Origin: Methanococcus voltae PS
GTDB lineage: Archaea > AGJL01 > Methanococci > Methanococcales > Methanococcaceae
Reading direction: 5' to 3'
Assembly (NCBI RefSeq): GCF_024807035.1
Contig: NZ_JANUCQ010000002.1
Location: forward strand, 186,001 to 250,000
Length of the DNA: 64,000 nt
Shown: positions 1 to 64,000 of the stretch, piece after piece
Position numbering within the stretch: the stretch's first letter is position 1
How the letters are laid out: every line of letters begins with the position of its first letter
Position numbers and translations under genes: made by a program
Notes under the pieces: generated by a model
What the model saw: the letters and a program-made list of their open reading frames with translations, nothing else
Database searches by the model: none
Told to the model about the DNA's origin: nothing

Positions 1-104
1 CCATAGAAATGATATTAAAAGGCATGTCACACGCTAAGATGTACAAATTCCTTGAAAGACACAGACAAAGTGTAAAAAGAAGAGAATTAGAATTATGGAA
101 ATAA
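1..104 (+). CDS. C-terminal end of an unrecognised protein (5' truncated)
   Basis: An open frame enters from the left edge (codons start at position 3) and stops at a TAA at 102-104. The visible 33 residues end in a basic stretch, HRQSVKRRELELWK, with no domain signature I can name. It has the same A-rich codon use as its neighbours and is followed by a long gene-free gap, so it is probably the last gene of an upstream unit. Function unknown; only the reading frame and the stop are supported. Confidence 0.55.
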   Translation, partial: IEMILKGMSHAKMYKFLERHRQSVKRRELELWK

Positions 105-625
105 TTAATTGATACTTAATAGGTATTCTATTATGTTGTAATATCAAAATAATTTTAATTTATTCTATTTTACTTTAGTATTTACTTTATTATATTATTT
201 ATTATTTTATTATACTTTACGATATTTTACTATAGTTTCAAATCGTCATTATTTTTAAAATAGCCCTACTTTTTTATCAGTAAATTTTTACGACACAGTA
301 TAATTTCCACAAATAAAATGCTAAATTATATATTTAATCAATACTTATACATCTAAATATGTAAGGATATATTCATAAACATGGCGTAAATAATATTATT
401 ATGTACGATATATTATAAAAAAAGTACGTTGTACATCGTATATTGATACTAATTCATAATATTTATATATTGTAGATAGAATACTTATTATATTATTAAG
501 TATAAACTATTAATAAATTCATATAGTATGTATCAAAAATTAAAGTTGTGTATCTAATTAATCTACGAGTATAGGTTTAATTATTAATCTAAATCGTAGC
601 ATTAATGCAAGTTGGAGTGGCTAAA
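105..625. other. AT-rich gene-free gap upstream of the HTH gene
   Basis: No coding frame with a ribosome binding site is seen. A TATA-like element TTTATATAT lies near 462-470 and would place a transcript start near 490-500, giving a leader of about 130 nt for the regulator at 626. Around 402-440 TGTAC occurs three times and TACGAT (404-409) is inverted as ATCGTA (435-440). This could be a regulator site, but the repeats are short and the base composition makes chance matches likely. Confidence 0.3.
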
Positions 626-1255
626 ATGACGAAAGAGGAGTTAAAAGAAAGTAACCTTAGTAAAAGCATAGACCCCCCTAGTAATTTTAATAGTAATAAA
701 TATAATAATCACGACCGAAACGAAAAAACAACTATGGCCGAGAAAGGTAATGAACCTAAAGATGATATTGGCAATATTAAAAATGTAAATGAAACAAGTA
801 TTTCAAACATTTCTAGTGAATTATACGCCTCAGATTTTGAAATATTCAAATCAAAATGTAGGGTCTGTAGTTTAGAGGAGTTTGACCCTAGCATATTAAA
901 GAAAATATCTGCCTTATTTTCAAGCGAGGTAAGGGCTAAAATATACATATTCCTAAGAATGTGTCCCGAAAGCACCGTGGAAGAAATAGCTGAAGGTACA
1001 AATATCTATTCGTCTACCGTTAGAGACTATATTGTTGAAATGTATCGAAACGATTATGTAATTAGAAAAAAAATCAAAAAAAGCAAATTTGGTAAAAAAC
1101 CATACGTTTATTGTGCAATAGAACCTACAATGATGGCTAGAAAGGTATCAAAATCGTTCCAAGAAAAAATAAATTTATTGGCAAATATAGATATGTTCTT
1201 TAACCCAAAGCACGAAACAAAAACGGTATTTGTGAATATTGGTAACAAAAAATAG
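626..1255 (+). CDS. Winged-helix transcriptional regulator
   Basis: Predicted DNA-binding protein of about 209 residues. The N-terminal 60 or so residues are polar, Asn/Lys-rich and probably disordered. A winged helix follows: the segment SSEVRAKIYIFLRM, then a recognition-helix region around NIYSSTVRDYIVEMY, then a basic wing rich in lysine (KKIKKSKFGKKPY). This arrangement is typical of archaeal ArsR/TrmB-like regulators. I chose ATG 626 rather than ATG 605 because GGAGTGG lies between them at the right distance from 626. A perfect hairpin follows the stop. It stands alone, so the target is unknown; the CBS gene next door is a candidate. Confidence 0.7.
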   Translation: MTKEELKESNLSKSIDPPSNFNSNKYNNHDRNEKTTMAEKGNEPKDDIGNIKNVNETSISNISSELYASDFEIFKSKCRVCSLEEFDPSILKKISALFSSEVRAKIYIFLRMCPESTVEEIAEGTNIYSSTVRDYIVEMYRNDYVIRKKIKKSKFGKKPYVYCAIEPTMMARKVSKSFQEKINLLANIDMFFNPKHETKTVFVNIGNKK

Positions 1256-1262
1256 ATTTTTC

Positions 1263-1282
1263 AAAAATAACCCCTTATTTTT
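1263..1282 (+). terminator. Hairpin just after the HTH gene
   Basis: AAAAATAA and TTATTTTT form a perfect 8-bp stem around a CCCC loop, beginning eight bases after the TAG stop, and the following 35 bases are T-rich. Position and T tracts suggest transcript-end formation or 3' protection. Archaeal termination depends mainly on T tracts, so the role of the hairpin itself is inferred. Confidence 0.45.
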
Positions 1283-1680
1283 AATTTTTAACTTTTAATT
1301 TTTTATAGTCCTTTATTGATTATGCCACATTATTTATAATTTTAGTATATGTTAATTCTATTAGTTTTATCCTATTTTATCCTATTTTATTATAATATTA
1401 TGAAAATTAATACGAAAATTGCGTACTCTTTTTTAAAATATTAAAATAGTGAGTTAATTCCTTTTAATTTAAAAAAAAGCAATAATTATTCGAATATCTA
1501 AAATCAAATAAAAAATTATATAAAACAATAACGTCATAAATTAATTAAATTAATATATAAAATTATTTCTTTAAGTGATACCTAAAATCATTAATATTCC
1601 TAATAAGCAATATTTATATAAATTTATTAGTATTTTAGTATTATTTAATTAAATAAATATAATTACCAATCGGTGATACT
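1283..1680. other. AT-rich gap with the promoter of the CBS gene
   Basis: No gene is supported here. TATTTATATA at 1611-1620 is a good archaeal TATA box; a start about 25 bases downstream of its centre would give a leader of roughly 35 nt for the gene at 1681. Direct repeats of the TATTTTATCC type near 1370-1390 are simple-sequence in character. Confidence 0.35.
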
Positions 1681-2337
1681 ATGAATCTCGAAGTTTCAGT
1701 TACGGAAGCAATGAGTGCTCCTGTAAAAACCGTAGGGTTGGATACTACACTATATGAAGTGGCCAATACACTAAAAGAACACGGAATCGGTTGTTTAATT
1801 GCTCTCAACGATTTACAAAAACCTGTAGGAATAATTACCGAAAAAGATTTAGTTTTAAACGTAGTTGCTAGAAACTTAAAATCAAAAGAAATAACCGTTA
1901 GGGAAATAATAAGTTCTAAAAAATTGATATCCATCTCTCCAAAATCCACAGTGATGGATGCAGCTAAAAAAATGGACGAATTAACAGTTAAAAGATTACC
2001 TGTTATCGATGGAGACAAACTATTTGGAATTATCACAGTTAGTGACATAACAAAAGTTTCACCAGAGTTATTTAACTTACTTTTGGAAGCTTCAATAATC
2101 CATAATAATGAAAATGAATACGATTTCGTAAAAAAAGAAGAAATGACTGGTATTTGTGAAGTTTGTGGAGCTCATGACAGTGTAAACTTTGTAAATGGGA
2201 AATACGTATGTAGAAACTGTTTGGAAAGTGGATTCCAAAGTAAAGAAGAAGAAATGAACGAATATGAAAAGTATTCTGAAAATTACGAAGATTACGAAGA
2301 TTACGAAGAATACCAGAACGAAGATTTAAAAGAATAA
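1681..2337 (+). CDS. CBS-domain pair with C-terminal zinc ribbon
   Basis: A 218-residue cytoplasmic protein. Residues about 8-60 and 73-125 are two CBS repeats (motifs PVGIITEKDLV and LFGIITVSDIT), which together form a Bateman module that usually binds adenine nucleotides or S-adenosylmethionine. Cys159, Cys162, Cys177 and Cys180 form a CxxC...CxxC zinc ribbon. The last 30 residues are an acidic Tyr/Glu tail built on a 9-bp DNA repeat (near 2286-2310). The ATG follows CGGTGATACT, a strong ribosome binding site. A second CBS protein follows, 209 bp downstream with its own TATA-like element. Sensory role inferred; ligand unknown. Confidence 0.8.
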   Translation: MNLEVSVTEAMSAPVKTVGLDTTLYEVANTLKEHGIGCLIALNDLQKPVGIITEKDLVLNVVARNLKSKEITVREIISSKKLISISPKSTVMDAAKKMDELTVKRLPVIDGDKLFGIITVSDITKVSPELFNLLLEASIIHNNENEYDFVKKEEMTGICEVCGAHDSVNFVNGKYVCRNCLESGFQSKEEEMNEYEKYSENYEDYEDYEEYQNEDLKE

Positions 2338-2546
2338 GTGAAATAAAAATCAATAATCCAAAAATTAATACACTAATTAAATAAAATTTATATATTTTAA
2401 TTTTTTATATGCTACCAACATATCAAATTAGTCATTTAACTAATTATTTAGTTAGTTAATTACCTAATTTACTCATTATAATTGAATATTACATACATTT
2501 TAAATAAAAAATGTAACGCATAACCAATGAAGATTAGAGGGATATT

Positions 2547-3392
2547 TTGAAAATAACTTCCGTAATTAATCCTGAAAAACAAATAATTAAATTATTCCCT
2601 ACCACATCTATAATAGACGCATTAACTATTATGAACAACAAAAATGTAAGAAGATTAACTGTTGTTGATGCAGGAACCAATAGGGTAGTAGGTGTTTTAA
2701 CAAATACGGACATAGTTAATCTATTTGGTGGCGGTTCAAAATATAACTTGGTTAAATCCAAACACAATGGAAACTTTTACGCAATGATAAACGAACCAAT
2801 TAAAGAAATAATGACAGAAGACCCGATAAGTGTTAAAGAAACAGCTTTAACTAAAGAATTAGTTTCTTTATTCGTTGAGAGATATGGTGGCCTACCAATT
2901 GTTACAAAAGAGGACATATTGATAACTTTAGTTACAGAAAGAGATTTATTATCAAAATTAAAAGATAAATTAGATAAAAATTTAAAAATTAAGGATTGCA
3001 TGACTAAAAATCCTGTACTAGCCTCATTGGGTCAAACTTTGGGCGATGTAGCCAAAGTAATGTTGAGAAATGGATTTAGAAGACTTCCAGTAGCTTCAGA
3101 GGGTAATTTAAAAGGAATTATTACCTCTACGGACTTTATAAAATTAATTGGTAGTGATTGGGCGTTTGAAAAACTTAAAACGGGCAATATTGAAGAAATA
3201 ACGGATACAAGAATTAGTGAACTTATGAATAAGGATGTTAAAACATTGAATCCAGAAAATAGTATTATAGAAGCAGTTGATTTAATACTAAACAATAATT
3301 TCGGAGCAATTCCTATTGTAGACCCAGAAAATCCTGAAAAAATAGTGGGTATCATAACTGAAAAAGATATTTTATCTTGCTTTTGCAAATAA
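2547..3392 (+). CDS. Four-CBS-domain protein
   Basis: A 281-residue protein made almost only of four CBS repeats, about residues 5-55, 80-132, 145-205 and 222-280. The recurring signatures are VVGVLTNTDIV, TLVTERDLL, LKGIITSTDFI and VGIITEKDIL. Two Bateman modules in one chain are common in archaeal proteins of unknown ligand. No catalytic domain is attached. The start is a TTG preceded by AGAGGGAT. A TATA-like TTTATATATT at 2387-2396 suggests separate transcription from the preceding CBS gene with a leader of about 130 nt. Specific function cannot be assigned. Confidence 0.8.
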   Translation: MKITSVINPEKQIIKLFPTTSIIDALTIMNNKNVRRLTVVDAGTNRVVGVLTNTDIVNLFGGGSKYNLVKSKHNGNFYAMINEPIKEIMTEDPISVKETALTKELVSLFVERYGGLPIVTKEDILITLVTERDLLSKLKDKLDKNLKIKDCMTKNPVLASLGQTLGDVAKVMLRNGFRRLPVASEGNLKGIITSTDFIKLIGSDWAFEKLKTGNIEEITDTRISELMNKDVKTLNPENSIIEAVDLILNNNFGAIPIVDPENPEKIVGIITEKDILSCFCK

Positions 3393-4055
3393 GTATATTA
3401 AATAATCTCCTTTTTAATTCTTAATTTATTCTATATTAGGTTATTCTTTTATTTTTTTAATATATTCTTTTTATTAATTTTTTAGTTTTATCTTATTAGA
3501 TTATTATTTTATTAGATTATTATTTTATTATTATTATTTTATTTATTTGTTGATAAAATATAGTAATAATGAAATACATACATTTATTTTATAAATTCTC
3601 CTCATATCGACATTTATATTTAAAAATATATATTTTATAGTAGTTACAACCAAAACTAAAGGATATAATCCGTTAAATCAATAAATTATATATAGATAAA
3701 TAACAATACATAATAATACTTTCAATTCCGCATATTTTTTAATAAATATGGTAACTTACCCCTAAATTCTGACAATATCATCCACAAACGGAAATATCGG
3801 TCTTACGTATCGGTAAATCGAATTGAAAATAACTTAGAAATAAATTAATTAGTGGAAAAATTAATTAGATGTCCCATGAATTAAATATCAAATATGCAAT
3901 TAACTATTTGGTTATTTGTCATATGATTTGTTGTAAGATGCCAAATTTTAATTGCAAAATAGAAATGACACCCCCAAATAGCATATGAATAAATATGGCT
4001 ATAAACGTGTCCGTAATCTTAAATCATAGCGATTAAATTAGATAGGTGGACTAGA
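3393..4055. other. Long gap: probable structured leader of the hypothetical gene at 4056
   Basis: No coding frame is supported. The first 250 bases are T-rich runoff from the CBS gene, with direct repeats of ATTAGATTATTATTTT near 3500-3530. TATATATA near 3687-3694 could drive a transcript starting near 3715. Downstream the composition becomes less AT-rich and contains inverted repeats at 3731-3750 (CATATTT/AAATATG) and 3896-3955, the latter annotated separately. The leader to the gene at 4056 would be about 340 nt, unusually long for this genome. Confidence 0.35.
3896..3981 (+). promoter_or_regulatory. Candidate leader RNA with two mutually exclusive stems
   Basis: GCAATTAA (3896-3903) pairs perfectly with TTAATTGC (3948-3955), and just inside it ATTTGG (3906-3911) pairs with CCAAAT (3941-3946), a 14-bp hairpin with a tiny internal bulge. 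The same segment CTATTTGG (3904-3911) is also a perfect complement of CCAAATAG (3974-3981), so two exclusive folds are possible. CATATG occurs in the loop and again just after the second partner. This is the architecture of an attenuator or riboswitch-like leader, but no known class is recognised. Confidence 0.35.
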
Positions 4056-4568
4056 ATGCAATATAGGTTAGATATTGTAGAAACAGATTATTATTTAGGT
4101 TTAATAGATAAATACGATACTTTTGTAGAGTGTATCGTACGAAATCCTGAAATTAAAGAATACTTTTCTGAATTAATGACCAAAATTGCAAGTTGCATGA
4201 GATTATTTGAAAACTTGTCCTTGCTTTATAAAGGTCATATTGCAGATTTCAAAGTTTCGAAGAGCAATAACTACGCTTTATATTATTTAGAGACCTTCGA
4301 AGGCTTAATGGATGAAAAAAGCCATACTTCAAAAATATTGGAGTATAAAAGGGTTGAAGAAAATACGCACTATATTATATCTGGAAAATTTGTAGAAAAA
4401 GCCCCTCAAACTCATAAATTCCAAATATTAAATCACATTGCTAATTATTTGATAAAAATAGTTTGTAAAATTAACAAAATCAAAGAATTTGATGAAAATG
4501 GCTTTGAAAATTTGAAAGAATTGTTTGATAGTGGCAAGTGTAAAATTTCTATGGAATATATGTATTAA
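4056..4568 (+). CDS. Hypothetical protein, Methanococcus-type
   Basis: A 170-residue soluble protein that I do not recognise. It has no signal peptide or membrane segment. It is rich in predicted helix, with an acidic C-terminal third (ENGFENLKELFDSGKC) and four scattered cysteines that do not form a metal motif. The ATG follows AGGTGGACTAGA, a convincing ribosome binding site, and codon use matches the neighbours, so it is very likely expressed. It sits alone between two long non-coding stretches; the preceding one contains a structured leader that may control it. Confidence 0.6.
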   Translation: MQYRLDIVETDYYLGLIDKYDTFVECIVRNPEIKEYFSELMTKIASCMRLFENLSLLYKGHIADFKVSKSNNYALYYLETFEGLMDEKSHTSKILEYKRVEENTHYIISGKFVEKAPQTHKFQILNHIANYLIKIVCKINKIKEFDENGFENLKELFDSGKCKISMEYMY

Positions 4569-5339
4569 ATAATTTAAAATAATATTTGTAAATAGTAATT
4601 GTAAAGTATTATATAACTTTAAAATAGTGTTTATATAGTTATTACGTATTAATCTTGTATTAATACTGCATAATGGTGCAAATATTGCTTAATACCAGCA
4701 TAAACAGAAATTAATAACCGATACGTACTTAATATAATAAATAAATAGTAAAATTTACCAAATAACTATTTTTAACTTTATGCATATTTAAAAATAATTT
4801 AACAAAGTTAATAAAATTCAATAATAAACATATATCTATTTTGTAAAATTTCACCCTTTGCCAAATATCTTTGGAAATATAATTAGCATATAACCCCGAA
4901 TAAAAATAGGATAGTTACATATAAATATTATAAAATATTATATAGTAAAAAAGTTAAAAAATTAATCAAATAAGAGTCTTTTAATAATATTTGCTTTTAA
5001 AAATTCAACGAGCTTTATTAGGTAATAATTTATTAATATGTACATTATTAATCAATAATTAATAAAGATAAATGAATTCGTTGCACACTCATTATTTGAA
5101 ATGATTTGCATTTCAATAGCTTGAACTATCTGATATGTTTTATAGTTAAATTAACCGAATAGACCTTTCGGGGTTAATTAGTTGGTTGGCTTTAAATATG
5201 TGCGGATACGTTGGCTCTTTTATGATAATAAGAAAACACTGGTAGATACATCTATCAAAAAATATAGAAACTGTAATAAAATACGTAAAAATACGTAAAA
5301 ATACAACTAATCAAAAATAAACACTATTAAGGTGAAAAT
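4569..5339. other. Long gap upstream of aIF5A
   Basis: No gene is supported. The left 400 bases are plain AT-rich DNA. From about 5085 to 5230 the base composition is clearly richer in G and C and contains two hairpins, described as a separate candidate RNA. Just before aIF5A the 10-bp unit ATACGTAAAA is repeated twice (5281-5300). The region probably holds the aIF5A promoter and possibly an independent small RNA. Confidence 0.3.
5085..5230 (+). ncRNA. Possible small non-coding RNA upstream of aIF5A
   Basis: Within very AT-rich flanks this stretch has two stable hairpins. TTGAAATG/CATTTCAA (5096-5116) has a perfect 8-bp stem and 5-nt loop. TTAACCGAA/TTCGGGGTTAA (5151-5177) pairs fully except for two bulged G residues. 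A GC-richer, structured island followed by a CTCTTTT run is how non-coding RNAs stand out in AT-rich methanogen genomes. No C/D box, H/ACA, SRP or RNase P signature was found, and it could instead be the long 5' leader of aIF5A. Confidence 0.3.
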
Positions 5340-5738
5340 ATGGCTGGAACAAAACCATCTGAATTAGGAGCATTGAAAGAAGGACAATACGTAGTTATTG
5401 ACGGTATCGCATGTAGAGTTGTAGGTACAGCTCACTCAAAACCTGGTAAACACGGTGGTGCAAAAGTAAGATTAACCGCTATGGGCATCTTTGAACCTAC
5501 CAAAAAAGAACACGTTGGACCTGCAAGCTCAAGAATCGACGTTCCACTTATCGACAAAAGAAAAGGACAGATTTTAGCACTTGTTGGAGAAGACCAAGTT
5601 CAATTAATGGATTTAGAAACATATGAAACATTAGAATTAGATATGCCTTCAGATGTTCCAGGTATCGAAAGCGGTGTAGAAGTAGAATACTTCGAAGCTA
5701 TGGGTAGATACAAAATCACAAGAGTTATCAGCAAATAA
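5340..5738 (+). CDS. eif5A: Translation factor aIF5A (hypusine-containing)
   Basis: A 132-residue archaeal homologue of eIF5A, which binds the ribosome and relieves stalling, notably at proline stretches. The N-terminal SH3-like domain carries the hypusination loop SKPGKHGGAK; Lys37 is the residue modified by deoxyhypusine synthase. The C-terminal half is the OB-fold domain ending in GRYKITRVISK. Length and both domains are normal for the family. The ATG follows AAGGTGAAAAT. The gene is monocistronic: long AT-rich gaps flank it on both sides, and the upstream one may contain a structured RNA. Confidence 0.95.
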   Translation: MAGTKPSELGALKEGQYVVIDGIACRVVGTAHSKPGKHGGAKVRLTAMGIFEPTKKEHVGPASSRIDVPLIDKRKGQILALVGEDQVQLMDLETYETLELDMPSDVPGIESGVEVEYFEAMGRYKITRVISK

Positions 5739-5810
5739 TTAAGCACAATAACTCTAAAAATCTAATTCATACTTTTATATTCTCATACTTTTTTAAAAAT
5801 AAGTTATTTT

Positions 5811-5840
5811 ATAATAATTTATAATAATTTATAATAATTT
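5811..5840. repeat. Three 10-bp tandem repeats (ATAATAATTT)
   Basis: Three exact copies of ATAATAATTT follow the aIF5A gene. This is slippage-prone simple sequence with no visible function. Confidence 0.7.
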
Positions 5841-6019
5841 ATAGTAATTATTAATAATGTTTTAATAGTATAATTTTATTATAGTGTAATACTTTAGAAT
5901 AAAACAATTAATAAATTTAAAATTAAAATTAAAACTTGTTATTTAAAATATTTAAAATAATTACAATATTTAAAAGTGTTAGTTAAGTTAATTAATTATT
6001 TAATTTGCGAGAGGATTAA

Positions 6020-7126
6020 ATGTTTGAAAATATAATTACTGACTTACCATCTTCTTTAATGGCTTTGGTAATTTTAACCCTCGTTATAAACTGGGGCTCT
6101 TCAAAACTCGGCGATAGTTTACATACGCTAGGTGTTAAACTACATATCCCAGATTCGGTTAGGGGTGCAACTTTCGATGCAGTAAGTTCCTCATTTCCTG
6201 AATTGGTAACTGCATTAGTTGCAGTTTTAGTTTACAACCAATTTTCAGATGTAGGTTTATCAACGGTAGCAGGTTCTGCTATTTTTAACATATTAATAAT
6301 ACCAATGTTCTCGATATTCTTCTATAAGGCTGCTGTAACTAGTAAAAACAGTAAAGCCAACATTAACAAAGATGACGATGACGATAACGATGGCAATAAT
6401 AATAATGACACGATTAAGGTTGAGAAAAAAACAATTTTAAGAGATACATTATTCTATATATTATCCATTGGTGCTTTGATATTTTTCACATTGCAAGGAC
6501 AATATACCGCTTTTTCAGGTTATGTTTTGATAGCCATATATTTAGCGTATTTAGTAGTACTATACTCACAATTTAAATCTCATAAAAAAGAAATGCAACA
6601 ATCAATCCAAAATGGAGAATATTGTGACGAAGAATGTGAATTAGAAGAAGATACAACTTATTCAGAAATTATGTTCTGGATAACTGCAGGAATTTTTATA
6701 ATTTGGTTCGCTATTGATGGATTGGTTCAGGCTGCAATTACGTTATCGAGTATATTAAGCATACCTGTGTTTATTACCTCGGTTATCATAGTAGCTGCTT
6801 GTACATCGATACCTGATACAATATTATCTGTCAATTCTGCTAAGCGTGGGGATGCTGATGGTGCAATAGCTAATGCGATAGGTTCCAATATATTCGATAT
6901 TTGTATTTGTTTGGGTTTACCGATGATTATTGCGGGGGCAGTTTTACCAGTGAACCCTTCGGACAGTTTGGGAGTTTTAGCCTTTGTAGTAATCTCAATG
7001 GTAACTACTTCAGGGCTTTTATTGAAAAACAAGATAACAAAAAAAGACGCATATTTAATGTTCTTTGTATATTTGTTATTTATTGCATATATTGTTGCAA
7101 AAACTTTCAACATAATTCAAATTTAA
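6020..7126 (+). CDS. Ca2+/cation antiporter (CaCA family)
   Basis: A 368-residue integral membrane protein with the two inverted alpha repeats of the Na+/Ca2+ exchanger superfamily. The first repeat contains GATFDAVSSSFPELVTALVA (about residues 50-69) and the second contains ACTSIPDTILSVNSAKRGDA with NAIGSNIFDI (about 253-290). The acidic residues in SSFPELVT and TSIPDTILS are the expected cation-binding positions. About ten membrane segments are visible. The central cytosolic loops are unusually acidic, one with a run of Asp/Asn around residues 115-130. It probably exchanges Ca2+ for Na+ or H+. ATG follows GAGAGGATTAA. It stands alone. Confidence 0.85.
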   Translation: MFENIITDLPSSLMALVILTLVINWGSSKLGDSLHTLGVKLHIPDSVRGATFDAVSSSFPELVTALVAVLVYNQFSDVGLSTVAGSAIFNILIIPMFSIFFYKAAVTSKNSKANINKDDDDDNDGNNNNDTIKVEKKTILRDTLFYILSIGALIFFTLQGQYTAFSGYVLIAIYLAYLVVLYSQFKSHKKEMQQSIQNGEYCDEECELEEDTTYSEIMFWITAGIFIIWFAIDGLVQAAITLSSILSIPVFITSVIIVAACTSIPDTILSVNSAKRGDADGAIANAIGSNIFDICICLGLPMIIAGAVLPVNPSDSLGVLAFVVISMVTTSGLLLKNKITKKDAYLMFFVYLLFIAYIVAKTFNIIQI

Positions 7127-7306
7127 AATACCCTATAATACATTATAATATCTAAAAATACGTTAAAATAATATAAGTAATATAAATAAGTTATATAATT
7201 TAAAATAATATAGAATAATTTAAAATACCGATAATTATTCCAATTTTTTTAAATTTTAATACGTTTATTAAAATATAATATTATTTTGAAATATCGAATA
7301 TGAAAC

Positions 7307-7318
7307 TATTATATAATA
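7307..7318 (+). promoter_or_regulatory. TATA box of the tetR-type gene
   Basis: TATTATATAATA lies 43-54 bases before the ATG at 7361. The expected transcript start, about 25 bases downstream of the box centre, falls at the left edge of the operator at 7337-7354. Confidence 0.5.
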
Positions 7319-7336
7319 GTACTAACATATAGATAC

Positions 7337-7354
7337 ATACCGGACGGTAGGTAG
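7337..7354 (+). promoter_or_regulatory. TetR operator, copy 1 (autoregulatory)
   Basis: ATACCGGACGGTAGGTAG closely resembles the perfect palindrome at 8348-8365 in front of the exporter gene. It covers the predicted transcript start of the regulator gene, so binding would block its own transcription. Seen: sequence similarity and position. Inferred: that the adjacent TetR protein is the binder. Confidence 0.65.
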
Positions 7355-7360
7355 ATAGGC

Positions 7361-7978
7361 ATGAATAATCTTAAATTAGAGAAAAATCAGAATGCAGATA
7401 CGAGAGAAATAATACTACAAAATGCTACAGAATTATTTTTAAATAATGGGTATGATAGAACTTCCTTAAACGAGATTGCAAAATCTTCAGGAATTACAAA
7501 AGGGGGCATTTATCATTACTACAGCAGTAAAGAAAAATTGCATGACGCAGTTATAGAATATATTTTTTCAAAGTTATTTAACCCATTATTGGAAGATATA
7601 AAAAAAGAAAAATCTTTTAAAAGAATTATCGAGATAGCTTTAAATTTAGATGAAGAATATGAAGAACCAAAAACTCTTTGGGATAAATACAAATATTTAA
7701 AACTTTTTATTGATTATTTAGAGAAAACTCCTAAATCTCTTAAAGAAATTGATACAAAATACAATGAACTTCATAGAATAATTGAAAAAAAATTTATTGA
7801 AGCTCAGAATAGCGGTCAAATTAAATCAGAAATTAATCCTGTAAAATTCACCGTAAAGTTATTTTCAATTGTGACAGGTTTAAGACATGAATCAAATCGA
7901 CCCGATATCGAAAAATATATTAGCGAATTAAAAAAAGAATTTGCAAAAGAATTATGGGATTCCATAAAAATTAAATAA
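7361..7978 (+). CDS. TetR-family repressor, probable regulator of the RND exporter
   Basis: A 205-residue TetR-type regulator. Residues about 14-60 form the canonical helix-turn-helix domain, with AKSSGITKGGIYHYYSSKEK as the recognition region. The C-terminal helical ligand-binding domain is of normal length but not classifiable. The gene is followed by an exporter-like gene on the same strand. One palindromic site overlaps its own promoter and two flank the TATA box of the exporter gene, so it probably represses both and is released by a substrate of the exporter. The ATG follows GGTAGGTAGATAGGC, where operator and ribosome binding site nearly merge. TetR repressors are uncommon in Methanococcus, so acquisition from bacteria is possible. 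Confidence 0.9.
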   Translation: MNNLKLEKNQNADTREIILQNATELFLNNGYDRTSLNEIAKSSGITKGGIYHYYSSKEKLHDAVIEYIFSKLFNPLLEDIKKEKSFKRIIEIALNLDEEYEEPKTLWDKYKYLKLFIDYLEKTPKSLKEIDTKYNELHRIIEKKFIEAQNSGQIKSEINPVKFTVKLFSIVTGLRHESNRPDIEKYISELKKEFAKELWDSIKIK

Positions 7979-8307
7979 TTTTCCAAAAATATAGTTAAAT
8001 ATTTTATAATTAGCATGTGTGTTCTTTTAATTATCTTTTTTATTTTTTATCTTATTTTTTAATTTATTATTTTAATATATTACTTTTATTTTTACTTTTT
8101 ATTTTTACTTTTTATTTTTACTTTTTAATTGGATAATAAACTTCATTATTGATAGTATAATTGTATTAATAGGTTTTGGATTAAATTAAATTGTCAAAAG
8201 TATATCTATTAGAACGTACTATCTTGTCACCTGCTTCGTTAGCAAATTATAAAATAAACTTTAAAATTTACGCAAAATTAAAAACATGATACATGGGACA
8301 GATTTAC
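7979..8307. other. Gap between tetR gene and exporter operators
   Basis: No gene is supported. T-rich sequence with about two and a half copies of ACTTTTTATTTTT (8094 onward) follows the regulator stop and may terminate its transcript. The right-hand part is ordinary AT-rich DNA leading to the operator region. Confidence 0.35.
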
Positions 8308-8326
8308 ATACCGGAAGGTCGGTAGG
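8308..8326 (+). promoter_or_regulatory. TetR operator, copy 2 (upstream of TATA box)
   Basis: ATACCGGAAGGTCGGTAGG lies directly upstream of the TATA box at 8327-8334. It shares ATACCGG and CGGTAGG with copy 1 but has extra bases between the half sites. A protein here would compete with TBP/TFB binding at the adjoining promoter. Confidence 0.5.
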
Positions 8327-8334
8327 TTTATATA
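8327..8334 (+). promoter_or_regulatory. TATA box of the exporter operon
   Basis: TTTATATA fits the archaeal consensus exactly and is flanked on both sides by TetR-type operators. The predicted transcript start near 8356 lies inside operator copy 3. Confidence 0.6.
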
Positions 8335-8347
8335 GTAGATAATACAC

Positions 8348-8365
8348 ATACCTACTGGTAGGTAT
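8348..8365 (+). promoter_or_regulatory. TetR operator, copy 3 (best palindrome)
   Basis: ATACCTAC-TG-GTAGGTAT is a perfect inverted repeat with 8-bp arms and a 2-bp centre. It covers the predicted start of transcription of the exporter gene at 8396 and defines the consensus for the other two copies. Confidence 0.7.
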
Positions 8366-8395
8366 TACAATATCACATTTGATATTGGTGATTAA

Positions 8396-9562
8396 ATGAT
8401 AAAAAAAGTACTTGGCAAGATAGCTCATATTTCGGAAAAGAGACCATTCATGGTTGTTGCTATCGTAATGCTTATAACAATTTTTATGAGCATCATGGCA
8501 GGAAATGTCAAGACTGAAACTGGCTATGAATCAATGTTACCAGACGATAACCCCGTCATACAAGCACTTGATGATGTAAGGGATAAATTTGGAGGTAGCA
8601 GTGTCATAAACGTTGCAGTTAAACTGGCACCATCGGATAACTCTAACCGGGTAAATGATATCCGAGACCCCGAAGTTTTGCACGCTGTCGATTATATTAT
8701 AAAAGACATAGAAACGATGGATTCTATTACGAGAGTTTCGGCTACTTCTGATATCATCATTCAACAAAATGGTGGAATAATACCGAATGATATTCAAACG
8801 GTTAAAAATATCTTTAGGGAATTACCTGAAGATGCTAAACCAAAAGTATTCGGTAATGACTATACGATGATATTAATTTCTGCGAATACGAATGCAGATT
8901 CTGGGAGACAAAAAGAACTTGCAAAAGATTTGATGGATAGAGTTGAAGAAGCCCCATTACCTCCTGGAACTGTGGCAGTTGTTACAGGTTCCCCTGCAAT
9001 TAGCGAAACGATGGATAGATTAATGGACGAAGGAATGATGATTACATCATTATTTGCAATGGTTATCATATTCCTTATATTATTACTATACTTTAAAAGC
9101 CCAATAAAATCAACATTACCACTTATACCTGTTATAATAGCGGTAATATGGTCACAGGGTTCTATGGGTATCTTAAACATACCAAGAGATATGGCGAGCT
9201 CGTTAGTTTCATCTTTATTGCTTGGTTTAGGTATTGACTACGGTATACACCTTTACCACAGATATAAGGAAGAAATGAAACTTGGAAATTCACTTGAAAA
9301 ATCAATTGAAACTGCGGTTGTATCCACTGGTAGTGCTGTATTAGTAACTACTGCAACAACTGTGGCAGGTTTTGCAGCTCTTACAATAGCGCCATTGCCA
9401 ATGATGGCTAACATGGGAATTACGTGTGCATTAGGTATTGCATTCAGCATGATTGTGGTAATTATTTTATTACCTGCATTGATTGTGATAGATGAGAAAC
9501 ACACACCAAAATTATTAAATGGATTAAAATTCTTAAAAAATAAATTCTTAAAAGAAGATTAA
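8396..9562 (+). CDS. RND/MMPL-type exporter, half-size
   Basis: A 388-residue membrane protein of the RND superfamily (MMPL/hopanoid-exporter-like branch). A first membrane helix (about residues 16-35) is followed by a large extracytoplasmic domain (36-210), then five helices between about 215 and 372. LLGLGIDYGIHLYHRYKEE (about 275-293) holds the intramembrane Asp of the proton relay seen in this family. Full RND pumps have two such halves; this has one, as in many archaeal members, so it probably works as an oligomer. It is controlled by the adjacent TetR sites and followed, after 124 bp, by a secreted protein that may be its partner. Substrate unknown. Confidence 0.85.
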   Translation: MIKKVLGKIAHISEKRPFMVVAIVMLITIFMSIMAGNVKTETGYESMLPDDNPVIQALDDVRDKFGGSSVINVAVKLAPSDNSNRVNDIRDPEVLHAVDYIIKDIETMDSITRVSATSDIIIQQNGGIIPNDIQTVKNIFRELPEDAKPKVFGNDYTMILISANTNADSGRQKELAKDLMDRVEEAPLPPGTVAVVTGSPAISETMDRLMDEGMMITSLFAMVIIFLILLLYFKSPIKSTLPLIPVIIAVIWSQGSMGILNIPRDMASSLVSSLLLGLGIDYGIHLYHRYKEEMKLGNSLEKSIETAVVSTGSAVLVTTATTVAGFAALTIAPLPMMANMGITCALGIAFSMIVVIILLPALIVIDEKHTPKLLNGLKFLKNKFLKED

Positions 9563-9686
9563 CTATTGAAAATGAATATTAAATACGAATTAACTATTGA
9601 AATATAACCCATAATATAAAATTAAAAATAAATTAAAAATAAATTAAATGTAACTTAAAAATAAATTAGTAAAGTTAGGTGAATTT

Positions 9687-11264
9687 ATGAATAATAAAAT
9701 TCTTAAATTATCACTTTTGGGTTTAATACTCACGCTAACTGCTATCTCAGGAGTAAGTGCTCTTCAGATAGATGACCCGCAATACAACCCTTCAGTTATA
9801 AAACCAGGGGATGACGCGGACATTTGGATTAAATTTACAAACGATGAAGGAAACGACAGGATAGTTAAAAATTTAATCGTAGAGTTGGAAGATGGGTATC
9901 CGATAGAGATAAAACAAACTAACCCTACAAAGGGAATTTACACAATATCCAATTTAAATAAAGGCGAATCGGATTTAGCACACTTTAAAATAAATATTGA
10001 TAAAAACGCTCAAACTAATGACTTTAAAATTAAGGTAAAATATACATATGACATCTATGATGATGTAGACGATAAATATCCAACACACGAATCAAGAGAT
10101 AGGGAATATTATTTACCAGTTAAAGGAGAGGCAGACTTTGAATTAACTTCAGAAGATGTTCAATTAATTCCTGCTTCAAATATGGAATACCCAATAATAA
10201 TTAAAAACGTTGGTACTGGAATTGCAAAAGATATTGACGTTTTAGTGGGAAGTTCTGCATACATAAACCCTGTTGGTGGGGTAAAATATAATGTAAAAGT
10301 ACTAGAGCCGTTTGGAAGTACCGAAGTAGCTTTAAATTTACACGCTGATTCAAAAACTACAGAAGGTTCATACATTGTACCTGTAACTTTAGTTTGGACT
10401 GATGAAGACGGTACAAAACATAACGAAACAATTGAATTTGGGGTAATTGTAGAAGGAGATGTTAATTTAGGTATCTCCAATGTAATTACAGAACCTAATG
10501 AAATAAAACCTGGAACAAATTACATTAAATTATGCGTAGACATTACAAATAACGGTCACGGTGAAGCTAAAAACATAAATTTAAACTTAAAAACCTCCGA
10601 ACCATTCAGTGACAGTGGAAGTAATGTAAACTTTAAAAACGTAGGAACTTTAAATAGTGGAGATACAAAAACTGCAATATTTTACGTTGATTTAAATAAA
10701 CATGCAGATGCTCAAACTTATGACATACCTCTTGAAATTACATACTTAGATGCGTATAATAAGGAGCATGCGGAAAATGAAAATATATCTGTACTTGTAA
10801 AAACTAAACCGGAACTTGAAATATTAGGCAATGACTTCACAATATATGCTGGAAGACAGACTGAAATTTTAGTTACCTTGAAAAATATAGGTACTGAAAA
10901 AGCTGAAAAAGTTAAAATAACTGCTATAAAGAATTCAGCACAGCCTTTCGATTATGAAGAAAAAACTGATGATATAGGAACTTTAGAAATCTTAGAAAAC
11001 GGTACTGGTAGATTGGTAATTGAAACAGAAGCTAACGCAGCCGTTAAAGATTATTTAATTAACTTGGAAGTTCGTTCTGTAGGGGACCATGAATTAGGGG
11101 ACGAAGACGTATACGTAAGCCAAAAAACACTTAAAGTACATGTCGAAAGGCCTGCCGGTTCTTACTTACTACCGATTTTAGTTGTAGTGGTAGTTCTGGC
11201 AGGTGGGGTATACTATTTAAAAGTATACAGACCAAAAAAGAAATCTAAATCAGAAGATAATTAA
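9687..11264 (+). CDS. Secreted, membrane-anchored repeat protein (COG1361/CARDB-like)
   Basis: A 525-residue extracytoplasmic protein. It has an N-terminal signal peptide (about residues 1-26, ending SGVSA), three or four Ig-like beta-sandwich repeats of the CARDB/COG1361 kind (each with a motif like TNNGHGEAKNINLNL or LKNIGTEKAEKVKI), a single C-terminal membrane helix (about 495-515) and a short Lys-rich cytosolic tail. Archaeal genomes often place such proteins beside RND/MMPL exporters, and this one follows one on the same strand, so an accessory or periplasmic-adaptor-like role is likely. The ATG follows TTAGGTGAATTT. Function is inferred from context only. Confidence 0.75.
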   Translation: MNNKILKLSLLGLILTLTAISGVSALQIDDPQYNPSVIKPGDDADIWIKFTNDEGNDRIVKNLIVELEDGYPIEIKQTNPTKGIYTISNLNKGESDLAHFKINIDKNAQTNDFKIKVKYTYDIYDDVDDKYPTHESRDREYYLPVKGEADFELTSEDVQLIPASNMEYPIIIKNVGTGIAKDIDVLVGSSAYINPVGGVKYNVKVLEPFGSTEVALNLHADSKTTEGSYIVPVTLVWTDEDGTKHNETIEFGVIVEGDVNLGISNVITEPNEIKPGTNYIKLCVDITNNGHGEAKNINLNLKTSEPFSDSGSNVNFKNVGTLNSGDTKTAIFYVDLNKHADAQTYDIPLEITYLDAYNKEHAENENISVLVKTKPELEILGNDFTIYAGRQTEILVTLKNIGTEKAEKVKITAIKNSAQPFDYEEKTDDIGTLEILENGTGRLVIETEANAAVKDYLINLEVRSVGDHELGDEDVYVSQKTLKVHVERPAGSYLLPILVVVVVLAGGVYYLKVYRPKKKSKSEDN

Positions 11265-11570
11265 ATTTTAAATAAATAAATAAATAAATACTCCATAAAT
11301 TTTAAAACCGAAAGTAAAAAAATTTGAATACTATTAAAAATACTTAAAATACCTAAAAATGCCCAAATATACTTAAAATAATAAATTATATAAATAATAT
11401 GGAATAAAATATAATTTGTATTAAATTTTTTTAATTTAATACTACTTGTCAAACAACAACACAAAAACAACTTTTTTCTTTTTTTTCTTTTTTAAACACA
11501 AATTAAAACAAAGATAAAAAATAGCTATTTTAAAAATATTTAAGGTATAATTAGATTTAATTAGATTTAA
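11265..11570. other. Convergent intergenic region
   Basis: This 306-bp stretch separates two convergent genes. It begins with AAAT tandem repeats and contains T-rich termination sequence for the plus-strand gene. No coding potential is supported. Confidence 0.35.
11471..11494 (+). terminator. T-tract terminator after the exporter operon
   Basis: Three successive T runs separated by single C residues (11471-11494) lie 207 bases after the stop of the secreted protein gene, between two convergent genes. T tracts are the known termination signal of archaeal RNA polymerase. Confidence 0.5.
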
Positions 11571-13529
11571 TTAGGTTCTAAATTCATTTGAATATAAAAC
11601 TACGGGCTCAAAATTATTTCCATACAGTATACACTTTAAATATGCCGTATTGTATTTTGGAACTTTTATATTCAATATTGCATAACCTTTGCTATCCTCA
11701 GGATAGTTATTATCGATATACAAATGATAATCCTCCAAAAGCTCATTTTTGTTATTATATATCATTATATATAATTCCGGATTTTCTGCAGTCCCCGAAC
11801 CCACATTTTCGATGTCACATACTAGGTTGTAGTAAACGTATAAAGTATCTGTTTTAGTGAGATTTGCATAGAAATCAAAGTTCATACGTGGGATTTGTAC
11901 CAAAGGAATTACTAGTGCATCCTCTTGCATATATTTTTCAGGTAATTCTCCAATGTTCCAATTTTCGCCAGTTGTCTCCACATAGTAATATCTGTTATTT
12001 TTGTAAGTGTAATAGGTACCCGTATACATCCCGTTACACTTCACAGCTACGCCCATATGGTCTTTAAATTCTATTACCATAACGTCGTAACCCAAATCAT
12101 TTAAAATGGCAGATATTATTATCGAAGTATCTTCACAATCGCCACCTTCATCAACTAAAGTTTCTACAGGATACCGAGGGTATTCGTCGTAACCGGTTGT
12201 AACGTTATCAGAGGTATATTTCAAGGATTGAACGAAAGTAGTTATTAAAAGTACAGTATCATATTCTGAATAGTTGTTTTCAATGGCTATATTATTAAAT
12301 TTATTAGATAAGTATTTCACAAATTTCCTATCGTTATCAGATAACGCATATTGGGCGTAATTGAATTCTTGATTATGAGGTTTACTTTGATAATATCGGT
12401 ACATTACTTCGGGAATTATTAATTCTATTGTATGATTTTTTGAACCATAATTCCACGTATAATTTTTTAAATAATGTATTGAAGGATTATACGTTAAATT
12501 TTCGTAATTTAGTTCGTAATATTCAATTATACTATCATCAGACATGTTATAATCGCCATTCTGGTCATTAGAATAGACCTCATCATTTTTATTACCATAT
12601 ATTCCTAGATAATATCCTGTTTCAGTATCTCTTACCTTTTTAAACTTCGAAACCTTATAAATACCCTGTGGCAACATTGCTGTTATCATGTAATCCCCAA
12701 ATGGTAGCGTATGTATCGCCAAATTTTCATCGTAATTATTATTTGTAACAGGCACTTTGTAATAAATTTCTCTATCTATATTTTGATTTGAAATGTTTAT
12801 ATATAATTTATCAGGATTTCCTGTTGTTTTACCATATATGGGTAATGATTCACCATCTTTTATTATATTAGATTTTAAATTTAAAGTTAAAGATTCCGGT
12901 ATTCTCGATTCATTTAGCTTACCACAATAACCCGAAACATCTATTACAGTATACTGCCCACTATCAAACAATGAAGAATTAGTATTGGACGAAGGTAATG
13001 CCATTAAACTTTTATTGGTATTATTTGAATTAGTTATATTATAATGCCTATTTGGTCTTAAATCAGCTTGAAATCTCAAACCTTTTATAAAACTCTCTGA
13101 ATCGTAGTTTGTATTAAACATGTACGATAGCATAGAATAATGCAATAAATCCCTATTAAAAGTTTCATTTTGACTAAAATTACCCTCGTAGATGCCCGTA
13201 ATATAGTAATTAAATGTATAATTCGACATGATAAAAGGTTTTTGTGATAAATAACCTCGTATATTTGTAAAATTATGTAAACCTTCAAAATTTGCATCCT
13301 CTATGGGTTTCATTGTTGGATTAATACGAGTTTTTTGTAAATATTCGGATTTGTTTATTTCGTATTCTGCCATATACGTATGTGTTTCGTTAAAAGCTTC
13401 GTTAAAAGTTTCGTCAAAGGTTTGATTTTGATTTTGATTTTGATTTTCCTCGGCTATTGTTGGATTCAACAATAAAAATATCGCCAATAAAGATACTAAA
13501 GATAATAATATTAAATTCTTTAAGTTCAT
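11571..13529 (-). CDS. Secreted transglutaminase-like protein
   Basis: About 652 residues. A signal peptide (NLKNLILLSLVSLLAIFLLL region) leads into a long Asn/Tyr-rich extracellular part. The transglutaminase/protease-like core lies around residues 420-540. GGDCEDTS gives the catalytic Cys, DHMGVAV the His, and YYYVETTGENW the acidic third position (Glu). A C-terminal beta domain with NVGSGTAENPELYI resembles CARDB-type repeats. It probably cleaves or crosslinks peptides outside the membrane, perhaps in the cell envelope. I chose ATG 13529 over 13562 because AGGGGGTAGG lies just before it and the signal peptide then starts correctly. It stands alone. Confidence 0.7.
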   Translation of the reverse strand: MNLKNLILLSLVSLLAIFLLLNPTIAEENQNQNQNQTFDETFNEAFNETHTYMAEYEINKSEYLQKTRINPTMKPIEDANFEGLHNFTNIRGYLSQKPFIMSNYTFNYYITGIYEGNFSQNETFNRDLLHYSMLSYMFNTNYDSESFIKGLRFQADLRPNRHYNITNSNNTNKSLMALPSSNTNSSLFDSGQYTVIDVSGYCGKLNESRIPESLTLNLKSNIIKDGESLPIYGKTTGNPDKLYINISNQNIDREIYYKVPVTNNNYDENLAIHTLPFGDYMITAMLPQGIYKVSKFKKVRDTETGYYLGIYGNKNDEVYSNDQNGDYNMSDDSIIEYYELNYENLTYNPSIHYLKNYTWNYGSKNHTIELIIPEVMYRYYQSKPHNQEFNYAQYALSDNDRKFVKYLSNKFNNIAIENNYSEYDTVLLITTFVQSLKYTSDNVTTGYDEYPRYPVETLVDEGGDCEDTSIIISAILNDLGYDVMVIEFKDHMGVAVKCNGMYTGTYYTYKNNRYYYVETTGENWNIGELPEKYMQEDALVIPLVQIPRMNFDFYANLTKTDTLYVYYNLVCDIENVGSGTAENPELYIMIYNNKNELLEDYHLYIDNNYPEDSKGYAILNIKVPKYNTAYLKCILYGNNFEPVVLYSNEFRT

Positions 13530-13763
13530 AATCCTACCCCCTAAATTATAATTTGTCCCCATATAATTATTGATTTACTAAATAATATATTAGTTGAGTT
13601 TTGAAATTTTTAAAAAGATATATGTATTAAAAATTACAAAATTATAAATGAATATTATATCTTGAAATAAAAATAAAAAAGAAAAAAATAAAATATATAA
13701 AATAATATTTAAAATAATAAATAAAATAAAAAATAATATTTAAATTACCATAAGGGGTGAATC

Positions 13764-14342
13764 ATGGAACTTATAAAATATTTAGCAATGGCATACGCCG
13801 GAGAATGCCAAGCAAGAAATAGATATACGTTTTATTCTAAAATTGCAATTGGTGAAGGTTACCAACAAATAGGGGATTTATTTTTAAAAACTGCAGAACA
13901 AGAGTTACAGCATGCTAAATGGATGTTTAAAATGATAAATGGGTTAAAAAAGCCAGATGAAACCTATTTGGAACTTTCCGAAGAAGTAGGGATACCTACA
14001 ACATTTGGAACTACAGTTGAAAACTTAACTGCTTCAATACACGGAGAACATTTTGAAAACAGTGAGTTATACCCAAAAATTGCTAAAATTGCAGATGAAG
14101 AAGGATATCCTGAAATTGCAGATAGGATGAGAGCAATTATTATTGCAGAAAAGCACCACGAAGAATTATATAAAAAGCTTTTAAACCTTATAAATAATGC
14201 ACAAGTATTCAAAAGAGATGAAAAAACTATTTGGGCATGTAAAAAGTGTGGATACTTACATGAAGGCTTAACACCTCCTGAAGAATGTCCATCATGCGAC
14301 CACCCATACGAATACTTCTCAAAACTTTGTGAAGACTTCTAA
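13764..14342 (+). CDS. rbr: Rubrerythrin
   Basis: A 192-residue non-heme iron protein that reduces hydrogen peroxide in anaerobes. The N-terminal four-helix domain has the paired diiron motifs: GECQARNRY, EQELQHAKW (ExxxH type), GEHFENSELY and AEKHHEELY. The C-terminal rubredoxin domain has CKKCGYLHEG...CPSC, which binds one iron. Length and order match the family. The ATG follows AAGGGGTGAATC, one of the best ribosome binding sites in the window. It is monocistronic and followed by a perfect hairpin. Confidence 0.93.
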   Translation: MELIKYLAMAYAGECQARNRYTFYSKIAIGEGYQQIGDLFLKTAEQELQHAKWMFKMINGLKKPDETYLELSEEVGIPTTFGTTVENLTASIHGEHFENSELYPKIAKIADEEGYPEIADRMRAIIIAEKHHEELYKKLLNLINNAQVFKRDEKTIWACKKCGYLHEGLTPPEECPSCDHPYEYFSKLCEDF

Positions 14343-14352
14343 TCTTCTAATA

Positions 14353-14372
14353 ATATCTTATTTTTAAGATAT
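14353..14372 (+). terminator. Hairpin after rubrerythrin
   Basis: ATATCTTA/TAAGATAT forms a perfect 8-bp stem around a TTTT loop, starting 11 bases past the stop. Similar hairpins directly after a stop are seen at 1263 and, after the symporter, at 18232. A terminating or 3'-protecting role is inferred. Confidence 0.4.
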
Positions 14373-14550
14373 GCCAAATAAAAGTAAAATAAATTATATA
14401 TTACTAAATAAATTATATGCTACCACTTTTTTAATTTTTAAATTATTATGTTGTTTATTTTTATGCTAATTTAAAAGAATAAAATTTACATATATGACTT
14501 ATATATTAACAAATGATATAGATAAGTAATAAAACAAAATAGGGGATTAG

Positions 14551-14955
14551 ATGGCATCTTGTATTGACCAATATCACTATGAAATACTTTTAAAAGGTTC
14601 TTTTAAGGAATGTAATGATTATATTCGTGAAAATAGTAAATCAATCGTTGAAATAAACCCTGGAGATGAAATATTGGACGGAGTAATGATTATAGGTGTT
14701 CCTCCAATATATATGGGCTTTAACGATGATAACGTGCTATTTCCATACACAAAACCTTGCTACGGTACCCATGTCTTAAGGATATCTATGGATAGTTATA
14801 TGAAATGTGCACCATCGATTGTTAAAAAATCCGAAGAAGATGAAAAAGATAACGAAGATAAAAATAAAAAACAAGACGTAAATAAAGAAATTGAAGAAGA
14901 TAAAGAAGTTAAAGAAGAAAAAAAAGGAATTCTTTCAAAATTAAAGTTTTGGTAA
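14551..14955 (+). CDS. DUF1894-like methanogen protein with acidic tail
   Basis: A 134-residue protein. The first 90 residues (with KGSFKECNDYIRE, EINPGDEI, MIIGVPPI and PYTKPCYGTHVLRI) resemble the small methanogen-specific family DUF1894, whose structurally studied member from Methanothermobacter was reported to bind calcium. I recognise this from memory of the motif pattern, so the family call is moderate. The C-terminal 45 residues are a charged Glu/Lys/Asp tail ending in ILSKLKFW, not expected in the short family members. Cellular role unknown. ATG follows AGGGGATTAG. Confidence 0.55.
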   Translation: MASCIDQYHYEILLKGSFKECNDYIRENSKSIVEINPGDEILDGVMIIGVPPIYMGFNDDNVLFPYTKPCYGTHVLRISMDSYMKCAPSIVKKSEEDEKDNEDKNKKQDVNKEIEEDKEVKEEKKGILSKLKFW

Positions 14956-15003
14956 AAATTTAATATATATTTAATATAAATTTAATATATTATTTTCAAT
15001 TTC

Positions 15004-15927
15004 TTAAATTAATAAATAAAATATTCCATAAATTATTAAAAATCCAAATGTAGTACAATCAATAGCTTTTAAAGATTGATAACCTTTTTTTAAGGTTATT
15101 TCCCCAGTTCCGAGTTTATAGTATCCTATTTTTTCCAATTGCATATTTAAAGCGTTTGCCAATACTGCCATTGTATAACCCGAATTAGGTGACGGTGTTT
15201 TATGCCCTTGATATATATAACCTTTCAAACCGTTGAGTATATTACCGCCGTAAAATGGTGCAGAAATTGCCAATATTAATCCAGCTATTCTTGAAGGCAA
15301 AAAATTGGCTATATCATCCATATAGGCTGAAAATCTACCGTAATAATTGTACTTTTCGTTTTTATAACCTAGCATAGCATCCATAGTGTTTATTGCACGA
15401 TAAACAACCGCTCCGGAGATACCGAAGAATATTGCATAAAACAAAGGTGCTATAATACTATCAGTAATATTTTCCGAAGAGCTTTCAATTCCTGCAGATA
15501 TAATATGTTTTTCACCCAATTCAGACGTGTTTCTACTCACTATGTGTTGTACGGACTTTCTTGCACCTTCGAAATCATTATTTTTTATATATTCTAGGGG
15601 CGCTTTTGAAAATTCAATCAAGGATTTATGACCAATTACTGTGGAAATGATAATTGATTGACCGATTAATTTTAAAAAACTTGGTAAAAAATTTAAAATG
15701 TAATCAACAATTGAACATACGATTAACAATGCAAAAATTATCGATAAATTTAATACCATTCCCTTAATTAAATCCGATTTTGGGTTTTTTGAATTAGAAG
15801 AAGGGATTATATCTTGAATTTTGGATATCATATTACCGATTATAACAACAGGGTGTACTTTTTCAGGTAATTCCCCAAATGTACGGTCAATTAGGTCTGC
15901 AACCAATAAAACAAATGGATTAATCAT
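15004..15927 (-). CDS. cbiB: Cobalamin biosynthesis protein CbiB/CobD
   Basis: A 307-residue integral membrane protein, adenosylcobinamide-phosphate synthase, which attaches the aminopropanol arm to adenosylcobyric acid. Typical motifs are LLVADLIDRTFGELPEKVHPVVIIG at the N-terminus (residues 7-31), the RNTSELGEKHIISAGIESSSEN region, and APFYGGNILNGLKGYIYQGH, SPNSGYTMAVLA and ALNMQLEKIGYYKLG. About five membrane helices are seen. Length is normal. Methanogens need cobamides for methyl transfer, and CobK of the same pathway is encoded at 22011. Start ATG follows GATGATATA. Confidence 0.92.
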   Translation of the reverse strand: MINPFVLLVADLIDRTFGELPEKVHPVVIIGNMISKIQDIIPSSNSKNPKSDLIKGMVLNLSIIFALLIVCSIVDYILNFLPSFLKLIGQSIIISTVIGHKSLIEFSKAPLEYIKNNDFEGARKSVQHIVSRNTSELGEKHIISAGIESSSENITDSIIAPLFYAIFFGISGAVVYRAINTMDAMLGYKNEKYNYYGRFSAYMDDIANFLPSRIAGLILAISAPFYGGNILNGLKGYIYQGHKTPSPNSGYTMAVLANALNMQLEKIGYYKLGTGEITLKKGYQSLKAIDCTTFGFLIIYGIFYLLI

Positions 15928-16042
15928 TATATCATCTTTTTGAACTATTGTACTTATTTCTAAGTTATGTTTGATAATTTTTAATAAATAATAAATTAAT
16001 AAATAATAATTTTATTATACGATATTCTTAATGTTTAGTAAA

Positions 16043-16522
16043 TTAAAATCCGAAGATTTTTCCAAATTCCATTCCAAAATAAGCAACTAATACATATCTT
16101 GGTAGTTTGCCTACAAAAGTGGCTATTAAGAAAGATTTCTTTGGCATTTCAAATATACCTGCTAACCAAGCCACTACTTTATAAGGCACTGGTGTAAATC
16201 CTGCAATAACGACGCCCCAAACACCATATTTTTTAAATAAGTTTTCTCCTCGTTTATAATTCTTTTCCCCGAAGACTTTTAAAAAAGCATCTTCGCCTAG
16301 TTTCTCACCTAAAATATAACCGACATAACCACCCAATACTGAACCCACAATTGCAACCAATACACTAATTGTTAAATCTAGACCAAACAACGTGTTACTT
16401 GCCAAAAAAATATCGGGTATTATCGGTTGAATAAACGATTCTGTGAAAGAAATCAAAAATAGTCCTATATACCCGTAATCTAAAACCAATTGCTCTGCAA
16501 TATTTACAAGCGATTCAAACAT
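16043..16522 (-). CDS. DedA/YqaA-type membrane protein
   Basis: A 159-residue membrane protein with four or five helices. The family signatures are the N-terminal ESFIQPIIPD (acidic and proline residues entering the membrane), GSVLGGYVGYILGEKLG, and the conserved arginine region GKLPRYVLVAYFG. AGFTPVPYKVVAWLAG is the hallmark of the VTT/DedA fold. Related proteins are thought to move or scramble lipids or to keep proton-motive force. This is the short YqaA-like form. The gene is single, with AT-rich gaps on both sides. Confidence 0.75.
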   Translation of the reverse strand: MFESLVNIAEQLVLDYGYIGLFLISFTESFIQPIIPDIFLASNTLFGLDLTISVLVAIVGSVLGGYVGYILGEKLGEDAFLKVFGEKNYKRGENLFKKYGVWGVVIAGFTPVPYKVVAWLAGIFEMPKKSFLIATFVGKLPRYVLVAYFGMEFGKIFGF

Positions 16523-16724
16523 AATTGCACATCCATTTTTTATTTTATTTTTTTTAAATTTTTTTTATATTTTATTTTATTTCGTCTTATTTCGTCTTGT
16601 TTTGTTTTGTGTAAATTTTTTTAATTAATATAAAAAAGATAGAATATATTCATATGAAAAATGTTTATTAATACCGTCAATAAAGAATTTATTTTATAAA
16701 TTACCTTCGTAAATTATAATGCAA

Positions 16725-17114
16725 TTACTGTTCAAATTCTCTAACTAATACTCTTAATACGTCAGTTTGAGAAACTACGCCTACAGGGTTTTCATATTCA
16801 TCAATTACCAATAATCCGGAAACGTCAGCGTGTAACATAATTTGAGCTGCGTGTGCGACATCCTCATTTTTGCTTATTTTTAATACGTCTTTTATTGCAA
16901 AATCCTTTATTTTTGTATCGATTAATTCAAAAACACCCTTGTTTACAAATACATTTACTAAATCTCTGTAGCTAACTACACCTACAATAGCGTTTTCTTC
17001 TTCAATAAAAACTCTTCTAACGCCTTTTTCGTGTAAAGTCTTAAATGCAGTATATAAACTTTCTTCAGGGCTTACTTTATATATTTTAGGGTTCATTACT
17101 TCGCCAACGTTCAT
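16725..17114 (-). CDS. Stand-alone CBS-domain pair
   Basis: A 129-residue protein consisting of one Bateman module. The first CBS repeat is about residues 4-58 (with IVGVVSYRDLV) and the second about 70-125 (with PVGVVSQTDVLRVL). There is no attached effector domain, and unlike the protein at 1681 it lacks a zinc ribbon. Likely an energy or nucleotide sensor acting through an unknown partner. Start ATG follows ATGGTGTAAAT. This is the third CBS protein of the window. Confidence 0.8.
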   Translation of the reverse strand: MNVGEVMNPKIYKVSPEESLYTAFKTLHEKGVRRVFIEEENAIVGVVSYRDLVNVFVNKGVFELIDTKIKDFAIKDVLKISKNEDVAHAAQIMLHADVSGLLVIDEYENPVGVVSQTDVLRVLVREFEQ

Positions 17115-17288
17115 ATTTACACCATTTTTAAGTTATAATTCTAATAATCTATTGGTTTTATTATATAATAAATGTTTTGATTGAATTTTAACAATTAATT
17201 AAATATTTAATAGTGTACCACTATCGATAACGATAATTTAATTAAACTAATTTAATTTAAATAAATTAAGTAAAGTATGTAAATTAAG

Positions 17289-18152
17289 TTAAATTAACTC
17301 AAATGTAGTACCATAAGTTTCTTTTTTATCTGTACTAACTAATTTAGGCAATTTTCCACGTATGCCCACATTTTCACCCACTGCTACAAAAACACCGTCG
17401 ATTTTGGGAATTTCATCTGCACGCTCAAGACATTTTGAAATAGCTTCTTCTGAAGTACCCCTTGCATAGTTTCCAATGGCTGTTGCTGCTGCATCTGCGA
17501 TATATGCGTTTCTTGCAAATACAACGACTGCATCTGCATTTCCCAAACTAACAGAATGTCCAACAGTCCCCGAAGAAGTACAAATACCATAACCTTTTTT
17601 TAAAGTTTCTTTTTTTAATTTAAAACCCAAATGTCCACTTATATTAGATTTTCCGGCATAAAGCCCAACTACAGTATCTTTGTTATCACTTTCTTTCCCA
17701 TTCTGTTTTAAGTAAATATCTCCGCCATTTTCTGCCATAGGGTTTATACAATCGTTATTAACCAGTTCTTCAACCACTAATTGACTAAAAGTACCTGCAA
17801 CGCTTGCCATAGGCCCTACATCTGCATTTTGACCGCCTTTTATCATATAATCTAGCACTTTTGGGATTTCTAATTTTTCTTCATTTTTGGATTTTAAAAA
17901 AGAATTATCCAATTGATTTAAATTTAAAGGTTCGTAAGAGGTTAAAAATATGGGGTTTCTTTTGATATAATTCTCGAGAATTAATCTATTTTTTATAATT
18001 GTATCCTTTGCAATTTTTAAAAATTTATCGTTTTTATTATTTTTATTATTATTTTTATTATTATTTGCATTCGTATTTTTAAATTTTAAAAGTATATTTG
18101 TTTCTTTTATCGATAATTTTGTTGTAAATTCTTCTAAATTTTTTGATTCCAT
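17289..18152 (-). CDS. UPF0280 family protein (ApbE-like fold)
   Basis: A 287-residue protein of the UPF0280 family, found mostly in methanogens. Recognisable motifs are GPMASVAGTFSQ, NGGDIYL, GICTSSGTVGHSVSLGNADA and ADAAATAIGNYA, shared with the ApbE (flavin transferase) fold. The family's biochemical role is not firmly known. An Asn/Lys-rich stretch near residues 28-45 is a low-complexity insertion typical of this genome. ATG follows TTCGTGATATT. Upstream lie two 15-bp direct repeats that may be a regulator site. It lies downstream of the symporter gene on the same strand, but a strong hairpin separates them. Confidence 0.75.
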   Translation of the reverse strand: MESKNLEEFTTKLSIKETNILLKFKNTNANNNKNNNKNNKNDKFLKIAKDTIIKNRLILENYIKRNPIFLTSYEPLNLNQLDNSFLKSKNEEKLEIPKVLDYMIKGGQNADVGPMASVAGTFSQLVVEELVNNDCINPMAENGGDIYLKQNGKESDNKDTVVGLYAGKSNISGHLGFKLKKETLKKGYGICTSSGTVGHSVSLGNADAVVVFARNAYIADAAATAIGNYARGTSEEAISKCLERADEIPKIDGVFVAVGENVGIRGKLPKLVSTDKKETYGTTFELI

Positions 18153-18199
18153 AATATCACGAAATTGTGCCTTAAAAAAGATAAAATAATAAGATAGAA

Positions 18200-18230
18200 T
18201 AATGAAATAGCATGGTAATGAAATAGCATG
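18200..18230 (-). repeat. Two 15-bp direct repeats upstream of the UPF0280 gene
   Basis: TAATGAAATAGCATG occurs at 18200-18214 and again at 18216-18230, separated by one base. The pair lies 48-78 bases upstream of the UPF0280 start. A 16-bp period suits two proteins bound about one and a half helical turns apart, so this is a candidate operator; it may also be a simple duplication. Confidence 0.55.
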
Positions 18231-18231
18231 A

Positions 18232-18277
18232 GCTAGTAGGAAATAAGGTATTGTATGTTAAATACCTTTCTGCTAGC
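18232..18277 (-). terminator. Two-tier hairpin after the symporter gene
   Basis: The outer stem GCTAGTAG/CTGCTAGC (one G-U pair) and inner stem AAGGTATT/AATACCTT (perfect) are joined by an asymmetric internal loop, with an 8-nt apical loop. On the minus strand it begins 12 bases after the symporter stop. It is the strongest hairpin of the intergenic regions and probably ends or protects the symporter mRNA. Confidence 0.5.
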
Positions 18278-18289
18278 CTACACCCTAAT

Positions 18290-19552
18290 TTATTCCCATT
18301 TTGTATTGTCTACTTCATTTTCGGATTTTGCTACGATTGTTGTACCTACAGTATCACCCATAACATTTACTAAGGTTCTACCCATGTCCAAAATAGCGTC
18401 AATTCCTAATATCATAGCATATGCTGCAGCTACTGACGGGTTTTCCAAAGATATGCCGATACTTGCAAGAACCATTGCTAACATGATAGGTCCTGCACCA
18501 GGAACACCTGCGGTACCTATTGAAGCCAATAAAGCGGTTAAAACAACAACCATTTGCTGTTCAAAGCCCAAAGGCATTCCGATTGCATTTGCAATGAATA
18601 ACACGCATACACCTTGATATATTGCTGTACCATCCATATTTAAAGTTGTACCCAATGGCAATGTAAATGAATAGATTGACTTAGATACGCCCAAATTTTC
18701 ATCTGCTACTTCCATTGTAACTGGTAAAGTACCACTTGAACTTCTAGTTACAAAAGAAGTTACGATTACATCTTTTACTTTGTTAAAGAATTTTAAAGGG
18801 TTAAATTTGAATACTTTAAGGAGTAATCCGTAAACAACGAATATTTGTAGTGCGTAACCTACAAATATAACAGATGTAATGCCAAATAATGAATAAATAG
18901 CGGTACTTCCTTGTGTACCCATAACATACGCCATAAGTGCGAAAACACCTATTGGAGCATACTGCATAACACCTTTAACTACCAAGTACATAGCTTCGGC
19001 TAATGCTTCAAACATTTTGAAAAATGTCTTTGCAGAGCCGGATATCCTTTCATTATCGCTATCGATAAGGTAACTTAAAGCTACACCCAATATTACGGAG
19101 AAGAAGATTGTAGGTAAAACCTGTCCTGACGCAATAGCGGAAAATGGATTTGTTGGTACGATATTTAAGAATGTATCCAATAAAGAAGGTGCTTGCTTAA
19201 CAGCCATTGTTGTGGTATCTGCGACTAATTGTAAGCCCATACCTGGTTGGAATATATTTCCTAATGCTAAACCAATTATTACGGCAAAAGCTGAAGTTAA
19301 CAAATAAAACAATACTATTTTTAAACCTACTCTTTCTAATCTCGAAGGACTAATGCTTGCAGAACCCATAATAATTGTGGAGACTATAATGGGAATAACT
19401 AACATTTTTAAAAGACGTATAAACAAATCCCCGAGTGGTTTTAAAAATGCTATAGACTCGCCAAATACCATACCCGCAATTGTACCTAAAATAAGTCCAA
19501 TGAGTATTTTATTTAAAACAGGGTAGTCTAAATATGCTTTTAGTAAATTCAT
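18290..19552 (-). CDS. Na+(H+)/dicarboxylate symporter (DAACS family)
   Basis: A 420-residue transporter of the glutamate/aspartate/C4-dicarboxylate family. Signatures: [11 protein letters not shown] (HP1 serine-rich loop), [19 protein letters not shown] (TM7, with the NMDGT cation-binding motif) and [11 protein letters not shown] with [19 protein letters not shown] (HP2/TM8, where the arginine after DM decides amino-acid versus dicarboxylate preference). It has eight membrane helices plus hairpins and normal length. It probably imports an acidic amino acid or dicarboxylate using Na+. ATG follows ACGGTGATATC. A strong hairpin follows its stop. Confidence 0.9.
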
Positions 19553-20369
19553 GATATCACCGTAGTTTTAAAGTTGTTAGATTATTAGTTTACTATTTTA
19601 CTATTTTATTTAGGATTAGTTGCTAATTATTTAGGATTAGTTGCTAATTATCTAATATTATCTAGTAGTTATTTAATTAATTAGATAGTTAACTAGTTAT
19701 GAAAAATACTACATAGTAAATATTCGTTTAAAATTAAAATTAAAATTAAACATTTAGAACAACTTTAGAATAGTATGTTAATAAATTAAAATTTTAAAAA
19801 CTGAATATCAAATAAAAGTATGACATATATTTTATATTAAAGTTGTTATTTGAATTAAAATAATCAATATATCCCAATATCGCTATATTCATATATTGTT
19901 ATAATATCATCAATAAATTTAATAACTTTCTAAAAAAACTAATAGATTGATTTTTATAATACTTTAGACATAATAATGATTTGCATAATAAAAATTTATG
20001 CAAGTATTGTAATTAAATAATTATTTGTTAATTTATAGATAATAAAATAGAAATTTAAAATATAAATTGTATTAAAAATACTTGTAAACCTATTATTGTG
20101 CAATATGTATACACCACTATAACGTAGTAGGATAAATTATGGACACTATCGTTTAATTCGATTTATGTTCATTTTAACATTATTCTCACTACCTTTTATT
20201 AAACTATTTAGATGTTAGATAAAATATACCAATATTAGATATTATATATTTGATACGAAATATTTTACATAATATTTAAAAATATATGACTATTTAATAT
20301 ATAATAATTATTAGCTAATTTTTTTAAATAATTAAAAACAGAGAGATTTTTACCTTTAGAGGTGTTTTA
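19553..20369. other. 817-bp AT-rich gap between two divergent symporter genes
   Basis: No coding frame with a ribosome binding site was found on either strand. It holds the two divergent promoters; TTTAATATATAAT near 20294 is a plausible TATA element for the plus-strand gene. A 21-bp tandem duplication (19606-19647) lies close to the minus-strand start. Nothing else stands out. Confidence 0.35.
19606..19647. repeat. Perfect 21-bp tandem duplication
   Basis: Two exact adjacent copies, 19606-19626 and 19627-19647, sharing TTTAGGATTAGTTGCTAA. A 21-bp period equals two helical turns. It lies 54-95 bases upstream of the dicarboxylate symporter start, so it may be a double operator for that promoter. 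Confidence 0.65.
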
Positions 20370-21854
20370 ATGGATAATATAATAATCTGGGTTACTATAT
20401 CCGGCTATTTATTGTTAATGTTGTTCGTAAGTTTATACGCAAAAAGATTTATCAAAAGCTCAACCGACTTTTTACTCGCAGGTCGTAATTTAGGAATATT
20501 TTTAACAACTGCGACTTTAGCAGCTACGCACTACGGTGGAGGCTTCATATTGGGTGGTGCTGAACACGGTGTTATGTCTGGTTTAGGTGGTATCTGGTAC
20601 GGTTTCGCTTGCGGTTTCGGTCTTTTATTATTGGGTTTATTCCTTGCAAAGCCAATGAGGGCTTTAGCATTGTTTACAGTTCCAGAAGTTTTAGAATTAA
20701 GGTACAACTGTAGAAGTATAAGGTATATATCCGCATTCTTATCATTGGTAGCTTTAATTGGAATCATTGCCGCTTTGGTTACTGGTGCTTCATCAGTTTT
20801 CCAAGTTCTAGGTATTGACCCATTCTGGGGTGCTATAATATCTACAATTATATTTATTACATATACTGCAGCGTCTGGTTTATGGGCCGTTGCATTAACC
20901 GACTTCATACAAGTTATTATTGGTAGCATTGGGGTTATATTAGCTACAGCATTAGCATTTATGAAAGTTGGTGGCGTAAGTGGAATATCAACAGGTTTAC
21001 AAACATTGCAAAAAGCTAATGTTTTACCAATATCTGCAGACCAGTATTTTAACTTTGGTTCAGCAGGAATCGGAACCATTGCGCTTATTTTAGCCGGTAC
21101 TACCATGTACACTTTGATAGGTCAAGATTTCTATCAGAGATTATTTGCTGCTAAAAATGAAGTAGTAGCTAAAAATGGTGCTATAATTGCAGGTATTTTA
21201 TTAATGGTATTATCCTTCTTACCAGCTTTAGCAGGTATGGCTGCACTAGTTTTATCAAATGACCCTGCAGCAATACTTGCAAGTCCTAAAACAGCTATTC
21301 CTCAACTTATGATTACAGTATTTGGTAGTGGAGTAGGTGCTTTGTTCTTGGCTGCAATATTGGCTGCGGTTATGAGTACGTCAGACTCTTTATTGACTGC
21401 TTCAACATCACACATTGTAAAGGACTTCTACCAACCAAATAATCCGGATGTAGACGATAAAAAGATATTGAACTTATCAATTTGGAGTACCATATTAGTT
21501 GGTATTTTCGCATTAATCGTGTCATTAAAATTCGACAGTATTCTTACCTTAATGGTTTACTCATACGATGTTTATACCTCTGGTGTATTCATACCATTGA
21601 TTTTGGGCTTAGTTTGGAAAAGAGCTACCAAAGAAGGCGCTTTATCAGGAATGATTATAGGTACTCTTGTAAGTGCAGGTTTAATCTATGCTAGGGAAGC
21701 TAATTTATTTACAAACATTGTTGGCGGACCTTGGGAGCTTATATATGCAGGTAGTGCCTTAGTTTCATTAGTTGTAATGGTTATCGTTAGTTTAATGACA
21801 AAACCTCAACCAATTAGTCCTAAATTAAAAGAAGCTTTCCATAAAATACAATAA
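20370..21854 (+). CDS. Sodium/solute symporter (SSS family)
   Basis: A 494-residue transporter of the SSS family (as PutP, PanF, vSGLT) with about 13 membrane helices. Signatures: TDFLLAGRNLGIFLTT after TM1, the TAASGLWAVALTDFIQ segment, GQDFYQRLFAAKNE (the conserved Q-R block) and AAVMSTSDSLLTASTSH, in which the Ser/Thr residues help bind Na+. Substrate cannot be told from motifs; proline, pantothenate and acetate are all used in this family. Start ATG follows AGAGGTGTTTTA. It is divergent from the dicarboxylate symporter across a long gap. Confidence 0.9.
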   Translation: MDNIIIWVTISGYLLLMLFVSLYAKRFIKSSTDFLLAGRNLGIFLTTATLAATHYGGGFILGGAEHGVMSGLGGIWYGFACGFGLLLLGLFLAKPMRALALFTVPEVLELRYNCRSIRYISAFLSLVALIGIIAALVTGASSVFQVLGIDPFWGAIISTIIFITYTAASGLWAVALTDFIQVIIGSIGVILATALAFMKVGGVSGISTGLQTLQKANVLPISADQYFNFGSAGIGTIALILAGTTMYTLIGQDFYQRLFAAKNEVVAKNGAIIAGILLMVLSFLPALAGMAALVLSNDPAAILASPKTAIPQLMITVFGSGVGALFLAAILAAVMSTSDSLLTASTSHIVKDFYQPNNPDVDDKKILNLSIWSTILVGIFALIVSLKFDSILTLMVYSYDVYTSGVFIPLILGLVWKRATKEGALSGMIIGTLVSAGLIYAREANLFTNIVGGPWELIYAGSALVSLVVMVIVSLMTKPQPISPKLKEAFHKIQ

Positions 21855-22010
21855 ATACAATAATAATATTATTAATATTAATAATAATTAATTATTATCT
21901 TTTTTTTACATTTTTATATATAATTTATAATTAAATACGTGGAAAATATAAATATAAAATTATTAGATTTATTTAAAAGGTAGTTGAGCAATAAACTATA
22001 CAGGGATTCT

Positions 22011-22898
22011 ATGAAAAAAGATTTAAAGTTTAATATATGGGTTAGGGGTGGCACAAGCGATGCTACAAAGATTGTGCAGAGTTTAAAGGATAATTTAAAA
22101 GATAGTATAAATAGTATAAATAGTGTAAATAATATAAATAATATAAATTTAAAAATAATTGTAACTACTGCAACAGATTTTGGTGGAGAAATTGCAAAAA
22201 TAAACGCCGATAAGGTAATTTCTAAACCTATGCCCTATGAAGAATTGAAACAGAAATTAATAACGGAAGAAATAAATTATTTTATCGATGCTACCCATCC
22301 GTATGCTGTTAAAGCTAGCGATACAGGATTGAAGGTTTGTAAAGAACTAAAAATAACCTATATACGATATGAAAGACCAGGGAGTGCTTTAGAAGAAAAT
22401 TTAGGAAAAAATGATGATAAAATAATTTTTGCAGAAGATTATGAAGATGCAATTCTTAAAGCATTTGAAGTTAATAAAAAAGAGTCCAATATATTCTTTA
22501 TGGCAGGTATAAAAAACCTAAAAAGCGTAGTTGAACTTTCTGAAACTAATGGGTATGATAAAAATAAAATAATAGCTAGAATGTTACCTGTTTCTGTATA
22601 TGAGGCGTTAAAACTTTTACCGTCTAAAAATATAGTTGCTATGCAGGGCGTATTTTCAAAAGAATTGAATAAACATTTAATCTTGGATTATAACTGCGAT
22701 GTAGTCATAACAAAAGATAGCGGAAAATCTGGCGGGTTTTATGAAAAAATGGAAGCTACAAAAGAGGCAGGTGCTACTTTAATAATTGTAAAAAGACCAG
22801 TTTCTAAAGATTCTAACGAAGATAGTGATTTAAATCAAAATTACAGGTTAAAATTTGATAAAATAGAAGATTTAGTAGATTATTTTTTAAATATTTAA
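22011..22898 (+). CDS. cobK: Precorrin-6x/cobalt-precorrin-6A reductase
   Basis: About 295 residues. NAD(P)H-dependent reductase of the cobamide ring pathway (CobK/CbiJ). The N-terminal IWVRGGTSDATKI is the family's nucleotide-binding start, followed by IDATHPYAVKAS, YIRYERPGS and the C-terminal VVITKDSGKSGGFYEKMEA. I chose ATG 22011 because it follows ACAGGGATTCT and starts close to IWVRGGT. A TTG at 21984 in frame would add nine residues but sits only two bases from its AGG. An Asn/Ile/Ser-rich stretch near residues 30-50 is a low-complexity insertion coded by AT-rich repeats. It joins CbiB (15004) in the same pathway. Confidence 0.85.
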   Translation: MKKDLKFNIWVRGGTSDATKIVQSLKDNLKDSINSINSVNNINNINLKIIVTTATDFGGEIAKINADKVISKPMPYEELKQKLITEEINYFIDATHPYAVKASDTGLKVCKELKITYIRYERPGSALEENLGKNDDKIIFAEDYEDAILKAFEVNKKESNIFFMAGIKNLKSVVELSETNGYDKNKIIARMLPVSVYEALKLLPSKNIVAMQGVFSKELNKHLILDYNCDVVITKDSGKSGGFYEKMEATKEAGATLIIVKRPVSKDSNEDSDLNQNYRLKFDKIEDLVDYFLNI

Positions 22899-22910
22899 AT
22901 TTACGTATTG

Positions 22911-23072
22911 TTACGTGCTATTGAATGTATTATTTAACGTATTAGTTAATAATTCGGGGAAATTATTTATTATGAAAAAAAACAATGCAATTAAGATTAT
23001 TAAAACTATTATGGCCATGACTCCAAAAATGCTCATATCTCCTTTTTTACCTTTTATAACTTTTAAAGACAT
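22911..23072 (-). CDS. Small single-helix membrane protein (53 residues)
   Basis: A short open frame with an excellent ribosome binding site (GAGGGGTTTATC before the ATG). It encodes a basic N-terminus (SLKVIKGKKGD), one hydrophobic helix (about residues 14-35, MSIFGVMAIIVLIILIAL and on) and a polar Asn/Thr tail. It is convergent with cobK. The KKGD-MS segment faintly recalls class III (pilin) signal peptides, but the Gln at +1 and Glu at +5 are absent, so a pilin call is not justified. It is too short for routine gene finders. Function unknown. Confidence 0.6.
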   Translation of the reverse strand: MSLKVIKGKKGDMSIFGVMAIIVLIILIALFFFIINNFPELLTNTLNNTFNST

Positions 23073-23245
23073 GATAAACCCCTCATAATTGCTATGTCAT
23101 TTATTGTATTATAATTGTATAATTATATATTTATTAATTGAAATATATAATATTTATTAATTTTTAGAGGAAATTATAAAATTAACGTTGTTATGGAAAC
23201 CTTAAGAAATTTAATAAATTTAATAAATATGGATTCTATTATGCA

Positions 23246-23578
23246 GTGAATAAATCGAAAATTTATAAAATGATATCTAAAGAGGATTTTGAGTTATTAA
23301 AAGACTATACGATATTTTATAAACTATTGGATGATATAAGCTACTATACATTAATTAATAACATGTATGAAGCCGATGATTACATACGAGTTAAAGAAAT
23401 TAACAATTATCTCGTAAAAAATAAAATGAGAAGAGGAATGGCTAAACCATTACTCGATTATGAATTTTTAAACAGAGATACTGAAAAAGCAATTATTGGC
23501 GAAAAAGTATATTATAAACTCTCTGATTTCGGTAAAATGGTATTTGAAGAGTATAAAAAAGATAAAGGTTATAGATAG
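23246..23578 (+). CDS. Small winged-helix-like protein
   Basis: A 110-residue charged protein with alternating helices and a C-terminal YKLSDFGKMVFEEYKK, a pattern seen in winged-helix proteins of MarR/PadR type, especially in archaeal elements. Weakly supported as DNA-binding. The start is uncertain: GTG 23246 is overlapped by the mini-frame ATG-CAG-TGA at 23241-23249, which would deliver ribosomes to it, whereas ATG 23270 has no clear ribosome binding site. Its last 10 bases overlap the end of the recombinase gene on the other strand, so the two are convergent. It may regulate or cooperate with that recombinase. Confidence 0.55.
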   Translation: MNKSKIYKMISKEDFELLKDYTIFYKLLDDISYYTLINNMYEADDYIRVKEINNYLVKNKMRRGMAKPLLDYEFLNRDTEKAIIGEKVYYKLSDFGKMVFEEYKKDKGYR

Positions 23579-24456
23579 TCTTTATTATTCATTACTCTTA
23601 AAAACTCTTTTTTTCTAAACTCTTTACTTGAATGTATGTAGGTCATTGTCGTGTTAACGTTTGCATGACCCATTATTTTTGAAAGAATTTCAATATTCAT
23701 ATTGCTTTCACATGCAAGTGTTCCAAATGTATGGCGTAGTACGTGAGGAGTTACAATAATATTTAAGATATCTTTCGATATAGTTCTTAAATATCTTCTA
23801 TAATCGGATATTTGACCCTCCGAAAGTTTATAACCGCCTTTGGTTAAAAACAATCTATCGATTTTAGGATTTAAAAATTCTCTATATTTTAAATATTGCT
23901 TTATGTGAAGTAATAATTCATCGTCAATGAATACGTATCTGTCCTTGTTTCCTTTCCCGCTCTTGATTATAATCGACCTATCCGATAAATCCATATCATT
24001 TAACGAAATATTTATGAATTCACTTATACGTACGCCTGTTTTTATAAGAAATAATGTAAATATGTAATAATGATAGTCTTCGATTTTTGAAAGTAATAGT
24101 TTAGCTTGATTTTTACTTAAACATTGCCTTTCTTTTAACTGCGGTCTTAAAGTCCGTACGTAAAGCTTTAAAGGATTATTTATTAAATATTTATTTTCAA
24201 TTGCCCATTCATAGAATCTATTTACATCGGTTAAACGTCTAATCGTCGTACTTATCTGAATTGGTTTTCCATTATGACTTCGATAGTTATTGTAGAAAAA
24301 TAACGCATCGTCGATGGTTATAGTTTCCCAACTTTTTTCCTGGAAAAAGTTCATAAAAATATTTAATGAAGCTCGATAACTTTTTAAAGTATCTTTACTT
24401 CGTGCAGATAAAAAGTTTAAATATCTATTTGCTAAATTCCTTGATTCTTCGTTCAT
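23569..24456 (-). CDS. Tyrosine recombinase (XerA/XerC/D-like)
   Basis: A 295-residue site-specific recombinase. Residues 1-95 are the SAM-like core-binding domain. The catalytic domain carries the complete set: Arg143 (TGVRISE), Lys168 (SGKGNKDR), His238 and Arg241 (PHVLRHTFG), His264 (MGHANVNTT) and the nucleophile Tyr273 (TYIHSS). Length equals chromosomal Xer proteins, so it could be the XerA that resolves chromosome dimers at dif; an element integrase is the alternative. ATG follows ACAGGTGGTATA. A ribbon-helix-helix-like gene lies 36 bp upstream on the same strand and probably forms one transcript with it. A cluster of palindromes lies just beyond. Confidence 0.9.
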   Translation of the reverse strand: MNEESRNLANRYLNFLSARSKDTLKSYRASLNIFMNFFQEKSWETITIDDALFFYNNYRSHNGKPIQISTTIRRLTDVNRFYEWAIENKYLINNPLKLYVRTLRPQLKERQCLSKNQAKLLLSKIEDYHYYIFTLFLIKTGVRISEFINISLNDMDLSDRSIIIKSGKGNKDRYVFIDDELLLHIKQYLKYREFLNPKIDRLFLTKGGYKLSEGQISDYRRYLRTISKDILNIIVTPHVLRHTFGTLACESNMNIEILSKIMGHANVNTTMTYIHSSKEFRKKEFLRVMNNKDYL

Positions 24457-24492
24457 TATACCACCTGTTCTATTTTATTAATTATTTATTCA

Positions 24493-25146
24493 TTAATTAA
24501 TCGCTATTATTTCGTATTCTTCGTTAAGTGGTATCATTTCATCTCGTAATTTAAAGTAGGTATTTCTATCTTGCCCGATGCTACGTTCAACTAATGCGTT
24601 GAATTCTCTGTCTCTTTCTAAAAGTATTCTAAATTCTTTTTGCTTTAGGTTATTATCTATGTTTAGATATTCTAAAATGTTTTTAAAAGACCACCATTTG
24701 TCCGGTTCAGTGTTTAGAAGTTTTAAAAGATTACTTTTTAATTTTAAGACGTTTGAACCTGATATACTATTGTTTATTAGGTCTGTTATTTTGTTTACGT
24801 CTTCCTGATTTTCTGGTAAGACGTTGTCTATATCTTCATAGTTATAACTTGGACTTCTGTTTCTTTCTCTTTCTTTTTCCATATTTATTTGGTTTTGATT
24901 ATTGTATGGGTTATTGTATGAGTTTATATTTTGTTTATTTGGATTTTCTACTTTAATTAAATCTAATTTGTAGTCAATTCTATTCATTAGGGCTAATAAA
25001 TCCATGTAATGAGGGTATTGTTTATTTGTGAATTCCATTGCAAACTTTGCATATGTGGAAATGCTACTGAAACCCATATTTCTTGCTAACTTTTTAAAGT
25101 GTTCTTTCTCATTGTCATCGACCATGTAAAATGACATCTTAGGCAT
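24493..25146 (-). CDS. Ribbon-helix-helix-like DNA-binding protein
   Basis: About 217 residues. The N-terminus (PKMSFYMVDDNEKEHF, then ARNMGFSSISTYAKFA) has the beta-strand, helix, turn, helix spacing of ribbon-helix-helix repressors. A linker of about 50 residues is Asn/Gln-rich. The C-terminal half, including EPDKWWSFKNILEYL and later FKLRDEMIPL, looks like a winged helix. ATG 25146 is preferred because GAGGTG lies six bases upstream; a GTG at 25155 and an ATG at 25152 are in frame. It is followed after 36 bp by the recombinase, so the pair may act together, for instance as repressor or accessory factor. The palindromes upstream are candidate binding sites. Confidence 0.6.
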   Translation of the reverse strand: MPKMSFYMVDDNEKEHFKKLARNMGFSSISTYAKFAMEFTNKQYPHYMDLLALMNRIDYKLDLIKVENPNKQNINSYNNPYNNQNQINMEKERERNRSPSYNYEDIDNVLPENQEDVNKITDLINNSISGSNVLKLKSNLLKLLNTEPDKWWSFKNILEYLNIDNNLKQKEFRILLERDREFNALVERSIGQDRNTYFKLRDEMIPLNEEYEIIAIN

Positions 25147-25387
25147 TGCCATCACCTCTAAAAAAACTGTAAGGTAGCAATAGATTTATATAAGTTAGTA
25201 ACATATCCGTATTTACGGATAATCGTGTTTAGTAAAAAAGTATACTTTTTGTCGGACAAATATTAAAAAATAATATTTTTATAACGGCGTTCTAGCCTTT
25301 ATTTAACATAGTGAAGTTATCACTATGTTTATTATCTAAAATGGGGCTTTAGATAAACCGGTTTCCTTTAAAAAAGCTGGTATAAAC
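25147..25387. other. Structured intergenic region beside the recombinase genes
   Basis: No gene is supported. ATTTATATAA near 25173-25182 could be the TATA box of the minus-strand gene at 25146. From 25204 to 25364 the DNA is occupied by consecutive palindromes, listed as the next entry. CTTTAAAAAAG near 25366-25375 may be the promoter of the plus-strand guide RNA. Confidence 0.4.
25204..25364. repeat. Cluster of six perfect palindromes/inverted repeats
   Basis: Successive perfect inverted repeats, all different in sequence. TATCCGT/ACGGATA is at 25204-25221. AAAAAGTATACTTTTT is at 25235-25250. AAATATTA/TAATATTT is at 25258-25278. AACATAGTGA/TCACTATGTT (10-bp arms, 5-nt spacer) is at 25305-25329. 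TTATCTAAA/TTTAGATAA (9-bp arms, 7-nt spacer) is at 25332-25356, and AAACCGGTTT at 25355-25364. They lie between a DNA-binding protein gene next to a recombinase and a guide RNA. Candidate roles are recombinase core site, operators, or transcript hairpins. Confidence 0.7.
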
Positions 25388-25495
25388 CTTGGAGATATGG
25401 ATGATGACAGTTACCCCCGCTGATGTATGAGAATGTAATATATTAAACGACTTCATACAGATGACGATATCAGCACTATCTGACATGCTACCAAG
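25388..25495 (+). ncRNA. C/D box guide RNA (archaeal sRNA) with a hairpin between D' and C'
   Basis: Boxes are in the correct order and spacing. C box ATGATGA is at 25401-25407, then a 12-nt guide CAGTTACCCCCG, then D' box CTGA at 25420-25423. After a spacer come C' box ATGACGA (25461-25467), a second 12-nt guide TATCAGCACTAT and D box CTGA (25480-25483). Terminal pairing ATG/CAT and CTTGG/CCAAG closes the molecule. The spacer forms a hairpin, TGTATGA (25424-25430) with TCATACA (25453-25459). Such RNAs direct fibrillarin-dependent 2'-O-methylation of the target base paired to the fifth guide base upstream of D or D'. The first guide fits a G-rich GGGGUAAC-type segment of 23S rRNA domain IV as I recall it; the second target is unknown. 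Confidence 0.8.
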
Positions 25496-25572
25496 AAAAA
25501 ATAAAAATAAAAATAAAATAAAATAAAATAAAATAACTATTCTATTTTAAAAATAATTAAACTATATTAAAA

Positions 25573-26352
25573 TTATTTATTTGTTAATTTATCGGAAATT
25601 AATTTTAAAATTTCGTTTAATGCTTTGTTATTATCAAATTTGGTAATCTGGTTTAATTCTTCGTTTGATAAGTTTTGCTTTTTTAAATTGATTATTTCTT
25701 CTTTTATGAGGGGTATACATCTTGTAAGTTCATCTACGATTGTAATTGTTGATTTTTGCGCAGTTCTTGAAAGAGGGTTTAAATCAATTGCTATGACTTT
25801 TTTACCCATTTCTATGAGTGCTTCGGCTCTATCCCCATCCTCTAATGGTACTAAAACCACATCGGCTGTGTAAATTCCCGCTTCTGAAACTTTACCCCTT
25901 AAATGGTCAACATTTGGCATTTGTTTGTTTGCATCATCGATTCCTAAGATTGTTATTTTGTTGTTTTTATAATTCTCGTTATTACTTTCATTTTTTTCAA
26001 ACAGTTCTTTAATTTTTTGTTCTCGCGCTTCTGTTCTGTAAAATAAATTTACTTCTATTTTTCCGTTTAATTCTGCTGCTAAATCGATTAATTCATCTTT
26101 TGCGAGTGCTATGCTGTTACCATTTACAGATATTACGGGGTTTTTAGCAAGCATTAGCATTGCAGCACTAGCTTTTATTGCTTCTTTTGCAACTTTCGGG
26201 GTAGTTTCTCCTATAAGATAATCGTAAGTTTCGCCTCTTCCATGAGCAATTAAACCGCCTTTTGCGAGTACTCCTGATTCAAAAGCATCTACAACTTTTC
26301 CTCTGTTTAATAATGATTTGTATCTTGGGTGTGATTCTGGAACCATTGACAT
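25573..26352 (-). CDS. 4-phosphopantoate--beta-alanine ligase (archaeal CoA synthesis)
   Basis: About 259 residues; ATP-dependent phosphopantothenate synthetase, which together with pantoate kinase replaces the bacterial PanC/CoaA route in archaea. Family motifs: [20 protein letters not shown] at the N-terminus, [49 protein letters not shown] and [13 protein letters not shown] near the C-terminus. ATG 26352 follows GAGATGATAAAG; an ATG three codons upstream is also possible. An Asn-rich patch near residues 120-130 is a small insertion. It stands alone. Confidence 0.88.
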
Positions 26353-26871
26353 CTTTATCATCTCGTAATTTTATCAATTTGATTTTATAATTATTTTATA
26401 ATTATTTTATATCTATATTATAATTATTTTTTAAATATTTTTTAAATATTTTATAATTTAGTTACATATATTTTTATGTTATACTATTTATTTCTTTTTT
26501 ATAAGCATAGCTATTAATATATTCCCCGGTATAGTCTTGTATATCAATGATAAATGATAAGATATAAAAACAAGAATAACATATATATTTTGAAAATGAT
26601 TATGTCGATAAAAGATTATTTAAAAATTAGTTACATTTAAATAATTGGCTAGATAATATGATATAAAGCATGATTTTATGCTAAATTAATGAAATATTGC
26701 TAAATAGTACATTAATCAATAAATAAAATTTTTATATTTGTATAATACAATATATTTAACTATTATTGGATAATTTATAGAGGTAATCTTTATATATTAT
26801 TAGATAGATGTATATTATATCATATTTTAAAGACGACTCTTTTACTAAAACACGATTACGGAGGAATAATT
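26353..26871. other. Divergent AT-rich gap with the promoter of uL16
   Basis: No coding frame is supported. CTTTATATATT near 26788-26798 is a good TATA box; it would start the ribosomal protein transcript near 26820 and leave a leader of about 50 nt. A weak hairpin AGCAT/ATGCT lies near 26667-26682. The left part includes slightly less AT-rich sequence (CCCCGGTATAG near 26524) without recognisable structure. Confidence 0.35.
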
Positions 26872-27393
26872 ATGGCACTAAGACCAGGAAGATGTTACAG
26901 AGAAATAAACAAGCCTTCTTACACAAGAAAAGAATACGTAAGAGCTGTCCCACAACCAAGAGTAGTTCACTACGTTATGGGTAATACGGCTACAGAATTC
27001 CCAGTAGAATACCACTTAGTATCAAAAACTGACTGTCAGATTAGACACAACGCATTGGAATCAGCAAGGATTGCTGGTAACAAATTTATCCAAAGAGAAT
27101 GCGGTAGATTAGGTTACAAATTCCATATTAGAGTTTACCCACACCAAATCTTAAGAGAAAATAAAATGGCTGCGGGAGCTGGTGCGGACAGGATTTCTGA
27201 CGGTATGAGATTGTCATTTGGTAAAGCTACAGGTACAGCTGCAAGAGTTAGAAAAGGACAAGAAATCATTACCATTTCAACAACAGTTGAGAAAGCAAAC
27301 ATTGCAAAAGAAGCTTTAAGAAGATGTTCAATGAAAATGCCAACACCATGTAAAATTGAACTCAGAAAAGGTAGTGACTTAGTAAAAGATTAA
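26872..27393 (+). CDS. rpl10e: Ribosomal protein uL16 (archaeal L10e)
   Basis: A 173-residue large-subunit ribosomal protein, the archaeal/eukaryotic L10e equivalent of bacterial L16, which sits near the peptidyl transferase centre and the 5S rRNA region. Recognised by the N-terminal LRPGRCYREINKPSYTRKEY, the RECGRLGYKFHIRVYPHQ region, and the loop with MAAGAGADRISDGMRLSFGK that reaches toward the P site. Length is normal. The ATG follows CGGAGGAATAATT, a near-perfect ribosome binding site. Expressed as a single gene. Confidence 0.95.
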   Translation: MALRPGRCYREINKPSYTRKEYVRAVPQPRVVHYVMGNTATEFPVEYHLVSKTDCQIRHNALESARIAGNKFIQRECGRLGYKFHIRVYPHQILRENKMAAGAGADRISDGMRLSFGKATGTAARVRKGQEIITISTTVEKANIAKEALRRCSMKMPTPCKIELRKGSDLVKD

Positions 27394-27651
27394 TTTTTTA
27401 AATAATCATTACTAAATTTACTTTTTTAATATTACTAATTACATTAATTAAAAACTGTTTTATTGAATATTTTTTATATTTATTGAAAATTTGTTATTTT
27501 ATACTATTTATACTATTTATGCTACATTATTTTTAAATTTAAATAAAAGAATATTATTTTATATTGATTATTTTGAAAAAATCAAAAATGAATTAAATGA
27601 TTTAATACAATATATTAATAATAAATGATATTTGTAAATGAGGTAGTGGAA

Positions 27652-27972
27652 ATGGATAACAAGAGTTTAAATGTATATCGAGTTGACGATGGCATAATGG
27701 GTTGTAAACATATATTTTCAAAAATTGAAATAGATGGTTTTTCATTTTTAATGATAGAAGATGAAGAATCTTCAGAAGTTATATCTATTCAACCATTATT
27801 TAATCCACAAATTGAAAAACAAAATGAAATTTTAGAACATATCAAAAATAATTTAATTGAGCAAAATGAAATTTTAGACATTCAAAATGAAAATTTATCA
27901 AATATTACTTCATCACTTAGTATTAGTACTAATCAGTTACAAGAAATTAACAATAAATATCAACGTGATTAG
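27652..27972 (+). CDS. Hypothetical coiled-coil protein
   Basis: About 106 residues, not recognised. The N-terminal half is compact (VDDGIMGCKHIFSKIEIDGF) and the C-terminal half is a coiled coil with seven-residue spacing of Ile/Leu and many Asn/Gln/Glu (QNEILEHIKNNLIEQNEIL). No signal peptide or membrane helix. ATG 27652 is chosen because GAGGT lies seven bases upstream; an ATG at 27625 lacks such a site. Single gene between uL16 and purQ. Confidence 0.5.
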   Translation: MDNKSLNVYRVDDGIMGCKHIFSKIEIDGFSFLMIEDEESSEVISIQPLFNPQIEKQNEILEHIKNNLIEQNEILDIQNENLSNITSSLSISTNQLQEINNKYQRD

Positions 27973-28118
27973 TATAGAAGTAACGATAAAACAGACGATT
28001 CAAAATATGATATTTTTATATAAATAAACTTAATATCAATTAATAAAAATGATATAAATGATTAATTTAAAATTATAATATGCTATTATATAATTTATAT
28101 TGGTTATTTATTTAATTA

Positions 28119-28796
28119 TTATTCATTCATTGATAAAAACATTTTTAAACCGTCTTCAGAACCAAGTTCAATTTCGCTTGCTCTTTCCGGGTGAGGCATT
28201 AATAAAACACAGTTTCCAGCTTCGTTGCATACACCTGCGATGTTATCAATTGAACCGTTAGGGTTTGCTTCCTCTGTAACGTTTCCTTCAGCGTCACAGT
28301 ATTTAAATACTATCATGTTCTTTTCGTACATTTCTTTGATAGTTTCTTCATCTGCGTAAAATTTACCTTCTGCGTGTGCTATAGGTATTTTTAAAACTTC
28401 TCCTTTTGCATATTGTTTTGTGAAAGGTGTTTCGTTGTTTTCTACTTTAATGTAAACCCATTTGCAAATGAAGTGAGCACAGTTATTATCTGTGAGAATT
28501 CCTTTTGAGAAGTTTGCTTCGAGTCCTATCTGTGCACCGTTACAGATACCTAAAACTGGCTTACCATCATCTACCATTTTCCTTAATGCTTCGATAATTG
28601 GGGTTTTACTTGAAACTGCACCTGCTCTCAAGTGGTCACCGTATGAAAAACCGCCTGGAATTACTGCTCCGCCAAAGTTATCTAAGTTTTGTTCGGTAAA
28701 CCATACGTATTCAGGTTCTCCTTTTGCCAATTCTACCGCGTGGAATACATCGCCGTCGCAGTTTGTACCCAAAAATTTTGTGATTGCTACTTTCAT
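28119..28796 (-). CDS. purQ: FGAM synthase glutaminase subunit PurQ
   Basis: About 225 residues. Glutamine amidotransferase subunit of phosphoribosylformylglycinamidine synthase (purine step 4), supplying ammonia to PurL. The class I triad is visible: the Cys nucleophile in GICNGAQIG, with His and Glu in MPHPERASE. The N-terminus KVAITKFLGTNCDGD and AGAVSSKTPI are typical. ATG 28796 follows CGGTGTAAAA; a frame-extending ATG at 28817 would add seven residues without a good site. It stands alone here; PurP of the same pathway is encoded at 56737. Confidence 0.92.
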   Translation of the reverse strand: MKVAITKFLGTNCDGDVFHAVELAKGEPEYVWFTEQNLDNFGGAVIPGGFSYGDHLRAGAVSSKTPIIEALRKMVDDGKPVLGICNGAQIGLEANFSKGILTDNNCAHFICKWVYIKVENNETPFTKQYAKGEVLKIPIAHAEGKFYADEETIKEMYEKNMIVFKYCDAEGNVTEEANPNGSIDNIAGVCNEAGNCVLLMPHPERASEIELGSEDGLKMFLSMNE

Positions 28797-28945
28797 TTTT
28801 ACACCGTGATTAACCATATTTTAAGGTATATTATTTCGTTTGTTGATTTTCCTACTGATTATCATAAGATAAAAGATTAAAATCTTGAATTAGGAGTATA
28901 TAACTGTATACTTATATAAAAATATATTTGTATAAAAATTTTTAT

Positions 28946-28977
28946 AAATAAATATTTGTATAAATAAATATTTGTAT
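28946..28977. repeat. 16-bp tandem duplication
   Basis: AAATAAATATTTGTAT occurs twice in direct succession between purQ and the tRNA gene, with partial copies on both sides. Simple AT-rich repeat, no function visible. Confidence 0.55.
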
Positions 28978-29041
28978 AAATATTATTTTCAAAAGTTAAT
29001 ATTGTATTTTAAAAAATAGATTAATATAATTTGAATTAAAA

Positions 29042-29115
29042 CGCCCCCGTCGGGATTCGAACCCGAGTCCATGGATCCGCAGTCCACGAGTCTATCCTAA
29101 CTAGCCTACGAGGGC
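29042..29115 (-). tRNA. tRNA-Arg (anticodon GCG)
   Basis: A 74-nt cloverleaf on the minus strand. The acceptor stem GCCCUCG/CGGGGGC has one U-G pair. The anticodon stem is GUGGA/UCCAU around loop CUGCGGA, giving anticodon GCG, which reads CGU and CGC. The T arm is UCGGG-UUCGAAU-CCCGA, and the discriminator base is G. CCA is not encoded. The D stem is weak: G10-U25, G11-C24, a C12/A23 mismatch and U13-G22. No intron is present. Confidence 0.93.
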
Positions 29116-29254
29116 ATAATCAATGTTTTACTTAATTAATTAAAATAATACATTCGTCAAATGACTTGCTAATATATTGCCTTGTAATCCATTTTATTTA
29201 AAGCTTTTTATAAAAAATAAATTATGAGAGAAATTTTATGTTAATTTAATTAAA

Positions 29255-29965
29255 TTATTCTCTACATATTTTTACTAATTCTTCAACTAAGTCTCTTTGA
29301 ATAGTTCCTTCGTTTCTATCGCCTTTGGTACAAGCTGCGCCCCTGACACCTACGATATCACAGTTAATCTGTTTTAACATTGGGATTTCTTCTTTTTTAA
29401 TTGAGCCAGCCAATGCTACTTTTAAACCATATTTGTGTGATTCTTCTACGAATTCTTTTAACAAATCAATGCTTAAGTGGTCAAATAATGTTTTTCCATC
29501 TTTAACAGCAGTATCTAACATTGCAACGTCACAGCCTGAATCTCTTGCTACTTTTGGGATTACCAATGGGTCTACAGCGCCAATTCTGTACGCATCAGCA
29601 TATCCTGCAGCCACAACGATTTTATCTTCACCGGCTGATTTAACAGCTTTTGAAACATTCTTCATAACTTCTACAGCTTCTTGGTATGACCTTGTACCCC
29701 ACAAACCTACTTTTACATAGTCTGCACCACTTAAAGCAGCACCGTAAGCTGCTAAAGTAACTGTACCTGGCTTAAATGGTACGTCTCCAATTGCTGCACT
29801 AACTAATTTATCTTTAGGGGTTACTTCTCTTGTTTCTTTGATTACCCAAGGGAAATTTGCACCTAATGAACCTTCAGGTGGGTTTTTAACATCTATGATA
29901 TCTGCCCCTCCTGCGTTAGCTTCTTTTGCTTCTTCAATATTTTTAGGACTTACGAGTATAATCAC
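29255..29965 (-). CDS. mfnB: (5-formylfuran-3-yl)methyl phosphate synthase MfnB
   Basis: A 236-residue TIM-barrel enzyme that condenses two glyceraldehyde-3-phosphate molecules to the furan precursor of methanofuran, the C1 carrier of the first step of methanogenesis. The Schiff-base Lys27 ([18 protein letters not shown]) and the acid/base residues Asp151 and Lys155 ([17 protein letters not shown]) are at the positions known for the M. jannaschii enzyme. The start is GTG 29965, preceded by ATGGTGAAATC. Length is normal. Single gene beside the tRNA. Confidence 0.93.
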
Positions 29966-30890
29966 GATTTCACCATATTGTTAGTATGTTAGTATCTTGT
30001 TAATAGTTGTATTTTTATTACTTATTTATATACTTATATTATTTTACAGTATATTAGTTAGTAATATTTTTAATATTGTTAGTTTTAATATTGTTAGTTT
30101 TATAATATTTATGATTGGTATAATTTTAAATTTTAAAGTTTATAATTACTAAATTGTAGCTATTAGTTAAATTATTAAAGGATATTTTAAAATTGTTTTG
30201 CTGAATAGTATATTATATCATAGTTTTTAAACCTTACTATTTATAAATTATACTTTATTATTTTAATACTGCTCATTATTGTGCCTATAAAGTTATAGAT
30301 TGCATTTTGGAATTTTAAAATATATTTTTTAAAATATTATTTTTAATTTAAAAGGGCTAATTAACTATAAATAGTTTAATGTAGATTATTATATAATTCT
30401 ATCGAGTATAAAAAAGCCAGTTTTAAACCACAAATAGACTATAAAATATATTTAACGGTAAAAACATTGTATAACACGTTATAATAACCAATATTAACAA
30501 ATATTAGTTATTATATATTTTAAAATATCGTTAATATAGTTAGGATTGGCAAAATTAAAAAAAACTGAAAATGGTAAGTTCAATAATTTAAAAAATCTGT
30601 TATATCATATACAATATATAATTAATCAAAAACTATTTAACAAATGAAAAAATAAACGATTATATGTGTATATTAAATAATCAGATTATAATTAAACTTT
30701 TTGATTACTAAATTATTACTCTTATCGCGAATATTATGATAAATAGCGCATATAATAAATTAATAAAGTAAAGTGGAATAAATTAACTGAAAATTAAAAA
30801 TAAATTAAAGTAGATTAAAATAACTTATTAAAAATTTATTAAATTACCAATTATATACATTACTTGTTATATGGATTAATGGGTGTTACT
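29966..30890. other. 925-bp divergent gap
   Basis: Between mfnB and the antiporter gene. No coding frame with a ribosome binding site, no box C/D, no stable hairpin. Composition is uniformly AT-rich except short GC spots such as TTATCGCG near 30722. It presumably holds both promoters but is far longer than needed. I see nothing else. Confidence 0.3.
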
Positions 30891-32147
30891 ATGGATGTTC
30901 CGATACTAATCGGTTATATGGCCTTATTATTTGTATTTGGGTCATTTTTAGCCAAAATAGCAAAAAAATTGGGAATCCCGGACATACCGGTACTTCTAAC
31001 TTTCGGGCTTTTTGTAGGTCCATTTTTAGGGATTGTATCAACAATAGATGCTCAAACAATATTCTCATTTATTGGCTCTGCAGGTCTTATTGTATTACTA
31101 CTAATGGGAGCTTTTGAAATGCGATGGATTGTACTAAAAAGAGTTTTAAGTACAGTTCTAAGGCTTGATACAGTTGGCTTAATCATTTATCTTGTTATAT
31201 CAGGATTATTGTTTAACATAATATTTGGAATTCCAAATTTAAGCCCAGTGGGTTATTTATTTGGTGCTGTAACCAGTGCTACAGACCCGGCTACTTTGAT
31301 TCCGATATTTGCAAATTCTGATATTGACCCAAACATTGCTGTTACGTTAGAAGCTGAAAGCGTATTTAACGACCCTTTAGGTATTGTTGCCACTTCATTA
31401 ATCCTTACGAGTTTAGGATTTGTAAGTACTGCAAATCCGATAATTGAATTTTTTACTCTTGCTATAGGCGGTTTAGGGCTCGGGTACCTTGGCGGAAAGA
31501 TTTACGAATATATAGTTAGAAATAGGAACTTTGGAGAGTATATATCACCATTAACTATGGGTATAGCATTTTTAATATGGTATGTAGGCGAAGAAGTAAT
31601 ACCAAGTTTGACAGGTTATGGATTTAGCGGATATATGGCTGTTGCCATCATGGGATTATACATTGGTAACGTAGTCACTAAAAACCCGGCAAAAACCGAG
31701 GAACTTGACAATTTGGCAGAATTTGGTAACCATTTATCTGTGTTTATTAGAGTTCTAATATTCGTATTTTTGGGTGCAAGTATAAGTCTTACGGTATTGA
31801 AAGAATATGCCTTAATAGGTTCAGTTTGTGCATTAGCTGCTTTATTCATTGCTAGACCTATCGGTGTTTTAATAAGTACAGCATACCCTAACGTAAATAC
31901 CCTCAAAGAAAGGGTTTACTTTGCTTTAGAGGCTCCTCGTGGAGTAGTTCCTGCAGCAATGGGTGCTATGATATATTCAAACATTATGGCAAATCCTTCC
32001 ATAATACCATCCACAATAACCGCGTACATGCCTGCAGAAGCAATTGCAGGGTCCATATTGGTTACTACTTTTGTAACAATATTCTTCAGCGTAATTATTG
32101 AAGGTTCTTGGGCTTACCGTCTTGCTAATAAGCTATTTAATGTATAA
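30891..32147 (+). CDS. Cation/proton antiporter (CPA1, NhaP-like)
   Basis: About 418 residues with some 12-13 membrane helices. Family motifs: TSATDPATLIPIF (unwound helix with the conserved Asp), AESVFNDPLGIV (the Asn-Asp pair of electroneutral CPA1 exchangers) and ALEAPRGVVPAAMGAM (conserved Arg). Likely exchanges Na+ for H+, important in marine methanogens where methyl transfer pumps Na+. ATG 30891 follows GGGTGTTACT; a TTG nine codons upstream is in frame but lacks a ribosome binding site. Single gene. Confidence 0.88.
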   Translation: MDVPILIGYMALLFVFGSFLAKIAKKLGIPDIPVLLTFGLFVGPFLGIVSTIDAQTIFSFIGSAGLIVLLLMGAFEMRWIVLKRVLSTVLRLDTVGLIIYLVISGLLFNIIFGIPNLSPVGYLFGAVTSATDPATLIPIFANSDIDPNIAVTLEAESVFNDPLGIVATSLILTSLGFVSTANPIIEFFTLAIGGLGLGYLGGKIYEYIVRNRNFGEYISPLTMGIAFLIWYVGEEVIPSLTGYGFSGYMAVAIMGLYIGNVVTKNPAKTEELDNLAEFGNHLSVFIRVLIFVFLGASISLTVLKEYALIGSVCALAALFIARPIGVLISTAYPNVNTLKERVYFALEAPRGVVPAAMGAMIYSNIMANPSIIPSTITAYMPAEAIAGSILVTTFVTIFFSVIIEGSWAYRLANKLFNV

Positions 32148-32430
32148 TATATTGGTTAATATATTGGTTAAAAAATAATGAGTTATATTAAAAATAAAAA
32201 CCGATAAATATAAAAAAATAGTATATAGATGAGATATGGGATTTATAAAATTTTAAGGCATTTTGTAAACTACTTAAAAATAAATTACTTAATAAAAATT
32301 ATATATTTTATAATTAATTTTATAACCGATATAATATATATTAAAATCTTAAAAATAAGTTAAAATATATCATATTAAAATTACAATTAGTGTACTTAAC
32401 ATGGGCAATATCAAATTAGTAGGTGATTAA

Positions 32431-34035
32431 ATGGAGGTAGAAAATTCTAATCTTAAATTGGGCAATAATAAGGGGGAAAAGGATTTTACTGAAAAAAACG
32501 AAAAATTTGAAAACACTTCATTAAGTGAATCTAACAGTATGAATGATTCAAAAAGAATTAAAAGTTTATCTTATGATATGGAAATAAATGAAATAGAAGA
32601 GTTGGAAAATTCAGGAATTGAGGCATGTGGCTCAAATTCAAATATTAAAGAATTACAAAAAATTGAAAATTCAGGCATTGGAAATATGGCAAGTGATAAA
32701 GAAGTAAATTCCGAGATGGATTTACGCCCAAAACAAGAATTCGGGATTAACAACATTTGCGTCGTTGGTCTTGGATATATAGGATTACCTACGGCTTCAA
32801 TGTTAGCGAACTATAACTATAATGTTTTAGGTGTTGATATTGACCAAAACAAAGTTAATCAAATTAAAAACGGTAGCTTAAAAATTGAAGAACCTGGTCT
32901 AGCTACAATTGTGAAAGGAGCCATAAACTCTAAGAATTTAACAGTTAATACTCAACCAGCACCTGCAGACGTTTTTATAATCTGTGTGCCTACCCCTGCT
33001 CGTACAAATAGCGATGGTTCCAAAAGTTGCGATTTGAAGTACATAAATAGTGCTGTAGAGAATATCAGACCTTATGTAAAAGATGGTAACTTAGTTATTA
33101 TTGAAAGTACCATTACGCCAGGAACTACTGAAAAAGTTTACAAAGAGCTTAGAAAATCAGTTAACGAAATCTACGTTGCTCATTGTCCGGAAAGAGTTAT
33201 ACCAGGTCGGATAATAAAAGAATTATCTGGTAACGATAGAATTATTGGCGGTATAAACCAAAAATCTGCGGAAATGGCTAAAAATATATATAAGTCATTT
33301 GTAGAAGGTAATATCTACACTACAAACTCGAAAACTGCGGAAATGGTAAAATTAATGGAAAACACGTATAGAGATATTAACATCGCTCTTGCCAACGAAT
33401 TTTCGAAAATCTGTGACGAAATAGGCGTTAATGTTTGGGAAGCTATAGATATAGCAAATAAGCACCCTCGTGTTAATATTTTAAACCCAGGGCCTGGCGT
33501 AGGGGGTCACTGTATTAGTATTGACCCATGGTTTATCGTTGAAGTTTCAGATAATGCCAAATTTATCAAATCTGCTCGTGAATTAAACGATAATATGCCA
33601 AATTTCGTATTTAAAAAAGTTGAAGACGAATTAAGAGATTATAAAGAAGAATTTAAGTTATCCAAAAAAGACATGAAAATTTGTATATTTGGGGCTACAT
33701 ACAAAGGAAATGTTGAGGATACAAGAGAAAGTCCTTCTGAAAAGGTTGTTGATTTATTAACTGATGCAGGATACAAAGTAATGACATACGACCCGCACGC
33801 GGAATTATTTAAATACCCACTCTATGATTTAGAGACTTGTGTTTTAAATGCAGATTGCATATTGGTTTTAACTGACCATGATGTGTTTAAAGAAACTACT
33901 TCGGAAAAAATAGAATTTATCGAGTCAAAAATTAGAAATAAGCATATTATTGATACTAAAAATATACTAAATCAAGAATTATGGGAAAAATTTGGATTTA
34001 AATACAAATTATTAGGAAATGGTAGAATATATTAA
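32431..34035 (+). CDS. wecC: UDP-N-acetyl-D-mannosaminuronate dehydrogenase with N-terminal extension
   Basis: A 534-residue enzyme. From about residue 108 it is a standard UDP-glycose 6-dehydrogenase of the UDP-ManNAc type: the NAD fold [51 protein letters not shown] and the catalytic Cys in [13 protein letters not shown]. It makes UDP-ManNAcA for surface glycans; in Methanococcus this sugar goes into the N-glycan of archaellins and S-layer. The epimerase that feeds it lies at 42713. The first ~107 residues are a polar extension with a near repeat ([11 protein letters not shown] and [11 protein letters not shown]), absent from usual members (about 430 residues). The start is firm: GTAGGTGATTAA precedes ATG. 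Confidence 0.88.
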
Positions 34036-34464
34036 TTTATTTACTATTTTATTATTTTTATTCTTTATTTCATAGCTTATGTTATTTTATTTTATTTATT
34101 ATTATTTTATTTCATATTATTTTATTAATCGGGTGATTATAGTATAATTCGTCAATTTGTTAAATAGATTAAGTCAAAATATTTTGTAAATTTTTTTTAA
34201 AATTGCGTTGAATTACGTCAAAATAATAATTTTTCTTAGATATTTGGTAAAATAATGTAAAATTTATGTAATCATTATATAATATTTGGGTAATTTTTAA
34301 ATTAGTATATAAAATATAGCCTATTTTATCGAGATTTTTAATAAATATTATTTTTTCATTTTGTTTTAAGTGATATTGCAAATATATAAACATCGTCATT
34401 TATCGAAAACCTATACATTTACAATCGAAATATTTATATAGTATTTTTTAGGTATAAGTGTTAT
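34036..34464. other. AT-rich gap with the promoter of the XRE regulator
   Basis: T-rich repeats follow the dehydrogenase gene. TATTTATATA at 34431-34440 is a TATA box so close to the ATG at 34465 that the mRNA would have almost no leader. ATCGAAA occurs twice upstream of it (34402-34408 and 34424-34430), 22 bp apart. No gene is supported. Confidence 0.4.
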
Positions 34465-35154
34465 ATGGAAAAAATAGCTGTGCATATTATGGGTGAAATA
34501 GTCTATTCCGACGATATCGGTAAAACTATGAAAAAATGGAGAGAAATGTTTGGCATTCCCCAGGTTGAGATTTCTCGAAACTTGGATGTCTCTCCATCAG
34601 TCATAAGTGATTACGAGGTCGGAAGAAGAAAAAACCCTGGAGTAAACATTGTTAAAAAATACGTAAACGCACTTATAGCACTTGACAAGGAAAAGGGTGG
34701 GCATACTATTAAAGCTCTTAAAAATGTCTTAAATCCAACTTCTATGAATGCGATACTTCAGTTAAAAGAGTATCAAAATCCAAAAACCGTTGGGAAGATG
34801 TTAGAAATCATAGGCGGCAAAATTATTTGCGGAGAGTCTGGTATTAGCCACCAAATATTTGGACATACAGTTATTGATAGTAAAAAGGCGATTTTAGAAA
34901 TGAATGGTCAAGATTTCATCAATTTGTATGGTTGGACAAGTGAAAGGGCGTTGGTATTTACAGAAGTTTCTGCAGGTAGGAGTCCGATGGTTGCGATAAG
35001 AGTAAGCAACATCAAGCCAAGAGTTGTAATATTTAACGGAGTATCAAATCTTGACAGATTGGCCGTTAAACTAGCGGAGTTAGAGGGTATTACCCTTATA
35101 ACAACGGAATTGAATACAAATGATTTACTTAAAAAATTGAAAGAAGCTTGTTAA
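34465..35154 (+). CDS. XRE-type regulator next to the mevalonate genes
   Basis: A 229-residue transcription factor. Residues about 18-72 form a Cro/C1 helix-turn-helix (FGIPQVEISRNLDVSPSVIS, then YEVGRRKNPG). The C-terminal 130 residues form a separate conserved archaeal domain (COG1709-like) with GWTSERALVFTEVSAGRSPM and LITTELNTNDLLKKL. In methanogens this gene commonly sits just before HMG-CoA synthase, as here (221 bp), so control of isoprenoid-lipid synthesis is the best guess. The TATA box is about 29 bp from the ATG, so the transcript is near-leaderless. ATCGA-containing repeats occur before both this gene and the HMG-CoA synthase gene. Confidence 0.82.
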   Translation: MEKIAVHIMGEIVYSDDIGKTMKKWREMFGIPQVEISRNLDVSPSVISDYEVGRRKNPGVNIVKKYVNALIALDKEKGGHTIKALKNVLNPTSMNAILQLKEYQNPKTVGKMLEIIGGKIICGESGISHQIFGHTVIDSKKAILEMNGQDFINLYGWTSERALVFTEVSAGRSPMVAIRVSNIKPRVVIFNGVSNLDRLAVKLAELEGITLITTELNTNDLLKKLKEAC

Positions 35155-35308
35155 GCTTTTTTTAATTATATAATTATTTATTGCTATTAAAATTATAATT
35201 ATTTCTTGTTATAACGTTTATTTTGTTGAGAATACAGCAAAAATTATTTGATAATATCATATCAATATATTAACTAAATATATGAATTAACAGATTAACA
35301 GCTAAATA

Positions 35309-35326
35309 ATCGATAAAATCGATAAA
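35309..35326 (+). promoter_or_regulatory. Tandem ATCGATAAA repeat before HMG-CoA synthase
   Basis: Two exact adjacent copies of ATCGATAAA lie 50-67 bases before the ATG of HMG-CoA synthase. They share ATCGA with the pair of ATCGAAA sites upstream of the XRE regulator gene, so the regulator might bind both. The match is only five bases. Confidence 0.35.
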
Positions 35327-35375
35327 TTAGTAAATATCATCAATTAAAATCTAAAAATACTATGATGGTGAGTAA

Positions 35376-36425
35376 ATGAACGAAGTGGGTATCGTAGGAT
35401 ATGGAAGCCATATACCAAAATACAGAATACAAGTTGAAGAAATCGCTAAAGTTTGGGGAAAAGAAGCTAACGCTATTAAAAGAGGTTTAGTAGTAAATGA
35501 AAAGAGCGTTCCAGGACCAGACGAAGATACAGCTACAATATCAGTAGAAGCTGCAAGAAGAGCACTTGCTAGGGCAAATATTAACCCTGAAAAGATTGGA
35601 GCTATATACGTAGGTAGTGAAAGCCACCCTTACGCAGTTAAACCTACATCAGGTATTGTTGGAGAAGCTATATGTACTACACCAGATTACACAGCTGCAG
35701 ACTTAGAATTTGCGTGTAAAGCAGGTACCGCAGGTATTCAGATGTGTATGGGTCTTGTAGGTAGTGGAATGATTGAATACGGTTTAGCCGTAGGTTCAGA
35801 TACCGCGCAAGGTGCTCCAGGTGATGCTTTAGAGTATACAGCAGCAGCAGGTGGTGCAGCTTACATTATCGGTAACAAAAAAAGCGAAATTTTAGCAAAA
35901 TTCAATGGTACATACTCTTTTACAACAGACACGCCAGACTTTTGGAGAAGAGAACATGAACACTACCCAAAACACGGCGGTAGATTTACAGGAGAACCAG
36001 CATACTTTAAGCACGTTTTAAACGCAGCTAAAGGAATGTTTGAAAAAATGGGTACAACACCAGCAGATTACGACTACTGTGTATTCCACCAACCAAACGG
36101 TAAATTCTACATTAACGCAGCTAAAAAATTAGGATTCAACCAGGAACAATGGAAATACGGTTTATTAACTCCATACTTAGGAAACACCTACTCAGGAGCT
36201 GTTCCTTTGGGATTATCAAATATTTTAGACCATGCAGAAGCAGGAGACAGGATTTTTGCGGTTTCATACGGTAGTGGTGCAGGTAGTGATGCTTTCGATA
36301 TTACTGTTACAGACAACATTGCAGGCGCAGCTGAAAAGGCAGTTACAACAGAGACTTTATTGGCACACAAAAAGTACATCGACTATGCTGTGTACATGAA
36401 ATACAGAGAAAAAATTAGAATGTAA
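35376..36425 (+). CDS. hmgS: Hydroxymethylglutaryl-CoA synthase
   Basis: A 349-residue thiolase-fold enzyme of the archaeal HMGS family. It condenses acetyl-CoA with acetoacetyl-CoA for mevalonate and isoprenoid lipids. N-terminal [16 protein letters not shown]; catalytic Cys in [11 protein letters not shown]; the acid/base Glu in the region around [12 protein letters not shown]; His in [12 protein letters not shown]-terminal [12 protein letters not shown]. It lies directly upstream of thiolase and a DUF35 protein. In Methanothermococcus these three proteins form a complex that channels acetoacetyl-CoA, and this gene order predicts the same here. ATG follows ATGGTGAGTAA. Confidence 0.95.
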
Positions 36426-36582
36426 GGATTTTAAGATTTAATCATTTATTTAATGATTAATCATTTATTTAAGTATTATTTAATGAATATTTTAAATTGC
36501 GGAATGATTGAATAAAATTTGGAAAAATTAATAAAATTGAATATATAATAAATTATAATAAATTAAAAAACCTACCTATTAG

Positions 36583-37770
<1,188 letters not shown>

Positions 37771-37905
37771 AATATATAATAGAAACGGAAAATAGAGCGG
37801 AAAATAGAATATTATTAAAAATTAATCATTAATTAATCATTAAATAAATATTGAAATGAATATTAAATTAAACAACGATATTATAAATAAAAATTTGGTG
37901 GAATA

Positions 37906-38298
37906 ATGGTTGTTAGAACTTGGAGACATATGCAAGAACGATATAATTTAATCGGTAAAAAATGTACGACTTGCGGTAAAGTATACTTCCCATCAAGAAA
38001 AGTATGCCCAGAATGTAGAAGAAAAGGAGAAATGGAAGATATCCAACTCTCAGGTAAAGGTATTGTGTACACATACTCAATTGTAAGAGCACCACCTAAA
38101 GATTTCCAAAAAGAGTCACCGTACATCGTGGGAATCATTGCATTAGAAGAAGGAACAAAGATAACTGGTCAAATCGACTGTGACCTTGATAAAATTGAAA
38201 TTGGAATGCCTGTTCAGACAGAATTCAGAAAAATCAAAGAAGATGGTAAATCAGGTGTAATCAGCTACGGTTACAAATTTGTACCTACAGTACACTAA
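37906..38298 (+). CDS. DUF35 OB-fold scaffold of the thiolase/HMG-CoA synthase complex
   Basis: A 130-residue protein with a zinc ribbon (KCTTCGKVYFPSRKVCPEC, Cys at about residues 23, 26, 37 and 40) followed by an OB fold (GKGIVYTYSIVRAPPKDF, YIVGIIALEEGTKITGQI). In the structure known from a related methanogen, this protein bridges thiolase and HMG-CoA synthase and shares a CoA-binding channel between them, letting the unfavourable thiolase reaction proceed. Gene order HMGS-thiolase-DUF35 is the same here. ATG follows TTTGGTGGAATA. Confidence 0.9.
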   Translation: MVVRTWRHMQERYNLIGKKCTTCGKVYFPSRKVCPECRRKGEMEDIQLSGKGIVYTYSIVRAPPKDFQKESPYIVGIIALEEGTKITGQIDCDLDKIEIGMPVQTEFRKIKEDGKSGVISYGYKFVPTVH

Positions 38299-38416
38299 TA
38301 TTATTTACCATAATATTTTAATATTTTAATATTTTAATATTTTTATTTTTTTATTTAGTTTTATTTTTCAATTATACGCATATGTGTTTTTTGTAGAACT
38401 GTTTATATTGGATGAC

Positions 38417-38433
38417 ATATTATTTAATAATAT
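38417..38433. promoter_or_regulatory. Palindrome upstream of the Mrp gene
   Basis: ATATTATT-T-AATAATAT is a 17-bp inverted repeat, about 130 bp before the Mrp gene and 13 bp after a TATA-like GTTTATATTGG. It could be an operator, but low-complexity AT sequence makes this weak. Confidence 0.3.
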
Positions 38434-38558
38434 CCATAATGATTTAAGTTTAAATATTTAAATAATACCAAAGATATTATTAAATAGTAAATTATGGTAA
38501 ATTGATAAAAATATTAAAATTTCATAAATAATAACTTAATTAAATATAAGGTGAAACC

Positions 38559-39428
38559 ATGGCAGAAGAATGCAGTGGAAATTGCGACTCTTGCGGAGAA
38601 AGTTCCGCATGTTCTGACACCAAAAAGATGATGGAACAACAAAATAGAGTAATTAGAGAAAAAATGGATAAAATAAAACATAAAATAGCTATTGTAAGTG
38701 GTAAAGGTGGAGTTGGTAAATCAACAGTTACTGTAAACCTTGCAGCTACATTAAACCAAATGGGCTATTCTGTTGGTGTACTCGACGGAGATATTCACGG
38801 TCCAAACATTCCCCAAATGTTAGGAGTCCATGATGTACAACCTACAGGTGATGAAAACGGAATTATGCCAATCGTTACACAACAAGGCATAAAAACAATG
38901 TCAATTGGCTATTTCTTACCTGACCAAGATTCACCTATTATTTGGAGAGGTCCAAAAGCAAGCGGAGCTATCAAACAGTTTTTAAGCGACGTTTCATGGG
39001 GCGAACTTGATTTCTTATTAATCGATACACCGCCAGGGTCTGGAGATATACAATTAACCACATTGCAGTCAATACCTGACATCGATGGTATGGTTATTGT
39101 TACAACCCCTGAAGAAGTTTCAGTTATGGATGCTAGAAAATCCGTAGGAACTGCGAAAGTTCTCGAAATACCTATTATCGGATTAGTTGAAAATATGAGC
39201 GGTTTCGTATGTCCACACTGTGATGAAGTAGTAGACGTATTTGGAAAAGGTGGGGGAGAAAAAGCAGCAAAAGCTTTAAGCGTTAACTTCCTTGGCCCTA
39301 TCCCATTAGATGTAAGAGCTAGAGAGGCTTCAGACAAAGGTATCCCAATGGTTACATTAGATTGTAAAGCTTCAGAAGAATTTAAAAAGATTGTTGACAA
39401 AATTGTTAAAATAGTTAAAAAACAATAA
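38559..39428 (+). CDS. Mrp/NBP35-family iron-sulfur cluster carrier ATPase
   Basis: A 289-residue P-loop ATPase that assembles and delivers iron-sulfur clusters. The N-terminus has a Cys-rich motif (CSGNCDSCGESSAC, residues 4-17), as in NBP35 and many methanogen ApbC/Nbp35 proteins. The deviant Walker A motif is SGKGGVGKSTVTVN, followed by LLIDTPPGSGD. A C-terminal CPHCDE gives the CxxC pair that binds the bridging cluster at the dimer interface. ATG follows AAGGTGAAACC. It follows the mevalonate block but with a gap of 260 bp, so it is probably transcribed alone. Confidence 0.92.
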   Translation: MAEECSGNCDSCGESSACSDTKKMMEQQNRVIREKMDKIKHKIAIVSGKGGVGKSTVTVNLAATLNQMGYSVGVLDGDIHGPNIPQMLGVHDVQPTGDENGIMPIVTQQGIKTMSIGYFLPDQDSPIIWRGPKASGAIKQFLSDVSWGELDFLLIDTPPGSGDIQLTTLQSIPDIDGMVIVTTPEEVSVMDARKSVGTAKVLEIPIIGLVENMSGFVCPHCDEVVDVFGKGGGEKAAKALSVNFLGPIPLDVRAREASDKGIPMVTLDCKASEEFKKIVDKIVKIVKKQ

Positions 39429-39460
39429 ATTTCTTCCCATACTTTTTTTATTTTAGATAT

Positions 39461-39506
39461 TTTATTTTTAGATTTATTTTTAGATTTATTTTTAGATTTA
39501 TTTTTA
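39461..39506 (+). terminator. T-rich 12-bp tandem repeats after the Mrp gene
   Basis: Nearly four copies of TTTATTTTTAGA follow the Mrp stop by about 30 bases. Because T tracts stop archaeal RNA polymerase, this repeat likely acts as a terminator, and it may vary in copy number between strains. Confidence 0.45.
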
Positions 39507-39580
39507 TACCGTTATGGCCATTATATATTATACTCAATTATGAAATTTTTATAATTTTTTATAAATTATTTGGTGTTATT

Positions 39581-40846
39581 ATGTTACCCAACTCAAAAGC
39601 TACGGAAATAATTGATAAATATATAAGAAAATTCTTAGAAATGTTAAGGACTCAAGAAATAAAAGACATACATTCTAATGGACTTTTGGAACTTTCAAAG
39701 AATTTAATAGATGAATTAACTAGTAATGAAATAGATATGCTTGTTAAAACCGATGATGGAACGTATACTTTAAAATCAGAAGATACTGACGAATTAATGC
39801 ACTCTAGAGTCGGAGCACTTACTGAAGGCATTGAAAAGTTTGCAATCCCTTCAATGGTAGAAATGAGGGATAGTTGCAATATACTTGACCTTTGTAGTGG
39901 TATGGGCTATAACGCAATGGCTTGCCTTTCTAAAAACAAAAATTGTAATATAGATATGGTTGAAATAAGTAAAGAAACTTTATTTCTTTCCCTATGTTTA
40001 GATATTCCATTAAAAGAGCATGAACTTATCAAAGAGGCATACTTTGAGTTTTTTAATAATTTTAACGATATTGATATTGATAAGGATATTGATAAGGATA
40101 TTGATAAGGATATTGATAAGGATATGGTAAAAAAGGAAAGTAATTCCAAAAGAGAGTTTAATGGTAATATTCAAGTTTTTAATGACGATGCACGAGTTAT
40201 ATTACAAAAAATGCCCAATAATTACTACGATATAGTTTGTCATGATGCTTTTTCCCCAGCTCGTGACCCTGTGCTTTATACGGTTGAATTTTTAGATTTA
40301 ATGTATAAAAAACTTAAAGACGGAGGCATGGTTATTTCCTACTCTTCTTCAATTCCATTTAGGAGTGCTTTGTTTGAAATAGGATATAACGTATATGAAG
40401 GTGTATCTGTGGGTCGTAAAAGGGGTATTACGATAGCTTTTAAAGGTAAACCTATTTATCATACTATTTGTAACAATGACAATGCCATTAATGAGAATAA
40501 GTTAGATAAAAACGAAAACGATAACCATAATACGAATAATAATTGCGAACTTCAAAGGATTTCGGAAGTTGATGAAAGACTTATTGCTCTATCACCTATT
40601 GGGATTCCATATCATGATGAAAAATTAGATAAAACTTCTGAAGAAATAATTTTCAATAGAGATATTATGCGAGATGAATTTAAAAATAATTTGTCAATAG
40701 AGGGTTATAATGAACATAATAGTTATATATATTCTACAAAACGTATAAAATCTGGTAAAATTGATGAAAAATTATTAAAAATACAAAAAAATTCTAAAAA
40801 CTCTGTTGAATGTATTAACTTATTAAAAAAAGAATTATTTAAATAA
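39581..40846 (+). CDS. SAM-dependent methyltransferase, MnmC-like domain
   Basis: A 421-residue protein. The Rossmann core has ILDLCSGMGYNAMACL (SAM-binding motif I), VEISKETLFLSLCLD and the later YDIVCHDAFSPARDPVLYTV, characteristic of the MnmC/COG4121-like methyltransferase family involved in tRNA wobble-uridine methylation in bacteria. The exact archaeal substrate is unknown. Two low-complexity insertions interrupt it: a DIDK repeat from a perfect 12-bp minisatellite (40073-40120) and an Asn/Lys stretch near residues 300-320. ATG follows TTTGGTGTTATT. Convergent with the next gene across 46 bp of T-rich DNA. Confidence 0.72.
   Translation: MLPNSKATEIIDKYIRKFLEMLRTQEIKDIHSNGLLELSKNLIDELTSNEIDMLVKTDDGTYTLKSEDTDELMHSRVGALTEGIEKFAIPSMVEMRDSCNILDLCSGMGYNAMACLSKNKNCNIDMVEISKETLFLSLCLDIPLKEHELIKEAYFEFFNNFNDIDIDKDIDKDIDKDIDKDMVKKESNSKREFNGNIQVFNDDARVILQKMPNNYYDIVCHDAFSPARDPVLYTVEFLDLMYKKLKDGGMVISYSSSIPFRSALFEIGYNVYEGVSVGRKRGITIAFKGKPIYHTICNNDNAINENKLDKNENDNHNTNNNCELQRISEVDERLIALSPIGIPYHDEKLDKTSEEIIFNRDIMRDEFKNNLSIEGYNEHNSYIYSTKRIKSGKIDEKLLKIQKNSKNSVECINLLKKELFK
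40073..40120 (+). repeat. Four perfect 12-bp repeats inside the methyltransferase gene
   Basis: GATATTGATAAG is repeated exactly four times in frame, coding for (Asp-Ile-Asp-Lys)x4, preceded by a partial unit. Exact identity at third codon positions indicates recent slippage. Copy number changes would keep the frame because the unit is a multiple of three. Confidence 0.9.
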
Positions 40847-40892
40847 TTTAAATTATTATTTTATTACTATTTTATTATTTTATGGTACTATA

Positions 40893-41807
40893 TTATCTAA
40901 CATATTTTTCAGTTAATTTATCCATTTTATGTTTTTTAACAATTCTATTGGCTTCGTTGACCAATAATTGTGTAATATCTTCTTCGGAAACTTTTGAAAG
41001 ACCTTCCCATGAAGGGCAAGCGTTAACTTCGATTACTTTTAAACCGGTTTCACTTTCTATTAAATCTACGCCCGCGTAGTATAAACCGAGTGCTTCTTTT
41101 GCAGCTAATGCCAATTTACTTATTTCTCGGGTTACTTCACATTGTTTGGGCGTACCATTTTGTTTAATATTCGTTATCCAATTGTCAGATTCTCTGTACA
41201 TAGCTGAAACTACCCTATCACCTATTACAAAAGCCCTAATATCCCTATAGACGTTATTTGGATTATTTACGAATTTCTGCATATAAAAAGCAGGATTCGA
41301 TTCTTTGAATGTATTTAAAGTATTTAGTTTTGTAACTGTAGACCTACCTTTTAAACGAACTAAACCTTGTCCTCCATTTCCAAAAAATGGTTTTAAAACA
41401 CTATCATCAAATTTATCTGAATAAGCCAATATTTTATTAATATCTTCGGAGATTATGGTTTCTGCTTGAGGTATTTCATTTTTTGCCAATAAAAAAGATG
41501 TCCTGTACTTATTACCTGCGTCCTGTATTGACTGAGTTGGGTTTATAATAGGTATAAAATGGCTTAAATTTTCTATTATATCGAATCTGTGCATCATTTC
41601 ATCGCCAAATCCAATATTTCTTACAAAGGCACATTCTAAATCGAATAAATTTCTACTGTTATGTTCAAATTTTATGCCTTTTTTTGATAGGGTGTTTACT
41701 ATTTTGGATGGCTTTATAAGTATTGGGTCTATATCGTTTTGTTCCAGTTTATTTTTTAATTCATCGGTTATCCAGTCTCTTTCCTCAGAAATAATGCCCA
41801 TTTTCAT
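40893..41807 (-). CDS. mptN: RimK-type ATP-grasp ligase, probably MptN
   Basis: About 304 residues, an ATP-grasp amino-acid ligase. Motifs: DAGNKYRTSFLLAKNEIP, LKPFFGNGGQGLVRLKG (ATP loop), FVNNPNNVYRDIRAFVIGD, and the Mg-binding LKVIEVNACPSWEG. In methanococci the close paralogues are MptN (adds glutamate to tetrahydromethanopterin, giving tetrahydrosarcinapterin) and CofF (adds the terminal glutamate to coenzyme F420). The N-terminal MGIISEERDWITDELKN favours MptN by my recollection, but CofF is not excluded. ATG 41807 follows TGTGATATTT; a GTG three codons upstream is in frame. Confidence 0.72.
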   Translation of the reverse strand: MKMGIISEERDWITDELKNKLEQNDIDPILIKPSKIVNTLSKKGIKFEHNSRNLFDLECAFVRNIGFGDEMMHRFDIIENLSHFIPIINPTQSIQDAGNKYRTSFLLAKNEIPQAETIISEDINKILAYSDKFDDSVLKPFFGNGGQGLVRLKGRSTVTKLNTLNTFKESNPAFYMQKFVNNPNNVYRDIRAFVIGDRVVSAMYRESDNWITNIKQNGTPKQCEVTREISKLALAAKEALGLYYAGVDLIESETGLKVIEVNACPSWEGLSKVSEEDITQLLVNEANRIVKKHKMDKLTEKYVR

Positions 41808-42064
41808 AAATATCACACATAATGTTAAAATCTTAAATTGTAGTCGTATACTAAATATAATAGTAAATAGAAACTCATTAGTATCAATAGTATATCTAAA
41901 ACAAGTTATAAAAAGGTATTTAATCGTATTTTAAAATTAATAGTGGATAATTTCCATTTAATAATCTTAAAAATAATAAAAAAGAAATGAAAAAATTAAA
42001 AAGAAATTACAAAGAATAAAATTAATATTTTTAGAATATTACTAAAATATTAATTATATATCAC

Positions 42065-42469
42065 TTAATCATCAGTTTCGAGTAATTTACCTGCGTTGTC
42101 ACCAGGTTTTACGCTGTAAATTTCTACAAATTTAATAACGACTGCTCCTTTTGGTTTAATGTTTGGCATTTTTTCTGCCATCCATTTTTTTGTAATTTCA
42201 AAGTAATCTCCTTCTGTAACGTACTCAGCTTTTCCTTTGAATTGTAATGAGCAAGCTCTACAATCTGCAACATTTATTGCTACGAGTGGGTTTTCCTTAA
42301 TATTTGCAATTGTTTTCTTCATGAAATTATCGGAGATAATCAAAGTTTCGTCATCTACGATTATATTTGCACCCATTGGTGCTACGTTAGGGATTCCTTC
42401 CTTTGAAGCAGTTGCTAAGAATAATAAACCACTTAAAGCTTTTTGCATTTCTTCGTTTAGTTTTACCAT
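42065..42469 (-). CDS. Pyridoxamine 5'-phosphate oxidase-like flavin-barrel protein
   Basis: A 134-residue split-barrel protein of the FMN-binding PPOX type. NEEMQKALSGLLFLATASK, VAPMGANIIVDDETLIISDN and the PLVAINVADC strand give the fold. Small methanogen members often bind FMN or F420, and the true substrate is generally unknown. A short AC motif (DCRACS) may be redox active or incidental. ATG follows GAGAGGGAAAAC. It is a single gene. Confidence 0.75.
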   Translation of the reverse strand: MVKLNEEMQKALSGLLFLATASKEGIPNVAPMGANIIVDDETLIISDNFMKKTIANIKENPLVAINVADCRACSLQFKGKAEYVTEGDYFEITKKWMAEKMPNIKPKGAVVIKFVEIYSVKPGDNAGKLLETDD

Positions 42470-42712
42470 GTTTTCCCTCTCGATGTTTTTGATTAAAACT
42501 TTAAAATGTATGTATATTTTATATGTTATAGTTTACAACATTTAAATAAGTTTAATATTGGATTTTGACATTTACCACATTTGTGTTAAATATAAATTGT
42601 ATATATTGTATAATAATATAAAAAATAAATGATTTAATTTTAATTTTTTTACTTTATATGTAATTTTAATGTCTAATTTTTATTTTTAAGTTGTATTTTT
42701 AAGTTGTATTTT

Positions 42713-44047
42713 TTAGTTTTTAAGTTTTGAAAATACTATTTCAAGTATTTTTTCGGCAGAATTTCCACATCCGAATGGATTATCCCATTTTTTTGCACTG
42801 CAAGGCGTACATCTATCGGTATCCTTCTCTAAATCCAAACCCAATATTTTATTTAGACCATTTACCCAGTTATCATAATCATAACCAACTATTATGTTAC
42901 TACCAACGTCCACGGTTTCGGGTCTTTCGGTATTTTGACGTATTGTAAGGCAAGGTACGCCCAAAATACATGCTTCCTCCTGCACCCCTCCGCTGTCAGT
43001 GAGTATTAATTTAGAGTTATTTTCCAACAACAAAAAGTCCAAATAACCTACAGGTTCTATTAATTGAATGTTTGGGTTATTCTCTAACTTTGAAAGTAAA
43101 TCATATTCTTTTAATTTCTTGAAAGTTCTAGGATGAATCGGGAATACTATTTTTGAATAATTATCTGCTATATTAACAATATTTTCAATTATATTTGATA
43201 GCCTATCGAAATAATCGGTATTTTCTGCCCTATGTAATGTCAACAAGAAATAATCCGCGTTTTTTTCACTTGCTAGGTTTGATAACATATTTTCGGAGCT
43301 TTCCAAATTTTCAATTTTCTTCTTGGCTATTTTTAAATTTTGCAATGTAGCATCAACTATAGTATTACCTACAACAAAAATTTTATTTTCATCGATACCT
43401 TCATTTAACAGGTTTTGCTTTGCCAAATTTGTAGGTGCAAGTAAAAAGTCGGAAATATGGTCTGCCATTATCCTATTTAATTCTTCAGGCATGGTCCTAT
43501 CAAAACTTCTTAATCCTGCCTCAACATGAGCTACATTTATACCCATTTTTGATGCAGTGATTGCACCAGCTAACACGGTGTTTGTGTCCCCTTGTACGAA
43601 TAAAACGTCAGGTTCTTCCTCAACTAGTACTTTTTCAAGTGCTATCATCATATTTCCTGTTTGCTCACCGTGTCTTCCCGAGCCAATTTTTAAATTATAT
43701 TTGCATTTTGGTAAATTTAATTCATCAAAAAATATTTTATCCATATTTTGAGAATAATGTTGATTTGTATGGATAATTATATACTCTACCCGTGTATTAT
43801 CGATATCTAAAATATCCAAGGTATTTTTAGACAAAACGTTATCCTTTTTTTCATTATTTTCATTATTTTCATTATTTTCATTAGCATTTGATTTCGAACT
43901 ATCGGAGGATAAATCATAACCTGCCATTTTACTTAATTTTTTTATCCTTTGAAGTTCGTTAACATTCTCTAAATATCGTATTATGGGTGACATTTTGATA
44001 ATTTCGGGTCTCGTACCCAATAAAACTGCAATTTTTAACTTATTCAT
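42713..44047 (-). CDS. wecB: UDP-N-acetylglucosamine 2-epimerase with low-complexity insertion
   Basis: A 444-residue enzyme that converts UDP-GlcNAc to UDP-ManNAc, supplying the dehydrogenase at 32431. Motifs: AVLLGTRPEIIKMSPII, IHTNQHYSQNM, VQGDTNTVLAGAI, HVEAGLRSFDRTMPEELNR, LTLHRAENTD and LTDSGGVQEEACILGVPCLT. Residues about 33-84 are an Asn/Ser/Lys-rich insertion between the first helix and the HTNQHY strand; normal enzymes are about 370 residues. Four CG(A/C)-type Cys near the end (CTPCSAKKW, GCGNS) are common in archaeal members. The gene is separated from wecC by 9 kb, so the pair is not an operon here. Confidence 0.9.
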   Translation of the reverse strand: MNKLKIAVLLGTRPEIIKMSPIIRYLENVNELQRIKKLSKMAGYDLSSDSSKSNANENNENNENNEKKDNVLSKNTLDILDIDNTRVEYIIIHTNQHYSQNMDKIFFDELNLPKCKYNLKIGSGRHGEQTGNMMIALEKVLVEEEPDVLFVQGDTNTVLAGAITASKMGINVAHVEAGLRSFDRTMPEELNRIMADHISDFLLAPTNLAKQNLLNEGIDENKIFVVGNTIVDATLQNLKIAKKKIENLESSENMLSNLASEKNADYFLLTLHRAENTDYFDRLSNIIENIVNIADNYSKIVFPIHPRTFKKLKEYDLLSKLENNPNIQLIEPVGYLDFLLLENNSKLILTDSGGVQEEACILGVPCLTIRQNTERPETVDVGSNIIVGYDYDNWVNGLNKILGLDLEKDTDRCTPCSAKKWDNPFGCGNSAEKILEIVFSKLKN

Positions 44048-44294
44048 TTTCTTTCCCGCTTTTTTAATTTTTAATTATTAAAATTTAAGCTTTTATACTA
44101 TTTATTAGTTATTAAATGGATTTTAAAAACTCAAAATGAAAAAAATATACAAAAATATACAAAAATAGAGCAAAATGACAATGAAAAAATACTAAAAAAT
44201 TGAAATAAATATTAAAATATAATATATAATATGTAAATAATATGTAAAAATATAAAATAAAAGTTAATTATTTTGATTAGTTTAATTATTTTAA

Positions 44295-44966
44295 TTATAT
44301 ATAATATGGAAAGTCCGTAGTATCACTTTCCATATTAGTGCTAATCGAGTATCCATCTTCTGTTTTTGATATTATGACTTCAAAAGGTTTAGATGATGTA
44401 GTATCGATAATATTTGTTCTTTTGTTAGACTTAGGGGCAGGTGTTATTGAATGATATTTGCCATTTTTATCGTCTATATCTGCAGTTATTGAGCCACTGT
44501 TTAATTTTAAAGTTAAAGAGTCGCCAATCGGTAATTTTTTTACAAATGAATCCCCATTTTTAATACATAATTCATTTGTAGCGGGATTAATCCTATAGTC
44601 CCATTTATTTGAACTACCGTTTCTTAATCTAAATAAGTAGTTACCGTTACTTTTTTTAGTAAGGGGGCATTCTTTAAACGATAAATTCCTACCGAATGCT
44701 GGAGGATATTTTGAACGGTCGTGAGCATATTGACCTCTTCCAGTATCATTAGTTACAGTAAGTATAGGACTTGAAGATTCAGTACCTTCATTATTTTTTA
44801 AATTAGAAAGAGGGTCATTGAAGCATTTGCTAGCCTCACCTATCGAATTTCCCGTATCTTTTACAAAAGATAGCGACGAATACCCAACCACAGCACCGAC
44901 AACAATTGCTGCACATATTACTATGGCTAACTCCATTGACAGTTGTCCTTTTTTGGTTTTTAACAT
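44295..44966 (-). CDS. Pilin-like protein with class III signal peptide
   Basis: About 223 residues. The start LKTKKGQLSMELAIVICAAI matches the class III signal peptide of Methanococcus pilins. EppA would cut after Gly7, leaving Gln at +1 and Glu at +5, followed by a hydrophobic helix of about 18 residues that packs in the pilus core. The remaining 190 residues are polar and extracellular, longer than the major pilin (60-80 residues), so it may be a minor pilin or tip/adhesive subunit. ATG 44966 follows GAGGGATTTAT; a frame-extending ATG at 44984 lacks this. Single gene. Confidence 0.82.
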   Translation of the reverse strand: MLKTKKGQLSMELAIVICAAIVVGAVVGYSSLSFVKDTGNSIGEASKCFNDPLSNLKNNEGTESSSPILTVTNDTGRGQYAHDRSKYPPAFGRNLSFKECPLTKKSNGNYLFRLRNGSSNKWDYRINPATNELCIKNGDSFVKKLPIGDSLTLKLNSGSITADIDDKNGKYHSITPAPKSNKRTNIIDTTSSKPFEVIISKTEDGYSISTNMESDTTDFPYYI

Positions 44967-45208
44967 ATATAAATCCCTCATCATATGCCTATTTAATAGC
45001 CTAATAATTATTAAATATATTTATTGCCCATTATATTATATAAAACCTTAATAACCAATCTTACCTAAAAATATACTTAAAATTTTAAAATAGATGAAAA
45101 AATAATAAAAAAATAATAAAATATAGTAAAAAATAAATTAAAAAAGGGTAAAATGATTAAAGATACTAAAAATATTAAAGATAATAAATATAATAAAAAT
45201 ATTTTTAT

Positions 45209-45718
45209 TTATTTTTTATTAGATTTTAAAATTTTAGAACCTCTCATTAAAGCCGTTAAACCAGTTCTTGCAACTTCTTTAATACCTAGGGGTCTTACTA
45301 AGTCTAAAAATGCGTTTATTTTGGATTCGTCGCCCGTAATTTCTACAGTTATAGTCTCAGCACTTAAATCAACGATACTACCTCTAAAAATATTTGCATA
45401 TTGCGTAATTTGAGATTTACCACTTTCAGTAGGTGCGTGAATTTTTACGATGCACAACTCTCTTTCCACGTAATTATTGTGTTTCAAATCTTTTACTTTA
45501 ACAACTTCAACCAACTTGTTTAATTGCTTTAAAACTTGCTCTAAATGAGTATCGTCGCCTTTAACAACAATTGTCATCCTTGCAATATCTGGATTTTCCG
45601 TTGTGCCAACAGTTATGCTGGAAATATTAAACCATCTTCTTGCAAAAAGTCCAGAAATCCTTTGTAGGACACTAGGTTTATGGAGCACCAAAACCGTAAT
45701 AATATGCCTTTTATCCAT
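45209..45718 (-). CDS. ilvN: Acetolactate synthase, regulatory subunit
   Basis: About 169 residues. Small subunit of acetohydroxyacid synthase, which activates the large subunit and mediates valine feedback. The N-terminal ACT domain has [26 protein letters not shown], and a second ACT-like domain follows ([31 protein letters not shown]). ATG 45718 follows ACGGTGGTAATC. It lies 125 bp downstream of the large subunit gene on the same strand; co-transcription is likely. Confidence 0.93.
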
Positions 45719-45843
45719 GATTACCACCGTAAACTAAAATTTAAAATTAATTATGTGTTAATAACAATTAATTTTACTTTTATCCTAATTTAATCTTATT
45801 CTAATTCTAATATATAGTCCTTAATTCCTATTTTTCAATTCTT

Positions 45844-47745
45844 TTATAATTTTGAAACCATATCTTTGAATAATATTTTTTCTGAGCAAGGTTCTTTATT
45901 TTCTGGCTCAATCATTTTCGTCAAGTTAGCTCCTGGTGCTACAACCTTTACAGCATGTCCTGAATCTATCATAACTTCTATAACATATGGTTTATTCATC
46001 AATATTGCTTTTTTAAGTGTTTCCTTTAAATCCTTAGAATTTGAAACTCTTTCTGCCATGACTCCGTAACTGTGAGCTAATTGGATAAAGTCCGGTGTTT
46101 CACCTAAATCTATTTGTGACTGCCTGTTATTAAGTACGGATTGTAATTGGTGAACCATTCCCAAAGCTCTATTATTAAATATCACTGCTACTACGGGTAT
46201 ATTATAATGTGCCATTGTAGCTAATTCTTGTGAGTTCATTAAGAATCCACCATCGCCACTTATGGATATAACGTTTGCATTAGGCTTTGCAAACTTAACT
46301 CCTAAAGCTGCAGGGAATCCAAAACCCATTGTCCCGAGACCGCCAGAAGTTATTAAAGCATCTTTCTTAAATTTGAAATATCTTGCTGTCCACATTTGAT
46401 TTTGACCAACGTCTGTTGTAACATATGTATTTTCAAGTTCTGGGTCTATATCATATATTGTTTCCATTAAATCATATATTGCAACTTTCGGGTGTATTTT
46501 TTCTATTTTTTCTATTTTTTCTTTGTCTGTTTTTTCTAAATTCTGTTGTTCTTCAACAGTTACACTTAATTCTTTTTCAGATTCTTCCTTTAATTTCTTA
46601 ACTTCAACTGACCATTCTGATATATCCAAAAATTTAGAATTTAGATTTGGATTTGAATTAAAATTATTTAAATTTGAATTTTCAGGAGTATTTTCAGATT
46701 TTAATAATTCTTCGTGTTTCCTTTTCTGTTTTTTCAATTGTTTTATTAAATCTTGTAATATTCTCTTAGCATCCCCTACGATTGGGATATCAACAGAAAT
46801 ATTCTTACCTATTTCTGCAGGGTCTATGTCCATATGTATAACCTTAGCATTTGGTGCAAACTCTGAAACTTTTCCGGTTACCCTGTCTGAAAACCTGCAA
46901 CCTACTGCAATTAGTAAATCACACTTATCTATGAGGTTATTTGAAGCCTGAGTACCGTGCATACCGGTTAATCCGGTTGAAAGCTCGTGTTTTTCAGATA
47001 TACAGCCTTTACCCATCAATGTGGTGCATACAGGTATATTTAACAATTCTGCAAACTCCAATAGCTCCTCACTTGCGTGAGCTATTGAAACTCCACCGCC
47101 TGCTAATATAAGGGGCTTTTTGGAATTCATTATTGCTTCTATCGTCTTTTTTATTTGCAAGGGGTGCCCTACGGTTGTAGGCTTATAACTTGAGATATTT
47201 ATATCCGCAGGTATTTTAACGGCCTTGCTAAGCTCTCCTGTTAATATATCAGATGGCATATCCACGTGTACTGGCCCAGGCCTACCTGTTGTAGCGATTT
47301 CGTGTGCTTTTCTCATTATGTCAACTAAATCGTCAGCCTGACGTATTTGGAAATTATGCTTTGTTATAGGCATAAATATGCCGAAAGAGTCTATCTCTTG
47401 GAAAGCGTCGTCACCTATTATATTAGAGCTAACCTGCCCTGTTAAAGCTATTACCGGTGATGAGTCCATGTGTGCGGTTGCTACACCAGTTACCAGGTTG
47501 GTTGCACCAGGACCTGATGTGCCTATGCAAACGCCGGCTTTTCCACTAACCCTAGCGTAGCCATCTGCCATGTGTGCCGCGGCTTGCTCGTGTCTTGTGA
47601 GTATATGTATCATATTACTATCGCATAAGGATTCGTAGAAAGATACTAAAACGCCCCCAGGATATCCAAATATTACCTTAGTTCCTTCGGCTTCCAATGC
47701 TTTTATTAAAGCCTCTGCTCCATTTACATTATTGACTTTAGTCAC
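45844..47745 (-). CDS. ilvB: Acetolactate synthase, catalytic subunit
   Basis: About 633 residues. Thiamine diphosphate enzyme making acetolactate or acetohydroxybutyrate for valine, leucine and isoleucine. Key parts: FGYPGGVLVSFYESL, the TPP-activating Glu in TRHEQAAAHMADGYAR, GTSGPGATNLVTGVATAHMD, the FAD-domain region, and the Mg-TPP motif SISGDGGFLMNSQELATMAHYN. An insertion of about 70 residues rich in Glu/Lys/Asn/Ser lies near residues 345-420, before the TPP-binding domain; other enzymes are about 560-590 residues long. The start is GTG 47745, directly after CGGTGATTTTT. It forms an operon with ilvN. Confidence 0.93.
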   Translation of the reverse strand: MTKVNNVNGAEALIKALEAEGTKVIFGYPGGVLVSFYESLCDSNMIHILTRHEQAAAHMADGYARVSGKAGVCIGTSGPGATNLVTGVATAHMDSSPVIALTGQVSSNIIGDDAFQEIDSFGIFMPITKHNFQIRQADDLVDIMRKAHEIATTGRPGPVHVDMPSDILTGELSKAVKIPADINISSYKPTTVGHPLQIKKTIEAIMNSKKPLILAGGGVSIAHASEELLEFAELLNIPVCTTLMGKGCISEKHELSTGLTGMHGTQASNNLIDKCDLLIAVGCRFSDRVTGKVSEFAPNAKVIHMDIDPAEIGKNISVDIPIVGDAKRILQDLIKQLKKQKRKHEELLKSENTPENSNLNNFNSNPNLNSKFLDISEWSVEVKKLKEESEKELSVTVEEQQNLEKTDKEKIEKIEKIHPKVAIYDLMETIYDIDPELENTYVTTDVGQNQMWTARYFKFKKDALITSGGLGTMGFGFPAALGVKFAKPNANVISISGDGGFLMNSQELATMAHYNIPVVAVIFNNRALGMVHQLQSVLNNRQSQIDLGETPDFIQLAHSYGVMAERVSNSKDLKETLKKAILMNKPYVIEVMIDSGHAVKVVAPGANLTKMIEPENKEPCSEKILFKDMVSKL

Positions 47746-48213
47746 AAAAATCACCGTTATAGTATAATTATTATAATTTTCGTAATTTCGTAATTTCGTA
47801 ATTACTTTTTTGTATAGTTTAATACCATTTATAGATTTGAATAAATATATAATTTGATAACAATATTTGTTTCAAGAGGTATATTATCTTAATGATTGTT
47901 ATTAAAATGGCATATTAGTAAATGTATTAATAAAATTGATGATTCGCTTATTTAAAAATACTTAAATAAAATATTATAAATAATTATTGATAAAAATAGA
48001 TGTATAAAACTATTAAGAGATATAATAAGCCAAAAATATAGTTTAAATTTTGTTAAAATAACATGTTATAAAAAAGCGTTATAGATAATAAATAACCTAG
48101 TTAAATAATCTATAAAATAATCTTCTAATCTATTTTAAAAAAAGAATTGATTAGGAATAATGAATACATAATTAATTTTAATTAATTTACTAATTTAATT
48201 AATTATTATTCAA
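47746..48213. other. AT-rich gap between ilvB and eL37
   Basis: A 468-bp stretch. It must contain the ilvB promoter (minus strand); no gene is supported. AAGAGGTATATTATC near 47875 followed by an ATG opens only an eight-codon frame. No hairpin of note. Confidence 0.3.
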
Positions 48214-48402
48214 TTATTTTAATCTTTCTCCGTTGAATTTTTTCCATTGCCATGCAAATCTTTTTAATTTTGCGCTTCTACCGAATCCGCATGCTGCACA
48301 TACTTTTTTCCTAACGTGGTATGATCTTTTTCCACATCTTCTGCAGATAATGTGGTTTGAACCTTTGTTGTGTTTACCTTGTGATGGGGTACCTTTGGAC
48401 AT
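48214..48402 (-). CDS. rpl37e: Ribosomal protein eL37
   Basis: A 62-residue zinc-finger protein of the large ribosomal subunit. The pattern [20 protein letters not shown] gives the CxxC...CxxC zinc site, flanked by a basic N-terminus ([16 protein letters not shown]) and the C-terminal [16 protein letters not shown] 48402 follows GGTG by six bases; the GTG at 48411 is the ribosome binding site. In most archaea it follows the LSm gene almost without gap; here the two are 469 bp apart. Confidence 0.95.
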
Positions 48403-48871
48403 TTTTTTCACCGTGTTTGCTTATAATAAATTATAAAAATAAACTCAAAACTAAAAGCTCAATCTATTGATTTTTAACTTTAAAGCTTTGTTTATTTAGA
48501 TTATTACGTTTATTACGTTTATATTGTTACGTATAGTACTTTAACATAATATATACTTATAGTATAAATATATTATTGTATAATTCTCGATAGCATGATG
48601 ATACCATAAATACCAATTACAGCACTTTTTGTGATGACTCGATAAATATGATAATAATACAATTGAAAATATAAAACATAATTATTATTAAACTATTATT
48701 AAATTATTCACGATTAGAAATTTAAATATAACTTTAAATTATAAACTTTAAATTATAATTTTAAACAAATATGAATATAAAAAGTGAATATCTATTGTTA
48801 GTAGTTAAAATTATACTAACAACATATATTCTTTTTTAATCGCTAAGTTTTAGACTATAACTTACTATAAC
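48403..48871. other. Unusually long gap between eL37 and LSm
   Basis: Normally these genes are adjacent. This 469-bp region has no supported frame. ATGATGA near 48596 and TGATGA near 48632 look like box C/C' motifs, but no CTGA box follows at a workable distance, so no guide RNA is called. It probably contains a separate promoter for eL37. Confidence 0.3.
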
Positions 48872-49081
48872 TTATAATGAAACGTATAAAACGTTGTCTC
48901 CTCTAACAACTAACATAGGGTACTCTTTTTCTCCTAATTTAGCGTTTTCTAAAGCAACATTCATGTGTAAGTCGTATGCTTTTAATCTTCCTTTGATTTC
49001 TTTACCGTCTTTTAAAAATACGGTGATATTTGTGTTGATTGATTTTCCTAATGCGTCTAATGGTCTTTGTGTATCCATCAT
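48872..49081 (-). CDS. LSm (Sm-like) RNA-binding protein
   Basis: A 69-residue archaeal Sm protein. Sm motif 1 is in NTNITVFLKDGKEIKGRLKAYDLHMNVALENA (residues about 17-48) and Sm motif 2 in VVRGDNVLYVSL, with the RGD that contacts RNA. It assembles into heptameric rings binding U-rich RNA and tRNA precursors. The start is ATG 49081, which follows GAGGTGTTAAT; an adjacent ATG at 49078 is equally usable. Confidence 0.93.
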   Translation of the reverse strand: MMDTQRPLDALGKSINTNITVFLKDGKEIKGRLKAYDLHMNVALENAKLGEKEYPMLVVRGDNVLYVSL

Positions 49082-49430
49082 ATTAACACCTCGCAAATAA
49101 AAAATTAACTGCTTAAATTTTGTAAAGAATAGATATAATTTTCTAATATATAATACTTTGCACTTAATAAATAATTCAGAGTACTTTATTCTAAATTAGA
49201 TAATTTTATACGGACTTTATAAGTATTTTATTTATTATGATAAGATATTTAATTAAATAAAAGATATATAATAGACTTTGTTAATCAATTATAAAAACTT
49301 TGATATTAAATTATATATATTAAGGTATTGTATATGTAATTTGTATTAAAACTTTATTAAAACATTATTAAAAATTATATTTAAAAATTATATTTAAATT
49401 CATACTACTAATAAAATAGGTGTTCAAATT
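49082..49430. other. Divergent gap between LSm and gatD
   Basis: A 349-bp AT-rich region holding both promoters. No gene or stable structure. TTATATTTAAA is repeated just before gatD (near 49376-49396). Confidence 0.3.
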
Positions 49431-50777
49431 ATGAGTAACAATAATTGTTTGGAAAATTTAAAAACAGATATTGGAGATTTGGTGGAAATAACTACAAAAG
49501 CAGAAGCTGATAAATCTTCAACAACCTATAAAGGAAACATTATGCCTTGTTTAAAAGAAGACGTTATTATGATAAAAATGAGTAGCGGATACAATGCAGG
49601 TATAAAAAAGGAAAAAATCGAAGAAATTAAACTTTTAAGTAAAGGAGAAACACCTAAGCACGTTAAAACCGACTTGGAGATAAACAAAGATAAAAAATTG
49701 AAAAATATATCAATCATATCAACTGGCGGTACTGTTGCTTCTAGAGTAGACTATAAAACCGGTGCAGTTCACCCTGCTTTCACAGCGGACGACTTAATTA
49801 TGGCAGTTCCCGAACTTTTGACTATAGCAAATATCTCTGGAAAGGCAGTAATGAACATATTAAGTGAAAACATGTTGCCTACCTACTGGAAAGAAGTAGC
49901 TGAACACATTGAACAAGAAGTAAAAAACGGAGCAGACGGAATTGTTATTGCGCACGGTACTGATACTATGCACTACACGGCTTCAGCTCTTCAATTTATG
50001 GTTAAATCAAATGTGCCTATTATTTTAGTGGGTGCTCAAAGAAGTAGCGATAGACCTTCTTCAGACGCTGCTTTAAACTTAATTGCTTCAACTAAATTTG
50101 CTACAGAAGGTTTAAGCGGTGTTTACGTACTTATGCACGGCGAAAACGGTGACGAATACTGTTACTTACACGAAGGCGTAAAAGTTAGAAAATTACATTC
50201 TTCGAGAAGGGATGCTTTTAAATCAGTTAACGCTCAACCTGTTGCTAAAATGAATATGCTTTCAAAAAACAAAAAAACAAACGAAAAAGACTATAAAATT
50301 GAATACCTTGCAGACGAAAGAAAATTAAAACAAAACATTATAGATAAAAACTTGAATGTGCAAATAAACACGAAATTAGAGGAAAGAGTAGCACTTTTAA
50401 AAATTTATCCAGGTATCAATTCAGATATTTTGAAATATTATGCAGATAAAGGCTACAAAGGAATCGTTTTAGAAGGTACTGGATTAGGACACGCTCCAGA
50501 AACTTTATTTGAGGGCATTAAATACGCCATAAGCAAAGGATTATTGGTTGCTATGACGACACAAACCATTAATGGAAGGGTAAACATGAACGTTTACTCA
50601 AACGGTGTAGAATTGCAAAAAATGGGCGTAATTAGCTGTGAAGATATGAACGCTGAAACTGCACTTGTAAAAATGATGTATTTATTGGCAAATTACGAGT
50701 TTAAAGAAGCTAAGGACTTAATGGGAAAAAATATTGCGGGAGAAATAACCGAATTTAGTGTAATTGATTTAAATTAA
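49431..50777 (+). CDS. gatD: Glutamyl-tRNA(Gln) amidotransferase subunit D
   Basis: A 448-residue asparaginase-like subunit that releases ammonia from glutamine or asparagine for GatE. Residues 1-80 are the SH3-like N-terminal domain. The catalytic part starts with [21 protein letters not shown] (first Thr) and continues with [20 protein letters not shown] (Thr-Asp) and the Lys in [18 protein letters not shown] region. GatDE forms Gln-tRNA(Gln) from Glu-tRNA(Gln) and exists only in archaea, which mostly lack GlnRS. ATG follows AGGTGTTCAAATT. It is followed by gatE after 120 bp. Confidence 0.95.
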
Positions 50778-50897
50778 ATATGATGTATCATAATGTAAAT
50801 AAAATAAGATAAAAAGTAAAAATATTATGGAATAACCTTATAAAATAAACTTATAAAATAACTTCATTTAATTATTTATTTGATTATTGGTGATATT

Positions 50898-52832
50898 ATG
50901 TCAAATTCTGATTTGAATTTAAATTTAGACTATAAAGAATTGGGTTTAAAAGTTGGTTTAGAGATACACCAACAACTAAACACGAGTAGGAAATTATTTT
51001 GTAATTGCCCTACAAAAATTAGAGATGATGAACCTCACGGGGAAATTGAAAGAGTTTTAAGACCTTCTCAAAGTGAAATGGGTCAGATTGATAAAGCAGC
51101 CCTTATTGAGTCTAAAAAAGAGAAAAACTATGTTTATCAGTACTATAACGATACAAACTGTCTTGTAGAATTAGATGACGAACCGCCTCAAGGACCTTGT
51201 GAAGAGGGAGTTTACACAGCAGTTGAAGTTTCAGAGCTTATGGACATGCACGTAGTTGACGAAGTTCAAGTTATGCGTAAAATGGTTATTGATGGTTCAA
51301 ATACATCTGGATTTCAAAGAACTATGTTTATATCGCAAGATGGTAACATAGAAACAGATTATGGCGATGTTAGAATCACAAGTTTATGCTTAGAAGAAGA
51401 CGCTTGTAAAAAAGTAAGGGATGAAAAAGACAAAGTAATTTACTGCGTTGATAGATTGGGAATTCCTTTATTGGAAATCACCACCGAACCTGACATTACA
51501 ACCCCCGAAATGGGAAAAGAAGCTGCAAGAAGAATTGGTACAATCTTAAGGGCTACAGGAAAAGCTAAAAGGGGATTAGGAACCATTAGGCAGGACGTAA
51601 ACATTTCTATTAAAGAAGGTGCACGTATTGAAGTTAAAGGGGTTCAAAATCTTGATTTAATCGAGCAAATTATTAAAAACGAAGCAATAAGACAAATTAA
51701 GTTAAACGAAATTAAAAAAGAGTTAATTGAAAGAAATGCGGAAGTAAAAACAGGTACTCAAAATATCGTAGATGTTACCGAATTATTTAAAAATACTGAA
51801 TCAAAAGTAATTAAAAGTGCTTTAAAGAAAAAAGGTGTAGTTAAAGCAATTTTACTCAAAGGATTTGATGGTTTAATCGGTAAAGAAGTTCAACCAAACA
51901 GAAGATTAGGAACTGAATTCTCTGACCGTGGAAAAGTAATCGGAGGCGTTGGAGGATTATTCCATACTGATGAATTGCCAAAATACGGAATTACGCAAGA
52001 AGAAGTTGACGCACTTAAAGAATTTATGGGTGCAAATGCCGAAACAAAAGACGCTGTTATTATTGTGGCAGATAGGGAATCTAAAGCTGTTAGAGCTTTA
52101 GGTGCTGTGTTAGATAGAGCATACGAGGCCATAACAATAGGAATTCCAGAAGAAACAAGAAAAGCTTTAGAAGATGGTAATACGTCATATTTAAGACCTT
52201 TACCAGGTGCTGCAAGGATGTATCCTGAAACAGATATTCCAAACATCCCAATTAGCGATGAATTCGTTGAAAACATTAGAAATAATCTCCCAGAGATGCC
52301 AAAAGAAAAATTGGAAAGATTTATAAAAGAATATGACTTAAACAACGATTTAGCAAAACAAATGGTTATGTCTTACCACGTGGATTTATTTGAAGAGCTT
52401 GCGAAAACATTTAAAGTTAAACCGACCTTAATTGCTACAACAATTGAAGCTACAGTTAAAGAAATTAGAAGAGAAGGCTTTAACATTGAATTACTTAAAG
52501 AAGAACACTTTGAACAATTATTTGAATGTATTGAAAACGGTAAAGTTTCAAAAGAAGCAATTGTTGATGTATTGAAAGGATTTGTTGAAAATCCCTATGC
52601 AAATGTTGATAAAATACTTGAAATTAAAGGACTTAGTGCAATGTCTGAAGAAGACGTTGTAAAAGAGATAAAAAGTATTATTAAGCAAAACATTGCTGTT
52701 GTTAATGAAAAAGGCATGGGTGCCATGGGTTTATTGATGGGTAGATGTATGGCAAACTTACGTGGAAAAGCAGACGGAAAATTGATTAATAAAACATTAC
52801 AAGATGAATTAAAAAGTATTGTTAATAAATAA
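50898..52832 (+). CDS. gatE: Glutamyl-tRNA(Gln) amidotransferase subunit E
   Basis: About 644 residues. Kinase/amidating subunit that phosphorylates the Glu on tRNA(Gln) and transfers ammonia. Family signatures: LKVGLEIHQQLNTSRKLFCNCP, YQYYNDTNCLVELDDEPP, LEITTEPDITTPEMGKEAARRIG, TIRQDVNISIKEGARIEVKGVQ, and a C-terminal YqeY-like helical tail with GAMGLLMGRCMANLRGKADGK. An AspRS-like insertion domain sits in the middle (about 290-420). ATG 50898 follows TTGGTGATATT; a TTG six codons upstream is in frame but precedes the ribosome binding site. Co-transcribed with gatD. Confidence 0.95.
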   Translation: MSNSDLNLNLDYKELGLKVGLEIHQQLNTSRKLFCNCPTKIRDDEPHGEIERVLRPSQSEMGQIDKAALIESKKEKNYVYQYYNDTNCLVELDDEPPQGPCEEGVYTAVEVSELMDMHVVDEVQVMRKMVIDGSNTSGFQRTMFISQDGNIETDYGDVRITSLCLEEDACKKVRDEKDKVIYCVDRLGIPLLEITTEPDITTPEMGKEAARRIGTILRATGKAKRGLGTIRQDVNISIKEGARIEVKGVQNLDLIEQIIKNEAIRQIKLNEIKKELIERNAEVKTGTQNIVDVTELFKNTESKVIKSALKKKGVVKAILLKGFDGLIGKEVQPNRRLGTEFSDRGKVIGGVGGLFHTDELPKYGITQEEVDALKEFMGANAETKDAVIIVADRESKAVRALGAVLDRAYEAITIGIPEETRKALEDGNTSYLRPLPGAARMYPETDIPNIPISDEFVENIRNNLPEMPKEKLERFIKEYDLNNDLAKQMVMSYHVDLFEELAKTFKVKPTLIATTIEATVKEIRREGFNIELLKEEHFEQLFECIENGKVSKEAIVDVLKGFVENPYANVDKILEIKGLSAMSEEDVVKEIKSIIKQNIAVVNEKGMGAMGLLMGRCMANLRGKADGKLINKTLQDELKSIVNK

Positions 52833-52966
52833 TTTACTTAATTAAATTATTTTTATTTTTACTATTTATTTTTAAAATTAAAAAAGTATGATTTTTATTT
52901 TATTATTTTATTATTTTATTCTTATTTTTATTAATTTACTATTGTAATATATTCTACTTTAATAGA

Positions 52967-53488
52967 TTATCTACACATTATTATTTTATATTTATCTTCA
53001 ATCATTTTTGCATTAATTAAAGGTATGGATTCATTTTCAGAACCTTCTTCTACCCATGTTAAACCACGATATTCTCCAGAAACGTCTATTATAGAACCTT
53101 GAATTAAGCCAGTGCCTAAATATTTAACCTTTACGTTATTGCCCTCGTAATAATCTTCAGAAATTTTTTTTGTAGCCATTATTAAATATGACCGCCCATC
53201 TGTTTCGTCAACTTCAATAATTTGACCATTATAATGAATCATTTTACCAACATATTGTTCGTTATGGTCTATTAAATCATTATAATTTACATCTATATCT
53301 ACATCTAAAGCTTCCTCATTAATTTGAGAGCCATTTATTTGTTTTACTACCTCACCATCCTCTGAAGAGATGGTAACTGGGGATGGGGTAAGATAACCTA
53401 TAGAAAATATAGTAATTGCGCCAATAGCTATTAAAATCACTGCTATAATTCCTAACAATGTATATAATTTGTTTTTTGGCAAACTCAT
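52967..53488 (-). CDS. Membrane-anchored OB-like protein, copy A
   Basis: About 173 residues. The N-terminal helix (KNKLYTLLGIIAVILIAIGA) anchors the protein. The exposed domain has NYNDLIDHNEQYVGKMIHY, TKKISEDYYEGNNVKVKYLG and GSIIDVSGEYRGLTWVEEG, a pattern of five strands like an OB fold (tRNA-anti-like lipoprotein domains). It is a clear paralogue of the gene at 53674, matching over its full length. ATG 53488 follows GAGGTTTTTTTT and starts exactly at the equivalent position of copy B; a frame-extending ATG at 53506 does not. Function unknown. Confidence 0.65.
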   Translation of the reverse strand: MSLPKNKLYTLLGIIAVILIAIGAITIFSIGYLTPSPVTISSEDGEVVKQINGSQINEEALDVDIDVNYNDLIDHNEQYVGKMIHYNGQIIEVDETDGRSYLIMATKKISEDYYEGNNVKVKYLGTGLIQGSIIDVSGEYRGLTWVEEGSENESIPLINAKMIEDKYKIIMCR

Positions 53489-53612
53489 AAAAAAAACCTC
53501 TGCCATTTGTTATGTATTAATAATATATCTAAATATACTTATATTAATAGTGTTTAGTTATAGTAATTAAATTAAAAAATTATTTTATAAAATAAAAAAA
53601 AGTATGATTATT

Positions 53613-53667
53613 TTATTATTCTTTTATTATTCTTTTATTATTCTTTTATTATTCTTTTATTATTCTT
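53613..53667. repeat. Five perfect 11-bp tandem repeats
   Basis: TTATTATTCTT is repeated exactly five times directly downstream of copy B, between the two paralogues. An 11-bp unit fits about one helical turn. It is likely polymorphic in copy number. Confidence 0.85.
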
Positions 53668-53673
53668 TTACTA

Positions 53674-54156
53674 TTATTCAATTAACAATGCATGTATTGA
53701 AGGTATAGTTTCATTTTCTGAATCTTCGCCTGCCCATTTTAAGCCACTGTAATTTCCATAAACATTTATTATAGTACCGTTAGCTAGTTTATCGCCTTTG
53801 TACCATGCATTTATGTTATTGCCATTATAATAATTTTCAGAACTTTTTTTAGTAGCCAAGGTTAAATAAATATATCCTGTGCTTTCGTTAATTTTAATAA
53901 TTTGACCTTTGTAATGAATTATTTTACCAACATATTGTTCGTTATAGTCTATTAAATCATTATAATCCACATCTAAAGCTTTTTCTTTAATTTGGGAATC
54001 GGTGTAATGAGTTATTACTTGCACATCGTCTGAAGAGGTGGCAACTGAAGATATGGTAAAATAACCGGCAGATAGTGTGATAATACCACCAATAGCTATC
54101 AAAACTATTGCAATTAGTCCCAATAATATGTATAATTTGTTTTTTGAAAAATCCAT
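53674..54156 (-). CDS. Membrane-anchored OB-like protein, copy B
   Basis: A 160-residue paralogue of the protein at 52967. It has the same N-terminal anchor (SKNKLYILLGLIAIVLIAIGG) and exposed domain (VDYNDLIDYNEQYVGKIIHY, TKKSSENYYNGNNINAWYKG, GTIINVYGNYSGLKWAGED). It lacks the last dozen residues of copy A. ATG follows CTCGAGGTTTTTT. The two genes are in tandem on one strand with 185 bp between them, so a local duplication is the obvious origin. Predicted to face the outside of the membrane. No role known. Confidence 0.65.
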   Translation of the reverse strand: MDFSKNKLYILLGLIAIVLIAIGGIITLSAGYFTISSVATSSDDVQVITHYTDSQIKEKALDVDYNDLIDYNEQYVGKIIHYKGQIIKINESTGYIYLTLATKKSSENYYNGNNINAWYKGDKLANGTIINVYGNYSGLKWAGEDSENETIPSIHALLIE

Positions 54157-54383
54157 AAAAAACCTCGAGCCATTTAATTATACATTTAATTACATATCTT
54201 AATATATTTCAATATATGATTTAAACATGTTTATTTGAATTAAGTAATTCCTAAATTTATTTTTTTAATGGCTTAAAAATAAATTAAAAATTACAATTGG
54301 GATTAAATTAAAAATCTAAAAAAAGAAAGATATTTTAGAAGTCATGATTATGAGCTATAAATATTTATTTAGTTATTTATTAA

Positions 54384-55418
54384 TTATTCTTCATTTAAAG
54401 GTAATTTTTCAGGGCAAACTCTTGCAAAAGTCAAATATCCTGTGTGTCCTATCATTCTTGTTGATGGTCTAACGCCTTTTTCTGAAATATCCATTTCTCT
54501 TAAGATACATTCGATTGTAATAATATCTAAGAAATTATTTTCTTTTAAAGCTTCTACAGCTTTTTTTGATTGCTCTATGTATGGAACATAAACCGCAATT
54601 CTACCTTTTGCCTTGTTTAAAGCTTGTTTTGCGTGTGGAACTACATTCCAAGGGTCTGGCATATCTAAAACAATTACGTCAACGTCTTGTTCTTCAATAC
54701 CTTCTGTTATATCGCCTATTTTCTGAATTACATTATAAACTTTTTTGCTTTCAGCTACTTCGTTTACAATTGGCTCTGTTTCAACTGGTTCTTCATCTAC
54801 ACCAATTATTGGTTGGTTTAATTTTACAGAACCCATAATTTCAAGGTTTTTTCTTGCAATCTTTGCAAATTCTGGTCTTTTTTCGTAAGTAACTACTTTT
54901 CCTTCCTTACCGACTGCTTGTGATAAGTACATTGTTAAACCTGCTGAACCAGTTCCTGCCTCAATAACGGTTTCACCGTTTTCAATACCACAGTATGCAA
55001 TTATAAGACCTATATCTTTAGGTAATAATGTTGTAACGCTTCTTTTCATCTTTTTGATGATGTCAAAAGCTGTAGGCTCAACTAAATAAAATTCGTCACC
55101 TTTATGGGTCGGTAACACGTTACCTTCGCTAACATCCGTTAAATTTGCTACACCTAAATCGTTTCCAAATTCCTTGTTTTCTTTTGCAATTAGGTATTTT
55201 TTACCCCTTTTGTCAATAACTAATTTTTTAGTCTTTGTAGAACCATCATACGTATAGTATTTCCAAGTTGGTTTTACTTCCTTTTTTTCTTTCTTTTTTT
55301 CTTCCATTTCTACGTTATTTTCTTCTTTCTTTTCTACGGATTCAGTATTTTCGTTAGTTTTAATATCTTGTGTTTCTTGTGTTTCTTCCGTTTTATTGGT
55401 CAATTCTTCATTGGTCAC
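54384..55418 (-). CDS. trmI: tRNA (adenine-N1)-methyltransferase TrmI
   Basis: A 344-residue SAM-dependent enzyme that makes m1A at tRNA positions 57/58. The conserved core begins near residue 52. KDIGLIIAYCGIENGETVIEAGTGSAG holds the SAM motif, followed by VGKEGKVVTYEKRPEFAKIARKNLE, VDVIVLDMPDPWNVV and the C-terminal RPSTRMIGHTGYLTFAR. The first 50 residues are a Glu/Lys/Thr-rich extension not normal for the family. The start is GTG 55418, after ATGGTGAAATA. An internal acidic loop (DEEPVETEPIVNEV) is another insertion. Confidence 0.9.
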   Translation of the reverse strand: MTNEELTNKTEETQETQDIKTNENTESVEKKEENNVEMEEKKKEKKEVKPTWKYYTYDGSTKTKKLVIDKRGKKYLIAKENKEFGNDLGVANLTDVSEGNVLPTHKGDEFYLVEPTAFDIIKKMKRSVTTLLPKDIGLIIAYCGIENGETVIEAGTGSAGLTMYLSQAVGKEGKVVTYEKRPEFAKIARKNLEIMGSVKLNQPIIGVDEEPVETEPIVNEVAESKKVYNVIQKIGDITEGIEEQDVDVIVLDMPDPWNVVPHAKQALNKAKGRIAVYVPYIEQSKKAVEALKENNFLDIITIECILREMDISEKGVRPSTRMIGHTGYLTFARVCPEKLPLNEE

Positions 55419-55612
55419 TATTTCACCATTATATTATAGGATAATAATATTGTAATAAATTATTGTAATAAATTATTGTAATAAGTTATTGTAATAAATT
55501 TATGAATAATATGTCCTTCTAATTTTTATAGATTTACAATTATCAAATATAAATTTTATTTTTATGGAGTTTATATTACCTATTTTACTTATTTTACTTA
55601 TTCTAACTTACT

Positions 55613-56395
55613 TTAATTCTTTACCCATTTTAATAAATTTTCACATTTCAAATCAATATTTCCATTTTCCGAATCATACTCTTTTAAGAGTTTTTTAGTT
55701 GTATTCCAACTAAATCTAACTATATCGGGCAATTCTTTGTTATCTTCTAAATACTGTTTTAAAAACTTCTTGGTTTTTGGGTCGCTTGGGTAACCACTGC
55801 CTATTGTATAACCCATTGTATTATACTTCTCATTGTAAGAATCTATGATATTATCCCTAGTTACTTTAGCAATTATTGAAGCTGCAGAGACTATTTTATA
55901 ATTATCGTCTGCTTTATGTTCTGCTATCAAATCTATGTTTTTATTGATTAATTTTGCTTTCAATTGGTTTGAAAAAGATGTTTCGTTACTACTACAAGCA
56001 TCGATATATGTTAAAAAGCCATTATTTCGCCTATTTTCATCTAATCCGTATTCATCCTTGTAAAATTTATTGATTATACTTGAAAATCCATTCAATTCTA
56101 TTTTATTTAAATTAATTATTTTCATTTGGTCGTCAATTTCCTTTGCAGTGACTACTACCTTATCTACTTTTGCAAGTTTTTGTATTTCTTCGTAGAGACT
56201 TTCTCGCTTTTTCTTAGAAAGCTTTTTACTATCTTTCAAATCTAAATCGTAAAATGTTTTAGTTTTTTCTTTATTGTTTAATTCCAATAGTACGCCCGCT
56301 ATTACCATTGGCCCTACTACTGGACCTCTTCCGGCTTCATCTAATCCTATTACTTTAGGCGTTACAGGTGTTTCATCTATATCGTTTTTTAGCAC
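55613..56395 (-). CDS. rnhB: Ribonuclease HII
   Basis: A 260-residue type 2 RNase H, which cuts the RNA strand of RNA/DNA hybrids and removes embedded ribonucleotides. The catalytic motif GLDEAGRGPVVGPMVIAG supplies the DEG residues; the third Asp is in YIDAC and the fourth in the KADDNYKIVSAASIIAKVTRD region. The C-terminal GSGYPSDPKTKKFLKQ is typical. The start is GTG 56395 after AAAGTGAAAAA. Slightly longer than usual (about 220-230) because of small charged insertions. Confidence 0.93.
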   Translation of the reverse strand: MLKNDIDETPVTPKVIGLDEAGRGPVVGPMVIAGVLLELNNKEKTKTFYDLDLKDSKKLSKKKRESLYEEIQKLAKVDKVVVTAKEIDDQMKIINLNKIELNGFSSIINKFYKDEYGLDENRRNNGFLTYIDACSSNETSFSNQLKAKLINKNIDLIAEHKADDNYKIVSAASIIAKVTRDNIIDSYNEKYNTMGYTIGSGYPSDPKTKKFLKQYLEDNKELPDIVRFSWNTTKKLLKEYDSENGNIDLKCENLLKWVKN

Positions 56396-56736
56396 TTTTT
56401 CACTTTGGTTATAATTTTATTTTCTTTTTTATTCTTTATTATTTTATTATTTAGTTTTCTATTATAATTGATTAGCATTTTATTTGTATTATAGGTATAT
56501 AGTAACAATATATATAAATTTGAACGAGTAAATACTATAATGAATAAATATAATAGTACATTAGTAAAATTTAATAAATATGTTTAGATGTGCAAATGTG
56601 TATATATTTAAAATAAATAAGTAAATAAATAAGTAAATAAGTAAATAAGTAAACAAATAAATTCTTTAAATATTCTAACTAAATATCATATTTTAGAGTA
56701 AGAGTTATAAATTAAATTCTTGCTTATGGTGGTAGA
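56396..56736. other. Divergent gap before purP
   Basis: A 341-bp AT-rich region. The stretch 56611-56660 is a microsatellite of AAATAAGT-type units. No gene or hairpin supported. The purP ribosome binding site is TGGTGGTAGA. Confidence 0.35.
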
Positions 56737-57822
56737 ATGATACAGAAAGAAGAAATACTTGACATATTTAGTAAATACAACAAAGATGAGATAACAATCG
56801 TAACCGTTGGTAGTCACACTTCATTACACATTTTAAAAGGTGCTAAGTTAGAAGGCTTTTCAACCGCGGTTATAACTACAAAAGATAGAGATGTACCCTA
56901 CAAAAGATTTGGCGTAGCTGACAAATTCATATACGTTGACAAATTTTCAGACATCTCCAATGATGATATTCAACAGCAACTAAGAGACATGAACGCAATT
57001 ATTGTGCCACATGGCTCATTTATCGCATATTGTGGATTAGACAATGTTGAAAGTTCATTTAAAGTTCCTATGTTTGGTAACAGAAAGATATTAAGGTGGG
57101 AAGCTGAAAGAGATTTGGAAGGTAAGATATTAGGCGAAAGTGGCTTAAGATTACCTAAAAAATTGGCAAAACCTGAAGATATCAACGGTCCTTCAATGGT
57201 AAAATTCCCTGGTGCGAGAGGAGGTAGAGGTTACTTCGTATGTTCCTCAAAAGAAGAGTTTGACGCAAAAGTAGCGGACTTTATCAAAAAGGGTGTTTTA
57301 GAAGAAAGCGATGTACCAAATGCACATATTGAGGAATATGTTGTGGGTACAAACTACTGTATACACTATTTTTACTCCCCATTATATAACAGAGTTGAAT
57401 TAATGGGTATGGACAGAAGATACGAAAGTAATATCGATGGATTTGTTAGAATTCCTGCAAAAGACCAGATGGAAATCGAATTAAACCCCTCATATGTTAT
57501 TACAGGTAACTTCCCTATCGTAATTAGAGAAAGTTTATTGCCACAAGTATTTGAAATGGGCGATAAATTAGTAGATAAAGCCAAAGACTTGGTTAACCCC
57601 GGTATGATAGGTCCATTCTGCTTGCAATCATTATGTAATGAAAACCTTGAACTCGTTGTATTTGAAATGAGCGCAAGAATTGACGGCGGTACAAATACAT
57701 TTATGAATGGAAGCCCTTATTCATTCCTCTACCATGGTGAAAACTTAAGTATGGGTCAAAGAATTGCAAAAGAAATTAAAATGGCTCTTGAATTAGGAAT
57801 GGAAGACAAAATATTATACTAA
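56737..57822 (+). CDS. purP: FAICAR synthetase PurP
   Basis: A 361-residue ATP-grasp enzyme, 5-formaminoimidazole-4-carboxamide ribonucleotide synthetase. It uses formate instead of a folate to make FAICAR in purine synthesis, a hallmark of archaea without classical folate. Motifs: TIVTVGSHTSLHILKGAKLEGF, NAIIVPHGSFIAYCG, MVKFPGARGGRGYF (ATP loop), GTNYCIHYFYSPL, ELMGMDRRYESNIDG and MSARIDGGTNTFMNGSPYS. Normal length. ATG follows TGGTGGTAGA. Confidence 0.95.
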   Translation: MIQKEEILDIFSKYNKDEITIVTVGSHTSLHILKGAKLEGFSTAVITTKDRDVPYKRFGVADKFIYVDKFSDISNDDIQQQLRDMNAIIVPHGSFIAYCGLDNVESSFKVPMFGNRKILRWEAERDLEGKILGESGLRLPKKLAKPEDINGPSMVKFPGARGGRGYFVCSSKEEFDAKVADFIKKGVLEESDVPNAHIEEYVVGTNYCIHYFYSPLYNRVELMGMDRRYESNIDGFVRIPAKDQMEIELNPSYVITGNFPIVIRESLLPQVFEMGDKLVDKAKDLVNPGMIGPFCLQSLCNENLELVVFEMSARIDGGTNTFMNGSPYSFLYHGENLSMGQRIAKEIKMALELGMEDKILY

Positions 57823-58036
57823 ATAGTATACTAAATAGTATACCAAATATTATATTAAGTAAATATTTATCTTAAATTCATTTCTTATAATTTTTAATTT
57901 TAAATATAGATTGATACTATCTATCAAATTTTACTTTATTTACATATACAAGTAAAAAATTTACAAAAATTTACAAAGAATCTAAACTAATTTAAAATAA
58001 TCTAAAAAATAAATAAATTTATACGAGGGTGAAATT

Positions 58037-58366
58037 ATGCAGGAATACAAAAAAGATGTGAAAAAATTATACAGGTCTGTTGACGATAAAATGTTAGAGG
58101 GTGTTTGCGGAGGAATCGGAGAGTATTTCAACGTTGACCCAACACTTGTACGTATTTTGTACGTAGCATTAACTGTATTCACAGGCTTTATATTAGGAAT
58201 TGTAACGTACATCGTTTTAGCTATAATAATACCTAAAAATGAATCTAAATTTAAGAACGAATACAAATTCAAAAATGAGCCAATAACTACATCTTTTGAG
58301 CCTAAAAAAGATGAAAACGAAGAAAATACGGAAAATACTGAAAACGAAGAAAATAAAAACAATTAA
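58037..58366 (+). CDS. PspC-domain membrane protein
   Basis: A 109-residue protein. Residues 10-68 are a PspC domain (KKLYRSVDDKMLEGVCGGIG, then EYFNVDPTLVRILYVAL), with one membrane helix (VFTGFILGIVTYIVLAIIIP). The last 40 residues are a Lys/Glu/Asn-rich tail. In bacteria PspC takes part in the membrane-stress response; the archaeal role is not known. ATG follows CGAGGGTGAAATT. It stands alone. Confidence 0.85.
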   Translation: MQEYKKDVKKLYRSVDDKMLEGVCGGIGEYFNVDPTLVRILYVALTVFTGFILGIVTYIVLAIIIPKNESKFKNEYKFKNEPITTSFEPKKDENEENTENTENEENKNN

Positions 58367-58652
58367 ATTTTTCTTTATTTTTATTATTGCTTTTTTTTAC
58401 TACTATATTTATTCTTTTTATTATTCTTTTTATTTTTTATTAATTTTTATTAGTTTTTTTATTTTATTTTTGATTTTTTAATATTTAGATTTTGGTTTTC
58501 ATAATATTGAGCGTTACAAATACCTATATTTAAAATATGATTAAAAACAAAAAAATATATAGATGTAAATTAACTGATTAATTTATAAAAATTCATGTAT
58601 GGGTCATATAAAAATAACCACATGTTGCAAGTAGGGATGGACGGGTGTAGGA

Positions 58653-60269
58653 ATGAATAAAAAAGAGGAAACTTCAAAAATAGCATATTTTAGCATGGAA
58701 TTTGCAATCGACCAGGCTTTAAAAACTTATGCCGGAGGTTTGGGATTTTTGGCTGGCTCGTTATTTAAAGCAGCTAATAGAGCAAATTATCCGATGGTTG
58801 GAGTATCAATTCTTTGGAGTTACGGCTACTACGACCAAATGCGAGATATTGAAGGTCGTATGGTTATTGGTAAAACACGTAAATTCCACGACTATTTGGT
58901 AGATATTGATGTAAAAGTACCCCTAGAAATTAATAGGTCTAAACTATGGGTAAAAGCCTATTTACTACCTGCAGGAATATTTAGCACTCGTCCAATTTAT
59001 TATTTAACCACGGATATTCCAGAAAACGATTATCTTTCACGTACAATATCATACAACCTATATGATAGCAATAATCTTACACATATTGCTCAGGAAATGG
59101 TATTAGGTATAGCAGGATACGAAGTACTTAAAAAATGTGAAAATATAGACGTTTACCATTTAAATGAGGCTCAAGCTATTCCCTTGGCTTTTAGAATGAT
59201 GGAAGATAAAGGATTGGACTATGTAAAAAATCACCTTGTATTTACCACCCATACCCCGATACCTGCAGGAAATGAAATACAAGATATTAACATATTAAAC
59301 AATATGGGATTCTTTGGTAGTACGGATTTAAAAACAGCTGAGAACTTTGGTGGAAATCCTTTTAATCTGACAGTTGCTGCTTTAAAAATGTCTAAAAAAG
59401 CAAATGCAGTTTCAAAATTACATCAGCAAACCACCGAGGAAATGTGGAATTGGGTCCCTAAAAGATGTGAAATAACATATGTTACAAATGCTCAAGATGT
59501 TAATTCTTGGCAAGATGTGGAACTTAAACGGTGCGCTGAAGAAGGAGACCTTGAAAATCTACGTAAAAGAAAATTACACCTTAAAAAACAACTATATCAA
59601 GTAGTTGCTGACCAGTGCGGACGATTATTTGATGAGGAAAAACTTACCGTAGTTTGGGCAAGACGTTTTGCAGAATACAAAAGACCGTATTTCCCACTAC
59701 ATGATGAGGAAAAACTTAGAGAACTTATAAATTCTGATAAATTACAGCTTATATGGGCGGGAAAACCACACCCTGCAGATTTTAACGCACAAGTAACATT
59801 TAATTGGATAATTTCAAAGTCTCGTGAAATTAAAAACACTGCCGTTTTGACAGGTTACGAATTGCATCTTAGCAAGCTTTTAAAATTGGGTTCCGATATT
59901 TGGTTAAATACGCCCAAAAGACCAAATGAAGCTTCGGGTACTTCCGGAATGACTGCTTCAATGAATGGTTCTATACATATGAGTACACTTGACGGTTGGC
60001 ATGTTGAATGGTTCAACGAATATCCCGACCTTAGCTTTACAATAGGCGATGGAGAAAACCTCAATGAAGATTATGAAGCCGATGATATGTATAAATTAAT
60101 TTGGAAAGTAATAGATATGTACGATACCGATAAATGGTGGAAATTGGTTCAAGATAACATTTTAACTTCTGTGGATTTCTTTAACGCAGATAGAATGCTT
60201 AAAGAATACTCCAAAAGAGTTTATAACGCAGTCGATAAAAAATACGAAATTATAGATAATGACAAATAA
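58653..60269 (+). CDS. Glucan phosphorylase-like (GT35) enzyme lacking the PLP lysine
   Basis: A 538-residue protein of the short glycogen-phosphorylase type found in archaea and Thermotoga. Recognised by YFSMEFAIDQALKTYAGGLG, VYHLNEAQAIPLAFR, VFTTHTPIPAGNE, VVWARRFAEYKRP (phosphate-binding Arg/Lys) and IWAGKPHPAD. In PLP-dependent members the block NEASGTSGMK contains the Lys that binds pyridoxal phosphate. Here it reads NEASGTSGMT, with Thr434 (ACT at 59952-59954) in its place, and the usual AGH of the earlier motif is AGN. The rest of the site looks intact, and nothing suggests a frameshift. It may be a phosphorylase that lost PLP, or a different glucan-processing enzyme. ATG follows GGGTGTAGGA. 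Confidence 0.8.
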   Translation: MNKKEETSKIAYFSMEFAIDQALKTYAGGLGFLAGSLFKAANRANYPMVGVSILWSYGYYDQMRDIEGRMVIGKTRKFHDYLVDIDVKVPLEINRSKLWVKAYLLPAGIFSTRPIYYLTTDIPENDYLSRTISYNLYDSNNLTHIAQEMVLGIAGYEVLKKCENIDVYHLNEAQAIPLAFRMMEDKGLDYVKNHLVFTTHTPIPAGNEIQDINILNNMGFFGSTDLKTAENFGGNPFNLTVAALKMSKKANAVSKLHQQTTEEMWNWVPKRCEITYVTNAQDVNSWQDVELKRCAEEGDLENLRKRKLHLKKQLYQVVADQCGRLFDEEKLTVVWARRFAEYKRPYFPLHDEEKLRELINSDKLQLIWAGKPHPADFNAQVTFNWIISKSREIKNTAVLTGYELHLSKLLKLGSDIWLNTPKRPNEASGTSGMTASMNGSIHMSTLDGWHVEWFNEYPDLSFTIGDGENLNEDYEADDMYKLIWKVIDMYDTDKWWKLVQDNILTSVDFFNADRMLKEYSKRVYNAVDKKYEIIDNDK

Positions 60270-60280
60270 TAATTAATAAT

Positions 60281-60346
60281 AAAATAAATACTAAATAATA
60301 GTAAAATAAATACTAAATAATAGTAAAATAAATACTAAATAATAGT
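60281..60346. repeat. Three perfect 22-bp tandem repeats
   Basis: Three exact copies of a 22-bp unit (containing AAATACTAAATAATAGT) lie just after the glucan phosphorylase-like gene, between convergent genes. Likely slippage product; possible copy-number polymorphism. Confidence 0.85.
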
Positions 60347-60378
60347 AAATAATAATTTAAAAGAAATTAAGTTTTTAA

Positions 60379-61272
60379 TTATTTACAGAATGGTTCTCTG
60401 TTATCAATACATTCTACAAAATACTTTTTAATATCTTTTTCTCCGTTTCTGATTGGAGTTAAAACATCTACTAAGTTATCGTCTCTTAAAAGACATGCTT
60501 TTAGTTGTCCGTCATAAGTTAATCTAATTCTTGTACAATGACCGCAAAATTCGGTATTGTCCATAGGTTTAACAAATTCAACTTCTAAACCATTTTTAAG
60601 AACATATTTCTTTCTATTTTGCATAAATTTCCTTGTGACAACGTCTACAGCATCTTTTGAAATTTCTTCTTCAATTTTATTTACATCTACGTGTTGTTCT
60701 TTTAATTCTTCTTCCATTGGAATAAATTCAATTACTTGTAGGATTGCACCCACTTTTGAACAATAATCCATTATCTTTGGTAATTGGTCTAAATTACATT
60801 TCATTGCAAGATAATTAACTTTTAATGGCGTCAAACCTACTTCGATGGCTTTTTCAATCCCTTTCAAAACCTTATCTACGTTTCCGCCAGTTATTTCCTT
60901 ATACTGTTCTGGGTCTAAAGTATCAAGGCTTACGTTAACTCTATCTAAACCAGCTTTTTTTAGACCTTCGGCATATTTTTCTAACAATATACCATTTGTA
61001 GTCATTGAAATATCAATTATTTGTTCGTGAACAATATTTTCAACTATTTCTACGATATCGGTTCTTAAAAGTGGCTCGCCTCCAGAAATCTTTATTTTTT
61101 TAACTCCGAAATCTAAAGCAGAGTGAACAATCTTTCCAAGTTCATCGGGTTTCATCAAAGTATCCTTTCCACACCCATGACCTTCTCTGTGGCAGTAGAA
61201 ACATTTTAAGTTACATTCTGGGGTTACTGATATTCTAAAAGATTTTATGGCTCTTCCATACTTGTCATGCAT
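60379..61272 (-). CDS. moaA: GTP 3',8-cyclase MoaA
   Basis: About 297 residues. Radical SAM enzyme of the first step of molybdopterin/tungstopterin synthesis, needed for formylmethanofuran dehydrogenase and formate dehydrogenase. The N-terminal 4Fe-4S site is TPECNLKCFYCHREG and the C-terminal site FCGHCTRIRL with a later Cys in LKACLL. GGEPLLRTDIVEIVE and LDTLDPEQYKEITGG fit. It lacks the double-glycine end of bacterial MoaA, as archaeal members often do. ATG 61272 follows ACGTGATTATT; a GTG three codons upstream is in frame. Confidence 0.92.
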   Translation of the reverse strand: MHDKYGRAIKSFRISVTPECNLKCFYCHREGHGCGKDTLMKPDELGKIVHSALDFGVKKIKISGGEPLLRTDIVEIVENIVHEQIIDISMTTNGILLEKYAEGLKKAGLDRVNVSLDTLDPEQYKEITGGNVDKVLKGIEKAIEVGLTPLKVNYLAMKCNLDQLPKIMDYCSKVGAILQVIEFIPMEEELKEQHVDVNKIEEEISKDAVDVVTRKFMQNRKKYVLKNGLEVEFVKPMDNTEFCGHCTRIRLTYDGQLKACLLRDDNLVDVLTPIRNGEKDIKKYFVECIDNREPFCK

Positions 61273-61497
61273 AATAATCACGTGGGGTAATTAAAACTAA
61301 TTAATCTTTGATATAAAATAGTAATCTTTATCAGTATATTAACTTAACTATTTAAAATTTTATAATATGAATTGAAAAATAGTAATAACCTAAAAAATTA
61401 AGTAAATTAATTTATTAGATTATTAATTTATTAGATTTTTAGAGTATAATTTATTAATTATTAAGCTATTAAGGTATAATTTATTAAATTATTAGTT

Positions 61498-62682
61498 TTA
61501 GGCTGCTGAAACGATTTTTATAACGTCTCCGTCTTTCAATTCTTGGTCTGCACCTATTCTAATTTTTTTCTTTGCGTCAACTGCATAAATAAATTTATCT
61601 CCGATATCAGTATGTATTTTGTACGCTAATTCTTTAGCAGTTGTTCCTTTCTTAACTAAGTGTGCGTCTGGAAGTACATTTCCTTTTTTATCACAATATT
61701 TATTTTCATCCTCTACAGGGTAAACTACAATCATATCTAAAAGTTCAAAATATGCCCTATTTATTAAATCTTGAACTCCGGTACCGCCGTATTTATCAGC
61801 GTAATTTTTCATATAAAGTAATGCGTTTTTCTGTGCTTCATTTAAGCCTTTTGTTGCTTCTTCGTTTATGATAACTGTTTTACCATCATAGGTAACTAAA
61901 TTAGCTTTTGATACCTTGTTAAGTGCTAATTCTATCTCTGCAGATGTTGGTATTACAAGGAAGTCTTTAAATTCTTCTTTTAATTTTTCGATATTTGCTT
62001 CAGCATCGGGATGGTCTGCCTTATTTGCAGAAATTATCATAGGTTTTGAAATCTTTCTAAGTGTTGTGGATAATTTTATCATATCTTCGTCAGTCCATTT
62101 TATAGGACTTTCGTCTAACGGTCTTATTGCAGCTAAAACCTGATTTTCAGAGATGTTTAAACCGCTAAGCTGTTCTGCAATTATTCTTGCAGGTTTTCTT
62201 TCCTGTTGTGCTTTTCTTGATAATTTATCCCAGTTTTTAGACAATATATTATAAATCCACATATCAAGCTCATTTAACAAAAATTTAACATCTTCGATAG
62301 GGTTGTGGTTTTCGGCAGGGTTTCCTTCTAAATCTGTTTTTCCACTTGCGTCTACAACCAATATGAATGCGTCAGCCTGCCTTAAATCGTCTAAAAATTT
62401 GTTACCCATTCCTTTTCCTTTGTGAGCTTCTGGAACCAATCCTGCAACGTCTATTATTTCTACAGGCACGTATCTTATCCCGTCTTCACATTTTGAGTTG
62501 TTTGGATTACAAGTTACTTTTAAATCAGTACAAGCGCACGCTTTTGTAACATATGATGTACCAATGTTTGGGTTTATTGTTGTAAATGGATAATTACCAA
62601 TGTCTGCAGTGTTTTCGGTTAAAGCGTTGAATGTTGTGGATTTACCAACGTTTGGTTTTCCTACCAGTCCTAATATTGCCAT
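61498..62682 (-). CDS. YchF/Obg-type GTPase with TGS domain
   Basis: A 394-residue GTP/ATP-binding protein of the archaeal COG0012/COG1163-like group. G1 is GLVGKPNVGKSTTFNALTE, G2 lies around YPFTTINPN, G3 is VEIIDVAGLVPEAHKGKGMGN, and G4 is ISANKADH. The C-terminal TGS domain has VKKGTTAKELAYKIHTDIGDKFIYAVDAKKKIRIGADQ. A Cys-rich insertion after the first strand (CACTDLKVTCNPNNSKCEDG) is typical of archaeal members. It acts on ribosomes by analogy. ATG follows CGTGATAAA. Single gene. Confidence 0.9.
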   Translation of the reverse strand: MAILGLVGKPNVGKSTTFNALTENTADIGNYPFTTINPNIGTSYVTKACACTDLKVTCNPNNSKCEDGIRYVPVEIIDVAGLVPEAHKGKGMGNKFLDDLRQADAFILVVDASGKTDLEGNPAENHNPIEDVKFLLNELDMWIYNILSKNWDKLSRKAQQERKPARIIAEQLSGLNISENQVLAAIRPLDESPIKWTDEDMIKLSTTLRKISKPMIISANKADHPDAEANIEKLKEEFKDFLVIPTSAEIELALNKVSKANLVTYDGKTVIINEEATKGLNEAQKNALLYMKNYADKYGGTGVQDLINRAYFELLDMIVVYPVEDENKYCDKKGNVLPDAHLVKKGTTAKELAYKIHTDIGDKFIYAVDAKKKIRIGADQELKDGDVIKIVSAA

Positions 62683-63081
62683 TTTATCACGTTTATTTTT
62701 TTAATAATATTTTATATAACTAATAATATTTACGTAATAGTAATATTTACGTAATAGTAATATTGTATTAGTTTTATTTAATTTAGTTATATATTACTTA
62801 TAAAATACATATTAATTTAATAAATTAGCGATTAACCTATTTAAATATATACATTTTAGTTTAATATTTTGGAATAAAATTCAAAAAAAATTCAAAAAGA
62901 TAAAATGATAAGCTATAAAATATAAATTCATTTCCTAATGTATAAATACATTAAATAACACAAAAATTATACAGAATTATATAGAATTATATAGAATTAA
63001 TGTACAATTTATACTAATCTAAGTAATTAATAGTATCGATAACAAGTTTACAACATAATGTTAACCATATTGAGGGATTCT
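62683..63081. other. Divergent gap before the TIR-like gene
   Basis: A 399-bp AT-rich region with short direct repeats (ATATTTACGTAATAGTA near 62730-62760, and ATAGAATTAT near 62977-62999). No gene or stable structure is supported. The right-hand gene has the ribosome binding site GAGGGATTC. Confidence 0.3.
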
Positions 63082-64000
63082 ATGGATTTTGATGATGCAG
63101 TTATTATATATAATGAAAAAAGTGGAAAAAAATATTCAGAATATCTTAAAAAAAGTTTGGAAAAAGGATTCCAAAGAGTGTGCACATCATACGATATTTC
63201 AAAATTAAATGAAATTGAAATAAAAAAAGAATTTATTAATAGCTGTTATGTGATAGCTTTATTAACTGATGACTATAAAAATACGTCTGATGACTATAAA
63301 ACTAGTGCTATCAACGCCATAGGTAATGGTAACAATTTAAAGTTTAATAAATTAATAAGACTGTGCAAAAAATCTATAGAATTAGAAAAACACCTTATGG
63401 TGTACGTATTAGATGATTTAAATCTTGAAATATTTTCAGATTTAGAAAATGATGAAAATAAGATTGATAAAAATAAATTTGTATATAATGGATTTAAAGA
63501 CTCTTATGAACTAACCGATAGTGTAAATTATGCTATTACTGGAATTAAGGAAAATATGGAAATATCAATTAATAAATTATGTGATTCAAAATTCAATCTT
63601 GCAAATTTATATGTATTTTTAAATTTTTTGGAAGATGCGTCAAATGAATATGAATCAATTTTAGAATTGTGTCCCGAGTATGGTAATGCCAAAAATAACC
63701 AGGATTTGATTAAAAAATACGAATTACGTAAAAAATATGAAAGTAAATATTGCGCTGAACACGTTGCTATTGAAGATAAAGAAAATAACGAAAATAAGGG
63801 ATGTAATGAAGAAATAATTTTAGAAGCAAATAATATTGAAACTAAGGAAAATAATGAAACAGATAATCTTGATGATATGGTTCATTCAATAAAAGAAAAA
63901 TTAAAAGAAGAAGAAGTTTTACATAAATTTGAAACTTTGGAAGGCAATTTGAAATTTGAAATTCCTCCATTATCTGAGCTAAAAGAAGACTCACTTCAAG
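63082..64000 (+). CDS. TIR-like plus TPR-like protein (3' truncated by window end)
   Basis: The frame is open from ATG 63082 (after GAGGGATTCT) to the last base, giving 306 codons without a stop. The first 85 residues (DAVIIYNEKSGKKYSEYLKKSLEKGF, then SCYVIALLTDDYK) have the strand/helix order of a TIR domain: an IIY start, a charged helix, and a VIALLTDDY strand where TIR domains carry VIVLLSPNY. Around residues 165-205 a helix pair with DASNEYESILELCPEYGNAKNN resembles a TPR unit. The rest visible is acidic and Glu/Asn-rich. The catalytic Glu of NAD-cleaving TIR proteins is not evident, so an enzymatic role is doubtful. Confidence 0.5.
   Translation, partial: MDFDDAVIIYNEKSGKKYSEYLKKSLEKGFQRVCTSYDISKLNEIEIKKEFINSCYVIALLTDDYKNTSDDYKTSAINAIGNGNNLKFNKLIRLCKKSIELEKHLMVYVLDDLNLEIFSDLENDENKIDKNKFVYNGFKDSYELTDSVNYAITGIKENMEISINKLCDSKFNLANLYVFLNFLEDASNEYESILELCPEYGNAKNNQDLIKKYELRKKYESKYCAEHVAIEDKENNENKGCNEEIILEANNIETKENNETDNLDDMVHSIKEKLKEEEVLHKFETLEGNLKFEIPPLSELKEDSLQ

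What the first reader, a model, noticed from the sequence alone, without database searches (positions are those of the whole stretch)
59922..59969. Glucan phosphorylase-like enzyme with threonine in place of the PLP lysine
The motif region reads NEASGTSGMTASMNG. In PLP-dependent phosphorylases the position after GM (or NM) is the lysine that forms the Schiff base with pyridoxal phosphate. Codon 434 is ACT, which needs two base changes from a lysine codon, so a sequencing slip is unlikely. The AGH of the substrate motif is also AGN. The phosphate-binding Arg/Lys remain. This points to a PLP-free member of GT35, with a changed reaction.
Basis: partly seen in the sequence, partly recalled or inferred. 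Interest (0 to 1): 0.62.

Follow-up and report, generated by a model that had tools for sequence, protein, structure and literature searches.

The report
Glucan phosphorylase relatives lacking cofactor lysine
A relative of glycogen phosphorylase in this methanogen lacks the lysine that holds the vitamin-B6 cofactor, and the same loss marks a whole old branch of the family in archaea and several groups of bacteria, so these enzymes must either work without the cofactor or hold it in an unknown way.

Summary
The ORF 58653..60269 (+), 538 aa, is a full-length relative of the short alpha-glucan phosphorylases (TIGR02094). Thr434 (ACT, 59952..59954) aligns with E. coli MalP Lys646, the published PLP lysine. 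It is not a slip or a local quirk. All 30 Methanococcota orthologues have Thr or Ser, under strong purifying selection (dN/dS 0.03-0.06). They form one supported clade with proteins of 39-50% identity in Bacteroidota, Verrucomicrobiota, Campylobacterota, Melainabacteria and Halopseudomonas. Of 72 clade members sampled without regard to this residue, none has Lys (56 Thr, 15 Ser, 1 Ala). K-type sisters have Lys. The sugar and phosphate residues (His, Asn, Arg, Lys, Glu) and the predicted phosphorylase fold remain. In Campylobacterota the gene sits in glycogen operons, near pgm and pgi. In most hosts checked it is the only GT35-type gene. Best reading: an uncharacterised subfamily of glycogen-pathway enzymes, probably still phosphorolytic, without a Schiff-base PLP at the usual lysine. 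PLP-free catalysis, non-covalent PLP, PLP on another lysine (Lys411 is invariant and clade-specific) and a nucleotide-sugar donor are not separated by sequence. A changed reaction is not shown. The AGN motif is not evidence.

The parts
58653..60269 (+). CDS, 538 aa, T-type (PLP-lysine-less) member of the alpha-glucan phosphorylase superfamily
   Evidence: TIGR02094 360 bits against a cut-off of 191.7; PF00343 61 bits against 27; predicted GT-B phosphorylase fold
59922..59969 (+). PNEASGTSGMTASMNG, cofactor-lysine motif region
59952..59954 (+). Thr434 (ACT) in place of the PLP lysine (E. coli MalP K646)
   Evidence: alignment; K646 as PLP lysine from PMC11046441
59928..59930 (+). Glu426, equivalent of GP Glu672 / MalP E638
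   Evidence: invariant in T, K and classical sets
59940..59942 (+). Thr430, equivalent of GP Thr676 / MalP T642 (cofactor-phosphate contact)
   Evidence: invariant
59661..59681 (+). RRFAEYK (R337, R338, K343): phosphate-site residues equivalent to MalP K534, R535, K540
   Evidence: K534 and K540 named as PLP-phosphate ligands in PMC11046441
58734..58745 (+). GGLG glycine loop (residues 28-31)
   Evidence: invariant in the T clade
59250..59252 (+). His200, equivalent of GP His377 / MalP H346
   Evidence: invariant
59487..59492 (+). Asn279-Ala280: Asn484 equivalent kept, the following Gly changed to Ala in the clade
   Evidence: T clade Ala 94-100%, K-type and classical Gly 100%
59655..59657 (+). 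Trp335, clade-specific (Phe in K-type, Gln in classical), two residues before R337
59859..59885 (+). Helix after Tyr402 carrying the clade-specific residues E403, S407 and K411 on one face; K411 is a candidate relocated cofactor lysine
   Evidence: E403, S407, K411 each 100% in the T clade, absent in the K-type set; helix 404-413 in the model

Best explanation
The gene encodes a working glycogen-pathway enzyme of an uncharacterised subfamily of the alpha-glucan phosphorylase (GT35) superfamily. An ancestor exchanged the PLP-holding lysine for Thr/Ser, and this was kept through inheritance and, by inference, horizontal transfer. It most likely still moves a terminal glucose of an alpha-1,4-glucan to and from phosphate at the conserved glycine-loop/Arg/Lys/Glu site, giving glucose-1-phosphate for phosphoglucomutase and phosphoglucose isomerase. 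It would do so without PLP as a Schiff base at the canonical position, either with no PLP (as GT4 trehalose phosphorylases do) or with a PLP or other anion bound without a covalent bond in the retained phosphate pocket. Shown: loss of the lysine in the whole clade, selection on the gene, retained catalytic residues and predicted fold, pathway context. Inferred: the phosphorolytic reaction and how the site works without that lysine.
For: Thr434 is on MalP K646. No Lys in 72 clade members sampled by homology and read at this site: Methanococcota 30, Campylobacterota 11, Verrucomicrobiota 6, Bacteroidota 25. One clade, SH-aLRT 100, stem 0.85 changes per column. dN/dS 0.03-0.06 in four pairs. Invariant H200, N279, R338, K343, E426, T430. 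AlphaFold pLDDT 90, pTM 0.89; all 50 best solved matches listed are phosphorylases, the best Segatella copri glycogen phosphorylase, TMq 0.87-0.88. Campylobacterota operons: K-type, pgm, pgi, T-type, NTP-transferase, GH57 and GH57, galT, glgA, ROK kinase, glgA, glgB, pgm, T-type. All 29 T-type genomes checked with PF00343 have no other GT35 gene except one with two T-types. In Methanococcota the gene is mostly present or absent together with GT5 glycogen synthase (both 25, T only 5, GT5 only 1, neither 5; Fisher p 0.003, not corrected for ancestry). A review assigns M. maripaludis glycogen breakdown to a glycogen phosphorylase, MMP1220 (PMC4902934).
Against: No biochemical assay of any clade member was found. 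Six Campylobacterota genomes carry both a K-type and a T-type, in two of them in one operon, so the T-type may do a second job. The window's own genome and its two nearest relatives lack a GT5 synthase but keep the T-type. Several positions around the cofactor site changed together with the lysine (G to A 280, F to W 335, N/D to G 401, E403, S407, K411), which could mean a changed ligand.
Confidence: 0.5

Rival explanations
1. The subfamily uses a nucleotide sugar: the vacated PLP site takes the nucleotide part of UDP- or ADP-glucose, and the enzyme is a glucan synthase or another retaining glucosyltransferase.
For: GT35 belongs to the same GT-B group as nucleotide-sugar glycogen synthases, and GT3 clusters with GT35 (PMC11046441 section 51). 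From memory, not read here: pyridoxal-diphospho-glucose in phosphorylase can transfer its glucose to glycogen. The anion-binding residues stay. The pocket-side residues changed together. Both types occur in one operon in some Campylobacterota. No GT5 synthase in the window's genome; no GT3 and no full-length GT5 in two T-type genomes that have glgB (G063, G084).
Against: Most T-type genomes checked already have a GT5 or GT3 synthase and no other phosphorylase. All 50 listed structural matches are phosphorylases. No profile similarity to the Methanococcus GT5.
Confidence: 0.2
2. PLP is still bound covalently, on a relocated lysine such as Lys411 or Lys24.
For: K411 is 100% Lys in the clade and never Lys in the K-type set; K24 is 93% Lys. 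E403, S407 and K411 lie on one face of the helix that follows Tyr402. Tyr402, Trp286, R337 and T430 around the usual cofactor are kept.
Against: K411 is near the far end of that helix, about two turns from its active-site end (reasoned from the sequence and predicted helix; no coordinates were available). PLP lysine relocation in this superfamily was not found in the papers searched.
Confidence: 0.12
3. Catalytically dead paralogue that binds glucan and regulates or scaffolds the pathway.
For: Loss of a residue considered essential; six Campylobacterota genomes have an intact K-type as well.
Against: All other catalytic residues invariant over several phyla; very low dN/dS; sole GT35 gene in most hosts.
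Confidence: 0.1
4. Sequencing slip or decaying copy of a normal PLP phosphorylase.
For: None found.
Against: Same state in 30/30 independent genomes of the phylum and in bacteria; two base changes needed; purifying selection.
Confidence: 0.01

Closest known systems
K-type alpha-glucan family phosphorylases (TIGR02094), e.g. Segatella copri glycogen phosphorylase, PDB 9l6i / 20yr
   Same: Family profile, GT-B phosphorylase fold, GGLG loop, RRFxxYKR phosphate site, EASGTSG motif, Tyr402 and Glu426
   Different: Those have Lys after GTSG(M/E/Q); the T-type has Thr/Ser and clade-specific changes A280, W335, G401, E403, S407, K411, S36, W55; the window protein also lacks about 100 residues at the N-terminus and the C-terminal part of the 852-aa protein
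Classical PLP glucan phosphorylases (PF00343 / TIGR02093; E. coli MalP and GlgP, rabbit muscle GP)
   Same: His377, Asn484, Arg569, Lys574, Glu672 and Thr676 equivalents and the fold
   Different: No PLP lysine; 15-18% identity over the structural match; much shorter
GT4 trehalose phosphorylases
   Same: Would work alike if the T-type is a PLP-free retaining GT-B phosphorylase; PMC8950772 lists GT4 beside GT35 as retaining phosphorylases with a front-side mechanism (absence of PLP in GT4 is from memory)
   Different: Different family and substrate; no membership claimed
GT5 glycogen synthase (Methanococcus MMP1294 type)
   Same: GT-B fold, same pathway, co-occurs in the phylum
   Different: No detectable profile similarity

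Membership tests
alpha-glucan family phosphorylase TIGR02094 (GT35 superfamily) | Score above the curated cut-off | tested here: met
   360.3 bits against 191.7
alpha-glucan family phosphorylase TIGR02094 (GT35 superfamily) | GT-B phosphorylase fold | tested here: met
   Predicted model pLDDT 90; best solved match 20yr/9l6i TMq 0.87-0.88; all 50 listed matches are phosphorylases
alpha-glucan family phosphorylase TIGR02094 (GT35 superfamily) | Sugar and phosphate site residues (His377, Asn484, Arg569, Lys574, Glu672 equivalents) | tested here: met
   H200, N279, R338, K343, E426 invariant
PLP-dependent glucan phosphorylase (EC 2.4.1.1) | Lysine forming the Schiff base with PLP | tested here: not met
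   T434 on MalP K646; 0 Lys in 72 clade members sampled by homology
PLP-dependent glucan phosphorylase (EC 2.4.1.1) | Bound PLP | not testable with these tools
   Phosphate-contact residues kept (R337, T430), ring-side residues changed; needs the protein
PLP-dependent glucan phosphorylase (EC 2.4.1.1) | Phosphorolysis of alpha-1,4-glucan to glucose-1-phosphate | not testable with these tools
   Context only: pgm/pgi neighbours; sole GT35 gene; literature assignment of MMP1220
GT5 glycogen synthase | Sequence/profile similarity | tested here: not met
   hhalign probability 0.1% against the Methanococcus GT5

The most novel reading that the evidence does not exclude
A natural, multi-phylum lineage of GT35 enzymes has dispensed with PLP, and the vacated cofactor site now takes another group (a nucleotide diphosphate sugar, pyrophosphate or a second phosphate), so that a phosphorylase has become a cofactor-free phosphorylase or a nucleotide-sugar glucosyltransferase.
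Probability: 0.35. Interest if true: 0.85.

Novelty: new variant of a known kind. Interest (0 to 1): 0.62.

Why it matters
PLP in glycogen phosphorylase is unusual: only its phosphate is thought to act, as an acid/base group, and why the enzyme keeps the whole cofactor has long been asked. A natural clade that lost the anchoring lysine but kept the rest of the active site lets this be tested directly. It also affects annotation: these genes score as alpha-glucan phosphorylase (TIGR02094), and a review of M. maripaludis metabolism assumes a standard glycogen phosphorylase. In many Bacteroidota, Akkermansia relatives and Methanococcales the T-type is the only candidate for the phosphorylase step.

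Tried and rejected
Sequencing error or decay: rejected. A lysine at a neighbouring position of the motif: none in GTSGMTASMNG; conserved lysines elsewhere were listed, and K411 is kept as a rival. AGN as a sign of changed substrate: rejected as not diagnostic. Simple replacement of the K-type in all hosts: not general, because six Campylobacterota genomes hold both. A conserved operon in Bacteroidota: not found; neighbours differ between genera. A solved T-type structure: a profile search of solved chains listed only known glucan phosphorylases. Papers on a PLP-lysine-less GT35 branch: none found in the open-access library; the key M. maripaludis paper (Yu et al. 1994) is not held.

Full report
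What is there. The ORF 58653..60269 (+), 538 aa, scores 360 bits on TIGR02094 (alpha-glucan family phosphorylase, cut-off 191.7) and 61 bits on PF00343. The window genome holds a single such gene. Its motif region is PNEASGTSGMTASMNG, with Thr434 = ACT at 59952..59954. In an alignment of 161 proteins that includes E. coli MalP, T434 falls on MalP residue 646. A 2024 review names K646 as the PLP lysine of E. coli MalP, and K534 and K540 as PLP-phosphate ligands (PMC11046441). The equivalents of these two, R337 and K343, are kept.

Not a local accident. All 30 Methanococcota genomes that carry the gene (36 searched) have Thr (29) or Ser (1) at this place. The five more distant archaeal relatives found in the same search have Lys. 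Every one lies in a homologue of this protein, the longer ones 39-50% identical to it. They come from Bacteroidota, Verrucomicrobiota, Campylobacterota, Melainabacteria and two Halopseudomonas, with 3 records labelled Alphaproteobacteria. That scan selects for the trait, so I also sampled by homology alone. Campylobacterota gave 11 members of the same clade (4 Thr, 6 Ser, 1 Ala). Verrucomicrobiota gave 6 (all Ser). Bacteroidota gave 25 that could be read (23 Thr, 2 Ser), while the only two Lys among the hits belong to 34%-identical outsiders. With Methanococcota this makes 72 members and no Lys. A tree built without the trait column joins the archaeal and bacterial T-types in one clade (SH-aLRT 100, stem 0.85), apart from all K-types and classical enzymes (quick method, and L031 and L032 are long branches). 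So the change most simply happened once, and the patchy phylum distribution suggests horizontal spread (inference).

Under selection and foldable. dN/dS is 0.03-0.06 for four pairs of close relatives. AlphaFold2 on 34 clade members gives pLDDT 90 and pTM 0.89. The best solved matches are the K-type Segatella copri glycogen phosphorylase structures (TMq 0.87-0.88), and all 50 listed matches are phosphorylases. A profile search of solved chains lists only known glucan phosphorylases.

The active site. Kept in all T-types: GGLG loop, H200 (GP His377), N279 (Asn484), W286, R338 (Arg569), K343 (Lys574), E426 (Glu672), T430 (Thr676), with Y402 (Tyr648) and R337 nearly invariant (rabbit GP numbering from memory, MalP numbering from the alignment). 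Lost: the lysine. Changed together with it, near-fixed in the T clade and absent or rare in K-types: A280 (Gly), W335 (Phe; Gln in classical), G401 (Asn/Asp), E403, S407, K411, S36, W55. E403, S407 and K411 are spaced by four along helix 404-413, so they share a face of the helix that starts at the cofactor-side Tyr402 (the geometry is inference).

Pathway. In two Campylobacterota genomes the order is K-type phosphorylase, phosphoglucomutase, phosphoglucose isomerase, T-type, nucleotidyltransferase/phosphomutase, GH57, GH57 (L317, L318). In Arcobacter and Sulfuricurvum relatives the T-type follows or sits near GH57, galT-like, GlgA, ROK sugar kinase, second GlgA, GlgB and phosphoglucomutase genes (L254, L255, L322; the pgm/pgi calls in L254 and L322 rest on sequence resemblance to L317). 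In the 29 T-type genomes checked with PF00343, the T-type is the only GT35 homologue (one genome has two T-types). Most T-type hosts have a GT5 or GT3 glycogen synthase, and most bacterial ones a branching enzyme. In Methanococcota the gene and the GT5 synthase are mostly present or absent together (both 25, T only 5, GT5 only 1, neither 5; Fisher p 0.003, not corrected for ancestry). Three of the five T-only genomes are the window's own and its two nearest relatives. The M. maripaludis literature assigns glycogen breakdown to a 'glycogen phosphorylase (MMP1220)' (PMC4902934).

How it may work. The parsimonious reading is a glycogen-pathway phosphorylase whose phosphate subsite is intact and whose cofactor is not held at the canonical lysine. 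Phosphorolysis by a retaining GT-B enzyme without PLP has a precedent in GT4 trehalose phosphorylases (GT4 listed beside GT35 in PMC8950772; absence of PLP from memory). Alternatives that the sequence does not exclude: PLP bound without a covalent bond; PLP on K411; a nucleotide sugar in the pocket; or a dead paralogue.

Verdict. Observation confirmed. Interpretation partly supported: lysine-less yes, clade-wide, PLP-free plausible, changed reaction unproven. As a group it is a new variant of a known kind, and it should not be filed as a PLP-dependent glucan phosphorylase, because that defining feature was tested and not met.

Noticed in passing
G000 C2:405000-415000 (L249): The window's genome and its two nearest relatives lack the GT5 glycogen synthase that sits beside the GT4 gene in the other genomes of the genus; a GH57, a GT4, PGI and ADP-phosphofructokinase remain there.
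   Followed up: partly
L317, L318 (Campylobacterota): K-type phosphorylase, pgm, pgi and T-type lie in one tight operon, so the two types work side by side in some bacteria.
   Followed up: partly
L260: One T-type has Ala at the site (GTSGMAAS), so a hydroxyl group is not strictly required there.
   Followed up: no
Bacteroidota genomes: About 270-aa open frames matching only the GT5 N-terminal domain occur in most Bacteroidota checked, with or without a glucan phosphorylase.
   Followed up: no
window 60274..60350: About three head-to-tail copies of a roughly 22-base A/T-rich unit just after the stop codon of the gene (seen by eye).
   Followed up: no
window 58037..58366: Small PspC-like membrane protein upstream of the gene; below the curated NCBIfam cut-off.
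   Followed up: partly
G199:C1:456696-458225 (L270, L278, L285, L286): A broken phosphorylase relative, split over several short frames, in a Campylobacterota genome.
   Followed up: no
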